Source of the DNA: a virus
Length of the DNA stretch: 45,531 bases
Virus record (IMG/VR): IMGVR_UViG_3300043446_005040
Coordinates: 1 to 45,531 of that record
Strand: one strand, 5' to 3'
Shown: in pieces, positions 1 through 45,531 of the stretch
Numbering within the stretch: the stretch's first letter is position 1
How the letters are laid out: every line of letters begins with the position of its first letter
The notes under the pieces: generated by a model
What the model was told of the DNA's origin: nothing
Databases searched by the model: none
The model's input: the letters and a program-made list of their open reading frames with translations, nothing else
Position numbers and translations under genes: made by a program

Positions 1-484
1 TATTTATTTGAAAATTAACAAAATCTTTATCAAACATGTAATGATCTCTTATTGGAGTTTTGTCAAATTCCCACTTAACCCCAGTTGATGGTTTATATAT
101 TGAATGGTCTTTATTGTAATAAACTAATGATTTTGCTTGAATATTCTTATACATCTCTGGGTTTTTTTCTATCCATTTATAAAAATTTATTTTATTTATA
201 TCATATTTAGAATATGAAGTTTGCCCTTGAGATATTGCTTTTTGTGCTTGTCTTACAAATTGGCTTACAAGTCTTTCTGCGGGATCTCTAAAAGAAGAAA
301 AAATATAAGTTGATTCATTAATTATTGGTTCAAACCAGCACCAATGCGCTGTGTCTGTTTCACTTATTTCATGTATATTTACTTTATTATTTTTAAAATA
401 AGGAATCAAAGATGGCATCATGTTATGGCGAAAATGCGTTCCACCAGTGCGGGGTAAATGTAAATGATAAAAATAATCATGCAT
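1..484 (-). CDS. PAPS-dependent sulfotransferase-like protein, cut by the left window edge
   Basis: At least 161 residues are read from ATG at 484-482; the 3' end lies outside the window. Near the N-terminus is HLPRTGGTHFR, which fits the 5'-phosphosulfate loop of sulfotransferases. At about residues 65-75 is SSFRDPAERLVSQF, which fits the 3'-phosphate motif with its conserved Arg and Ser. Both motifs are typical of the Sulfotransfer_2 / heparan 2-O-sulfotransferase-like group, whose members move sulfate from PAPS to a sugar, lipid or protein hydroxyl. The acceptor cannot be told. The ATG overlaps the upstream stop by one base (TAATG), so translation is probably coupled to the monooxygenase gene. 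It is one of only two minus-strand genes here. The fold call is fairly sure; the role (surface modification or sulfur handling) is inference. Confidence 0.75.
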   Translation of the reverse strand, partial: MHDYFYHLHLPRTGGTHFRHNMMPSLIPYFKNNKVNIHEISETDTAHWCWFEPIINESTYIFSSFRDPAERLVSQFVRQAQKAISQGQTSYSKYDINKINFYKWIEKNPEMYKNIQAKSLVYYNKDHSIYKPSTGVKWEFDKTPIRDHYMFDKDFVNFQIN

Positions 485-1476
485 TATATTATTCCTTTAT
501 TTTTTAGAATTGGCATTACACCATTAATAAAATTATTTGCATAATATATTTCTGGAGTACCCCCTAAAAGCAATCGGTTGAGTCCAGCATTATAAAAATT
601 TTCTATTAAGTCAGCCACCTCGACATAGCTTCCAACCATAGCAGTTATACCTCCATGACGAAGTAATCCAAATCCAGCCCAAATATTCTTTTCTATTGTT
701 AAGTTTTCTTTAGAATAATTATGTAGTTTTTGTTGATGAACAACATTTTGTGATTCATGCAGCAAGGCTTCTTCTTTTAAACTGTTTATAATTTCGTCAG
801 TAGCATAGGTAAGTATTTGTTCCGTAGTGTCCCAAGCAGACCTACTGTCTTTTTCAACTATTATAGTAGCTTTTATGCCAGAGTCTACTTTTATCTTATT
901 TCTATTCTGTTTATATTGCTCTAAAGTTTCCATAGCATAATAGTGGGCATTCCCTACAGAATTAGCATTATGTATCGTGTTGTCTGATGATCCAGCAAAT
1001 ACTATTTCAAAGTCACACCCAGACATAGTATCAACATTTTCCAACTGATAAAATTCTCCATTATATGAATCAATTCTTCCATTTGTTACAAGTTTTTTAA
1101 CTATTTCAGCATACTCTAAAGATCTTTTATATCTAAGAGAAATTGGAGTATGATCCCCATAACTAGCAAGCTCTTCTTTGTGTGCTCCAGACACAATATT
1201 TAAAATTAGTCTATCTCCAAATATTTTTTGAAAAGTTGCAACCTTCATAGCACAATATGTAGGACTTAGCTGAGCTGGATTAATTGCTAACATAAATTTA
1301 ATATTTTTTGTAAGTGCTGAATATTTATAAGCCACTCCCCAAGGGTCGGGATAAAAAGATGTTGTTCTAATTAATATACAATGGATATTGCTTGTGTCTA
1401 GGAGTTGCAACAAATCTAGATTTTCATCAAGGTCATGCCCTCGTTCAAACATCCACTCTATTTTTAATTTATCCAC
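484..1476 (-). CDS. Luciferase-like FMNH2-dependent monooxygenase, SsuD-like
   Basis: 330 residues starting at GTG 1476, with AGGAGA four bases upstream. The chain follows alkanesulfonate monooxygenase SsuD (about 380 residues) over most of its length: the PxPW region near residue 45, LAINPAQLSPT, the RLILNIVSG strand, the FAGSSD flavin/substrate loop, NLWAG-like NIWAGFGLLRHGG, and the LLLGGTPE end strand. It stops where SsuD has a C-terminal tail. Family members use reduced FMN and O2, often to cleave C-S bonds and release sulfite. Against SsuD as I remember it, Cys54, Arg226 and His228 are not kept (Phe/Tyr, Lys and Thr here) while Arg297 is, so substrate and even activity are uncertain. 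No flavin reductase is seen nearby. Coupled to the sulfotransferase downstream. Confidence 0.82.
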   Translation of the reverse strand: MDKLKIEWMFERGHDLDENLDLLQLLDTSNIHCILIRTTSFYPDPWGVAYKYSALTKNIKFMLAINPAQLSPTYCAMKVATFQKIFGDRLILNIVSGAHKEELASYGDHTPISLRYKRSLEYAEIVKKLVTNGRIDSYNGEFYQLENVDTMSGCDFEIVFAGSSDNTIHNANSVGNAHYYAMETLEQYKQNRNKIKVDSGIKATIIVEKDSRSAWDTTEQILTYATDEIINSLKEEALLHESQNVVHQQKLHNYSKENLTIEKNIWAGFGLLRHGGITAMVGSYVEVADLIENFYNAGLNRLLLGGTPEIYYANNFINGVMPILKNKGII

Positions 1477-1488
1477 AAGATCTCCTAT

Positions 1489-1517
1489 TTGAATTATAGT
1501 ATATCACATGTTATAAT
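1489..1517 (+). promoter_or_regulatory. Sigma-70-like promoter for the rightward genes from 1543
   Basis: TTGAAT at 1489-1494 and TATAAT at 1512-1517 are separated by 17 bases, the ideal spacing. A transcript would begin near 1524, about 19 bases before the ATG at 1543. This is one of the few promoters in the window with a recognisable -35. Confidence 0.6.
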
Positions 1518-1521
1518 GATA
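1493..1521 (-). promoter_or_regulatory. Probable promoter of the sulfotransferase/monooxygenase pair
   Basis: On the minus strand TATAAT lies at 1498-1493, just upstream of the AGGAGA ribosome site of the monooxygenase gene. A weak -35 (TATCAT) is at 1521-1516, 17 bases away. It overlaps the divergent plus-strand promoter, so the two may compete. Read by eye only. Confidence 0.4.
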
Positions 1522-1542
1522 TTAATTAGAGATTGAGATAAA

Positions 1543-1746
1543 ATGAGAGTATCAAAAAGTAGATCATTTTTAAAATCATGGACCTATAGATTTTTTGGGA
1601 CATTGACTTCATTTTTAGTAGTTTATGCAGTTACTGGAAAAGGAAATTTAGCAACTTTGATAGCATTTTGGGAAACAATAATTAAAGTTGGAGTCTATTA
1701 CTGGCATGAACGAATTTGGGATAATATTCAATGGGGAAGAAAATAA
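1543..1746 (+). CDS. DUF2061 small membrane protein
   Basis: 67 residues. It has the DUF2061 signature: an N-terminal SWTYRFFGTLTSF segment, a hydrophobic stretch, then ETIIKVGVYYWHERIWDNI and a WGR end. Two short hydrophobic segments (about residues 15-30 and 36-52) suggest an inner-membrane hairpin. The family's function is unknown. From memory, unverified, DUF2061 occurs fused to or beside APS kinase in some bacteria, which would be of interest beside the sulfur-type genes just upstream. The next gene overlaps its 3' end by 16 bases. Confidence 0.75.
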   Translation: MRVSKSRSFLKSWTYRFFGTLTSFLVVYAVTGKGNLATLIAFWETIIKVGVYYWHERIWDNIQWGRK

Positions 1747-1970
1747 GAATTTTGCTTGACGGATCTACAGCAGAAGAATATGAAGATCCAATTGATTTAA
1801 TTATACATACTAAGTGTCCAGGAAAGTGGAAAGTAATTGACATGGAAACTGGAGAAGAATATATAGGTTCTCCAGAAGGACATCCAAAATTTGCTACAAT
1901 GCTTATGAATCGTGTTTCACGTGGAATAATAGGCCACTGGAGCAAGTTAAAGTGGAAGATTAATGGTTAA
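1731..1970 (+). CDS. Small phage protein of unknown function (79 aa)
   Basis: Overlaps the end of the DUF2061 gene in another frame. It is a hydrophilic, mixed alpha/beta protein with the phrase DMETGEEYIGSPEGHPKFA and a basic, tryptophan-containing C-terminus (HWSKLKWKING). I do not recognise a family. The overlap and absence of a gap suggest it is translated with its upstream neighbour. The competing minus-strand reading at 1682-1945 has no regulatory support. Confidence 0.55.
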   Translation: MGKKIRILLDGSTAEEYEDPIDLIIHTKCPGKWKVIDMETGEEYIGSPEGHPKFATMLMNRVSRGIIGHWSKLKWKING

Positions 1971-1995
1971 AATATTCGTTTTGAATTAACTAAAT

Positions 1996-2003
1996 GGTAA
2001 AAT
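1996..2003 (+). promoter_or_regulatory. Weak extended -10 element before the pre-portal gene
   Basis: The sequence TGGTAAAAT (TG at 1995-1996, TAAAAT at 1998-2003) resembles the TGGTATAAT elements elsewhere in the window. It lies only eight bases before the ATG at 2012, so a transcript from it would start almost at the start codon. Confidence 0.35.
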
Positions 2004-2011
2004 AGAGTCAT

Positions 2012-2344
2012 ATGAAGGTTACTCCAATAGAAGAAGTGTCTTATGGCACATATGTGTGGCAAACAGCAGAGGGCAAACTAGTTACCGATGAAGATGGTAA
2101 CTATATGTGTATTTTTTCAACAAAAGGAAATGTTGCAAAAATAGCAGAGCTTAGAAGATTTGCTAAAGAGTATGGTGTTGAAGAAGGTGGAGAGCCAGTA
2201 TGGTTTTCTGGACACCGTCCCATTTCAGATGAAGAGTATGAAAATCAAAAACAAAGACTAGACTGGGGACTTGTTGCAGATGAATATGACCTTCCTGCAT
2301 TAAAAGAAGACCTAGTGCAAAAGAAAAAAATGGGGATAATATGA
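2012..2344 (+). CDS. Conserved phage protein upstream of the portal, unknown function
   Basis: 110 residues, acidic, with the phrase VWFSGHRPISDEEYENQ in the C-terminal half. No catalytic motif is seen. Proteins like this stand just ahead of portal genes in actinobacteriophages, as I remember; no function is known to me. Its stop overlaps the portal ATG by four bases (ATGA), so the two are probably co-translated. No clear ribosome site precedes the ATG; a -10-like element lies immediately upstream. Confidence 0.65.
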   Translation: MKVTPIEEVSYGTYVWQTAEGKLVTDEDGNYMCIFSTKGNVAKIAELRRFAKEYGVEEGGEPVWFSGHRPISDEEYENQKQRLDWGLVADEYDLPALKEDLVQKKKMGII

Positions 2345-3915
2345 TAGATCATAAATCTACAGTTGTTGACGACGACACAGAAAATACAATGTTGCAAATA
2401 GAAGGAGCGTCCCTTGGGACAGCTCCAAGACAATTGCAAGAGACAGATTTTGATGATCCATTTTTGGCAAACGCTGAAGAAATTTTAAAAATAGACGGAT
2501 TAAATCCGAACTTTAGAAAAAATACTTCTAGAAAAATGCAAAAAGCATATACTGGGATAGATGGCGCAAAATCAAAAAAATTAGATCCTCTAGATTTAAC
2601 TGGGTATTCTTTATTTCAAATAGTTCAGCCACCATTTAATGTAATGTATTTAGCGCAACTTTATGAATTATCTCCATACCATCATGCAGCCGTAGATGCA
2701 AAAGTTTCAAACGTGGTTGGACTTGGCTATAAATTTTTAGAAAATCAAAAAACTTTAGACAAATTAGAAGATGTTTCTGAAGATTCAGCAAAGTTAGAAA
2801 AAGTTAGACGCAAAATCTCTCGTGCTAAAGTTATGATGAGGGATAAGATTGAAAGTTTAAATTCAGATGACACATTTGAAGAAATTATGAAAAAGGTTTA
2901 TCGTGATTTAGAAGTAACTGGTAACGGGTATTTAGAAATTGGTAGAACATCATCTGGACAAATAGGTTATATAGGTCATATACCAGCTATTACAATGCGT
3001 ATACGCCGTCATAGAGACGGTTTTGTGCAGGTGGTATACAATCGTTATACATTCTTCAGAAACTTTGGCGATACGTCAACTAAAGACCAAATAGGAACAG
3101 ACCCAAGACCAAACGAAGTAATTCATTTTAAAAAATATTCTCCAACAAATACATATTACGGTATTCCAGATATTATGTCCGCATCTAAAGCAGTAGCTGG
3201 AGATGAGTTTGCAGCAAGATATAATCTTGATTATTTTGAAAATAAAGCAGTACCCAGATACATTATTGTTTCAAAAGGTGCTCGTTTAAATGCTGACTCA
3301 GAAAGAAAACTACTAGAATTTTTCCAAATTGGATTAAAAGGACGTAATCACAGAACTCTTTACATACCTCTCCCATCTGACGGAGAAAACACTCGTGTTG
3401 ATTTTGACATGAAACCAGTAGAGGCAGGAATACAAGATTCTTCTTTTCAAAATTATTCTGTTGAAAATAGAGATAGAATTTTGATCGCACACAGAACTCC
3501 ATTATCAAAAATTGGCCATGGGACTCCGAGCCCACTGGACGATAAAATTTATAAAGAACAAGTGTCTAGACCAGCTCAAGATATGCTTGAGATGCAAGTT
3601 AATAAACTTATTAAGGAATTTACTGATATGTTTATATTCCAATTTGAAGAATTAACGTTGACGGATGAACTTTCTCAAGCTCAAATTGATCAAATTTATC
3701 TAACAACTCAAGTAGTTACCCCAAATGAAATAAGAATGAGAAAAGGCCTAAATCCAATAGATTCGGGTGAAGAAGTTTTTGACCCACAGGCAAAAGCAGC
3801 TGAAATAAAAGCTCAAACTATGCAAAGTAGAACAAGAGATCAGAAAAGGAATGCTGCTCCTCCTGAATCGGTAAGCGGACGGGCTAGAAAAAATGAAGGG
3901 CGAAAGGTCAAATAA
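2341..3915 (+). CDS. Portal protein
   Basis: 524 residues, normal for a siphovirus portal. Portals form a dodecameric ring at one capsid vertex, through which DNA enters and leaves and to which terminase and neck bind. The central part has the PBSX/HK97-type pattern: an acidic N-terminus, an NVMYLAQLYELSPYHHAAVDAK segment (about 98-120), NEVIHFKKYSPTNTYYG (about 258-275), the YFENKAVPRYIIV strand, and QNYSVENRDRILIAHRTPLS near residue 370. A hydrophilic, Lys/Arg-rich tail follows. Gene position before the protease and capsid genes fits. The 5' end overlaps the previous gene as ATGA. Confidence 0.9.
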   Translation: MIDHKSTVVDDDTENTMLQIEGASLGTAPRQLQETDFDDPFLANAEEILKIDGLNPNFRKNTSRKMQKAYTGIDGAKSKKLDPLDLTGYSLFQIVQPPFNVMYLAQLYELSPYHHAAVDAKVSNVVGLGYKFLENQKTLDKLEDVSEDSAKLEKVRRKISRAKVMMRDKIESLNSDDTFEEIMKKVYRDLEVTGNGYLEIGRTSSGQIGYIGHIPAITMRIRRHRDGFVQVVYNRYTFFRNFGDTSTKDQIGTDPRPNEVIHFKKYSPTNTYYGIPDIMSASKAVAGDEFAARYNLDYFENKAVPRYIIVSKGARLNADSERKLLEFFQIGLKGRNHRTLYIPLPSDGENTRVDFDMKPVEAGIQDSSFQNYSVENRDRILIAHRTPLSKIGHGTPSPLDDKIYKEQVSRPAQDMLEMQVNKLIKEFTDMFIFQFEELTLTDELSQAQIDQIYLTTQVVTPNEIRMRKGLNPIDSGEEVFDPQAKAAEIKAQTMQSRTRDQKRNAAPPESVSGRARKNEGRKVK

Positions 3916-3930
3916 TACCATAGAAATATT

Positions 3931-3958
3931 TTGACTTTGTATCAAATGTTGATATTAT
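3931..3958 (+). promoter_or_regulatory. Promoter for the protease/scaffold and capsid genes
   Basis: TTGACT at 3931-3936, a 16-base spacer, and an extended -10 TGATATTAT (TATTAT at 3953-3958). This is the best -35/-10 pair in the structural region. The ATG at 3969 is only ten bases past the -10, so the leader would be a few bases at most. Confidence 0.6.
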
Positions 3959-3968
3959 TTAACTTAGG

Positions 3969-5393
3969 ATGGACATAAAAAAGGTACACTGGAATAATAG
4001 CGAAAGCAGAGTTAACTTATCATTTCCTATAACAAAGGTTAATAAGGAAAAAAGAACTGTCTCTGGATTTGCAACTTTAGATAACGTTGATCGTCATGGA
4101 GACATTGTAACATCAGAAGCATCTGAAAAAGCTTTTCAAAGATTCCGTGGTAATTTAAGAGAGATGCACCAACCAATTGCAATTGGTAAGGTGCTTTCTT
4201 TTCATCCAGAAGAATTTTACGACAAAGAATCTGGAAAAACATACAAAGGTATTTATGTTCAAAGTTATGTTTCAAAGGGTGCACAGGACACTTGGGAAAA
4301 AGTATTGGATGGGACACTTACTGGATTTTCAATAGGTGGAAACATTGTACAATCTTCTTTTGAGCCAGGCAAAGAAAAAGAAAATCGTGTTATTAAAGAA
4401 TACGACCTAATGGAGCTATCATTAGTAGATACACCAGCTAATCCACTTGCAAATATTTTTTCTATTCAAAAAAATGCTGACGGATCTACAGTAGTAAAAG
4501 GAATTGCAGCAGACACATCAATTGAAAATGTTTTTTGGTGTAAAACTGATAAGGTTGCATCATCTTCAATAGAAGCGTCTAAAGATTGTGTAGTTTGTGG
4601 GTCAAACATGGATAGCATTGGATGGATTGAAAGTTCCGAAACAGAAAAAGGTTTAGCAATAAGTAAAATTATAGATTTGTATTTAAAAAAGGATGATGCC
4701 CCAAATTCTACTCATGAAGCAACAACACATGATGCAGATCCTCAAAATGCAATTTCTTCTGATCAGACAATTAATAGATATCCTGATCAAAATAAAATAA
4801 AGAAGTCTGATTCAGTTTTTGAATCAGAGAATGCTATAAATAAAGAAGGAGGTAATATGGCAGACGAAACAAACAATGCAGCAGAAACAGCTGTTGTAGA
4901 AGCAGCAGAAGCCGTTGTCGCAGATGCAGTCGAAACAGCAATTTCAGAAGTTGCAGCCGAAGTTGTAGAAACAGCTGAAGCAGCTCCGTCAGAAGATCTC
5001 GTAGAGAAGTCAGTCACTAGCGCAGAAGCAGAACAACCTTTTGCAAAAATGTTGACAGAACTGCGTGACCTCTTCGGTGAAGCAATAAATAAGAATTCTG
5101 CAGATGTTGAAGAACAGATTAAGAAATCAGCAGATCAAGTTGATACAGTAAAGTCAGAAATGACAGTAGCTGTAGAAGACATTAAGAAAGATTACAGTGG
5201 TCTTAATGACAATGTTTCAAATCTTGTAAAAAGATTAGAAGAACTTGAAAAGCGTTTTGAATCTTATGAGAAAGACACTGCAGTACAAAAGTCCATTGGT
5301 GACGTAGAAACAGCATCAAGGGATACAAAACTCCAGAAAAATTTGAAGGAGTTTGATTGGCAAGGATCCTTCCTCGGAGTCCACAATCTATAA
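3969..5393 (+). CDS. Capsid maturation protease fused to scaffold domain (XkdF/S78-like)
   Basis: 474 residues. The first ~165 form a prohead protease of the XkdF/S78 type: SGFATLDNVDRHGDIV, REMHQPIAIGKV (His at about 58), GTLTGFSIGGNI (likely nucleophile Ser at about 119) and LMELSLVDTPANP. A linker follows, then an Ala/Glu-rich stretch and a long coiled coil (about 390-460), features of a scaffold. The family cleaves scaffold and capsid N-termini during maturation. An in-frame internal start at 4857 has a strong ribosome site and would give scaffold alone. A CxxC pair (CVVCGS) sits between the domains. The capsid gene follows 34 bases downstream. Confidence 0.85.
   Translation: MDIKKVHWNNSESRVNLSFPITKVNKEKRTVSGFATLDNVDRHGDIVTSEASEKAFQRFRGNLREMHQPIAIGKVLSFHPEEFYDKESGKTYKGIYVQSYVSKGAQDTWEKVLDGTLTGFSIGGNIVQSSFEPGKEKENRVIKEYDLMELSLVDTPANPLANIFSIQKNADGSTVVKGIAADTSIENVFWCKTDKVASSSIEASKDCVVCGSNMDSIGWIESSETEKGLAISKIIDLYLKKDDAPNSTHEATTHDADPQNAISSDQTINRYPDQNKIKKSDSVFESENAINKEGGNMADETNNAAETAVVEAAEAVVADAVETAISEVAAEVVETAEAAPSEDLVEKSVTSAEAEQPFAKMLTELRDLFGEAINKNSADVEEQIKKSADQVDTVKSEMTVAVEDIKKDYSGLNDNVSNLVKRLEELEKRFESYEKDTAVQKSIGDVETASRDTKLQKNLKEFDWQGSFLGVHNL
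4857..5393 (+). CDS. Nested scaffold protein from an internal start
   Basis: ATG at 4857 is in frame with the protease gene and preceded by AAGAAGGAGGT, the strongest Shine-Dalgarno match near this locus. The product would be 178 residues: an Ala/Glu/Val-rich N-terminal half, then a coiled coil with heptad Leu/Val (NVSNLVKRLEELEKRF). This copies the lambda C/Nu3 arrangement, where a nested gene makes free scaffold in excess of the protease fusion. That it is used is inference; the ribosome site is seen directly. Confidence 0.65.
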   Translation: MADETNNAAETAVVEAAEAVVADAVETAISEVAAEVVETAEAAPSEDLVEKSVTSAEAEQPFAKMLTELRDLFGEAINKNSADVEEQIKKSADQVDTVKSEMTVAVEDIKKDYSGLNDNVSNLVKRLEELEKRFESYEKDTAVQKSIGDVETASRDTKLQKNLKEFDWQGSFLGVHNL

Positions 5394-5394
5394 A

Positions 5395-5427
5395 AATTTA
5401 CAAAAAAAAAGGTGGTGAAATAAAATA
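5395..5427 (+). promoter_or_regulatory. Translation leader of the capsid gene
   Basis: AATTTA, an A-run, AAGGTGGTGA and an A/T spacer precede the capsid ATG. The same layout, nearly base for base, stands at 9721-9751 before the tail tube gene. GGTGGTGA pairs well with the 3' end of 16S rRNA, and the A-rich flanks keep the site open, which fits very high expression. Confidence 0.6.
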
Positions 5428-6567
5428 ATGAGCAATGAACTATTACAAAAAGTAATTGATACAACAAATCTCGGTACACCAGGCAACGACTTGGCAGGTG
5501 ATGGTACACCTTCAGGTACAGGTCTTTTATACCCAGATCAAGCTAACAGATTCCTAGATTATATGTGGGATGCAACAATTCTTGCAAAGGCAGCACGTAC
5601 AATCCGTATGCGCAGCAATACTACAGAAATTGATCGTGTATCTGTTGGTCAGAGACTTATGACAGTTGCAGCAGAAGAGCAACCACGTGACTATGTTACT
5701 GGTTTCACAAACGCAGCAGCAACTTTCTCTAAGATTTCTCTAACAACTCGTAAGCTTCGTCTTGATTGGGAACTTTCATCTGAAGCTTTGGAAGATAACC
5801 TTGAGGGTCCAGATCTAGAAGATCACATTGCACGTCTGATGGCAACACAGGCTGGTAATGATATTGAAGACACTCTTATCAACGCTAAGGGCAGCGGATC
5901 TGGCTTAATGTCAGCATTCGTAGGTTTCCGTAAGGGAGCAATTGACAACGCACACGTTGTTGATGCTAATGCACAAGGATTAGATAAGGCAGTATTCAAT
6001 AAGGCAATCAAGACCATGCCACGTAAGTACAAGCAACGTCGTAATCAGCTTCGCTTCTTCTCAGGTTCAAACCTAGTACAAGATTATCTATATAATCTTA
6101 CAGCTAATGCTGGTTCAGTAAACCCATGGGATATCGCTTCTGGCGTAATCCGTGGTGACGTAGTTGCTAATGATGGAGGACCAGGTACAACCACTCCATT
6201 TGCTTTCGGTATCCCAGTAATTAACGTGCCTCTTATGGATGAAACTCGTGATTCCACAGGAAAGGCATTTGATGATGCAGGATACGATGCATCTGCAGGT
6301 TTGTTCGGTGATTTACACTTAACATTCCCACAGAATTTCATCGTTGGTATCAAGCGTGATGTTGTTGTCTATCGTCTCTTCCAGCCAAAGAAGGATACAA
6401 TTGAGTACACTCTATTTATCCGTGTAGGCTGCGCATTTGAGAATTATGACGCACATGTTATCGTAAAGAATGTAAAAGTCGGAGGCACTGATTTCGGTGA
6501 TCTCGGTTCTGTAACACACGGCGATCTCGTTTCTAACGCAGATGAAAACGTACGTGGTACATTCTAA
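5428..6567 (+). CDS. Major capsid protein, HK97 fold
   Basis: 379 residues. The shell protein is recognised from its position after protease/scaffold and from its pattern: a flexible N-terminal arm (to about 35), the AKAARTIRMRSN strand, SKISLTTRKLRLDWELSSEALEDN, the long helix DHIARLMATQAGNDIEDTLI (about 132-150), then a C-terminal segment with DLHLTFPQNFIVGIKRDVVVYR and IEYTLFIRVGCAFENYDAHVIVKNVKV. Codon choice is visibly different from most neighbours, with CGT, GGT, ATC and AAG common and AGA/ATA rare, as expected for a very abundant protein. A strong hairpin terminator follows. No promoter is seen in the 34-base gap upstream, so it is read with the protease gene. Confidence 0.92.
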   Translation: MSNELLQKVIDTTNLGTPGNDLAGDGTPSGTGLLYPDQANRFLDYMWDATILAKAARTIRMRSNTTEIDRVSVGQRLMTVAAEEQPRDYVTGFTNAAATFSKISLTTRKLRLDWELSSEALEDNLEGPDLEDHIARLMATQAGNDIEDTLINAKGSGSGLMSAFVGFRKGAIDNAHVVDANAQGLDKAVFNKAIKTMPRKYKQRRNQLRFFSGSNLVQDYLYNLTANAGSVNPWDIASGVIRGDVVANDGGPGTTTPFAFGIPVINVPLMDETRDSTGKAFDDAGYDASAGLFGDLHLTFPQNFIVGIKRDVVVYRLFQPKKDTIEYTLFIRVGCAFENYDAHVIVKNVKVGGTDFGDLGSVTHGDLVSNADENVRGTF

Positions 6568-6590
6568 TATAACCTTTTAGGTGCAAAAAT

Positions 6591-6619
6591 AAGCGGGGGG
6601 ATGCGTAATCTCCCCGCTT
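6591..6619 (+). terminator. Hairpin terminator after the capsid gene
   Basis: AAGCGGGG at 6591-6598 pairs with CCCCGCTT at 6612-6619, with possible extension by G-T and G-C inside and a nine-base loop. It is followed by TATATATT rather than a pure T-run, and preceded by AAAAAT, so it could act in both directions, less sharply than the two others. Confidence 0.7.
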
Positions 6620-6630
6620 ATATATTAAAA

Positions 6631-6639
6631 TGGTATAAT
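6631..6639 (+). promoter_or_regulatory. Extended -10 promoter TGGTATAAT for the connector genes
   Basis: TGG followed by TATAAT at 6634-6639, 12 bases past the terminator stem. The -35 position falls in the hairpin and has no match, so recognition would rest on the extended -10. GAAAGGA lies between it and the ATG at 6665. Confidence 0.6.
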
Positions 6640-6664
6640 AGATGTGACATGAAAGGAATAATAA

Positions 6665-7054
6665 ATGTCATTTGACACATTAAAAATAAATGAATTAAAA
6701 GAAGTTGCAGAAAGCTTTGGGATTGAAATGCCAGTTAAAGCAACAAAACAGTCATTAATATTAGCTTTACAAGATGAAGGTGTTACATGGGACATGTATA
6801 CTAAATTCAATGGAGCTGAGCAAGTAGAAGTAAAAATTGACGAACAGCCAAAAAAGAAGTCAAAAATTGAAAAGGGTAAGACTATGTTAGTAAGAATGGA
6901 TAGATTAAATCCATCATATAGTACTCATGGATATATTTTTACAAAAGAACATCCATTCATTGCTATGTCTGAATCTGAAGCTCAATCAATTTTTGATACA
7001 GAAATAGGATTTCGTCCAGCTACTCCAAAGGAAGCTCAGGAATTTTATAATTAA
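6665..7054 (+). CDS. Head protein with N-terminal SAP/Rho-N-like helical domain
   Basis: 129 residues. The first ~45 (LKINELKEVAESFGIEMP...KQSLILALQDEGVTW) look like a helix-extended-helix/SAP or Rho N-terminal-like domain. These small folds often bind nucleic acid and are common in phage proteins encoded next to the capsid gene. A Lys-rich linker follows, then a beta-rich C-terminal part. GAAAGGA precedes the ATG. A role in the head or at the capsid-neck join is inferred from position only. Confidence 0.6.
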   Translation: MSFDTLKINELKEVAESFGIEMPVKATKQSLILALQDEGVTWDMYTKFNGAEQVEVKIDEQPKKKSKIEKGKTMLVRMDRLNPSYSTHGYIFTKEHPFIAMSESEAQSIFDTEIGFRPATPKEAQEFYN

Positions 7055-7069
7055 TAGGGGGTAAGTAAG

Positions 7070-8011
7070 TTGCATCAAATAGTTAGAGGTACAACAGAAC
7101 TTGCAGAATTTGAAATTTATGTAAATGGACAGGTGTCCACAGCAGATGGAGACGTTAATGTATCCATATCAGATGCCAACTACGGAACAAGTATCGGGTT
7201 AGGTGGGGACGCAACTTTTAACGAAGTAAATAGTAAGTATACATTTAATTTAGATTCAACTTACACATCCTTAAATAGAGTATTAAAAGTTCAATGGGAT
7301 TATCAAGTTAATGGCAAACAGATTACATCGGAAGATTTTTATGAAGTTTTTACGCCATATGCTACAGTTGCAAAAATAATAGATTATTATAATTTTGGAA
7401 CTAAGCCTCAAGATTTAAATTATGTATCTCATGAAGAAATCATACAAGCTGAGAGGGCAGCCAGATATCAAATTGATTCGTACACTGGTCAATCTTTTGG
7501 TAAATACTGGGGAGACCAAGAAGTCTTTGGGTATAATTCTGATGCAATGGAATTAGTACAAAGAATGGTAAATATTTATAAATTATATCAAAATGGAGAA
7601 CTTGTAATTGATTATACTCAAGATCCAGTATATAATATTTTTGGGTACGACGTAGAGTTGTCTACAACAAATAAAGCACTAAGAATTGTTAGAAGCGGTA
7701 TGGATGTAATTTATGATGGCCAGAATGATCCTACTGTCTTATACGCTGGCAAATTTAGAAATCATACAAGGTATAAAATATATGGAGAACTTGGATGGCC
7801 TTATGTTCCACAAGATATACAATATTGCACTTTAAGATTAATTGGGAATATGCTTTCTCGTGACGCTCAATGGCGTGAAAGATATTTAAAGAAAATTGAT
7901 TTATCTGAAATTTCTTTTGAAATGTCTAATGGGGCATTTAATGGAACTGGCGATGTAATAGTAGATACAATTTTAGATCAATATCGTAATACTGGAGCTG
8001 TTGTTATATAA
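7070..8011 (+). CDS. Head-tail adaptor (connector) protein
   Basis: 313 residues from TTG 7070, with AGGGGGT seven bases upstream. The N-terminal ~100 residues are beta-rich (FEIYVNGQ, VLKVQWDYQVNG), like the small Ig-like or BppU-like domains of actinophage connectors. The middle (HEEIIQAERAARYQIDSYTGQSF) is helical, typical of head-tail adaptors that dock under the portal ring. A second beta region follows. Order capsid - this gene - stopper - neck - terminator matches HK97-type phages. The stop overlaps the next start (TAATG). Confidence 0.65.
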   Translation: MHQIVRGTTELAEFEIYVNGQVSTADGDVNVSISDANYGTSIGLGGDATFNEVNSKYTFNLDSTYTSLNRVLKVQWDYQVNGKQITSEDFYEVFTPYATVAKIIDYYNFGTKPQDLNYVSHEEIIQAERAARYQIDSYTGQSFGKYWGDQEVFGYNSDAMELVQRMVNIYKLYQNGELVIDYTQDPVYNIFGYDVELSTTNKALRIVRSGMDVIYDGQNDPTVLYAGKFRNHTRYKIYGELGWPYVPQDIQYCTLRLIGNMLSRDAQWRERYLKKIDLSEISFEMSNGAFNGTGDVIVDTILDQYRNTGAVVI

Positions 8012-8460
8012 TGTTGTCTTCTTACATCGGAACTATTATGAATATGAAAGCTGATGTATTTATACAGCAAAATAAACAATCTCAATCAACAGGATCAATT
8101 GCAAGGGAGTGGTTATATGAGACAACTATTCCTTGTAAAATTGAACCCATTCAAGCAACATCTGGCGGAGGAAGATATGATAATAAATCTTTTGATATTG
8201 GAAATGCTAAAGAATATGACGAAAAACTTCAATTAAAAATGAAATGTTTAATTCCTATTTCAAAAAGATGGAGAATTTCAAACATAAGAAGTAACGACGG
8301 GTCAAAAATATTTACAGAAATAGATAAATATGACAATCCAGATACAATATTTGATATAACAGCGTCACACCCAGTTTTAGATCCATTTGGTAAAATTACA
8401 TATTATGAAGTGATCTTGCAAAGGGCTCATGTACAAAATGATAACACTGAAAGCAAATAA
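8011..8460 (+). CDS. Head-tail stopper (head closure) protein
   Basis: 149 residues. The gene begins inside the stop codon of the adaptor gene. The protein is beta-rich with a flexible loop (ATSGGGRYDNKSFD) and the strand pattern expected of SPP1 gp16-like stoppers, which close the portal channel after packaging. The call rests mainly on length, fold pattern and place in the connector gene order. The following gene overlaps its 3' end by about 32 bases. Confidence 0.55.
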   Translation: MLSSYIGTIMNMKADVFIQQNKQSQSTGSIAREWLYETTIPCKIEPIQATSGGGRYDNKSFDIGNAKEYDEKLQLKMKCLIPISKRWRISNIRSNDGSKIFTEIDKYDNPDTIFDITASHPVLDPFGKITYYEVILQRAHVQNDNTESK

Positions 8461-9163
8461 TACAGACATATTAAATATTCAAACAGAATTAGACTTAAAA
8501 GTTGGTGGGATAAAAGAATTAAGTTCTCCTATTATTCTTGAAGAATTGGCTAATGCTGTTTTTACATTAAGTGCAAAATCATTTATAAAAGCAATGAATA
8601 TAGAATCTAAGTCAAATCCTAGTGCATATCATCATATATATGAATGGCAAAGACTAGGAACAACAAGTGGAAAACTTTTCTTTTTAAGAAAAACTAATTC
8701 TAAAAATGGAAAATTAATAATAAATCCTGGATTTATAAAATCTAAAACAAAAGTTCCAGTTTCTCCAGAATTATTGTCTCCAGGGAAAACTGGAAAATCT
8801 GTTGCTTCAAAACATATTTTTAAAGATAAAGCTTTTATTATGGAAAGTGGAAAGCCAATAATATATAGAACTAGAAAAAATACTCCAATCCCAGATAAAG
8901 GAGAACTAAAATTTGTTGCAGCAGGAACAGTTTTAAAAAATTATAACCCTGGTGGTAAACAAGTAAAAGGTTCGTTTGAGAAATTTTATAATTATTGGTA
9001 TTCTTCTAAAATAAACTCAGTGATTGATTCGTCTGGAATAATACAAAAAATAGATCAAGAGACTGCAAAGATTTTAAATAATAAAGGCTCTGGTTCAAGA
9101 GAAGTAAAATCTGCTATAATTAATTTACTAAAACAATATTCCAAGGGGGTTGAAATTGCATGA
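8429..9163 (+). CDS. Neck/tail-completion protein, HK97 gp10-like position
   Basis: 244 residues from ATG 8429, with AAAGGG just upstream; a second ATG at 8438 would remove three residues. It is a basic, Lys-rich protein with a helical N-terminal part (ILEELANAVFTLSAKSFIKAMN), a beta middle and a helical C-terminus. HK97 gp10-like minor proteins at this position have the same helix-beta-helix look and join head closure to the tail. Identification is by position and composition, not by a diagnostic motif. Confidence 0.5.
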   Translation: MYKMITLKANNTDILNIQTELDLKVGGIKELSSPIILEELANAVFTLSAKSFIKAMNIESKSNPSAYHHIYEWQRLGTTSGKLFFLRKTNSKNGKLIINPGFIKSKTKVPVSPELLSPGKTGKSVASKHIFKDKAFIMESGKPIIYRTRKNTPIPDKGELKFVAAGTVLKNYNPGGKQVKGSFEKFYNYWYSSKINSVIDSSGIIQKIDQETAKILNNKGSGSREVKSAIINLLKQYSKGVEIA

Positions 9164-9666
9164 CAGATTACACAAAGACAGCAGCGTCTGATATCAGAAC
9201 TTATGTATGGGATGCAATAACAGACTCAGGCATACTAGATGAAAACGATTACTATGCAGATGGATTTTCTGAAAATTTAATACCAATTATTCCAGCTCAG
9301 CAAATTCCAGAATTCAATAACCTTTTGCCAGGAAAAACATATTTGATATATGACTATGAGGTTCAACCAGTCCCAGTTCAGTGGTGGATGACAGAAGAAT
9401 CAATGACTATAACGGCAATTTCTCAAAATTATGAAACTTTAATTGAAATAAATAATTTAATGCAAGATTTATTCCGAAGATATGATGAAAGTGCTTCAGA
9501 CGTAAATTCTTATTTTTCTGCAGATTCAGATTTTGTTTTCCATAATTTTTCCATAGATTCCGTGATGTCTCCAGAGCCCTTTAAGACAGAGGGAGACTAT
9601 CAAATATCAAGCTCAACTTTCAGATATAACTATTCCCGCAAAACGGGTGCAAATGGAAGGTTCTAA
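9160..9666 (+). CDS. Tail terminator protein
   Basis: 168 residues; the ATG overlaps the previous stop by four bases. The pattern is an N-terminal helix (ASDIRTYVWDAI), then PGKTYLIYDYEVQPVPVQWWMTEESMTITAISQNYETLIEINNLM..LF: a YLIYDY strand, W-rich turn, I-T-x-I strand and a long helix. This is typical of terminators, which form a hexameric ring capping the tail tube. Position directly before the tail tube gene supports it. Confidence 0.7.
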   Translation: MTDYTKTAASDIRTYVWDAITDSGILDENDYYADGFSENLIPIIPAQQIPEFNNLLPGKTYLIYDYEVQPVPVQWWMTEESMTITAISQNYETLIEINNLMQDLFRRYDESASDVNSYFSADSDFVFHNFSIDSVMSPEPFKTEGDYQISSSTFRYNYSRKTGANGRF

Positions 9667-9687
9667 ATTCGGTTTATAAGCCTATCG

Positions 9688-9696
9688 TGATATTAT
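9688..9696 (+). promoter_or_regulatory. Extended -10 promoter before the tail tube gene
   Basis: TGATATTAT (TATTAT at 9691-9696) in the 85-base gap between tail terminator and tail tube genes. No good -35 is seen. It would give the abundant tube protein its own transcript, ended by the strong terminator at 10501-10540. Confidence 0.5.
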
Positions 9697-9720
9697 TATG
9701 TTACGAGGAAGATTTTGTCA

Positions 9721-9751
9721 AATTTATAAAAAATAAGGTGGTGAAAAAATA
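9721..9751 (+). promoter_or_regulatory. Translation leader of the tail tube gene
   Basis: AATTTA, A-rich stretch, AAGGTGGTGA and A-rich spacer before the ATG. It is nearly the same as 5395-5427 ahead of the capsid gene. A shared high-output ribosome site for the two most abundant virion proteins is the simplest reading. Confidence 0.6.
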
Positions 9752-10480
9752 ATGGCAGCAAATGTAAAAAATGTACTTGTAGGCGCAGCACAGATTTTCG
9801 TTAGCACAGGAACAGGTGCTTCTCGTCCTTCAACAACTCCAGGAGCAGGAAACTTAGCGTGGGGTTCACAGAAGGCAGGAGGTTATCTAGCATCAAGCTC
9901 TTCATGGCGTGATGTCGGTTATACTAATACAGGTTTTGAAATTTCATATGAGCCAGGTTATGGCGAAGTTATGGTTGATCAACTTCTTGACGCAGCACGT
10001 TTGTTCAAGCAAACAATTAAAGTAATGTTAAAGACAGAGCTTACAGAAGGTACACTTGAAAACATTAATCTTGTTTTCGGACAGTCAGATCCAATCCTGA
10101 CCTATAGCGGTTCAACAGGAACAAGCAACACAACATTTACCCCAGCTGAAGATTCTTCAGCAGGTGCTTATAACGCTAAACTTAATTTAGCAGCAGGAGC
10201 ACTTGGAGATGCACCAGTTGAGCGTTCACTTGTTGCAATTGGACAAGCTCCAGCAAACATTGGTACAGACGCAGATCCTGTAGACGTATCTTCAGTTAAT
10301 AAAAAGGAGCGCATCTACGTAGCACGTAGAGTTGTTCAAGTTGAAGTCACATCACATGGTTTGAAGCGTGATACTGCAACTGTATTCCCAGTTCAGTTCC
10401 GTTGCTTACCAGATGATAATGATGCTTATGATGGAGCAGAATACGGTGTAATTATTGACCGTGTTTACAGCACTGTTTGA
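9752..10480 (+). CDS. Major tail protein (tail tube)
   Basis: 242 residues. Tube proteins stack as hexamers to form the tail. The chain is beta-rich with a Gly/Ser/Thr-rich N-terminus, the WRDVGYTNTGFEISYEPGYGEV segment (about 52-73) that is typical of actinophage tube proteins, QLLDAARLFKQTIKVML, and the C-terminal VFPVQFRCLPDDNDAYDG. Codon use matches the capsid gene (CGT, GGT, GTT-rich). It has its own promoter, a capsid-like leader and a strong terminator, as an isolated high-expression unit just before the tail chaperones. Confidence 0.85.
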   Translation: MAANVKNVLVGAAQIFVSTGTGASRPSTTPGAGNLAWGSQKAGGYLASSSSWRDVGYTNTGFEISYEPGYGEVMVDQLLDAARLFKQTIKVMLKTELTEGTLENINLVFGQSDPILTYSGSTGTSNTTFTPAEDSSAGAYNAKLNLAAGALGDAPVERSLVAIGQAPANIGTDADPVDVSSVNKKERIYVARRVVQVEVTSHGLKRDTATVFPVQFRCLPDDNDAYDGAEYGVIIDRVYSTV

Positions 10481-10500
10481 TAATTAAATTTAATAATTTC

Positions 10501-10540
10501 ATAAAGGCCCGCTCAATAGAGCGGGACCTTTATGTTTTTT
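10501..10540 (+). terminator. Strong rho-independent terminator after the tail tube gene
   Basis: CCCGCTC at 10508-10514 pairs with GAGCGGG at 10519-10525 around an AATA loop. AAAGG/CCTTT extends the stem past one bulged A at 10526, and a T-run ends at 10540. It separates the tube gene from the lower-expressed chaperone and tape measure genes. Confidence 0.9.
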
Positions 10541-10550
10541 ATATATAAAT

Positions 10551-10559
10551 TGCTATAAT
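10551..10559 (+). promoter_or_regulatory. Extended -10 promoter TGCTATAAT for the tail genes
   Basis: TATAAT at 10554-10559 with TGC directly before it, 10 bases after the terminator T-run. No -35 match. It would drive the tail chaperone, tape measure and tail tip genes. AAGGAGAA stands before the ATG at 10587. Confidence 0.6.
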
Positions 10560-10586
10560 TATACATAGGTAAATTAAGGAGAATTA

Positions 10587-10925
10587 ATGCCAACAACAGT
10601 ATACGATACGCTTGAAATTAAGCTATCAAACGGTGAAGTAATTAATGTAGCACCATTAAAAATAAACAGATTAAAAAAATTTCTTGCTGTAGTAAAACCT
10701 CTTCAAGAAGATGAAAACATCAATGAGGAAAAAGCAATGGAAATTTTCATTAAAGCTGGAATGATTTGTATGGAGCAATTTGCTCCAGATCTTGCAGCTG
10801 ATCAAGAAAAATTTGAAGATAATATTGAAGTCCCAACACTGATGAAGATTTTGGAAGTCGCAGGCGGATTGAAGCTTAATGACGACCCAAACTCCCCAGG
10901 GGCGAGTCTAACTGGGAATCGCTAG
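10587..10925 (+). CDS. Tail assembly chaperone, short form (gpG-like)
   Basis: 112 residues, starting after AAGGAGAA. N-terminal strands (VYDTLEIKLSNGEVINVAPL) are followed by helices with acidic character. Tail chaperones coat the tape measure protein during tail assembly. The gene lies between the tail tube and tape measure genes, as in lambda-type phages, and its 3' end carries a slippery heptamer that lets some ribosomes continue into the longer product. The last 11 codons of this form lie past the slip site. Confidence 0.85.
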   Translation: MPTTVYDTLEIKLSNGEVINVAPLKINRLKKFLAVVKPLQEDENINEEKAMEIFIKAGMICMEQFAPDLAADQEKFEDNIEVPTLMKILEVAGGLKLNDDPNSPGASLTGNR

Positions 10926-11200
10926 ATTTAGCCGCCCTTGAATCAGAAGTTTTTCTTCTAGGTCACTGGAAGAATTATGATGATCTTGAATCATCATTAT
11001 CTATTGAAGAGTTGCTAACAACATTGTCTGCTATCAGAAAAAAAACTGAAGAAGACCAAAAGTTTTTAGCAGCACTTCAAGGGATAGAACTTGAAGAAAA
11101 AACATCACAAGGTGATGATATTACTAAGTTAAAGGGATTCCAAGCCCGACAAGAAGGATTTGGAGTAGGTCTAGGCTTAGGACATATAGTGGAGGGATAA
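10587..11200 (+). CDS. Tail assembly chaperone, frameshifted long form (gpGT-like)
   Basis: The product is made by -1 slippage at 10886-10892: 10587-10892 joined to 10892-11200, about 204 residues. After the slip the frame reads through WESLDLAALESEVFLLGHWK and a helical segment with SIEELLTTLSAIRKKTEEDQ, then FLAALQGIELEE, the conserved signature of the actinophage T-domain. That frame has no start codon or ribosome site of its own until TTG/ATG well inside, so 11012-11200 is not a separate gene. The T domain links chaperone to tape measure and tube. The tape measure gene begins at the very next base. Confidence 0.85.
10886..10892 (+). promoter_or_regulatory. Programmed -1 frameshift site CCCAAAC
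   Basis: C CCA AAC is in exact X_XXY_YYZ phase with the zero frame (CCA at 10887, AAC at 10890). A slip of -1 leads into an open frame that runs to 11200, while the zero frame stops at 10925. A GC-rich stretch (CTCCCCAGGGGCGAG) directly follows and can form a short CCCC/GGGG hairpin, though the spacer is very small. Confidence 0.85.
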
Positions 11201-14200
11201 TTGAATAACATTCAATTAAATATTGTTGCGAATGCTCAATTCCAACAAGTTTATGCAGAAGTAGCAAAATTAAAAGAAGCAATGTTATCGCTTCAAAAAG
11301 CTTCTGTCGGTGGACCATTTACTCCACAGGTATCGGCATCTATTAAACAAGCGCAATCTGCTTTTGATAGTGCTGTTTTGTCTACTCGTGCTTTTACAAT
11401 AGAACACGTTGCTATGTCAAGCAGTGTTGAAAAATTTGGCAAACAGTTAAAATCGGGTCAATTAAGCTTAAGTAATTATTATAAAATTTGGCGGGATAGT
11501 GCTAAAGGAGTATCTTCAGAATTAGATGCACTTGCAACATCTCAAGCCAGATTAAACAGATCCATAGCAATTGCTGATCCTTTAAGGCCAGGATATGCAA
11601 AATTAGTAACAGATATAAATGGTGTTGTTACCGCTCAAGAAAAAGCAGTGTTTTATCAAAAAGCATTAAATACAGCATTACAACAAGGTTCCATCAAATT
11701 AATTGATTTTGGTAAAAATACACAATGGATGGGTAGACAGTTAACTGTAGGTCTAACTATGCCACTTGCAATGTTTGGCGCAGGGGTATCTTCAGCATTT
11801 CTTCAAGTTGATAAAGAATTAACAAGAATGCAAAAAGTATATGGAAGTGGTTTAATACAGCCAACTCAACAAGCTTTAAATCAAATTAGAAAAGATGTAT
11901 TAGCATTAGGTAGCGATTTAGCAAAAACCATGGGTGTTTCTGTTCAAGAAACAGCATCAATGGCAGCAGACTTAGCTGCCACTGGATTAGAAGGTCAAAA
12001 TTTAATCTCATCAACTAGGGAAGCATTAAGACTAGCAACGCTTGGAGAATTAGATCATCAACAAGCAATGCAAGCAACAGTTTCTCTACAAAATGTTTAT
12101 AAATTAAATACAATGCAACTAAGTGATGCTATCAACTTTTTAAATGCAGTAGAAAACCAAACATCTACATCTTTACAAGATCTAGTGGATGCAATTCCTA
12201 GAGTAGGACCAATTGTTCAACAATTAGGAGGATCTTTTAAAGATACTGCTGCAATGATGGTTGCAATGAAGGAAGCAGGTGTTCCTGCAGCACAGGGCGC
12301 AAACGCAATTAAGTCTGCTTTATCATCATTAATTAATCCTTCTACAAAAGCAAGAGAAGCTTTTAAAAATTTTGGGATAGATTTAGGAAAAATTTCTTCA
12401 GAAACTGGTGGAGCACCTCTTTTAATGTTAAAAGCTCTTTCAGAGCAAATGAAAAATTTAGATAGATTATCTCAAGCTCAATTAATTGAAAAATTATTTG
12501 GTAAGTATCAGTTTTCAAGAGTACAAGCTCTAATTGACAATTTGAATAAATCTGGATCTCAAACAACCAAAGTTTTTGATTTGATGGGTGCGTCGTCAGC
12601 GGATCTTGCTAAACTTGCAGGCCAGGAATTAAAAACACAAACAGAATCTGCCAGCGGTAGATTTAAAAGAATGGTTGAAACATTAAAGGCAGATTTTATT
12701 CCAATAGGTAATATGTTTCTTGATTCTTTTACAAGAATTGGAAAAGTTGTAGATAAAGTTATTTCTGCTGTACGAGCAGTAGCAAACATATTGGGTCCAA
12801 CAGCTAAATCTTTGGGTAATATTTTTGGCGGTGGTCTTGCAGGTTTAATTGTAGTTGGTCCAATCATCATGTTGGTTGGTTTATTTGCAAACTTAATCGG
12901 TAATATAATGCGTGGTGCAAACGCAATGAGAATGTTTAAGCAAGGTATGGAATCTGCTACTGCTTCTGAAAATAAATTCCTTGCTGGGTTGCATGGTATG
13001 AGAAATTTTTATGAAGCCTTAGATAAAAGTGCTATTGCAGCAAGAAATCAAATGGATCTTATGCCAGAAGCAATTACAAGTAATGCAACGGCTTTTGAAA
13101 TTTTAAGAAAATCTATTTATGATCTAACATTGCAGTTTGAAGCACTTGCAGTTGCTCAACGAAGTGCAATGGGTTTTCCAACCCCCAATACTGGAAAAGG
13201 TGGGGTCAAAAATATTCCATTTAAAGCTCCAGGATTTGCAACAGGAGGCTGGGTTCCAGGAAATCCTTCTCAAGGAGATATTTATCCAGCAATGCTTACT
13301 GGAAAAGAGTTTGTTGTTCCTTATCCAAAATCAGTTAAATATTCATCTTTCTTAAATGCAATAATGGATGGGAATCTACCAGGATATTCTGGTGGAAACG
13401 GAACATCTTCTGCTACGCATGCTGCGCATGCTGCCCCAGAGTTCCAACCTGGAAGCGCACAATGGGAAACAATAATGAACCAATACCCAGAGTTAAAAGC
13501 ATTACATGAACAAATAACTGGATCAGTAAAAATTGTTTCAAATTTAGTAAATACAGATGTGCTTGGTAAGTTAAATTTACAATTAAGAAGTGGCACAGCA
13601 ACTCCAGAAGATTTCTTAAAGAACTGGGGAGTAGGCGGAACTGGGTTTAGAACATCTGCAAAACTTGGCGGACTTCAGATGTTTGATGAAGAACATTTGG
13701 GCGCATTAAAAGATTTTGAATCTATCATTAAAGAAAGAGTTGTGTCTCTAGGAAAGCAAAACATAGCAGATGCAGATGTATATCAAGAAGTTCAAGGTTT
13801 GATATCTGAATGGAAAAACACCAGAGGGGCAACAAGAAATGTAGCAGAAGCATTGGAACAAGCTGCGTTACAAATAGGACAGGTTAGAGTCAATCCTGGA
13901 AAAGATTATATTATGACTGGGCTTGCCAACGGAACTCTTGAACAAAGAGGAACAGTTGTTTATGCAGCAGGTACTGATACAAGAGTTGGGGAAGTTGCTA
14001 ATAGCAAGTCTAGAGGAACCACAAGAGTAAAAGATATTCAATATCAAATGAAAAATAATTATACTAGAGCTATTGCAGAGGAAAGAGCTATTGCAGCAAA
14101 AGCAGTACAAGATCAATTTATTTATGATGAAGCAAGAATTGCAGCTGCAGCTGCAACACGTGAAAAAAATGATCCTTATATGGTATCTCGTTCAAAAAGA

Positions 14201-16228
14201 AGAAATAGTCCAATAGAGCAAGCAGGGATTGATGGTGCAGATGATGGGCACATGTACACACACACATTTGTTGATACTATTGAAAAAGAAACAGAGCAAG
14301 AAAGTAGATCAAGCAGGTTTGCAAGTAAGTACGGAATTGCTTCAAGAATGTCCAAAGGCCCTGGAATAATTGGAAGAGCTGGACAAAGACTTGGTAATTT
14401 TAAAGGTGGATATGGAACAGGAATGGCAGCAATGATGGTTCCATCAATAATGTCTATGCTTCCAGAAAAAACAGGTGGAGGAACAGATTTATCTGGACTT
14501 AAATCTGGAATTGGAACTACTGCAAGCATTGTTGGAATGGCAGCCTTTATCCCAGGTTTACAACCTTTCCTTTTGGAAATTGCAGCTGGGGCTGCAATAT
14601 TTAGTGGATTGAAATGGGCATTTGGAAGAGCAGATGTAGCAAGGAAAAAATTTGAAGCTGGTGTTATAGAAACTTATGCAAAAATAGAAAAAGATCCAGA
14701 AAAGTTTATAGCAAAAATACAAGATCAAGTTACAGAACAAGATAAAACTGCAACCAGTTATAATAAAATGTCTATATACGGAAAAGTTTATGGAGACACT
14801 TTAATGAGAATGGTGCAGAATATTGGGTCTGGGGCCATAAAGGGAAAACAATTAACAACTACGTTAGACGCACTTAATTCAAGTGCAGTTAATGGTAAAA
14901 CGCAGTGGAATGCTTTTAAGAATGCTATTAAAGCAGCAGGAGACCAGAATCTAATAACTTTGTCCACGTCAATAGATAAAGTTTTTGGAAAAACAAATTT
15001 AGCAATTATTGCAATGTCTAGACTAGCAACCCTAGCTGCATCTGGGATAGATCCACAAACATTTTTAACTCAAAATGGAGCAAAATCTTTAATGGATAAA
15101 GATTTTATGAATGATTTCCTTGATAAACAAATAAAAACATTAAAAGATCAAATAACATCTTTACAGAATCCAGTAAATGCTGCAGGAGTTTCTAACCAGA
15201 AAAAACAAGACGCTTTAACAAAAGAAATAAAAAAACAAGAATTAATTAAAAAAGAATTAGATGCTCAATTAAAAGCAATGCAACATCAAGCAGAAACTGT
15301 TAATAAAATAAATGAATATTATAACAAGCAGTCAGACATTGTTCAACAAATTAAACATGCAGAAATTACTGGTAATTATATACAAGCAGCTCAATTAAAA
15401 AACGTTCAAAACCAACAAACATCGGCATTTAGAGCTCAACAAGCAATAGATGAAAAACAAGGACAGGTTGATGCTCAAAGTGAATTAATAAATGAATTAA
15501 ATGCTCAATTACAAGCATTGAAAGACATACAAACTGCAGCGGAGGCAACCGCTTCAAATGCAGCACAAATAAAAGTATTGCAAGGCCAAATTAAAGATTT
15601 GCTTTCGTTGAAAAAAGAATTGAATAAACCAGCAGGTATCCAAGCAAAGGGAACAATAGATGATCCAGTTGTAGTAAAACCTTTAATAATTTCTGCAGAA
15701 AACAAAAAGAAAACAGAGGAATATTTAGGGCAGGGGGCTGCTGCACATGTTTTTGATTCTGTTACAACGGCAGATTTAGAAAAAGCTGGCGCAAAAGCTA
15801 CTGGAAGAGATAGATGGAATCAAGGTACTTACGCTGGTCAATATATAACTTGGCAAGGTAAAAAATGGAAAGTGGGAGCACAAGACCCGTTAACTGGACG
15901 CTGGTCAATAGTTCCAGTTGCAAACAAGGCTGCAGGTGGTTCAATTACTGGAGCTGGAACCTGGACATCAGATTCTATCCCAGCAATGCTTTCTCATGGA
16001 GAATTTGTTATGAGTTCAGCAGCTGTAAGTAAATACGGATTGGGTACTATGTATTCATTGAATAACAGAAATTACGAAGTACCAAATCAAATGTCTTCTT
16101 CTAATAATCAAAATATTAATTTTTATATTAGCGGAGTTAGCGATCCAAATGCGGTAGCAGAAGTTGTAATGCAAAAATTAAAAACAGTAAATGCTAAAAT
16201 TAATAAAACTAACAAGGTGGCGGTATAA
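11201..16228 (+). CDS. Tail tape measure protein
   Basis: 1675 residues from TTG 11201, right after the chaperone stop, with GGAGGG upstream. It is by far the longest gene, as expected for a protein whose length sets tail length. The early part is helical and Gln/Ala-rich. Hydrophobic segments lie near residues 185-205, 545-575 (GGGLAGLIVVGPIIMLVGLF) and 1105-1145, possibly used for membrane passage during DNA entry. Residues 205-520 match the TP901-type tape measure core (MGVSVQETASMAADLAATG). Two copies of a GG-x(n)-PAML-(T/S)-x-(K/G)EF(V)-V motif occur near 690 and 1600. A coiled coil lies near 1310-1490. Confidence 0.93.
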   Translation: MNNIQLNIVANAQFQQVYAEVAKLKEAMLSLQKASVGGPFTPQVSASIKQAQSAFDSAVLSTRAFTIEHVAMSSSVEKFGKQLKSGQLSLSNYYKIWRDSAKGVSSELDALATSQARLNRSIAIADPLRPGYAKLVTDINGVVTAQEKAVFYQKALNTALQQGSIKLIDFGKNTQWMGRQLTVGLTMPLAMFGAGVSSAFLQVDKELTRMQKVYGSGLIQPTQQALNQIRKDVLALGSDLAKTMGVSVQETASMAADLAATGLEGQNLISSTREALRLATLGELDHQQAMQATVSLQNVYKLNTMQLSDAINFLNAVENQTSTSLQDLVDAIPRVGPIVQQLGGSFKDTAAMMVAMKEAGVPAAQGANAIKSALSSLINPSTKAREAFKNFGIDLGKISSETGGAPLLMLKALSEQMKNLDRLSQAQLIEKLFGKYQFSRVQALIDNLNKSGSQTTKVFDLMGASSADLAKLAGQELKTQTESASGRFKRMVETLKADFIPIGNMFLDSFTRIGKVVDKVISAVRAVANILGPTAKSLGNIFGGGLAGLIVVGPIIMLVGLFANLIGNIMRGANAMRMFKQGMESATASENKFLAGLHGMRNFYEALDKSAIAARNQMDLMPEAITSNATAFEILRKSIYDLTLQFEALAVAQRSAMGFPTPNTGKGGVKNIPFKAPGFATGGWVPGNPSQGDIYPAMLTGKEFVVPYPKSVKYSSFLNAIMDGNLPGYSGGNGTSSATHAAHAAPEFQPGSAQWETIMNQYPELKALHEQITGSVKIVSNLVNTDVLGKLNLQLRSGTATPEDFLKNWGVGGTGFRTSAKLGGLQMFDEEHLGALKDFESIIKERVVSLGKQNIADADVYQEVQGLISEWKNTRGATRNVAEALEQAALQIGQVRVNPGKDYIMTGLANGTLEQRGTVVYAAGTDTRVGEVANSKSRGTTRVKDIQYQMKNNYTRAIAEERAIAAKAVQDQFIYDEARIAAAAATREKNDPYMVSRSKRRNSPIEQAGIDGADDGHMYTHTFVDTIEKETEQESRSSRFASKYGIASRMSKGPGIIGRAGQRLGNFKGGYGTGMAAMMVPSIMSMLPEKTGGGTDLSGLKSGIGTTASIVGMAAFIPGLQPFLLEIAAGAAIFSGLKWAFGRADVARKKFEAGVIETYAKIEKDPEKFIAKIQDQVTEQDKTATSYNKMSIYGKVYGDTLMRMVQNIGSGAIKGKQLTTTLDALNSSAVNGKTQWNAFKNAIKAAGDQNLITLSTSIDKVFGKTNLAIIAMSRLATLAASGIDPQTFLTQNGAKSLMDKDFMNDFLDKQIKTLKDQITSLQNPVNAAGVSNQKKQDALTKEIKKQELIKKELDAQLKAMQHQAETVNKINEYYNKQSDIVQQIKHAEITGNYIQAAQLKNVQNQQTSAFRAQQAIDEKQGQVDAQSELINELNAQLQALKDIQTAAEATASNAAQIKVLQGQIKDLLSLKKELNKPAGIQAKGTIDDPVVVKPLIISAENKKKTEEYLGQGAAAHVFDSVTTADLEKAGAKATGRDRWNQGTYAGQYITWQGKKWKVGAQDPLTGRWSIVPVANKAAGGSITGAGTWTSDSIPAMLSHGEFVMSSAAVSKYGLGTMYSLNNRNYEVPNQMSSSNNQNINFYISGVSDPNAVAEVVMQKLKTVNAKINKTNKVAV

Positions 16229-16734
16229 TGCAAATAGATGCTGGAGTATCAATTTCACTTGATCAGAGCACGTGGTATAAATTAACAGATCACAATAGAC
16301 AACCAATATCTTACACCCCACAAAGAATAGAACAATCTCAAAGAATGGCAAATGGAACTATGAGGAAAATGGTCATAGCTAATAAAGCTGTCTATGATAT
16401 AAGTTGGCAAGATGTTCCCTCAGCAACACAAAGTATTTCAACTCAATCTGGAATTTCAGTATCGCAATTTTCTCCTACAGTTGACGGAAACTACGGAGCA
16501 GGGTTTTTAAAAGCTTTTTACGATCAATATGTTTTCCAACCAATTTGGGTTAAATTAACTTATGCTAAAGATTCTTATTCTGGTAATTCTCACAATTCAT
16601 CAAAAATTGTAGTGCCATCAACATCCAATCATCTCATTATTAAAGCTTTTATAACTGATTTTAAATATACTGTAAAGAAAAGATTGACATTATCAGATTA
16701 TGTTGACATGTCAATTCAATTTACGGAGGTTTAA
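16228..16734 (+). CDS. Minor tail protein, distal-tail position
   Basis: 168 residues; starts inside the tape measure stop (TAATG). Beta-rich, with YTPQRIEQSQRMANGTMRKMVIANKAVYDISWQDVP near the N-terminus, a pattern reminiscent of tube-like or distal tail proteins, and a C-terminal FKYTVKKRLTLSDYVDMSIQFTEV strand pair. The site directly after the tape measure gene is usual for the distal tail ring that joins tube to tip. No sharper motif is seen. Confidence 0.6.
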   Translation: MQIDAGVSISLDQSTWYKLTDHNRQPISYTPQRIEQSQRMANGTMRKMVIANKAVYDISWQDVPSATQSISTQSGISVSQFSPTVDGNYGAGFLKAFYDQYVFQPIWVKLTYAKDSYSGNSHNSSKIVVPSTSNHLIIKAFITDFKYTVKKRLTLSDYVDMSIQFTEV

Positions 16735-16735
16735 T

Positions 16736-19700
16736 TTGTTAACAGTAAATGGCGTTGATAAAGATATTTTTTTGAGTTCAAATTCTATAAGCATGGTTCC
16801 ATGCATTTCTGCAGAATGGAATCAAAATATATTTAATTCGCCGTACGTAACAGTTGCAGGAGATGGTACAAAAAAAACAATTACAAAAACTGGTGGACCA
16901 ACTCTTACAGAAGAAACTGAAAGCAATAAGCATCCTAATTTTAATACATTTTCTTATGATATGGACGGTTCGGATACAATATCATATACTTGTACTGGGT
17001 TGTCGGGGAAAGCTTATAAAATAATTACTTATATTACAACAGATTCTTTAAGTCCAATTTTAGTTAACACCTACGCAGCGGGAGGCTCAAGACAATTTGG
17101 ATCTAATAACGTAGAAGTTATATCTGCTGGGTGGACTAAAGTAGAAACAGTCATAGGTGGCACAAATGACACAATATCTTCTTTTACATTTAATATTACT
17201 CCAAATAAATTAAGTTCTGCAGATTCATATGGACATTTATATTTAACGCAACCAGAGGTTTATGAAACAACATATTTTGATTATCAAAGAGGAGCTATCT
17301 GGAACACAGAAGCAGTATTTACTGGTTTTAGGCCAGGAGAATCATATGTTACAAGCGGAAATTCTTTAATAAATTTTCCTTCGGAATATAGAAAAATAAA
17401 TACAAGTAATTTATTAAAAGGTAATAATAACTTTTATATGCCAGTTTCTCCGTTATTTTCATCTCCAAGTTTTTTTATGACATCTACTTCAGCTCCAGTA
17501 TATAAACATAGTTTATTTTCATCTTTATCTAATTATAAATATTTTATCTCTGATACCAATTCTAGCACTTCAATTTCTGGGATATATGCAGATACAGTTT
17601 TAACAAATAAGGTAGTTATAAAATTTAATACATATCTTTCAATACCAACTGTGAATGTTTCATTAACGCTTTCAGATAATTCAGTAATAAATTCAGGATC
17701 AGTAACTCCAGACAATACGGGGACATTAATTCTTTACCTTAATTCTGGAACTCTTAATACAACAAAATGGTCAACTATGCCAACAATTGATAGTAATGGA
17801 GCAATTACAAATTACATTGATGTAAAAAAAATTACAGTACAGCTAGTTGGCACACCAACTCCAAGCACATATTTTAATACTTCAAACTCATATGTGTCTT
17901 CTGATAAAAATAGAATGCACGTAGTTGAAATTTCTCCAAGACTAGAATTAGATTTGACAGATTATGTGATTAGTGTAAGTTCAAACAAGTCGCTAGACGG
18001 AAAAGAAACTTATATGCCAATATCATCTGTTGTTACAGATGATGCAAGTATTGTTTTTAGTGGCATCCCTCTGGGAGATATTAATAGCCCAATCCCAGTT
18101 TTTTCTAATGTGAGTAATTATTCAAATACAAAATTAAAAGGGCTATTAAGAAAAAATGTTAAGTTTTACATTAATTATTTATTAAAAGATTATGTTTCGT
18201 ATTCTACAAATGCAAATATTTCTGTCAATAAGATAATCCCAGGAGGAGTTTGGTATTCAGATATTTGGCAGCAGCAAGATATAAATACAATAGATATACA
18301 GTGTTTTGACATAACTAGATATTTGCAAACTACCCCATCGTCCGATTATGTTTCAACCTATAGAGATGCTTTTGAAGTAATAGCAAATGTTTTGGATTTA
18401 GCAGGCTTTACAGATTATGATATTGATTCTTTATATTCTGTGTGCAAAGACAACAACACTCCAATTAATATGAATTATTATTTCTGCAATTCTAAAGATA
18501 CAACTTTGATGGAAGCTTTAAACCAAATATTTTTGCCATATCAGATAGCAGCATATATAGATAATTATGGAGTTATGAAATTTTTAAGTCTTTCTTCTAT
18601 AATGCAAAAAACAAATACATCTGAAGATTTTATTCTTGGAGATGATGATGTTGTTCAAGGTGGATATTCAATTACAAACAAAACAAAACCAGGAAAAATT
18701 TCTTTAAGGTATACAACTCCAAGAATCAAACAATCGTTATCACTGCAAAACGTTTCAAATATAGATATTAAAAACGGACCTGGTTATGTATACACAACAA
18801 GTAATGATGTCGTGTGGGAACAACAAACTACAGATGCAGTCGGTCTTAATTTTCTTTCGTCAAGTATGAATAATACACAAAATTATTTTAATTTAAATGC
18901 ATCAGATCTGTTAGACATATTCCATACTTTTGATTTGAATAATAATGGGTATGTTGCCGTAGAAGATGAAATAATGTCTTTTGCCTATAAAGAATATACC
19001 ATATCTAACACAAATAGTTCTGCAACTGTAACTGTATCAGTTAAAAATCACCTGGAGCTTGCAGAAGCAGTAAATAGATTTATACAAGAAAATAAAATTG
19101 GGTTGGTACAAAATTATGGAGCTATAACAAATGTAACACATAGTACATCTGGAGGGCTAGGATACAACACCTACACTATATCTTCTAGTGGACATTTAAC
19201 TTCTGTAAATAAAGGAGATTATATTTCAGTTTCTGGAATGAATCCAGATCAACTTAATGTGTCTGCACAAGTCGTAAGTACATCTGGACATACTTTTACA
19301 GTACGCTCTGATATTAATAAACCATTTGTTTCAGGAGGGGAAGTCACAAAAGGATTTGATTATGACGTAGTTATTGCTCCAACTGGCAAAATAACAAATG
19401 TGCAAAGAGGAATGTTTGGAACAAATGTATCTGCACACAATGTAATATCAACATTAACATCAAAAAATTTATCTTCAGGTATAGTTAATTCTGGATTTTC
19501 AAATACTTCGACTGGGTTTTCTGTTGATTCTTCAAACAAGTCAATAACAATTAATCCTTATAGTACTGGAAGAAATGTTGTATATCCAACATCTAATGTA
19601 GATGAATCTTATAATACATTTTCAGTAAAATTTAATTTTGATACATCTGCTAATTTAGCTTCTGCAGGTTTATTTATGGGATTAAATACAAGCAATCCCA

Positions 19701-21040
19701 ATGGTGCAACTTTCCTTGAACTTGTAAGATATAATGTTTCTACCAATTCAATTCCTAATTTTAAATATATTTTAGTGCTATCTCAAGAGGGTTATGCCCC
19801 AACAGCATATGCAGATGTAACTTCAGTTGCTCAAGGCATTGTAAATAATTTTCAAAAATTATATTATAAAAATAATTCGGCATCAAAGGCAGATGGATCA
19901 GATGCTTATATTTTATATACTCATCCTGCAGAAACTTTTCATTTGAGATTTACAGCAATTCCTTATACAAATTCGGTAGATGGAGAAGGATCATCAGCTT
20001 ATCCTTCTGGATACGTAATGGGTGTATTTTTAAATAATTTTGAAATTACAAATTGGCAACAATATATAGATAACCAATGGACAACTACAGATTTAAACAC
20101 ACTAACTGGGTTGAGAAAAAAAGTAAGATTAAATTGGTCAACATCTCCAGGATTAAAATTTGGAGCCGTTGCAGACTCTGCACCTATTATTATTTATCCA
20201 ACAGACCCAGATATAACTTATCCGACTAGCAATTATTCTTCAGGAAGCAGTTTTGTATACATTAGAGAAATTTATGCAACACAAAAAGTTTTAAAAGAAA
20301 GAAGCGTAAATTATTATTTTCAAGATCGTGAATTTTTAAATGGAATGATACAGGGAGAAAGATTATTTTCTGATTATAAAGAATATATTATGCAAACTCA
20401 ACCAACTGCAATTGGTATAAATACTTATGATGTTCAATATACAAATGGCGCAGCAGTGTCGGTAGACGTATTACCAGCCGAGTATTCACTTCTATATTTT
20501 CCTGGGAATACTTTATTGGAACAACAATTTATCCAGCATCAACTTGTTGATGAATATTCAGTATCATATTCAACTCCATTAAATACGGGCTTCAGAGCAA
20601 AGTTTGCTTTGGCGAATAATTCTCCACACATGGTTTATTTAAAAAAGGATTCTGATGAACTTGTTCAATCGGTTGTTAATTTTAATTTATGGACTCATGA
20701 AATAATCGTTCCTTCTGACCCAGAGATTGTCGAGCATATAACGGACGCTGGCAATCTGTTAGAAACTATGCAAATAGATACTCCTTTTATTCAATCAAAA
20801 TCGTCTGCATTAAAATTGCTTAAATTAGTAGAGCATTCACTTGATAATTTTTCAAAAGATGTTTCTATAACAATATTTGGCAATCCAATTATTGAAGTGG
20901 GAGACATTGTAAAATTTACATATCCTCTGGCTGGTATTAACCAACAAAAATATTTGGTTCATTCAGTTCAAAATAGCTTTAATGAAGGGTTTACTACTAA
21001 ATTAATCTTAAATCAATTAAATAAGGGTATTAATATATAA
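16736..21040 (+). CDS. Large tail tip / baseplate-hub-like minor tail protein
   Basis: About 1434 residues from TTG 16736, chosen because ACGGAGG lies six bases upstream; an ATG at 16700 in the same frame lies inside the previous gene without a ribosome site. The protein is Ser/Thr/Asn-rich and mostly beta. Residues ~40-210 and ~890-1010 look like jelly-roll or lectin-like modules (e.g. FSVKFNFDTSANLASAGLFMGL). An EF-hand-like stretch (FDLNNNGYVAVEDE) may bind calcium. The C-terminal ~150 residues (SITIFGNPIIEVGDIVKFTYPLAG) resemble hub-type domains that end tail-tip proteins. It likely forms the tail tip and takes part in host contact. Confidence 0.7.
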   Translation: MLTVNGVDKDIFLSSNSISMVPCISAEWNQNIFNSPYVTVAGDGTKKTITKTGGPTLTEETESNKHPNFNTFSYDMDGSDTISYTCTGLSGKAYKIITYITTDSLSPILVNTYAAGGSRQFGSNNVEVISAGWTKVETVIGGTNDTISSFTFNITPNKLSSADSYGHLYLTQPEVYETTYFDYQRGAIWNTEAVFTGFRPGESYVTSGNSLINFPSEYRKINTSNLLKGNNNFYMPVSPLFSSPSFFMTSTSAPVYKHSLFSSLSNYKYFISDTNSSTSISGIYADTVLTNKVVIKFNTYLSIPTVNVSLTLSDNSVINSGSVTPDNTGTLILYLNSGTLNTTKWSTMPTIDSNGAITNYIDVKKITVQLVGTPTPSTYFNTSNSYVSSDKNRMHVVEISPRLELDLTDYVISVSSNKSLDGKETYMPISSVVTDDASIVFSGIPLGDINSPIPVFSNVSNYSNTKLKGLLRKNVKFYINYLLKDYVSYSTNANISVNKIIPGGVWYSDIWQQQDINTIDIQCFDITRYLQTTPSSDYVSTYRDAFEVIANVLDLAGFTDYDIDSLYSVCKDNNTPINMNYYFCNSKDTTLMEALNQIFLPYQIAAYIDNYGVMKFLSLSSIMQKTNTSEDFILGDDDVVQGGYSITNKTKPGKISLRYTTPRIKQSLSLQNVSNIDIKNGPGYVYTTSNDVVWEQQTTDAVGLNFLSSSMNNTQNYFNLNASDLLDIFHTFDLNNNGYVAVEDEIMSFAYKEYTISNTNSSATVTVSVKNHLELAEAVNRFIQENKIGLVQNYGAITNVTHSTSGGLGYNTYTISSSGHLTSVNKGDYISVSGMNPDQLNVSAQVVSTSGHTFTVRSDINKPFVSGGEVTKGFDYDVVIAPTGKITNVQRGMFGTNVSAHNVISTLTSKNLSSGIVNSGFSNTSTGFSVDSSNKSITINPYSTGRNVVYPTSNVDESYNTFSVKFNFDTSANLASAGLFMGLNTSNPNGATFLELVRYNVSTNSIPNFKYILVLSQEGYAPTAYADVTSVAQGIVNNFQKLYYKNNSASKADGSDAYILYTHPAETFHLRFTAIPYTNSVDGEGSSAYPSGYVMGVFLNNFEITNWQQYIDNQWTTTDLNTLTGLRKKVRLNWSTSPGLKFGAVADSAPIIIYPTDPDITYPTSNYSSGSSFVYIREIYATQKVLKERSVNYYFQDREFLNGMIQGERLFSDYKEYIMQTQPTAIGINTYDVQYTNGAAVSVDVLPAEYSLLYFPGNTLLEQQFIQHQLVDEYSVSYSTPLNTGFRAKFALANNSPHMVYLKKDSDELVQSVVNFNLWTHEIIVPSDPEIVEHITDAGNLLETMQIDTPFIQSKSSALKLLKLVEHSLDNFSKDVSITIFGNPIIEVGDIVKFTYPLAGINQQKYLVHSVQNSFNEGFTTKLILNQLNKGINI

Positions 21041-21042
21041 AA

Positions 21043-21051
21043 TGGTATAAT
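21043..21051 (+). promoter_or_regulatory. Extended -10 promoter TGGTATAAT before the fibre genes
   Basis: TATAAT at 21046-21051 with TGG before it. It also forms half of an inverted repeat (TGGTAT at 21043-21048, ATACCA at 21055-21060). AAAGGAG follows before the ATG at 21073. Confidence 0.55.
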
Positions 21052-21072
21052 TAAATACCAAAAGGAGAAAAA

Positions 21073-21570
21073 ATGGCATACATAAAAATATCAGATCCAA
21101 AAATTATAGATTTATCAACTATCCATCAAATAATAAATGTGGTAAATCAGCATAGCGATAATATTACTGCGTTAACAAGTAATTTTGGGTCAACATTCAC
21201 TGGTTCAACCGCAACAACCCTAAATGGGACAACATCTTATCAGTTTGATATTTCTTCGCAACAGATTATGTATGGAAAAACTGAAATTACTGCCGATTCG
21301 TCTTCATATCATAATGTGAGTACAAAAATGACTTATTATACAGTTCCAGTAACTTTTGTAGGAACTCCTTTTTCATCTGCTCCAATAGTAACGGCAAATA
21401 TAAATATTAATAGCACTACAGACCCTAAAAAATCAAATCTAACTTATTGGATTGGAAATACAACTCCAACTTCCTTTACTTTTTATTTTAGATCAGTAGG
21501 AGAAAATACAGACTGGATTGCCAGCGATACAAAATTTTATTTTAACTGGATGGCCATAGGACCTAAGTAA
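21073..21570 (+). CDS. Tail fibre-type protein with gp53-like/H-type-lectin-like C-terminus
   Basis: 165 residues. An N-terminal helix (STIHQIINVVNQHSDNITAL) may trimerise. The C-terminal ~90 residues have the pattern VTFVGTPFSSAPIVTANI ... TPTSFTFYFRS ... FNWMAIGP, which I recognise from small beta-sandwich tips of phage fibres (gp53-like C-terminal / H-type-lectin-like). These bind host surface sugars. It has its own promoter and an AAAGGAG site, and is followed 14 bases later by a large fibre gene. Confidence 0.6.
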   Translation: MAYIKISDPKIIDLSTIHQIINVVNQHSDNITALTSNFGSTFTGSTATTLNGTTSYQFDISSQQIMYGKTEITADSSSYHNVSTKMTYYTVPVTFVGTPFSSAPIVTANININSTTDPKKSNLTYWIGNTTPTSFTFYFRSVGENTDWIASDTKFYFNWMAIGPK

Positions 21571-21584
21571 TTGAAAGGAGATTT

Positions 21585-24500
21585 ATGAAAATAGATCTAA
21601 ATTCAAAATATCTTTCCAGCTCGTCTTACGCTAAAAAGCAGACGATCCCTATTGACATGCTGTTAGACCCTAGACTTACATCTTTGACTGCAAATTTCAA
21701 AATTGCAAGACAAAATGCAGAATATACTCCAATTGGTGAAGGAAAAAATTTAGCAGGACTTCTTCTTACTTTAAAAAATCAAGCTCTATTTAGTTATCAA
21801 AACCCACACACTGGAAGCGATGGTGGTGGAAGTGGTAATCCACCAGGATTACCATCAATTGGAACTCCTCCATTACAAGTAGAAAATCTTACAGCAGCGT
21901 GGGGCGACGATGATAGTATTGTTCTTAATTTTGATTTTGATCCAAATGATGAAGCTAATCAATATATTGCTTATTTTAAAGTAAAGTTAAAAAACTCTGC
22001 GGATAAACTTTTTCCATTACGCTCTGGCGTAGGATATGACGCACAAAATATTTTAGATTTGGCATCAATCTCTCAAGAAATAATTATTCCGTGGGAAGAT
22101 TGGTCAGGTTCAGGAATACAAGATCCAGAAACTATTTCACAAGTAGGAGTTGCAACAGCAGATATACTTCAAACAGGAGATTATGTATATGCAGATTTAA
22201 ATGCTGGGTCTTATGTACCAAGTTTACCCACACCAGAATTTACATTATCTGCAGGAGTTGACTATTATGTTGTAAATATATCAAATTTATCTTCTGCAAT
22301 TTCCAAAGGAACTTATTATGGAATAATTGTAGAAGAATACATAAGTCCAATAACAGTAAAAGCTCAAATCCCTCAACCAACTACTATGACAAATGGATGG
22401 GTTCAAGCCACAGCTTTAACTACAAATAGCGTGGTAGTTATATATACTCCAGATGAAGCACATAGGTGGGTAAGAGTAAAATATTTATCTAAATCTGGAA
22501 GAGGATCTACATATTCAGATATTCAAGATATAACACCTTTGCCTTTTCAGCAAACAAATACAAACCCTCCAGGACAATTTAGTTCTGCAAGCATACAGTG
22601 GGTTGGCAACGACGTTAGAGTAAATTTTACACAACCTTCTTCAAATTCAGGGAATACGGTAAAAGTAAAATTAGTGCCTTATATAAATGGTGTTGAATCA
22701 ACATCACTGTATGCATATTATTATCACATTATAAATGGTTCTGAAACATTTTTTACAATACCATCTTTAGATTTGTATGGTCAATTTGGGACATATTACA
22801 GTACTTTTAAAGCATATATAACATCTGTTTCTGCACAAGGCGTTGAAACAACTGGGGCAGTTATAACATCTGGACCAATTACAAGATCAAGTTCAATATC
22901 ATCTATATATCCGACATTAGGTACTCCAAATGTTAATTCACCAACAGGCGTATTTAGAGTTAATGCAATATCAAACGGATATGTTGTTGAATTTGATTTA
23001 CCTTCTGGAGCAACAAGACTAGAAGTATATGAAAAATCCACTGCGTGGACAACAGTTCCAACAGATGATTCTAATATGGTATATTCTGGACTAAGCCCAG
23101 CTGTTGTTATAACGCCAGACACAAACAATAGATACGTGATTGTGAGATATTATGACCAATATGATAATTATTCTCATTACAGCATGGAAAAATCTGGACA
23201 AACAAGTGGTGTTTTAGTAAGTCCAGTAGATATTGGTAGAAATTCTTTAATTGCTAACCCTATTAAAATACAAACAGATGGAAGTATTTTTTCAGGTGCT
23301 GGTGGCAGCACTGTTTATCCACAAGTATTTTTTAATAAAGATGGTTTATTTGCATATGATGCAAGCGGTAATTGGACAACAGAAATAATAAATAGTGCAA
23401 CAACAAATGCTCCAACTTTTATTACAAAAAGAGCAGTGATTGGTGACTGGACAATAAACCCAGCAGGCATACAAAATGATCTGTACGCCTCTGGACCAAA
23501 TAAAACATATACTGGAATGTCTGCAAGTGGAACTTATGCATTCTGGGCTGGTTCAGGTACATCAAATAATTCAGATGGACTTGCTAAATTTTCAGTAACT
23601 CCTGGCGGGGCTGTTGTTTCAAGAAGCATTAGTATAATTGGAGACGGTACTGGCGGTGATTTAATTCGTGCTGGAGGATCTAAATTTACAGTTAATCAAA
23701 ATGGAGATTTAACAGCAACATCTGCAACTATTACGGGAAGCCTTACAGTAGATCAACAGTCTTATTTTGATTCAAATGTAAATGTTAGAAATGGCTACAT
23801 AATAGCAGGATCTGGTGGACCAAATTCTGGACCAAATGTACAGATAGATTCAACTGGGTTAAGCGCAAGATCCGCTTCTGCAGTAACAACAAAAATATAT
23901 TCAAGTGCCCCTGATGTATCTGGCATTGCGGGAGTTAGTCTTTGGAGTAAAAAAGCTTTGTTTGGATCAACAACAAGTTCGGGATGGCTAATTGAAGATG
24001 GTGTTATGAAATCTGATTATGTAACTTTAAATTCAGCTAATCATCAAATAAGTATTTATTCAACAAATAATGCTTACGGAGTTCAATTAAATGGAGATGT
24101 TGATACTTCAAATAAGGCTTTGGTAATTGGTAATTTAAGTAACCCAAGTTTTTATGTGACACATGCAGGAAAACTTGTTGCTACCAATGCAGAAATATCT
24201 GGAACAATAACTGCAAATCAAGTAGATATTGGTAATTACGGCGTAAATGTTTGGAATTCAAGTCAATTTTATGTTTCGGCCACTGGCGCAGGAACTGGTC
24301 AGGTTGGGGATATTATAATACAAGCTGGTACAATGAGTGGACAAGAAGATACAAACGATGGAGATGAAGTGAACTCGTTAGCAGTTTATAATATGAGTTA
24401 TAGCGGAAGAATTAGAATGAACTCAAGTGGAACACAGATATTTGGACTACCTAAATTAGGAGATTATAGCAAATATGGTGGTGGTGGAATTTATACGTTA

Positions 24501-24683
24501 ACTCAAAAAAACTATAATAATAGTAGTTATGGTATGGGTGCAGGTGCTAGACAAAGAACTATTGTTATGGATCCTTATGATAAACAACTTTACAGAGGTT
24601 TTGCAATTTATTATGGAAGTAGAAGCACAGCCCCTTCAGCTGGTACTGGCCATGTTGGCGATATATGGGTTAGTTGGTCTTAA
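21585..24683 (+). CDS. Tail fibre protein with fibronectin-III-like repeats
   Basis: 1032 residues, with GAAAGGAG upstream. After a ~95-residue head region and a Gly/Pro linker (GSDGGGSGNPPGLP) come repeated beta-sandwich segments beginning VENLTAAWGDDDSIVLNFDF, then ASIQWVGNDVRVNFTQPSS, and GYVVEFDLPSGATRLEVYE, typical of fibronectin-III-like domains. From about residue 550 on there are Gly/Ser/Asn-rich repeats (FTVNQNGDLTATSATITGSL, LVATNAEISGTITANQVDIG) like beta-helix fibre stalks. The C-terminal ~60 residues are a Tyr/Gly-rich knob. It is likely a structural fibre or side fibre on the tail tip. Confidence 0.75.
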   Translation: MKIDLNSKYLSSSSYAKKQTIPIDMLLDPRLTSLTANFKIARQNAEYTPIGEGKNLAGLLLTLKNQALFSYQNPHTGSDGGGSGNPPGLPSIGTPPLQVENLTAAWGDDDSIVLNFDFDPNDEANQYIAYFKVKLKNSADKLFPLRSGVGYDAQNILDLASISQEIIIPWEDWSGSGIQDPETISQVGVATADILQTGDYVYADLNAGSYVPSLPTPEFTLSAGVDYYVVNISNLSSAISKGTYYGIIVEEYISPITVKAQIPQPTTMTNGWVQATALTTNSVVVIYTPDEAHRWVRVKYLSKSGRGSTYSDIQDITPLPFQQTNTNPPGQFSSASIQWVGNDVRVNFTQPSSNSGNTVKVKLVPYINGVESTSLYAYYYHIINGSETFFTIPSLDLYGQFGTYYSTFKAYITSVSAQGVETTGAVITSGPITRSSSISSIYPTLGTPNVNSPTGVFRVNAISNGYVVEFDLPSGATRLEVYEKSTAWTTVPTDDSNMVYSGLSPAVVITPDTNNRYVIVRYYDQYDNYSHYSMEKSGQTSGVLVSPVDIGRNSLIANPIKIQTDGSIFSGAGGSTVYPQVFFNKDGLFAYDASGNWTTEIINSATTNAPTFITKRAVIGDWTINPAGIQNDLYASGPNKTYTGMSASGTYAFWAGSGTSNNSDGLAKFSVTPGGAVVSRSISIIGDGTGGDLIRAGGSKFTVNQNGDLTATSATITGSLTVDQQSYFDSNVNVRNGYIIAGSGGPNSGPNVQIDSTGLSARSASAVTTKIYSSAPDVSGIAGVSLWSKKALFGSTTSSGWLIEDGVMKSDYVTLNSANHQISIYSTNNAYGVQLNGDVDTSNKALVIGNLSNPSFYVTHAGKLVATNAEISGTITANQVDIGNYGVNVWNSSQFYVSATGAGTGQVGDIIIQAGTMSGQEDTNDGDEVNSLAVYNMSYSGRIRMNSSGTQIFGLPKLGDYSKYGGGGIYTLTQKNYNNSSYGMGAGARQRTIVMDPYDKQLYRGFAIYYGSRSTAPSAGTGHVGDIWVSWS

Positions 24684-24685
24684 AA

Positions 24686-27600
24686 ATGGCAAATGCTCCA
24701 AAAATATGGGGAAAACAATATACCAACTCTAATTGGGGAGAAATAAAAAGAGTTTGGGTTAAAAAAGATCCAGGTACTATTTGGGAACGTGCAAGAAAAA
24801 TATGGTTAAAGGTATACACAACTGGAACTTGGAAATTAATATTTTCAGGCGGGAATCTTCCTGTATCTAGTGAAACAGATCCAATATCAATAAGATATAA
24901 TTCATATACTGGAACTAAATTAACTGACTCTTATGCCTTTATAGGTGGTCCAGCATCTGATGGAACTGATACTCAATCTCTTCTTTCTGCATATTATTTA
25001 TATGGACATGACGGTTCATATACAAACTATACTTCTATAACAAATAGACACTACAAATACGCATATCCAACTATAAATGACGTGCTTGGCACTCTAGAGG
25101 ATGATGATATATTAAATACAAAATCAAATATGGAAGTTGCCGAAAATTGTTATATTTGGTATAACTTAAAAGTTTGGAATGGTTCAGACCCATTTGACGC
25201 AGTAGAATTCGAAGCTGGACCTGTATATATGATCAAGCAAGATGTATATGCAAATTCATTTCCATCAATTTCTGGTACTCAATCTGTTGACAATACAATA
25301 TCAATGGTTTATAATTATAAAAATTATTGGTATAACAGCCCAGATCAATCAGATTCATATATAGCTTGGTACAGATCTTCAGATGGATATACACTACCTG
25401 GGGTTAATACAGATAGTGATGTTGGAAATCCAGTTGCTATTAAATATTTTACAGATTCTTCAACAAATAATACTACAAGTATACAAGGAGCATTAAGTTA
25501 TAATGTTACTTCTGCTGATTCAGGTTATTATTTAATTTGTAGAACACATGTTGAAAATTCATATACAAAATATTTTAACAACCCAGTGGATTATCGTGTT
25601 TCAACAAATGGAAAAATTGGAGTACCTCCACCAACAAACAGTGTAAAACCATATTATGAATTAATATCTGGAACTGCAAATACAGTTGGAGCAACGTACA
25701 GATTTTATCCAGGAACTTGGAATAACCCAGCATCAGGGACAACATTGCAATATAGATATATATTAGACAAAAATAATATATCAGGAACTAATGTATTTAC
25801 AAATCCAGGAGTGACTACTTTTACTTCTGACACATATTTTGACTATACATTTAATAATCAAATAACAGATACTTTATCTTTCTACGTGCTGGCAACCAAT
25901 GGAAGTGAATCTTTAAATTATGCTTTTGCACAAACGTCACTTGGGCCAATTTTAGCACCTTTCACACTTGGAACTGTTCCAGTTTCGGGAGGATCTTCTG
26001 GTACGTATTCAGACACTGGCACAAGAGATGTCTCAGCTGGAGCAACTTTAACAGTTTCGCCAACTGGTTGGCCCACAGGAACTACTTTTACATACCAATG
26101 GTATAGAACTAGTGGAGGACAACAAAATGTAGGTGCTTGGGGATCTTCTGCTTCACAAGCAGTTGGAACATCTTACGTTGGAGAAAATACATACTGCAAA
26201 GTTACTTATTCTAACTCTAATTACCCCACAAATGGTAGTGGATATCTTTTTACTGATGGTTTTACAATTGTTCCATCTGCCCCTACATTTAGTTTGACAA
26301 ACAATAATAATGGAACATTTACGATATCTGGAGTTGCTTCAGGAGGAGCTGGATATTATGAAGGGTCATATACTTACGCAGGTAACACGTATGCAATAGC
26401 TAGGACAGCAATAGGAACAGACAAAACATTTTCTCCAGGAGCGGGAGATGTTGTAGTTACATTGTACGGAACAAAATATGTAAGTGCTCTTGGGTTATAT
26501 TTTAAAGGTTATGAATCTAATTCTCACAGCGTAACGGTTCAACAGATTACATTGGGAGATTTTACATACTCATTATCAAATAGTACACCTACTCCTTATT
26601 GGAGCATAGGAGCTGGTATTAACATTACTGGATCCTCAAACAATGTTATGACTGTAACTTGGAGACCAGCAGACGGAGTTGTGAGTTCATATGCAGACCA
26701 AGTAAGTGGTGTGTACAATTCTTATTTGTATAATACTGGTTTATCAACAAGCGATGTTTGGACTTATAGTAGTAGTGGTAATGAATCTGCAACAGTTTAC
26801 GCTTATAATAATAATACATCTACATATTCAGTTACTGTTTCATGGACCCCATCTGCAAATGCACAAAGTTATATGGTTAATTACACTATACCAGGTAAAG
26901 GTATATATGGTGCATGGTCTGGACCAATTACTGGCAACAGTTGGACTTATACAACTGATCAAAGCGTAACTGCAAGCGTTACAGCCTACTCTAATGCAAA
27001 CGGAACGGGAGTATCAAAAGGAGGATCTGTTTCGGGTAGCAGTTCTTTGACAGCTTCTGGAACTTCTGTTTCAGCAACAGGTGGTCCTTTTTATCTTACA
27101 TATACTCCTCCAGCTGTAAAACCATCTATTGTTACATATCCAGCTATTACTCCAACAAGCGGAACTTTAGGTTCTACACAATTTACTTGTAGCACTGGAA
27201 CATGGAATGGAACTCCAACTCCAACGTATACATACAATTGGTATTATTTAAAATCCAGTGGTTGGACTTCAACAGGAGTGACTACAAGTACTTATACTCC
27301 GCCAACATCCTTGTCAAGCATCACTGGATTTTTGTATACATTGTATTGCGAAGTAACTGCTACGAATTCAGCTGGCTCCACTGTTGCAGGATCAAATAGC
27401 GTAGGGGTTAGCTCTCCATCAGTATTTAGTCCACCTTTCTTCCCACCGTTCTTTCCACCGTTCTTTCCTCCAAGCTTTTTTACTCCACCATTTTTCCCAC
27501 CAGGCTTCTTTAGCCCACCTTTCTTTCCGCCGTTCTTCCCACCAAGCTTTTTCTGCATTGATCAGGATACTCCTATCGCCTTGATTAAAAATAATGAAAT

Positions 27601-28051
27601 AATTTGGACAAAAGCTAAAGAAGTAAAAATTGGAGATATTGCAGTTTCTATTTCAATGGATAATTTGGAAGATGAAACAAAAATAGATCCTTACACATGG
27701 TCATCAAAAGAATTAAAAAATATTAAATATGAAAAAACTGAAATTAAAAATATATTAACCCACACAAAAGATGTTACTTTAATCTTAAATAAAGATCAAA
27801 ATAAAAGATTTTCCCTTGAGCAAACAGTTTTAATGAATAGGTCGGGAGTTTGGTTTTTTGGCTCAACTGGCCAGCTAGAAATTGGTGACATTCTTTTAGA
27901 GGAGCAAAATGATAAAAGCTTTAAGAACATAGAAGTTACATCTATAGATATTATAGATGGTCAAAGAGAGGTTTTTGAATTTGATGCATCCCCCCATGAT
28001 TTGCTGTTAGCAGGAAGCCTTGTTGTTCATAATAAAAAGGTATTTGCTTGA
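24686..28051 (+). CDS. Tail fibre/adhesin with Ig-like domains, Pro/Phe repeat and C-terminal Hint domain
   Basis: 1121 residues from ATG 24686, two bases after the previous stop; no Shine-Dalgarno, so probably coupled. Order: N-terminal ~50 residues with W-rich repeats (WGKQYTNSNWGEIKRVWVKK); beta-sandwich domains; Ig-like domains near 830-935 (FTCSTGTWNGTPTPTYTYNW); a 42-residue SPPFFPP-type repeat (about 915-956); then a Hint domain from Cys957 (CIDQDTPIAL, KAKEVKIGD) to His1115-Asn1116 (LVVHN), followed by only five residues (KKVFA). Hint domains self-cleave or splice. Here Lys, not Cys/Ser/Thr, follows the HN, so cleavage or ligation to another nucleophile is likelier than splicing. The block-B His seems replaced by Gln (SLEQTVL). 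Confidence 0.82.
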   Translation: MANAPKIWGKQYTNSNWGEIKRVWVKKDPGTIWERARKIWLKVYTTGTWKLIFSGGNLPVSSETDPISIRYNSYTGTKLTDSYAFIGGPASDGTDTQSLLSAYYLYGHDGSYTNYTSITNRHYKYAYPTINDVLGTLEDDDILNTKSNMEVAENCYIWYNLKVWNGSDPFDAVEFEAGPVYMIKQDVYANSFPSISGTQSVDNTISMVYNYKNYWYNSPDQSDSYIAWYRSSDGYTLPGVNTDSDVGNPVAIKYFTDSSTNNTTSIQGALSYNVTSADSGYYLICRTHVENSYTKYFNNPVDYRVSTNGKIGVPPPTNSVKPYYELISGTANTVGATYRFYPGTWNNPASGTTLQYRYILDKNNISGTNVFTNPGVTTFTSDTYFDYTFNNQITDTLSFYVLATNGSESLNYAFAQTSLGPILAPFTLGTVPVSGGSSGTYSDTGTRDVSAGATLTVSPTGWPTGTTFTYQWYRTSGGQQNVGAWGSSASQAVGTSYVGENTYCKVTYSNSNYPTNGSGYLFTDGFTIVPSAPTFSLTNNNNGTFTISGVASGGAGYYEGSYTYAGNTYAIARTAIGTDKTFSPGAGDVVVTLYGTKYVSALGLYFKGYESNSHSVTVQQITLGDFTYSLSNSTPTPYWSIGAGINITGSSNNVMTVTWRPADGVVSSYADQVSGVYNSYLYNTGLSTSDVWTYSSSGNESATVYAYNNNTSTYSVTVSWTPSANAQSYMVNYTIPGKGIYGAWSGPITGNSWTYTTDQSVTASVTAYSNANGTGVSKGGSVSGSSSLTASGTSVSATGGPFYLTYTPPAVKPSIVTYPAITPTSGTLGSTQFTCSTGTWNGTPTPTYTYNWYYLKSSGWTSTGVTTSTYTPPTSLSSITGFLYTLYCEVTATNSAGSTVAGSNSVGVSSPSVFSPPFFPPFFPPFFPPSFFTPPFFPPGFFSPPFFPPFFPPSFFCIDQDTPIALIKNNEIIWTKAKEVKIGDIAVSISMDNLEDETKIDPYTWSSKELKNIKYEKTEIKNILTHTKDVTLILNKDQNKRFSLEQTVLMNRSGVWFFGSTGQLEIGDILLEEQNDKSFKNIEVTSIDIIDGQREVFEFDASPHDLLLAGSLVVHNKKVFA
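27428..27553 (+). repeat. Tandem Pro/Phe-coding low-complexity repeat
   Basis: Seven or so units of the form TTC/TTT-TTC/TTT-CCA-CCN encode FFPP, interrupted by PSFF, TPP, PGFF and SPP. It lies just before the Hint cysteine codon (27554). The DNA units vary at third positions, so selection seems to act on the protein. Its direct-repeat nature could allow copy-number change. Confidence 0.85.
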
Positions 28052-28062
28052 TTTTAAATAAA

Positions 28063-28071
28063 TGATATAAT
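28063..28071 (+). promoter_or_regulatory. Extended -10 promoter TGATATAAT after the fibre genes
   Basis: TATAAT at 28066-28071 preceded by TGA, with a poor TTGCTT -35 at 28044-28049 (16-base spacer). GAGGAGG follows before the ATG at 28087. Confidence 0.55.
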
Positions 28072-28086
28072 ATATGAGGAGGAAAA

Positions 28087-28302
28087 ATGTCGGCACTATT
28101 AACAAATGAAGAAAAGATCACAATAATTGATCAACATATTAAATCAATTAATTATTCCCTATACGGATTTGAGTTAGAGCTTAAAGAAGCTCAAGCTATA
28201 TCCAACCCTGACTCAGAAGTAATTGCAAGTATTAATTTAAGGATTTCTGATCATGTTGCAAAAATATCTGCATTAAACGAAGAACTAGCAACATTACAAT
28301 AA
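28087..28302 (+). CDS. Small helical protein of unknown function (71 aa)
   Basis: GAGGAGG lies just upstream of the ATG. The protein is almost all helix with heptad-like hydrophobic spacing: LTNEEKITIIDQHIKSINYSLYGFELELKEAQA, then a short break at SNPDSE and a second helix ending ISALNEELATLQ. A helical hairpin that self-associates or holds a fibre together is plausible. I recall similar small genes following fibre genes in related phages but know no function. A second helical gene follows 13 bases later. Confidence 0.7.
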   Translation: MSALLTNEEKITIIDQHIKSINYSLYGFELELKEAQAISNPDSEVIASINLRISDHVAKISALNEELATLQ

Positions 28303-28315
28303 GAATAGAGAAAAA

Positions 28316-28498
28316 ATGGAAAAAGCAGAATTAATAATTGCTGCTCTACAGCAGCGCATTGGCGAAATGACTGCCAATTATGAAACAACAATAGCATTAC
28401 TTAGAGCCGAGCTAACTCTTATTTCAAATTCTCAAGAAGAAAAACAAAATGCTATTGAAGAATATACTCAAGAACTTCAAAATAAACTTGATTTATAA
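28316..28498 (+). CDS. Small coiled-coil protein of unknown function (60 aa)
   Basis: A single long helix with regular Leu/Ile heptads (AELIIAALQQRIGEMTANYE...LLRAELTLI...IEEYTQELQNKL) and no Cys, Pro or Gly break of note. Probably a coiled-coil oligomer, perhaps pairing with the preceding 71-residue protein. The ribosome site is weak (AGAGAA), and the gap of 13 bases suggests one transcript. Confidence 0.65.
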   Translation: MEKAELIIAALQQRIGEMTANYETTIALLRAELTLISNSQEEKQNAIEEYTQELQNKLDL

Positions 28499-28539
28499 AA
28501 TAATATATTAGATAATATATACAAACTGAAAGGTATTAA

Positions 28540-29352
28540 TTGACAAACGATCTTAAATGGATGATTTCGTCTGATCAACAGTTTCCTTATCAAGACGATA
28601 AGGCTATTGAATTATGGTTTAAAGTGATGAAATGGTTTAAGCCAGATGTAGTTGATTATGCGGGAGATACAGATGATCAGGCTTGCTACAGCAAATATAC
28701 TGATAATCGTCCTACTGAATTTTTAAAAATGCATAAAGATGAAAATGGAGATGCAATTGTTCCATTAATTCAGCATGAGGCTAAACAAGCTGCTGATTTT
28801 TATGCAAAAACTAGACAAGTAGCTGGAAAAGATGCGCAATTATTTAGTGCATTGGGTAATCATGATATTCGTATTTTTGATTACCTAGAAAAAAAATTGC
28901 CAGATTATATTCCAGTAGTTACCCCTGAAACTTTATGGGGATTAGATTCGTTAGGTTATGAATACATATACTATAACGAGTTGCCAAAGTTACGCTTTGG
29001 CGATATACATATTCATCACGGCGTTGGGTTATCTCAAAACGCAGGTGAATCAGTCCGTAAGGATGTAGAAAACTGGGGAATATCCTTGATCCGAGGACAT
29101 TCTCACCGTGCTGGCACATTTTTTCAAACATATGAGTTGAGAAATAACGGTAAAGGTGAGATACTGAGAGGGTATGAACTAGGTCATATGAGTGATGAAA
29201 AAAGCACTGGTATGGGATATACCAATGTTCATAACTGGCAAAAAGCATTTGCAATAGCACATATTGAAAATGGTGTTTATCCACACATTCAAATTATTGA
29301 AATTTCGCCAGATTATACTTGTTATGTGGATGGCAAGAAATTTACATTATAA
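28540..29352 (+). CDS. Calcineurin-like metallophosphoesterase
   Basis: 270 residues from TTG 28540 with AAAGG seven bases upstream. The five metal-ligand motifs of the family are present in order: SDQQFPYQD near residue 10 (D-x-H position altered to D-x-Q), YAGDTDD (~40), LGNHD (~107), IHHG (~164) and GHSHRAG (~184). These enzymes hydrolyse phosphomono- or diesters at a two-metal site. The substrate is unknown; phage members may act on nucleic acid or nucleotides. The usual first-motif His is replaced by Gln, so metal binding may differ. It lies between fibre-associated and holin-like genes. Confidence 0.82.
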   Translation: MTNDLKWMISSDQQFPYQDDKAIELWFKVMKWFKPDVVDYAGDTDDQACYSKYTDNRPTEFLKMHKDENGDAIVPLIQHEAKQAADFYAKTRQVAGKDAQLFSALGNHDIRIFDYLEKKLPDYIPVVTPETLWGLDSLGYEYIYYNELPKLRFGDIHIHHGVGLSQNAGESVRKDVENWGISLIRGHSHRAGTFFQTYELRNNGKGEILRGYELGHMSDEKSTGMGYTNVHNWQKAFAIAHIENGVYPHIQIIEISPDYTCYVDGKKFTL

Positions 29353-29361
29353 GGAGATATA

Positions 29362-29553
29362 ATGAATAAGCAATTACAAGCAGCACTTGCTTCATATGTT
29401 CGCACAGCAGTCTCTGCTGCAGCAGCTATGTACATGGCAGGTCACACTGACGCTAAGTCTCTAGGAATGGCAGCACTTGGTGCTGTTCTCGGACCTTTGG
29501 CTAGAGCCGTTAACCCAAATGATTCTTCTTTTGGGCGTGGAGCAGCAAAGTAA
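29362..29553 (+). CDS. Small membrane protein, holin-like candidate
   Basis: 63 residues. Ala-rich hydrophobic segments at about 8-28 (ASYVRTAVSAAAAMYMAG) and 33-48 (LGMAALGAVLGPLARAV) are joined by a short polar turn, and the tail NPNDSSFGRGAAK is polar. Two short membrane helices and small size fit a holin, but the endolysin gene is about 16 kb away on this map, so the call is weak. The conserved NPND..FGRG ending is familiar from actinophage proteins. AAGGAGA precedes the ATG. Codon use leans to the high-expression type. Confidence 0.5.
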   Translation: MNKQLQAALASYVRTAVSAAAAMYMAGHTDAKSLGMAALGAVLGPLARAVNPNDSSFGRGAAK

Positions 29554-29562
29554 AATTAAATA

Positions 29563-29751
29563 ATGATGACCTGCAAAAGATGTAATGGCAGGGTTTTTAT
29601 AGACCGTGTTTTTTCGCAAAAATTAAGGATAGAATTATTCTGTGGTTTATGTGGCAAACGTTGGTTTATACGTAAAAGTGGGAATGCATTTGGAGAATGG
29701 CTAAACAAAAAAGAGCACAAACTCAACGTAGAATCTTGTATTTTTATTTAA
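29563..29751 (+). CDS. Small zinc-ribbon protein
   Basis: 62 residues with CKRC near the N-terminus and CGLCGKRW about 25 residues later, a four-Cys zinc ribbon, followed by a WL-containing tail. Such small ribbons often assist transcription or replication proteins. The ATG at 29566 is an alternative start. The last 55 bases overlap the next gene in another frame, where the real C-terminus could be affected by that gene's constraint. Confidence 0.6.
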   Translation: MMTCKRCNGRVFIDRVFSQKLRIELFCGLCGKRWFIRKSGNAFGEWLNKKEHKLNVESCIFI

Positions 29752-30212
29752 ATAACGATTTGCATAGAACTTTACAAGTAAATCGCTCTGATGATACAAT
29801 TATTGCATTCAACTTCAGAGAGGGTAAGCGTGTAGCATATAATTATATGGATGTTAAAAAAAACAGAAAACACGCTTACTCAATCTCTGAGGTAGCTAAA
29901 TTAATAAATAGACATACTGATACAATTAAAAGGCATTTAAGATCGGGAGATATTAAAAAGCCACAACAGGCTTATGCCGTAGAAGATAAAAGTAAATTAA
30001 GTAGATATTATTTTAATGATGAAGATATCAGACAGATAAGAGAATTTTTTAAAACCGTACACATAGGTAGGCCAAGGAAAGATGGAGAAATTACTGCAAG
30101 TAATATTCCATCAAAAGCCGAATTAGAAGCATTGCTTAGAAATGAAAACATATTATATGCAAAAAATAAAGATGGAGAATTTGTTCCAGTTTGGAAGGCT
30201 CCAGAATGGTAA
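29697..30212 (+). CDS. MerR-like helix-turn-helix DNA-binding protein
   Basis: 171 residues from ATG 29697, TTGGAG upstream. A basic N-terminus (MAKQKRAQTQRR) and a beta region precede a winged-helix of the MerR/excisionase kind at about residues 62-120: YSISEVAKLINRHTDTIKRHLRSG (recognition helix) and RYYFNDEDIRQIREFF. It probably regulates phage transcription, and it sits at the head of the replication block. The target is unknown; the recurrent TGnTATAAT promoters are obvious candidates. The next gene's start overlaps the last codons. Confidence 0.7.
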   Translation: MAKQKRAQTQRRILYFYLNNDLHRTLQVNRSDDTIIAFNFREGKRVAYNYMDVKKNRKHAYSISEVAKLINRHTDTIKRHLRSGDIKKPQQAYAVEDKSKLSRYYFNDEDIRQIREFFKTVHIGRPRKDGEITASNIPSKAELEALLRNENILYAKNKDGEFVPVWKAPEW

Positions 30213-30457
30213 ATAAATTAAATAAAGAGGCAAAGCACACTTTAGATTTAGCACTGAGGGTTTTAGAGCATGCAATGGAGTTAGCTTCAGAAAAAGAAGA
30301 TTTAGAAGCAATAATTGCCATATCAGATAGATTAATGATGTTATATCAACACCTTTCTGATAAAAATGTTAAGAAATTTAAAACTGGTTTTTCAATAGAA
30401 CCAGTTACAAGGAAAAAAGATGATGAGGAAGAGGACACTGAATATGAGTCAGACTAA
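30206..30457 (+). CDS. Small acidic helical protein, unknown function
   Basis: 83 residues from ATG 30206, chosen because GGAAGG lies upstream; an in-frame TTG at 30191 is possible. Mostly helical (KEAKHTLDLALRVLEHAMEL...LEAIIAISDRLMMLYQHL), with a very acidic C-terminus (KDDEEEDTEYESD). No motif is recognised. It overlaps both the preceding HTH gene and the following gene, so it belongs to the early replication transcript. Confidence 0.6.
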   Translation: MVNKLNKEAKHTLDLALRVLEHAMELASEKEDLEAIIAISDRLMMLYQHLSDKNVKKFKTGFSIEPVTRKKDDEEEDTEYESD

Positions 30458-30650
30458 TGTAAAGGTAGAATTAAATTTTACAAGAAATCTTGGTAATTTT
30501 GAAAGTGTTAAAATAGGTATAGGCGTTGAAGATTGGGTTCGTGAAGGAGAAAATACTTCAACTGCTACGGATAGAGTTTACAAGTTTGTAGAAGAAAAAT
30601 TATTAGAAAAAGTTAATGAAATAGAGGAAGATTTAAAAGGTAGGAAGTAA
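30444..30650 (+). CDS. Conserved small phage protein, unknown function (68 aa)
   Basis: The ATG at 30444 is chosen; an in-frame ATG at 30420 lies deeper in the previous gene. The phrase VKVELNFTRNLGNFESVKIGIGVEDWVREGE followed by a helix RVYKFVEEKLLEKVNEIEED is one I recognise as a recurrent small protein near helicase genes of actinophages; its function is not known to me. The stop overlaps the next ATG (TAATG). Confidence 0.65.
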   Translation: MSQTNVKVELNFTRNLGNFESVKIGIGVEDWVREGENTSTATDRVYKFVEEKLLEKVNEIEEDLKGRK

Positions 30651-30982
30651 TGTCTAAAGAAGATCCTAAGCAAGCGTATGCACTAGTATCTCTTTATATA
30701 AGCCTATATAAAAATAAATATAATAAGCAACCAATTGTAAATAGATACCGTGAAAAATGGGCTATGCAAGATGTTATAGAAACTGTTGGCTATCAAAGGG
30801 CAAAAGAACTTCTTGAATATTATTTTCATTTAAATAAAAGTGGTCATCCTTTAAATTGGTTTTTATATAATTTTGATAGAATAGATGACACATTAATAAA
30901 GTCTGAAATAGATAAAAAGTATAGAGTAGAATTAAGAAATAAAACAAAAGACATGGTAGAACAGGAATTAAATGAATACTGA
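30650..30982 (+). CDS. Helical protein next to DnaB, possible helicase loader
   Basis: 110 residues, helical, rich in Tyr and Lys: QAYALVSLYISLYKNKYNKQPIVNRYREKWAMQDVIETVGYQRAKELLEYYF and a HPLNWFLYNFDRID turn. It lies between the previous small gene (one-base overlap) and dnaB (11-base overlap). Many phages encode their helicase loader directly before the helicase. That role here is inferred from position and size only; there is no ATPase motif, so it would be of the non-ATPase loader kind. Confidence 0.5.
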   Translation: MSKEDPKQAYALVSLYISLYKNKYNKQPIVNRYREKWAMQDVIETVGYQRAKELLEYYFHLNKSGHPLNWFLYNFDRIDDTLIKSEIDKKYRVELRNKTKDMVEQELNEY

Positions 30983-32204
30983 AGCAGCATTGCTTTCTGC
31001 AATATGTAAAAATAAAGACATTGCTACAGTTTTAACAGATAATGTAGACGAAGTTTTTGTTTCGCATAGAGATGTGTGGGAAGGTTTAAAGTCGTATTAT
31101 TTAAAATTTAGAGCAGTTCCAGATGCGTCTGTTTTAACAGAAAAATTTCCTGATTTTGAACCTGAGTCTGTAAATGCAGAAACTGGGTATTATCTTGATA
31201 ATTTAAAAAATGATTTTCTGACAGCTAGAATTAAAGATATACTTTTAAGAAATGGAGTTTCTTTAAAAAATAATTCAGCAAAGCGTGTGTTACTCGACAT
31301 GCAGACAGAACTCTACGGATTAGCAAGAATGACTGGAGAGGTAAGAGATGTAGATTTAACTGATTTTGAATTAGCTGAAAAACATTTTGAATCAATTCGT
31401 GAGCGTTCAATTGCCATGGGGGGAAGCCCAGGCATTAAGACAGGCTTTAACGCCATAGACCTTGCATACCCTACTGGAATGGCTCCAGGACACCTTATAG
31501 TCATGATTGGATGGCCAGGTAGGGGTAAGACCTGGTTCTCTTCTTATTTGGCCTGTAAAGCGTGGGAACAAGGCTTTAAACCAATGATCATATCTCTTGA
31601 AATGTCTCCAGAAAATATGCGTGATCGCATTTATACCATGATGGGGTCTGGCTTATTTAAAGCTTCAGATTTTTCTAAGGGCATGGTAAATACAGATGAT
31701 TTTAGAAATTGGGCAACAGACAAGTTTACCGATAAGCAACAGTTCATTTTGATATCTAATGAAGGGCAAGGTCAGGTAACTCCAAATACAGTACAAGCAA
31801 AAATAGATCAATATAAACCAGATTTAGTAATTTTAGATTACCATCAATTGTTTAATGATTCATCAGGTGCAAAATCAGAAATTGAAAGAAATAGAAATAT
31901 TTCTCGTGATTTTAAATTGCTTGCAATGCGTAATAATATTCCAGTAATTGATATTACTGCTGCAACAATGGATGATATTTCAGATCAAGATTCTCCTCCA
32001 ATGATGAGCCAAGTAGCCTGGTCTAAAGCAATCGAATACGATGCTGATATGGCTATTGCTGTTCACAAAAACCCACAAAGCAATATTATGGAAATTGTTA
32101 GTAGAAAAAATAGACACGGTACTGATTTTGCCTTCTATTTAGATTGGGATCTCAATAGGGGAATTGTTGAAGAAATTTACGAAATGGACATAAAACAAGA
32201 TTAA
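30972..32204 (+). CDS. dnaB: Replicative DNA helicase, DnaB family
   Basis: 410 residues. The N-terminal domain (to ~110) is the DnaB hairpin type (HRDVWEGLKSYYLKF). The RecA-like domain has GWPGRGKTW (Walker A, ~180), MIISLEMSPENMRDRIY (motif 1a), DLVILDYHQLF (Walker B, ~290) and an SKAIEYDADMAIAVHK / SRKNRHGTDFAFYLDWD end typical of motifs 3 and 4. It unwinds DNA at the fork as a hexamer. It starts the core replication operon and is followed by a ~50-base gap with a new promoter. Confidence 0.92.
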   Translation: MNTEAALLSAICKNKDIATVLTDNVDEVFVSHRDVWEGLKSYYLKFRAVPDASVLTEKFPDFEPESVNAETGYYLDNLKNDFLTARIKDILLRNGVSLKNNSAKRVLLDMQTELYGLARMTGEVRDVDLTDFELAEKHFESIRERSIAMGGSPGIKTGFNAIDLAYPTGMAPGHLIVMIGWPGRGKTWFSSYLACKAWEQGFKPMIISLEMSPENMRDRIYTMMGSGLFKASDFSKGMVNTDDFRNWATDKFTDKQQFILISNEGQGQVTPNTVQAKIDQYKPDLVILDYHQLFNDSSGAKSEIERNRNISRDFKLLAMRNNIPVIDITAATMDDISDQDSPPMMSQVAWSKAIEYDADMAIAVHKNPQSNIMEIVSRKNRHGTDFAFYLDWDLNRGIVEEIYEMDIKQD

Positions 32205-32230
32205 TTTTATGTAACAATCTTTTTTTTTAG

Positions 32231-32236
32231 TATAAT
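32231..32236 (+). promoter_or_regulatory. Possible -10 element before the 123-residue gene
   Basis: TATAAT at 32231-32236 follows a run of nine T. No TG extension and no convincing -35, so this is weaker than the others. AAAGGTAG lies before the ATG at 32259. Confidence 0.4.
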
Positions 32237-32258
32237 TGCATCAAGAGTAAAGGTAGTT

Positions 32259-32630
32259 ATGCTAAATAGAAATATAAAAAGTTTTATAATTTCTGGAGTT
32301 ATTAAAGATGATTCAAAAATAAGTAAAGCCAGAGAAAATTATGAAAGATTATTATTGCAAGATATGAGAGATAAAGGTTATGTGCCAGTCTTAGATCTTG
32401 AGTCTCAATTTTCTATAAAGTATAATGAAAATAAAGATAGTTATAGTTTTTTTCTTGAAATGTTTGGCGTGTATTTAGGCAAAAAAAAAGCTCAAGAAGT
32501 AGAGGGTTTTTCTGGCCAACAATTCTTCAAAAGAATAACAATGGAAGTAATAAGTCCACCTCCAGCATTTAATGTAAAAAATTTTCCACATTTTTTCCCC
32601 CCAGCTTTTGTTAAGCAAATAGACAAGTAA
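32259..32630 (+). CDS. Conserved phage protein of unknown function between helicase and primase
   Basis: 123 residues, AAAGGTAG upstream. Central phrase DMRDKGYVPVLDLESQFSIKYNENKDSYSFFLEMFGVYLGKKKA is one I recall from actinophage replication regions; no function is known to me. The end is unusual: SPPPAFNVKNFPHFFPPAF, a Pro/Phe-rich tail that brings to mind the FFPP repeat of the Hint fibre, though it is short and may be chance. It has its own likely promoter and is followed by the primase promoter. Confidence 0.6.
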   Translation: MLNRNIKSFIISGVIKDDSKISKARENYERLLLQDMRDKGYVPVLDLESQFSIKYNENKDSYSFFLEMFGVYLGKKKAQEVEGFSGQQFFKRITMEVISPPPAFNVKNFPHFFPPAFVKQIDK

Positions 32631-32639
32631 TATATTTTT

Positions 32640-32648
32640 TGATATAAT
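32640..32648 (+). promoter_or_regulatory. Extended -10 promoter TGATATAAT of the primase gene
   Basis: TG at 32640-32641 and TATAAT at 32643-32648. The primase ATG (32655) is seven bases past the -10, where transcription would begin, so the message is probably leaderless. No ribosome site is present in between. Confidence 0.6.
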
Positions 32649-32654
32649 TTTAAA

Positions 32655-33617
32655 ATGCTTATGGAAAAATATTTACCGTCACAAATCAAAGATGTGTTAG
32701 AAAACATTGGAATTAAAATTTATAACCAATCAGATAGTGATTTTTTATGCTATTGTCCATTTCACAATAATAAACACACACCGTCATTTGCTATAAGTAA
32801 AACTACTGGGTTGTTTATTTGTTATAATCCATCATGCGATGCTAGAGGAAATTTAGAATATTTGATATCTCAAATTGGAAAATATAATAATTTTGAAGTT
32901 GCAAAGTTTATTAGAGAATTACATAAAAATAGACCCGATACTTTTTATGAAGATCTTGAGGATATATTTACAGATAAAAAGGAATTTAATCTATTCCCAC
33001 AAATGGTTATTGATGATTTGCACAGTAATTTAAATAAATCTGAACGTGCTAAAGAGTATTTTTTATCAAGAAATATTAATGAAGATTCAATGAATTATTT
33101 TGAACTTGGGTATTCTGATAAACAAGATATGGTAACTGTCCCCTTGCATAGCCCAGATGGGATGCCTGTCGGTATTATTGGTAGGTCTGTAGAAGGAAAA
33201 AGATTTAAAAACAGCGATAACCTCCCACGTAGTTTAACAATGTTTAACATACACAGAGCTAAAAAATTAAGTGCTACTACAATAGTTTGCGAGTCTTCAT
33301 TTGATGCGATTAGAATTCATCAAGCAGGATACCCAAATGTTGTTGCAACCCTAGGGGGCGGGATTTCTAAACAAAATGTACAAAATTTAAATAGATATTC
33401 TTCATCTATTATTATTGCAACTGATGCAGATGAAGCAGGAAGAAAACTTGGGAATGAAATAGCTGGACGGCTTACTAATAAAAATATAAGCTGGGCTTCA
33501 TTTACCGATGGAGTCATATATCCTAATGGTGCAAAAGATGTGGGGGATCTCACAGACCAAGAAATAAAAAGTTGCATTAAAAATGCAGTAAGTCATTTTG
33601 AATATATTTCTTGGTGA
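32655..33617 (+). CDS. dnaG: DnaG-type primase, short form
   Basis: 320 residues, about half of bacterial DnaG. The N-terminal CHC2 zinc finger is complete: CYCPFHNNKHTPSFAI...LFICYNPSCDARGN. A linker is followed by a Toprim domain with TIVCESSFDAIRIHQAGYPNVVATLGGG (conserved Glu) and SSIIIATDADEAGRKLG (D-x-D). The C-terminal helicase-binding domain is absent, as in many phage primases. It makes RNA primers for the phage polymerase. The start seems leaderless; a second ATG at 32661 is also possible. Confidence 0.9.
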   Translation: MLMEKYLPSQIKDVLENIGIKIYNQSDSDFLCYCPFHNNKHTPSFAISKTTGLFICYNPSCDARGNLEYLISQIGKYNNFEVAKFIRELHKNRPDTFYEDLEDIFTDKKEFNLFPQMVIDDLHSNLNKSERAKEYFLSRNINEDSMNYFELGYSDKQDMVTVPLHSPDGMPVGIIGRSVEGKRFKNSDNLPRSLTMFNIHRAKKLSATTIVCESSFDAIRIHQAGYPNVVATLGGGISKQNVQNLNRYSSSIIIATDADEAGRKLGNEIAGRLTNKNISWASFTDGVIYPNGAKDVGDLTDQEIKSCIKNAVSHFEYISW

Positions 33618-33623
33618 TATAAT
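33615..33623 (+). promoter_or_regulatory. Extended -10 promoter before the SSB gene
   Basis: TG at 33615-33616 and TATAAT at 33618-33623, overlapping the primase stop. The 45-base leader holds a small GGGC/GCCC hairpin (33633-33636 with 33645-33648) and AAGGAGAA before the ATG at 33668. Confidence 0.6.
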
Positions 33624-33667
33624 AGTAATACAGGGCATCCTATAGCCCAAAACACAAGGAGAATAAA

Positions 33668-34339
33668 ATGGGAATAGTAAAAGGCTTAGCAGCTATCAAT
33701 AAGGCAATAGAGCCATCAAACAATCAAAACTACGATCAAAAAGGTCGTTGGCTACAACTTAAAGACGGACAATCTGTAAAAGTTCGTTTTCTTCAGGAAA
33801 TTGATCCTGATTCACCAAATTACAATAAAGATGCAGGATTAGGTATTGTTGGCATTGAGCATACAAATCCAAAAGACTATAAGCGTAAAGCAGTATGTAC
33901 TTTTGAAGATGAAGGTCAATGTTTTGGATGTGAACAACACCGCCGTGATCCAAAAGCTGGATGGAAAGCACGTCCAAGATTTTATGTAAATGTTTTAGTT
34001 GAAGATGGAACAGAAGATCCATATGTTGCTATTTTATCACAAGGAACTGGTCCAAAATCTGCAACACCAGAAATTGGTCAATATGCTGCAGAAACTGGTA
34101 GCATTTCAAATCTTGTATGGAAGTTAAAACGTACTGGTGAAAAAACTGATACAAATTATTCAATCATTCCATTGCCAACCGCTGAGGTTAAAGCAATTGA
34201 TTATTCAAAATATGAGCTATACGACTTAGAAAAAACAGCAGTTCGTAATGTTACATATGCAGACCAAGAAAATTTTTATCTTGGTGTTGTTTCAGAAAAC
34301 TCACAAGAGTCAACCACTTCATCATCTGTTGAGTGGTAA
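33668..34339 (+). CDS. Single-stranded DNA-binding protein, gp32-like with zinc site
   Basis: 223 residues. The pattern GRWLQLKDGQSVKVRFLQEID is like the start of the T4 gp32 OB core. A zinc site of gp32 order follows: His in GIEHTNPKD, then C-x7-C-x2-C in CTFEDEGQCFGCEQH. Next come PRFYVNVLVEDGTEDPYVAIL strands. The C-terminus is Ser/Thr-rich and ends in an acidic-aromatic tip (SVEW), the usual docking tail of such proteins. It coats single strands at the fork and in recombination. Codon use is of the high-expression type, and it has its own promoter and strong AAGGAGAA site, fitting a protein needed in bulk. Confidence 0.75.
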   Translation: MGIVKGLAAINKAIEPSNNQNYDQKGRWLQLKDGQSVKVRFLQEIDPDSPNYNKDAGLGIVGIEHTNPKDYKRKAVCTFEDEGQCFGCEQHRRDPKAGWKARPRFYVNVLVEDGTEDPYVAILSQGTGPKSATPEIGQYAAETGSISNLVWKLKRTGEKTDTNYSIIPLPTAEVKAIDYSKYELYDLEKTAVRNVTYADQENFYLGVVSENSQESTTSSSVEW

Positions 34340-34358
34340 TTAAATAAACGGAGTATTG

Positions 34359-37300
34359 GTGGATTTTACACATTTACATGTGCATTCGCACTACAGTCTT
34401 ATGGATGGGCTATGTTCGCCTGAAGAGTTGTTGCTTGCTGCAAAAAATGCAGGACAAACAGCAATGGCTATTACAGATCACGGAACTTTAGCATCACATA
34501 GAGATTTACAGATTGCAGCTAAAGAGCTGGGAATGAAGCCAATACTTGGTTTAGAAGCATACATATCAGCTACAGATAGATTTGACAAACGTGATATTAA
34601 AAATCGTGATGATAATACTCAGGTTTTTAATCATATAATATTACTAGCTAAAAATCAAATTGGACTTGACAATTTACATAAATTATCGGAAATAGCATGG
34701 ACGGAAGGATATTACAGAAAGCCACGTATAGATTTAGAGATTTTAGATCAATACGGAGATGGGTTAATTGTACTGTCTGGATGCATGAATGGACTTATAG
34801 CAAAAGCTTTGCAAAATGATAATATGGATAAAGCAATAATGTATGCTAATTGGTTTCAAAATAGATTTGGGGATGATTTTTATCTTGAAGTGCAATCACA
34901 TAATGATAAAATTGTAAATGATGGATTAAAAGCAATATCCGACAAACTTGGAATTGCAATGGTTGCAACTGGCGATTGCCACTATGCAACTAAAACTCAA
35001 AAAGCTCTAGAAGAAGTTTTATTAATTCTTTCAACAAAACCTGACCAAGCAGCAAATACAAATTACGATTCAGGTAAAAAATATAAAAATATTTTTGAAA
35101 GATTAAATCATTTATATCCAGACCGCCCGATTAGCTTTCAAGATATAAATGTTTATATACAGTCTTATGATGAGATTAAATCCGACTTTGGTCCAGAATG
35201 GGATGAAAGTATTTATTTGAATTCTATGTTTATTGCAAATAAAATAGAAGAGTATGATTTTTATCAAAATTTACAGTTATTACCAAAACCAAAAAAAGAT
35301 GCACATAAGCAGCTAGTAGAAATGTGCGATACAGCATTAAAAGAAAAGGAATTGGATAATGAAAAGTATAAAGAGAGACTTGAAGAAGAACTCTCTGTCA
35401 TCAAAGATAAAGATTTTAGCAGTTATTTTCTTGTTGTTAGCGACATGGTTCGCTGGGCAAAAGAAAATGAAATCCTTGTTGGGCCAGGTCGTGGATCAGC
35501 AGCAGGATCGTTAGTTTGTTATTTACTTGGAATAACAGAAGTTGATCCAATTAAATATGATTTATTGTTCTTTAGATTTATTAATCCTGAGCGCAATGAT
35601 TTTCCAGACATTGATACGGATTTTATGGACCGAAGACGAGGAGAAGTAAAAGAATTCCTTAGAAAAAAGTTTAAAAATGTTGCTTCTATTTCAACATATC
35701 AATATTTTAAAGATAAAGGAGTTGTAAGAGATGCTTCTCGTGTTTTTGGTGTTCCACTTGGAGAAGTAAATAAAGCATTAAAAGGAGTTGAAACTTTTGA
35801 AGAATTTGAATCAAATAAAAACGTTGATTGGTTTAAGCAAAAATACCCTGAAGTTATTGATTTTGCTTCCAATCTTCGTGGTCGTATTCGCAGTGTGGGT
35901 ATTCATGCTGCAGGTGTTGTTGTTGCTAAAGATCCTATCTCAAATTATGTTCCTATTGAAACCAGGAGCGATTCTAGCGATGACGTTAGCGGTAGAGTCC
36001 CTGTTATTGCTTATGATATGGACCAAGCTGCTGATGTAGGGCTTATTAAATTTGACGTACTTGGATTAAAAACTTTATCTGTGATACATGATACCTTAAA
36101 GAGCATTAGTGAAAGACATGGAAAGAATATTGATTTAAATTCATTACCACTTAATGATAATGATGTATTTAGAGATCTATCAAGCGGTTTTACAAAAGGA
36201 GTTTTTCAAGCAGAAGCTACCCCATATACAAATTTATTAATAAAAATGGGTGTAGATAAATTTGAAGATATGGTTGCATCAAATGCTTTGGTTAGACCTG
36301 GGGCAATGAATACAGTTGGAGCAGAATATCTTGCAAGAAAAAATGGAAATAAATCTGTTCAATACGTTCATCCAATTATGAAACCATTTACTGAAAATAC
36401 ATATGGTGTAATTATTTATCAAGAACAAGTAATGCAAGCTTGCGTACACTTGGGGGGTATGACTTGGTCAGAGGCTGATAAAGTACGTAAAATCATTGGA
36501 AAGAAGAAAGATGCTAAAGAATTTGATGTTTTTAAAGATAAATTTATTGATGGAGCAAGGCGTTTTATTTCTAAAGAAGATGCTGAAAAACTCTGGCATG
36601 ATTTTGAAGCGCATGCTGGTTATTCATTTAATCGTTCCCATGCTGTGGCTTACTCTATGTTGTCTTATTGGACTGCTTGGCTTAAACATTATTACCCGAT
36701 TGAGTTTGTATTTGCTTTACTTAAAAACGAAGGAAATAAAGATACAAGAACAGAGTACTTACTGGAAGCAAAAAGACTTAACATTAAAATTCTTTTACCC
36801 CATGTCAATGAATCGGAATTAGATTTTAGTATACAAGGCAATTCAATTAGATTTGGATTGTCGGGCGTTAAATATATATCAGAAAATATTGGAAAGAAGA
36901 TTATAAATGCAAGACCATTCAAGTCCTATGCTCATCTTTTGGAAGTGGCTGGAGAAAAAAAATCTGGAATTAATTCAAGAGCAATCTCAGCACTCAACAT
37001 CATCGGCGGGGCTAATTTTGAAGATAACCCAAGAACTGGCAAAGAATCTGAAAACTATTATGAATATTTAAATATTCCTAAATTTGACACACGTGGAATA
37101 ACTCCTAATATTAAATCTCAGGTCACACCCCTAGAAGATTTCCTAGAGGAGGGAGTGTTTATATTGTGCGCAATGGTTAAATCAATAAAAAAGGGTAAAG
37201 GTTGGTCAAGAGTAGAGTTGGTTGACGACACAGGATCTATCGGAATATTTCATAGCGAAAATACTCAAATTGAAACTGGGAACATGTATTTTTTTCTAGT

Positions 37301-37625
37301 AGGGGACAATAGAATTCATAAGTATGCTACAATAGATGAAGTAGTTAATTTTAAAGAAGATTCTTTTATTAATTATTTACATTCTGAAAAAATAGAAGTA
37401 CCAAATGGTAAAAATTATATTGTTGATTTTACTCATTATCAAACTAAACAGAAAAAAATGATGGCTCACATTATATATTGTGACGAAGACAAAAATTTAT
37501 ACCGTGTAATTGCTTTTCCAAAAATGTATACGGTTGCGCTTGGAAAAATGAAACCAGGTAGTTATTGTTTACCAATTATAGGTAAATTAGACGACGGAAC
37601 AAAATATGTAAAGGATATAGAATGA
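34359..37625 (+). CDS. dnaE: DNA polymerase III alpha subunit (DnaE type) with intact PHP domain
   Basis: 1088 residues from GTG 34359, chosen for CGGAG five bases upstream; TTG 34356 is the alternative. The N-terminal PHP domain keeps the metal ligands of actinobacterial DnaE1: HLHVHSHYSLMDG, AITDHG, LGLEAY, FNHIILLAKN, LSGCMNG and ATGDCHY. The polymerase part has GPGRGSAAGS, the catalytic pair in DFPDIDTDF, and the third Asp in KFDVLGL. The helix-hairpin-helix region and a C-terminal OB-like domain (VFILCAMVKSIKKGKGWSRVELVDDTGSIG) follow. It would be the phage replicase. No clamp or loader gene is seen, so it probably borrows the host clamp. The stop overlaps the next ATG. Confidence 0.95.
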   Translation: MDFTHLHVHSHYSLMDGLCSPEELLLAAKNAGQTAMAITDHGTLASHRDLQIAAKELGMKPILGLEAYISATDRFDKRDIKNRDDNTQVFNHIILLAKNQIGLDNLHKLSEIAWTEGYYRKPRIDLEILDQYGDGLIVLSGCMNGLIAKALQNDNMDKAIMYANWFQNRFGDDFYLEVQSHNDKIVNDGLKAISDKLGIAMVATGDCHYATKTQKALEEVLLILSTKPDQAANTNYDSGKKYKNIFERLNHLYPDRPISFQDINVYIQSYDEIKSDFGPEWDESIYLNSMFIANKIEEYDFYQNLQLLPKPKKDAHKQLVEMCDTALKEKELDNEKYKERLEEELSVIKDKDFSSYFLVVSDMVRWAKENEILVGPGRGSAAGSLVCYLLGITEVDPIKYDLLFFRFINPERNDFPDIDTDFMDRRRGEVKEFLRKKFKNVASISTYQYFKDKGVVRDASRVFGVPLGEVNKALKGVETFEEFESNKNVDWFKQKYPEVIDFASNLRGRIRSVGIHAAGVVVAKDPISNYVPIETRSDSSDDVSGRVPVIAYDMDQAADVGLIKFDVLGLKTLSVIHDTLKSISERHGKNIDLNSLPLNDNDVFRDLSSGFTKGVFQAEATPYTNLLIKMGVDKFEDMVASNALVRPGAMNTVGAEYLARKNGNKSVQYVHPIMKPFTENTYGVIIYQEQVMQACVHLGGMTWSEADKVRKIIGKKKDAKEFDVFKDKFIDGARRFISKEDAEKLWHDFEAHAGYSFNRSHAVAYSMLSYWTAWLKHYYPIEFVFALLKNEGNKDTRTEYLLEAKRLNIKILLPHVNESELDFSIQGNSIRFGLSGVKYISENIGKKIINARPFKSYAHLLEVAGEKKSGINSRAISALNIIGGANFEDNPRTGKESENYYEYLNIPKFDTRGITPNIKSQVTPLEDFLEEGVFILCAMVKSIKKGKGWSRVELVDDTGSIGIFHSENTQIETGNMYFFLVGDNRIHKYATIDEVVNFKEDSFINYLHSEKIEVPNGKNYIVDFTHYQTKQKKMMAHIIYCDEDKNLYRVIAFPKMYTVALGKMKPGSYCLPIIGKLDDGTKYVKDIE

Positions 37626-37819
37626 CAGAACAAAACACAGAAAACAAAGAAGTAAACATATCAGTTGAGCAAATTCTTGCATCAATTATTAATACAATGG
37701 GAACAATTACAGTCCCTATAGAAAAATTAGTTGAAAATTATGGCGATAGACATGTAGCGGTTAATCAAAATGAAGATAGATCTGTTGAATTTTCTTTGGT
37801 AGAAAAAACTCAGGAGTAG
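37622..37819 (+). CDS. Small protein between polymerase and RecA, unknown function
   Basis: 65 residues starting in the polymerase stop (ATGA). Sequence EVNISVEQILASIINTMGTITVPIEKLVENYGDRHVAVNQNED has an alpha-beta look. I do not recognise a family. Its position, two bases before recA, suggests an accessory replication or recombination role, by inference only. Confidence 0.6.
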   Translation: MTEQNTENKEVNISVEQILASIINTMGTITVPIEKLVENYGDRHVAVNQNEDRSVEFSLVEKTQE

Positions 37820-37820
37820 A

Positions 37821-38819
37821 ATGCCTGTAATAGCAGAGGATATATTAGCTAAATTAGACCCTAAAACTAGACAAAGAATACAATTAGCTACTGGCGTAAG
37901 TGCTAAAAGACAAAAAACTCCAAGTGCTGGATTAAATTTATCTTTAAAGGGTGGCTTAGGGTATGGTAGGCAAGTATTAATTTGGGGAAACAAATCAGCA
38001 GGTAAATCTTCATTTTGCCTACAAATGATTGGTCAAGCGCAAAAAGAAGGTAAGACATGTGCATGGATTGATTCTGAACATTCTTATGATGCTGAATGGG
38101 CTGAAAAACTTGGAGTAGATTCATCTTCTCTTATTTATTCACAAGCTAAAAGCATAAATGACATGGTTGATGTAGCAACCCAGTTAATGGATGCCGAAGT
38201 TGATATAATAGTGGTTGACTCAATTTCTGCCCTGCTACCTGCAATTTATTTTGAAAAAGATAGCACAGAGTTAAAGAAGCTTGAAGATACTAAGCAGATT
38301 GGCGCAGAAGCAAAGGATATGACACACGCTGTCAAAATGTTAAACTATGCCAATAAAAACACGCTACTGGTTCTCATTTCACAACAACGTAATCAGTTTG
38401 GTAGCATGCATGCCACCCACATACCCACAGGTGGAATGGCAGTTAAATTCTTCTCCTCGACAATCATTAAACTTTGGTCTTCAGAAGCTGAGGCTAATGC
38501 CATTAAATCTGGTATTAAAGTTGGCGATAAGATTATTGAACAAAAGGTTGGGCGACCAGTCAACTGGATTATTGATTACAATAAACTCGGACCGCAAGGT
38601 CAGTCAGGACAATATGACTTTTACTACCAAGGTGATTCACTGGGAGTAGATCAGGTTGCAGAAGTACTTGACGTTGCAGAAATGATGGGGGTAGTCCAAA
38701 AAGGCGGAGCTTGGTATACAGTTGAAGAAGAAAGATTTCAGGGAAGAGCAAAAGCTGTTGAATATTTAAGAGAAAATCCAGAAGTTGTAGAAAGATTAAA
38801 AGAAAAAATTTATGGGTAA
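37821..38819 (+). CDS. RecA-like recombinase
   Basis: 332 residues, close to bacterial RecA. Walker A is WGNKSAGKSS (~55). TCAWIDSEHSYDAEWAEKLGVD carries the MAW-like region, VDIIVVDSISALLP is Walker B (~133), and SQQRNQFGS with HIPTGGMAVKFFSSTIIKLW covers the L2 region and core end. The basic C-terminal domain is short and ends in a small helical segment. It promotes strand exchange for recombination-dependent replication or repair. It may be grouped with UvsX-like phage recombinases. Downstream nuclease and resolvase genes form a recombination block with it. Confidence 0.9.
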   Translation: MPVIAEDILAKLDPKTRQRIQLATGVSAKRQKTPSAGLNLSLKGGLGYGRQVLIWGNKSAGKSSFCLQMIGQAQKEGKTCAWIDSEHSYDAEWAEKLGVDSSSLIYSQAKSINDMVDVATQLMDAEVDIIVVDSISALLPAIYFEKDSTELKKLEDTKQIGAEAKDMTHAVKMLNYANKNTLLVLISQQRNQFGSMHATHIPTGGMAVKFFSSTIIKLWSSEAEANAIKSGIKVGDKIIEQKVGRPVNWIIDYNKLGPQGQSGQYDFYYQGDSLGVDQVAEVLDVAEMMGVVQKGGAWYTVEEERFQGRAKAVEYLRENPEVVERLKEKIYG

Positions 38820-38994
38820 TTACGATACTTTTGCAAATAGTAATAAAGATTTAGAAAAGTTAGAAAAAATAAATGGCCGTTACGGATGCAAGTTTTGCAA
38901 AAAAGAGTCAGATACTGCATACTGGGATAGGAATCAATCAAAAATGATATGGGTATGTGCTGACAATCACAGATCGGAAATGCAATTTGACTGA
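38812..38994 (+). CDS. Small zinc-finger protein
   Basis: 60 residues, overlapping the end of recA by eight bases. YGCKFCKKESDTAYWDRNQSKMIWVCADNHRSE holds CxxC then C-x3-H, a small zinc site. Function unknown; the overlap places it in the recombination operon and the next gene overlaps its last bases. Confidence 0.6.
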   Translation: MGNYDTFANSNKDLEKLEKINGRYGCKFCKKESDTAYWDRNQSKMIWVCADNHRSEMQFD

Positions 38995-39295
38995 AAAAGG
39001 AGAAGCTAAAAGAGACGGAGCAAAACTCCAAAAAAATAGTGGTCGTGGTAAAATCCAAAAAGGAGATGCCACTTGGAATGGTTTTGTTGTTGATTACAAA
39101 GAATATTCAAAATCAATTTCAGTATCAGAAGAAATTTGGGCAAAAATTTGTACAGACACATTTAAAGTAAATAGGTCTGCACACCCTTTGCTTAAATTAG
39201 TTTTGGGGGGCGGAAGTAAAAAAACAAGATTAGCTGTATTAGAATGGGCTTTATTTGAAGAAATGGTGAAAGAATGGCAGAAGAAACAGTACTAG
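38987..39295 (+). CDS. Holliday junction resolvase/endonuclease, PD-(D/E)xK type
   Basis: 102 residues from TTG 38987; an upstream in-frame ATG at 38957 lies deep in the previous gene. The pattern GEAKRDGAKLQKNSGRGKIQKGDATWNGFVVDYKEYSKSISVSEEIWAKI is that of small archaeal/phage Hjc-like nucleases: the R..A/G..GRG strand, KGD, then a D-x-K strand (VDYKEY) and the SxSVxxExWxKI helix. The expected E/Q at the usual x position is Asp here (D-Y-K). It would cut branched recombination intermediates. It is next to recA; a RuvC-like resolvase lies 1.4 kb on. Confidence 0.6.
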   Translation: MTEKGEAKRDGAKLQKNSGRGKIQKGDATWNGFVVDYKEYSKSISVSEEIWAKICTDTFKVNRSAHPLLKLVLGGGSKKTRLAVLEWALFEEMVKEWQKKQY

Positions 39296-39600
39296 AACAA
39301 TTATCAAAAATTACAGAGTTTAATGATATGTCAGAATATATGCAAGATAAAGATCTTGATCAGGCACTGGAATTGATAATTAAATTAATATCAAAACCAG
39401 ATGTGCCACCATCTGCAGCTCCATCTTTAATAGTTAAACTACAATCAATAAGCGCAAAATTGTCAATACAGGCAAGATACTATACAACCTTTCAAAAAGG
39501 TGGAGAAAATTCAAAGAAAAAGAATACATACTACACTGCATCGGAAGCAATAGATAAACTTGTTGATGCTTTAAAATATTCAGCAAGGTATGGTATTTAA
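39274..39600 (+). CDS. Helical phage protein of unknown function (108 aa)
   Basis: Overlaps the resolvase gene by 22 bases. It is helical throughout: DMSEYMQDKDLDQALELIIKLISKP, PPSAAPSLIVKLQSISAKLSIQARYYTTF, then ASEAIDKLVDALKYSARYGI. I recall similar genes next to Cas4-like nucleases in actinophages, with no known function. Its stop abuts the nuclease TTG start directly. Confidence 0.6.
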   Translation: MAEETVLEQLSKITEFNDMSEYMQDKDLDQALELIIKLISKPDVPPSAAPSLIVKLQSISAKLSIQARYYTTFQKGGENSKKKNTYYTASEAIDKLVDALKYSARYGI

Positions 39601-40380
39601 TTGACTATCACAACTCTAAAAATTAAAAAAAAGCCAGGAGGTTTTGATAAAGAAAAATTTCTTAAGGAATTTTATGATACTTATGAATCTAAAGCTGGAT
39701 TTACAGAAAAGAAAACGTTTTCTCCAAGCACATTGGGATATGGGCATGGTAATTGCGCTAGGTACTGGTTCATAGCGTTCACAGGAGCAGATTTTAAAGA
39801 TACTGCAACGGTTAAATCTAAAGCTAAAATGGAAAACGGAACCTTTGCTCACGATAGGTTACAGCAAAGATTGAGTAAAATGAATCAATCTTATAAAGTT
39901 GTTGCTCATGAAATTGATACTGTTTATCAAGATCCACCTATACATGGATATCAAGATAGTTTAATCCAAGATTTAGAAAATGATTTAATGCTTCCATTTG
40001 AAATTAAAACCGCAGAAGATAGTCAATGGTTAAATAAAAATTTTACAGGAGAACCCTCAGCAAACCATAAAATACAATTATTAACTTATATGAAAATTTG
40101 GGGACATAAGCACGGAGTCTTTATGTATGAAGATAAAAATGATCAAGAGTTATGCCTTATTGTAATTTCAATGGATGAAGAAAATACACAATTAATTGAT
40201 TATGTTTTTGATTGGTTGCGAGGAGTTTATGATATATTTTTGGCAGAAACTTTGCCAAACAGAGCATTTGAAAAAACTTCATATGCTTGTAAAGGTTGTC
40301 CAGTCAGAGATGTTTGCTGGAAACAAATGAAAAATGATGAGGGGCAGGTTATTTATCCTGCTATGCAGACTAAACTATGA
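39601..40380 (+). CDS. Cas4/RecB-like exonuclease with iron-sulfur cysteines
   Basis: 259 residues from TTG 39601. A PD-(D/E)xK core: ENGTFAHDRLQQRL (His at ~84), GYQDSLIQD (Asp, ~120), LPFEIKTAE (E-x-K, ~138). The four Cys of a Cas4-like Fe-S cluster are placed as usual: one in GNCARYW near the N-terminus and C-x2-C-x5-C (ACKGCPVRDVCW) at the end. Cas4-like enzymes degrade DNA to make single-stranded ends. No cas genes or repeats are nearby, so the job here is probably recombination with the phage RecA and resolvases, or host DNA breakdown. Confidence 0.8.
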   Translation: MTITTLKIKKKPGGFDKEKFLKEFYDTYESKAGFTEKKTFSPSTLGYGHGNCARYWFIAFTGADFKDTATVKSKAKMENGTFAHDRLQQRLSKMNQSYKVVAHEIDTVYQDPPIHGYQDSLIQDLENDLMLPFEIKTAEDSQWLNKNFTGEPSANHKIQLLTYMKIWGHKHGVFMYEDKNDQELCLIVISMDEENTQLIDYVFDWLRGVYDIFLAETLPNRAFEKTSYACKGCPVRDVCWKQMKNDEGQVIYPAMQTKL

Positions 40381-40658
40381 TTTGTGATTACGAAGAATGT
40401 AACAATCAATTTGAACCAAGAACACATAATCAGAAATATTGTTCCGATGAATGTTGTAAAATTGCTACAAACTTAAAAATAAAAGAAAAATATTATTATA
40501 AAAAAGCAAGGGCATCAGGAGTTAAATTTACATGTAAAAATCGAGGATGCAGCCAAATTTTAAGTAAATTTACAACAGATTTAATTTGTGAAAATTGTAA
40601 AGCAAAGCAACGAACAAAAGATCGTAAAGAAATAATGGATATTTTAAATGGCAACTAA
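40377..40658 (+). CDS. Double zinc-finger protein
   Basis: 93 residues, ATGA overlap with the nuclease gene. Two Cys clusters: N-terminal CDYEECNNQF...KYCSDECC (zinc finger of the kind seen in phage and transposon proteins) and a later CKNRGCSQIL...CENCKAK ribbon, with a basic middle (KIKEKYYYKKARASG). A DNA-binding role is plausible. No family name can be given with confidence. Confidence 0.65.
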   Translation: MICDYEECNNQFEPRTHNQKYCSDECCKIATNLKIKEKYYYKKARASGVKFTCKNRGCSQILSKFTTDLICENCKAKQRTKDRKEIMDILNGN

Positions 40659-41175
40659 AGTTTTAGGGATAGATGCAAGTACAAATAGCATTGCTTTTTG
40701 TCTTTTTGATGGCGATACCCCAGTAAAATGGGGAGAATTAATGTTCCATGGATCTACTGTATATGAAAGAATTTTGGATGCTAAGCGTAAAGTACGTGCA
40801 ATTCGTGAGCGTTTAAACTATGATACAATATGTATAGAAGCTGCAGTATCTGTAAAATCTGTAGCAACTGGCTTAAAGATGGCTTATATGTTTGGAACTA
40901 TTATGGGGGAATTGATGTATGACGACACAAAAGTTGTTGAAGTTCATCCTTTAAAATGGCAGGGCTATATTAATAACCCTAATTTTACAAAAGCTGAAAA
41001 AGAAAATGTAAAAAAAGAATTTCCAGGTAAAAGTGAATCTTGGTATAAAAATAAAATAAGAGAATTAAGGAAACAAAGAACAATAAAATTTGCTTCCACT
41101 TTGGGCATTTACACAGAAAATGATAATGTTGCAGATGCCGTAGGGATAGCATGGTGGGGATCAAATGGACAATAA
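40648..41175 (+). CDS. RuvC-like Holliday junction resolvase
   Basis: 175 residues, normal for RuvC. The RNase-H fold acidic residues are present: LGIDASTNSIAFCLF (first Asp, ~7), DTICIEAAVSV (Glu, ~70) and NDNVADAVGIAWW near the C-terminus (Asp pair). A central insertion FTKAEKENVKKEFPGKSESWYKNK is more charged than in bacterial RuvC. It cuts four-way junctions or branched DNA before packaging. It overlaps its neighbours on both sides by about 10 bases. Confidence 0.85.
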   Translation: MATKVLGIDASTNSIAFCLFDGDTPVKWGELMFHGSTVYERILDAKRKVRAIRERLNYDTICIEAAVSVKSVATGLKMAYMFGTIMGELMYDDTKVVEVHPLKWQGYINNPNFTKAEKENVKKEFPGKSESWYKNKIRELRKQRTIKFASTLGIYTENDNVADAVGIAWWGSNGQ

Positions 41176-41317
41176 TTTATATAAATCAAAAGCTTGGCTA
41201 TATAAAAGATATATTGTTGAGCGTAAAAATATAGTAGATATAGCAAAGGAAGCTGGTTGTAGCCATATGACAATCCAAAGATATTTAGAGAAACATGGGT
41301 TGATTAAAAAAAGATAA
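41165..41317 (+). CDS. 50-residue helix-turn-helix protein
   Basis: ATG at 41165 overlaps the ruvC-like end by 11 bases, and its TAA overlaps the next ATG by one (TAATG). The protein is basic, with an HTH of resolvase/Hin or sigma-region-4 style: WLYKRYIVERKNIVDIAKEAG then CSHMTIQRYLEKHGLIKKR. The turn and recognition helix (SHMTIQRYLEKHG) are clear. It is easily missed because of its size. It may regulate late genes such as terminase, or act with terminase on DNA; both are inference. Confidence 0.7.
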   Translation: MDNNLYKSKAWLYKRYIVERKNIVDIAKEAGCSHMTIQRYLEKHGLIKKR

Positions 41318-41505
41318 TGCCTACTTATGAATATAGTTGTATAGAATGCGAGACAACAGAAGAAATTACAAGAGGAATAAAAGAAGAAGAAACTATTCCT
41401 CCGTGCCCAGTGTGCGGTTATAGAATGACAAAAGTTTATAGCACGTTTGGAATTAATTTAAAGGGATCTGGTTTTTATAGCACAGATAATAAAAAAGGAA
41501 AATAA
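41317..41505 (+). CDS. FmdB-like zinc-ribbon protein
   Basis: 62 residues. PTYEYSCIECETTEEI at the N-terminus and PPCPVCGYRMTKVYSTFG form the FmdB/CxxC_CxxC ribbon found in bacteria and phages as putative regulators. Linked by TAATG overlaps to genes on both sides, so it is translated with the small HTH and the small terminase. Confidence 0.75.
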   Translation: MPTYEYSCIECETTEEITRGIKEEETIPPCPVCGYRMTKVYSTFGINLKGSGFYSTDNKKGK

Positions 41506-42026
41506 TGAGTGAAATAGAATTGTCTGATCAATTTGATCAAATGAATAAAGTCGTTTCAGAATTTATAAAAGGCAGTAATGTTAATGATATTGCTAAACAA
41601 TTTGATTTGAAGCCAATTCAAGTTTCTAACATGCTCAACGCTTGGCGTGAAATAATGCATAGTGATAATGGAATACGTGAACGTGCTAAAGAAGCCCTAG
41701 GCGCAGCAGATCAACACTATTCTATGGTTATTAACGAAGCTTGGAATACAGTAAACCAAGCAAATGTTCAAGATGATTTAAGGACAAAAGCACAAGCATT
41801 AAAACTTGTTGCAGATGTTGAACAAAAAAGAATTGATATGTTACAAAAAGCTGGCGTTATTGAAAAAAATGAAATGGCTGATCAAATACTTGAAACAGAA
41901 CGTAAACAAGAACTGCTTGTTGCTATTTTAAGAGATGTTACTTCTTCTTGTAATACATGTAAGCAAGAAGTAGCTAGAAGATTATCTGAAGTTACAAATA
42001 GAGTAGAGGTAATATCAGTTGACTGA
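41505..42026 (+). CDS. Terminase small subunit (probable)
   Basis: 173 residues. An N-terminal HTH (SNVNDIAKQFDLKPIQVSNMLNAWREIM, ~25-52) is followed by a long helical part (QHYSMVINEAWNTVNQ...TKAQALKLVADVEQKRIDMLQ), the usual plan of small terminases, which form a ring that binds the packaging site. A late CNTC pair is odd. It lies directly before the large terminase, overlapping it by eight bases, which supports the call. Confidence 0.7.
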   Translation: MSEIELSDQFDQMNKVVSEFIKGSNVNDIAKQFDLKPIQVSNMLNAWREIMHSDNGIRERAKEALGAADQHYSMVINEAWNTVNQANVQDDLRTKAQALKLVADVEQKRIDMLQKAGVIEKNEMADQILETERKQELLVAILRDVTSSCNTCKQEVARRLSEVTNRVEVISVD

Positions 42027-43851
42027 TTTTAGTGCATTTTTAGAAGCACTTGAAGAAGATGCTTTTGAAGAGCTCCCAGTAGATATTGAGGAATTCGTTA
42101 CCTCTAGAGATTATTTAGGTCTTCCTCCTCTGTCAGAATATCAATATCAAATGATTAAAGCTTCTACTCAAATTTATAAAAAAGAAACTTTGATAAAATT
42201 ATATGGAGAAGATGAAGCAGAAAAAAGATGGAAACAGACTTGTAATGAAGTTATTTTTCAACTTGGCAAGGGTTCAGGCAAAGACTACACCTCCACAATT
42301 GCTTGCTCATATGTAGTTTATCTACTTTTATGTCTAAAGGATCCAGCTAGGTACTACGGCAAACCACCTGGTGACAGCATTGATATTATTAACGTTGCTA
42401 TTAACGCTATCCAAGCACAACAAGTTTTTTTTAAAGGTTTTACAAATCGCATTACAAGATGCCGTTGGTTTGACGGGAAATATCAACAAAAGGTAAGTAG
42501 TTTTGTGTTTGATAAAGGCATAACAGTTCATTCAGGTCACTCACAAAGAGAATCTTGGGAAGGGTATAACCTTTTATTTGCTGTTCTTGATGAAATTTCA
42601 GGTTTTGATCTGGAATCAACTACTGGAAATGAGCAAGCTAAAACAGCTTCTGCAATTTATAAAATGTTTAGAGGTTCAGTTGATTCTCGTTTTCCTCAAT
42701 ATGGTAAATTATTATTGCTTTCTTTTCCAAGATTTAAAAATGATTATATCCAACAAAGATATAATGAGGTTATTGCAGAAAAAGAAGTAATAATTAGAAC
42801 ACATACATTTAAAATAGATGAAGATCTTCCAAATGGCACTGAGGGAAATGAATTTAGTATTGAATGGGAAGAAGATCACATAATAAGTTATGCTTTACCT
42901 AAAATTTTTGCATTAAAAAGGCCAACATGGGAAATAAATCCTACTATAAAAATAAATGATCTAGCTGGAAATTTTTATTCAGACCCGATTGATGCTTTAT
43001 CAAGATTTGCATGCATGCCCCCAGAAGCAGTTGATGCTCTATTTACATCTCGTGAGAAGGTTGAACGTGCATTTAGTAATTTAGATATTGCATTAGATAA
43101 TTCAAACTCTTTTAAAGAATGGTTTAAGCCAGAGGAAGATAAACATTATTATATACACGTAGACCTTGCATTAAAACATGACCACTGTGCAGTAACAATG
43201 GCTCACGTAGATAGGTGGGTTACAATGAAAATGGCAGGAGCATATACAAATGCTCAGCCATACGTAATCGTAGATGCGGTAAGATATTGGACCCCTACAA
43301 AAGAAAGAGCAGTAGATTTTACTGAAGTAAAAAATTATATAATTAGTTTAAAACAAAGAGGATTTAATATTAAAATGGTCACATTTGACCGTTGGAATTC
43401 ATATGACATGATGGAACAAATTAAATCGTATGGAATGAATAGTGAAATTCTTTCAGTAGCAAAAAAACATTATGATGACATGCTTTTAGCGGTTATGGAA
43501 GAAAGATTGAAGGGGCCAAGAATTCCTCTTTTAATTGATGAATTGCTTGAGCTCAGGATAGTAAAAAAAGATAAAGTGGATCATCCACGTAAAGGATCTA
43601 AAGATCTTGCAGATGCAACTTGCGGAGCAATTTATAATGCGATATCATTAAGTCCTAAAGGTGATAGTGAAATTCACGTTTATCGTTATGATAGTTTTGA
43701 GGAAGATGTCGAAAGAGATGAAATACCTGAAAATAGAGTCATAAGAGTAGAAAAAGCAAGAGAAATCCCAAGTAATTTAAGAGAATTTCTGGGGATAGAG
43801 AATGAAGATCCATCTTCAGATGGATTTAGCGATAATTTTAGGATATTGTAG
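42019..43851 (+). CDS. Terminase large subunit
   Basis: 610 residues from TTG 42019. The ATPase part has FQLGKGSGKDYTS (Walker A, ~82), LLFAVLDEIS (Walker B, ~195) and a LLLLSFPRFKNDYI coupling region. The nuclease part has HVDLALKHDHCAV (first Asp, ~380), IKMVTFDRWNSYDM and KDLADATCGAIYNAI with the last Asp (~535). It packages DNA into the prohead through the portal. An N-terminal LGLPPLSEYQYQMI motif is typical. The stop overlaps the next GTG. Confidence 0.92.
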   Translation: MTDFSAFLEALEEDAFEELPVDIEEFVTSRDYLGLPPLSEYQYQMIKASTQIYKKETLIKLYGEDEAEKRWKQTCNEVIFQLGKGSGKDYTSTIACSYVVYLLLCLKDPARYYGKPPGDSIDIINVAINAIQAQQVFFKGFTNRITRCRWFDGKYQQKVSSFVFDKGITVHSGHSQRESWEGYNLLFAVLDEISGFDLESTTGNEQAKTASAIYKMFRGSVDSRFPQYGKLLLLSFPRFKNDYIQQRYNEVIAEKEVIIRTHTFKIDEDLPNGTEGNEFSIEWEEDHIISYALPKIFALKRPTWEINPTIKINDLAGNFYSDPIDALSRFACMPPEAVDALFTSREKVERAFSNLDIALDNSNSFKEWFKPEEDKHYYIHVDLALKHDHCAVTMAHVDRWVTMKMAGAYTNAQPYVIVDAVRYWTPTKERAVDFTEVKNYIISLKQRGFNIKMVTFDRWNSYDMMEQIKSYGMNSEILSVAKKHYDDMLLAVMEERLKGPRIPLLIDELLELRIVKKDKVDHPRKGSKDLADATCGAIYNAISLSPKGDSEIHVYRYDSFEEDVERDEIPENRVIRVEKAREIPSNLREFLGIENEDPSSDGFSDNFRIL

Positions 43852-44090
43852 TGAAGTTACTCAAGAGTAGAAAATCTAAAATTGATTATGAAGATTTATA
43901 CCATGAATCTCAGAAAAAATTAAGCTGGTATATAGAGGCACTTGAGCAAAAACAAATACAATGTGATACAATAGAACAAGTTGTCTCAAGACTGAGGCAC
44001 GAAAAGACTCTTTTAGAAAAAGAGCTAAATTCTTTAAAAAAGAATATATTAGATTTGCCTAAAACATTAGGTAAAAACCTAGGAAAATAA
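43851..44090 (+). CDS. Coiled-coil protein of unknown function (79 aa)
   Basis: GTG start overlapping the terminase stop (TAGTG). Basic N-terminus (MKLLKSRKSKID), then a coiled coil with Leu/Ile/Val heptads (EQVVSRLRHEKTLLEKELNSL), ending KTLGKNLGK. No family recognised. The next gene starts 29 bases on with its own AAAGGA site. Confidence 0.6.
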   Translation: MKLLKSRKSKIDYEDLYHESQKKLSWYIEALEQKQIQCDTIEQVVSRLRHEKTLLEKELNSLKKNILDLPKTLGKNLGK

Positions 44091-44119
44091 ACCTAACAGA
44101 AAAGGATATATAAAAAAAT

Positions 44120-45235
44120 ATGAAAAAAATGAGAAATATTGCCCTAGCCTTGGTTGCAGCCATGACTACCGCAACACTCGTCGCAACACCTGCAAGTGCT
44201 GCTGTAATGACAGTCGCAGTGACTCTTGATGGAACGGCTAACACAACCGCTTCATCAATTGCTACACCTGCTGCATTACCAGTACCTGCTGACAATACAG
44301 TAGATGCTGCAGATGCATTAAAGTTTGTTGCAACAGTTGATACAGGAACATCAGTTTCAGTTTCAACAACAAATGCAACAATCGTATCAGCATTACATAC
44401 ATCTGCTGCTCCAGTATCAGCATCGTCAGGATCTTCATCTTTGACAATTGCAACTGGTACAGGAACAACTGCAACATTTTATGTCTATACAAAGACAACA
44501 GCAATTGGAACAATTGCTATTACTAATGGCGGAACAACCTTAACATATTATGTTCAGGGAACTGCTGGCAAGATTAATACTCTTGCACTTTCATCTGCTG
44601 ATGCAGGAACAACTTCAAGTGTTGTAACCGCAACAGTAACTGCAACAGACGTATTTGGTAACAAGGTTGCATCAAAGGGTCTAACAGCACTTGTTGTTGG
44701 CGGAACTCTTGATACTACAACCGCAACAACTGGATCTGCATTGACAAATTATGGTCAAGCAGAATTCAAGGTTACATTGCCTACAACTGGCTCTTCAACA
44801 CTTGTTGTTTCTGTTACAAACTCTTCTGACGTTGCATCAGTCGTAACTGGATTCAATACAGTTACTTCAAGCGTAGTTAAGACAATCACAGTTCGTGATC
44901 TTCTTGGCGAACTTGCAGCACAAAAGGCTATTGCTGATGCAGCAGTTGCTGCTAAGGCAGTATCAGATGCTGCGCTTGCAACAGCAAACGCAAAGTCTGC
45001 AGCAGATCTTGCTGCTAAGGATGCAGAAATTGCTAAGTTGAAGGCTGATTCTGCAACTGCTTCAATTGCAACAACTAAGGCTATTGCAGACGCAGTAGCA
45101 GCAAAAGATGCTGAGATTAAATCTCTAAAGGATGCAAATGCTAAGGCACTTGCAGATCTTAAGGCTGCTTTCAATGCACTCGCTAAAAAGTGGAATGCAA
45201 AGAACCCAAAAGCTAAGGTTACGCTTGTTAAGTAA
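44120..45235 (+). CDS. Secreted, host-like surface protein with Ala-rich coiled coil
   Basis: 371 residues. The N-terminus is a Sec signal peptide: basic MKKMRN, a hydrophobic core, and a cleavage site after PASA (about residue 27). Residues ~28-250 are Ser/Thr/Val/Ala-rich beta repeats (LDGTANTTASSIATPAAL, VVTATVTATDVFGNKV), like bacterial Ig-like surface layers. Residues ~265-350 are an Ala/Lys coiled coil, followed by a basic tail (WNAKNPKAKVTLVK). The style is that of actinobacterial cell-surface proteins rather than phage ones, and codon use is GC-richer than neighbours, so capture from a host is likely. It has AAAGGA before the ATG and a very strong terminator after it. Confidence 0.75.
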   Translation: MKKMRNIALALVAAMTTATLVATPASAAVMTVAVTLDGTANTTASSIATPAALPVPADNTVDAADALKFVATVDTGTSVSVSTTNATIVSALHTSAAPVSASSGSSSLTIATGTGTTATFYVYTKTTAIGTIAITNGGTTLTYYVQGTAGKINTLALSSADAGTTSSVVTATVTATDVFGNKVASKGLTALVVGGTLDTTTATTGSALTNYGQAEFKVTLPTTGSSTLVVSVTNSSDVASVVTGFNTVTSSVVKTITVRDLLGELAAQKAIADAAVAAKAVSDAALATANAKSAADLAAKDAEIAKLKADSATASIATTKAIADAVAAKDAEIKSLKDANAKALADLKAAFNALAKKWNAKNPKAKVTLVK

Positions 45236-45246
45236 TCTGTTTTAAC

Positions 45247-45276
45247 AAAAGGGGGGCGGGATTCCGCCCCCTTTTT
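45247..45276 (+). terminator. Strong rho-independent terminator after the secreted protein
   Basis: GGGGGCGG at 45252-45259 pairs with CCGCCCCC at 45264-45271 around a GATT loop, with flanking A-run and T-run (45272-45276). The T-run directly abuts the next promoter. Confidence 0.92.
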
Positions 45277-45284
45277 GGTATAAT
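45276..45284 (+). promoter_or_regulatory. Extended -10 promoter TGGTATAAT of the endolysin gene
   Basis: TGG at 45276-45278 and TATAAT at 45279-45284. The T is the last base of the terminator T-run, so the two elements share sequence. AAGGAGAA stands before the ATG at 45312. Confidence 0.6.
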
Positions 45285-45311
45285 AATATAGCTATAAATA
45301 AGGAGAATATA

Positions 45312-45531
45312 ATGGCAGAAAAAGGTACAAGAGCACTTCTACTTGAAGTGATTCAAAAAGAAGTTGGATACGTAGAAGGTCCAAAAGATAATGAAACTAA
45401 ATATGGTGCATATACAAAGGCAAACTTTTTGCCATGGTGTGGATCATTTGTTAACTGGTCCGCTAATCAGGCTGGTGTAAAAGTTCCAAATACAGTTTAT
45501 ACACCTGCTGGTGTAGCAGCATTTAAAAAGA
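45312..45531 (+). CDS. CHAP-domain endolysin, cut by the right window edge
   Basis: 73 residues are visible from ATG 45312, with AAGGAGAA upstream. VIQKEVGYVEGPKDNETKYGAYT and LPWCGSFVNWSANQAGVKVP are the start of a CHAP/NlpC-type amidase-peptidase; the Cys in PWCGSF is the catalytic residue. The His and any cell-wall binding domain lie beyond the window. No signal peptide, so export depends on a holin. Codon use is of the high-expression type. Confidence 0.82.
   Translation, partial: MAEKGTRALLLEVIQKEVGYVEGPKDNETKYGAYTKANFLPWCGSFVNWSANQAGVKVPNTVYTPAGVAAFKK

Follow-up and report, generated by a model that had tools for sequence, protein, structure and literature searches.

The overlapping gene pair and its recurrence

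The DNA analysed here, referred to as the window, is the 45,531-base IMG/VR virus record IMGVR_UViG_3300043446_005040, and two overlapping minus-strand genes lie at its left end. The first of them to be read (484–1476) has a GTG start and a TAA stop and encodes a 330-residue protein that was assigned by profile, fold and alignment to the LLM-class (bacterial luciferase-like) flavin monooxygenases related to SsuD; a Shine-Dalgarno-like AGGAG (1482–1486, minus strand) stands five bases before its start. The second (2–484) begins with ATG and, its reading frame being open at the contig end, covers only the N-terminal 161 residues of a sulfotransferase-like protein, recognised by motifs and weak profile matches. 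The oxygenase stop and the sulfotransferase start share one base in a TAATG (482–486, minus strand), which the initial annotation had pointed out and which was confirmed in the sequence, and this overlap suggests that the two genes are translationally coupled. A promoter scan returned sites that did not clearly exceed those in shuffled sequence. It had also been stated that these are the only two minus-strand genes, which holds for open reading frames of at least 100 amino acids, the others on this strand all being located inside longer plus-strand frames.

The divergent neighbour of the pair (1543–1746, plus strand) encodes a 67-residue DUF2061 small membrane protein (Pfam PF09834, E 2.3e-15), and in the related contig L005 its homologue (5737–5988) diverges from the oxygenase gene in the same way. 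At the other end of the window, the start of an endolysin-like gene (45312–45531, plus strand) was recognised by sequence comparison with L005, where the endolysin-like homologue is found about 4.3 kb beyond the sulfotransferase. The endolysin and DUF2061 genes come in the same order in both, which suggests that the window is a circularly permuted genome from which a few kb are absent at the joint. This shared gene order would place the pair in an accessory slot between the lysis and head genes; in the window, the pair is followed by genes for the portal, the head maturation protease and the major capsid protein. Relatives carry DUF2061, kinase, methyltransferase and further accessory genes in this slot as well.

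Candidates for tape-measure, helicase, primase, RecA-like and terminase proteins were recognised in the window by reading the translations, and a DnaE-type polymerase is encoded on the same contig. Both this polymerase and the major capsid protein are about 55% identical to their Streptomyces phage counterparts. L005, which has the pair and the endolysin in common with the window, encodes a WhiB factor, which according to PMC10202952 points to actinophages; a profile search gave no WhiB match in the window itself. Given the Streptomyces-phage-like capsid and DnaE proteins and the WhiB factor of this relative, an actinobacterial host is the most likely, and the low G+C content leads us to guess at the freshwater order Nanopelagicales. 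By reading, a large tail-type protein (24674–28051) carries phenylalanine/proline-rich repeats and a Hint-like domain at its end; similar proteins are encoded in L004 and L024, beside their islands of 2OG-Fe(II) oxygenase and sulfotransferase genes. A further protein (44120–45235) has a signal-peptide-like start, resembles one in L034 (2185–3186) and is possibly secreted or located at a surface.

When 2.9 million viral contigs were scanned (four scans with oxygenase queries and three with sulfotransferase queries), the oxygenase was found only in the phage of the window and in four others (L005, L004, L006 and L024), the last being retrieved by both kinds of scan. The sulfotransferase directly follows the oxygenase, in the same order, in all five. 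The genes overlap by one base in the window and L005 and by a four-base ATGA in L004, L006 and L024, and identity to the window proteins in the four other phages is 58–72% for the oxygenase and about 42–55% for the sulfotransferase. Since the scan depends on short peptides matching exactly, members at a greater distance would have escaped it. Because the overlapping pair recurs in four other phages, a chance pairing is excluded. Evolutionary distances of the two proteins correlated with r 0.52, a value that is not informative with ten pairs and one truncated sequence. The initial annotation would have been overturned by either protein falling outside its family or by the pair never co-occurring in related phages; neither protein was seen to fall outside its family, and the pair is present in four other phages. 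No report of an SsuD-like oxygenase paired with a sulfotransferase was found in the open-licence literature searched.

Family assignment of the two proteins

The full-length sulfotransferase comprises about 250 residues in relatives. A leftward extension had been proposed to complete the window protein, and an identical shorter contig was indeed found (L002, IMGVR 3300046804_001923), but it adds only 34 bases and leaves the gene partial. The PAPS-binding motifs described initially are present, PRTGGT corresponding to the 5'-phosphosulfate loop and FRDPAERLVSQF to the 3'-phosphate motif; across 11 phage homologues, both regions contain many invariant or near-invariant columns, with PxTGGT and R(D/N)P..R conserved. 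In these motifs, in the length of its relatives and in weak profile matches, the protein resembles the Sulfotransfer_2 and PHROG 3347 phage sulfotransferases. The window fragment alone matched only PHROG 3347 (galactose-3-O-sulfotransferase, E 1.6e-4), and Sulfotransfer_2 was matched at E < 1 by six of the 11 homologues (best E 1.2e-5, above the family cut-off), the L018 homologue scoring 26.0 bits against a cut-off of 22. It differs from Sulfotransfer_2 in that the window protein lies below Pfam reporting and that a PDB sequence search gave no significant relative. The structure prediction (pLDDT 57) was too poor to use and gave no fold match. By family, the gene at 2–484 is very probably a sulfotransferase, the activity itself being suggested by the motifs and by the weak profile matches of the homologues.

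A second sulfotransferase family is encoded on the minus strand of the same islands as the pair in L004 (7983–8669, PF03567), L006 (8992–9678) and L024 (10017–10703). In a profile comparison, the sulfotransferase of the pair matched this second family with E 1.9e-6 over the half that carries the motifs, and the second sulfotransferase of L004 matched Sulfotransfer_2 with E 1.6e-6.

The oxygenase belongs to the luciferase-like superfamily (PF00296) by both profile and TIM-barrel fold, its match to Bac_luciferase reaching 104.6 bits (E 8.5e-30) against a curated cut-off of 27.9. Its best NCBIfam models are those of SsuD. A profile built from five phage homologues retrieved MsuD (E 4e-45) and SsuD (E 1e-40) from the PDB, and the structure model (pLDDT 73.7, with a poor lid region) matched SsuD/MsuD entries best (TM 0.77–0.82), SfnG and RutA being further fold matches. 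The structure prediction proposed for both proteins was thus of use for the oxygenase, which has the SsuD/MsuD fold, but not for the sulfotransferase. Nevertheless, the oxygenase is only 27% identical to E. coli SsuD, lacks the SsuD C-terminal tail and scores 143.6 bits with TIGR03565, far under the equivalog cut-off of 518.2. The SsuD label given initially fits the fold and the nearest relatives of this protein, but probably not its function.

In a 20-row maximum-likelihood tree, the five phage oxygenases form one group (100/100). Under midpoint rooting, this group joins a second one, made up solely of shorter phage proteins, and cellular SsuD is separate from it (99/98). Members of this second luciferase-like group are about 250 residues long and are encoded in L023 (2212–3015, minus strand), L034 (3246–4037 and 5228–6004), L036 (5006–5770) and L092 (5258–6004), adjoining APS-kinase-like and DUF2061-like genes in several loci. 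Matches on plasmids were 23–32% identical to the oxygenase, annotated SsuD among them, and the nearest plasmid-borne relative adjoins what, by reading, would be genes for an ABC transporter and a substrate-binding protein. Scans of cellular genome contigs for oxygenase relatives yielded nothing useful. Matches in INPHARED under the name 'Acinetobacter phage MD-2021a' were rejected as phage oxygenases, the entry CAKLQH020000009.1 carrying argA and an ssu transporter operon and looking like bacterial chromosome.

Active-site residues of the oxygenase

Contacts to flavin, dioxygen and sulfonate were defined according to MsuD (PMC8234197), and the residues were mapped onto the five phage proteins through an alignment with E. 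coli SsuD. Compared with MsuD and SsuD, the FMN and dioxygen pocket is largely retained, T38, A64, N93, V95, G97, R115, Y116, S163 and S164 being kept in all five. The exceptions are the flavin-phosphate residue H123, changed to I, together with R77 to N, L193 to Y, G109 and G175 to A, and the lid residues E266 and G267. It is conceivable that monooxygenase chemistry has been lost altogether and that the protein is another LLM-type flavin or F420 oxidoreductase or a non-enzymatic protein, as the changes at H123, R77 and lid G267 might suggest, along with members of the allied shorter phage group that match the Pfam profile over their own first half only. However, the equivalents of R126, Y127, S177, S178, N104 and V106 are kept in all five phage proteins, and this explanation is considered very improbable.

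The sulfonate motif is different. Its residues W195, R225, R296 and A/S299 (MsuD numbering) correspond in all five phage proteins to A/S, K, R and G, respectively, which departs from the SsuD/MsuD pattern and leaves a single one of the four sulfonate contacts, R273 (R296 of MsuD), R225 being represented by K202. Additionally, C54 and Y331 of SsuD, both of which presumably matter for that enzyme, are changed to Y/F and T/S, respectively, in all five. The pattern indicates that the sulfonate-binding pocket has been lost or rebuilt in the phage oxygenase while the flavin pocket was kept. Since two positive residues, R273 and K202, remain in the pocket, an anionic and even a sulfonate-type substrate is possible.

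These replacements bear on the first of the two roles suggested initially, the release of sulfur from organic sulfonates. According to this explanation, the oxygenase would be a working alkanesulfonate monooxygenase that frees sulfite for the infected cell, the sulfotransferase representing a separate or downstream use of sulfur. It agrees with SsuD/MsuD as the best family, PDB and fold matches, with the retained R296 and a lysine in place of R225, and with the transporter-like neighbours of the nearest plasmid-borne relative. However, the W195A, R225A and R296A substitutions each abolish sulfite production by MsuD (PMC8234197), and the first two of these positions are altered in all five phage proteins, as are S/A299, C54 and Y331; the equivalog score falls far short; no transporter was seen adjoining the pair; and no match to the flavin reductase families PF01613 and PF03358 was found in six fragmentary phage records. 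Moreover, a sulfotransferase uses up PAPS and supplies no sulfur. Sulfite release for sulfur nutrition is thus disfavoured by the loss of the sulfonate pocket, a PAPS-consuming partner would be of no help to it, and we regard it as improbable. The case cautions against taking an SsuD-like label in a phage for sulfonate-sulfur scavenging before its sulfonate pocket has been examined.

Possible role of the pair during infection

The second role suggested initially, modification of a host surface or a small molecule, is the better reading of the pair. The dependence between the two genes runs one way, the sulfotransferase occurring without the oxygenase but not, among the contigs scanned, the reverse, as would be expected if the oxygenase serves the pathway of the sulfotransferase. 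The sulfotransferase was found without the oxygenase in L017–L022 (short contigs, four of them near-identical), and in the three of these loci that were read (L018, L020 and L022) it is divergent to a 2OG-Fe(II) oxygenase gene. In L023, an oxygenase of the second phage group, short and only distantly related, is about 1.5 kb away from it. Oxygenases of the 2OG-Fe(II) type are present in 11 of the 11 other records with the sulfotransferase, with none in the window itself; in L005, the main 2OG cluster is far from the pair. An oxygenase thus accompanies the sulfotransferase throughout and, since the sulfotransferase that occurs alone adjoins another oxygenase family, the simplest account would be that oxygenation prepares or alters its acceptor.

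The genes around the pair include further tailoring functions. Flanking the pair in L004, L006 and L024 are 2OG oxygenases, a methyltransferase-like gene, the second sulfotransferase and a gene resembling aspartyl/asparaginyl hydroxylases, the last tested by profile in L004 and L024; glycosyltransferase and FkbM methyltransferase genes are located upstream of the pair in L005. Such neighbours are compatible with any of three acceptors: a glycan of the envelope, a virion protein or a small molecule. Among the 2OG oxygenases of these islands, DUF6065 proteins were also observed on the minus strand, by profile in L004 (2794–3507) and by resemblance in L006 (3771–4481) and L024 (4032–4739).

Taken together, these features are consistent with a phage tailoring cassette in which the oxygenase and the PAPS-dependent sulfotransferase act on one acceptor during infection, a proposal to which we attach about an even chance on the five examples of the pair known. 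The oxygenase, with its luciferase/SsuD fold, would work as a two-component (group C) monooxygenase dependent on FMNH2; a host reductase would provide the reduced flavin, and the acceptor oxygenated would no longer be a simple alkanesulfonate. The sulfotransferase would add a sulfuryl group to that acceptor, the hydroxyl made by the oxygenase being the simplest site, and would yield either a sulfated component of the host envelope or of the virion, or a small molecule. A more specific version, in which a phage lineage of the SsuD fold was retargeted from sulfonate breakdown to a two-step pathway (oxygenation and sulfation) whose target is a component of the host envelope or virion and which actinophages encode as a two-gene unit, is put forward with considerably more reserve, being rather unlikely in all its parts.

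The reverse order of steps has also to be weighed. If the sulfotransferase made a sulfate ester that the oxygenase then oxidised, R273 and K202 could bind the sulfate as their MsuD counterparts bind sulfonate, which would agree with the retention of both residues and with the company of a sulfotransferase in five of five cases; however, such sulfonate-like binding would be weakened by the loss of W195 and S/A299, and we hold this order to be improbable. Alternatively, the two genes could be independent morons in the variable slot between endolysin and head genes, travelling together by chance or through shared regulation and acting on different substrates. The other accessory genes held by this slot in relatives and the sulfotransferases without an oxygenase speak for such independence, but gene order and the overlapping start are constant in all five oxygenase loci despite differing neighbours, which makes it an unlikely but not a negligible explanation.

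Single phage sulfotransferases and 2OG-Fe(II) oxygenases have been reported as unexplained accessory genes, for instance in OM43 phages (PMC10580990), and viral organosulfur genes were described by Kieft et al. 2021, as cited in PMC11360552. The present genes resemble both in being accessory genes of aquatic phages with at most a presumed function. Among the auxiliary metabolic genes listed for phages, sulfotransferases and oxygenases often appear with no substrate assigned. A coupled pair whose oxygenase is, among the viral contigs scanned, always found with the sulfotransferase offers a defined two-enzyme hypothesis that can be tested in vitro.

As regards the cofactors of the proposed tailoring reactions, ATP sulfurylase, like flavin reductase, was not found in the six fragmentary phage records; PAPS and reduced flavin would therefore have to be derived from the host, and a host reductase may serve the phage oxygenase. 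On the minus strand of L005 (7791–8549, PHROG 10255) and L023 (847–1602), a fusion gene was noticed that joins an APS-kinase-like domain (PF01583), matched with E values of 1e-15 to 4e-17 over the first 84 residues only, to a domain resembling NMN adenylyltransferase. This gene has at least 519 confirmed relatives in viral contigs, and a sulfotransferase-profile match was found near 10 of 80 such loci, among the matches listed, one of them on the contig of L005 itself and the rest weak. A dedicated PAPS supply was rejected on the grounds that the gene is not specific to the pair and that its match is so short, and the C-terminal half was rejected as an ATP sulfurylase, giving no PF01747 match and resembling nicotinamide-nucleotide adenylyltransferase. 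The fusion may serve PAPS synthesis, NAD metabolism or another role.
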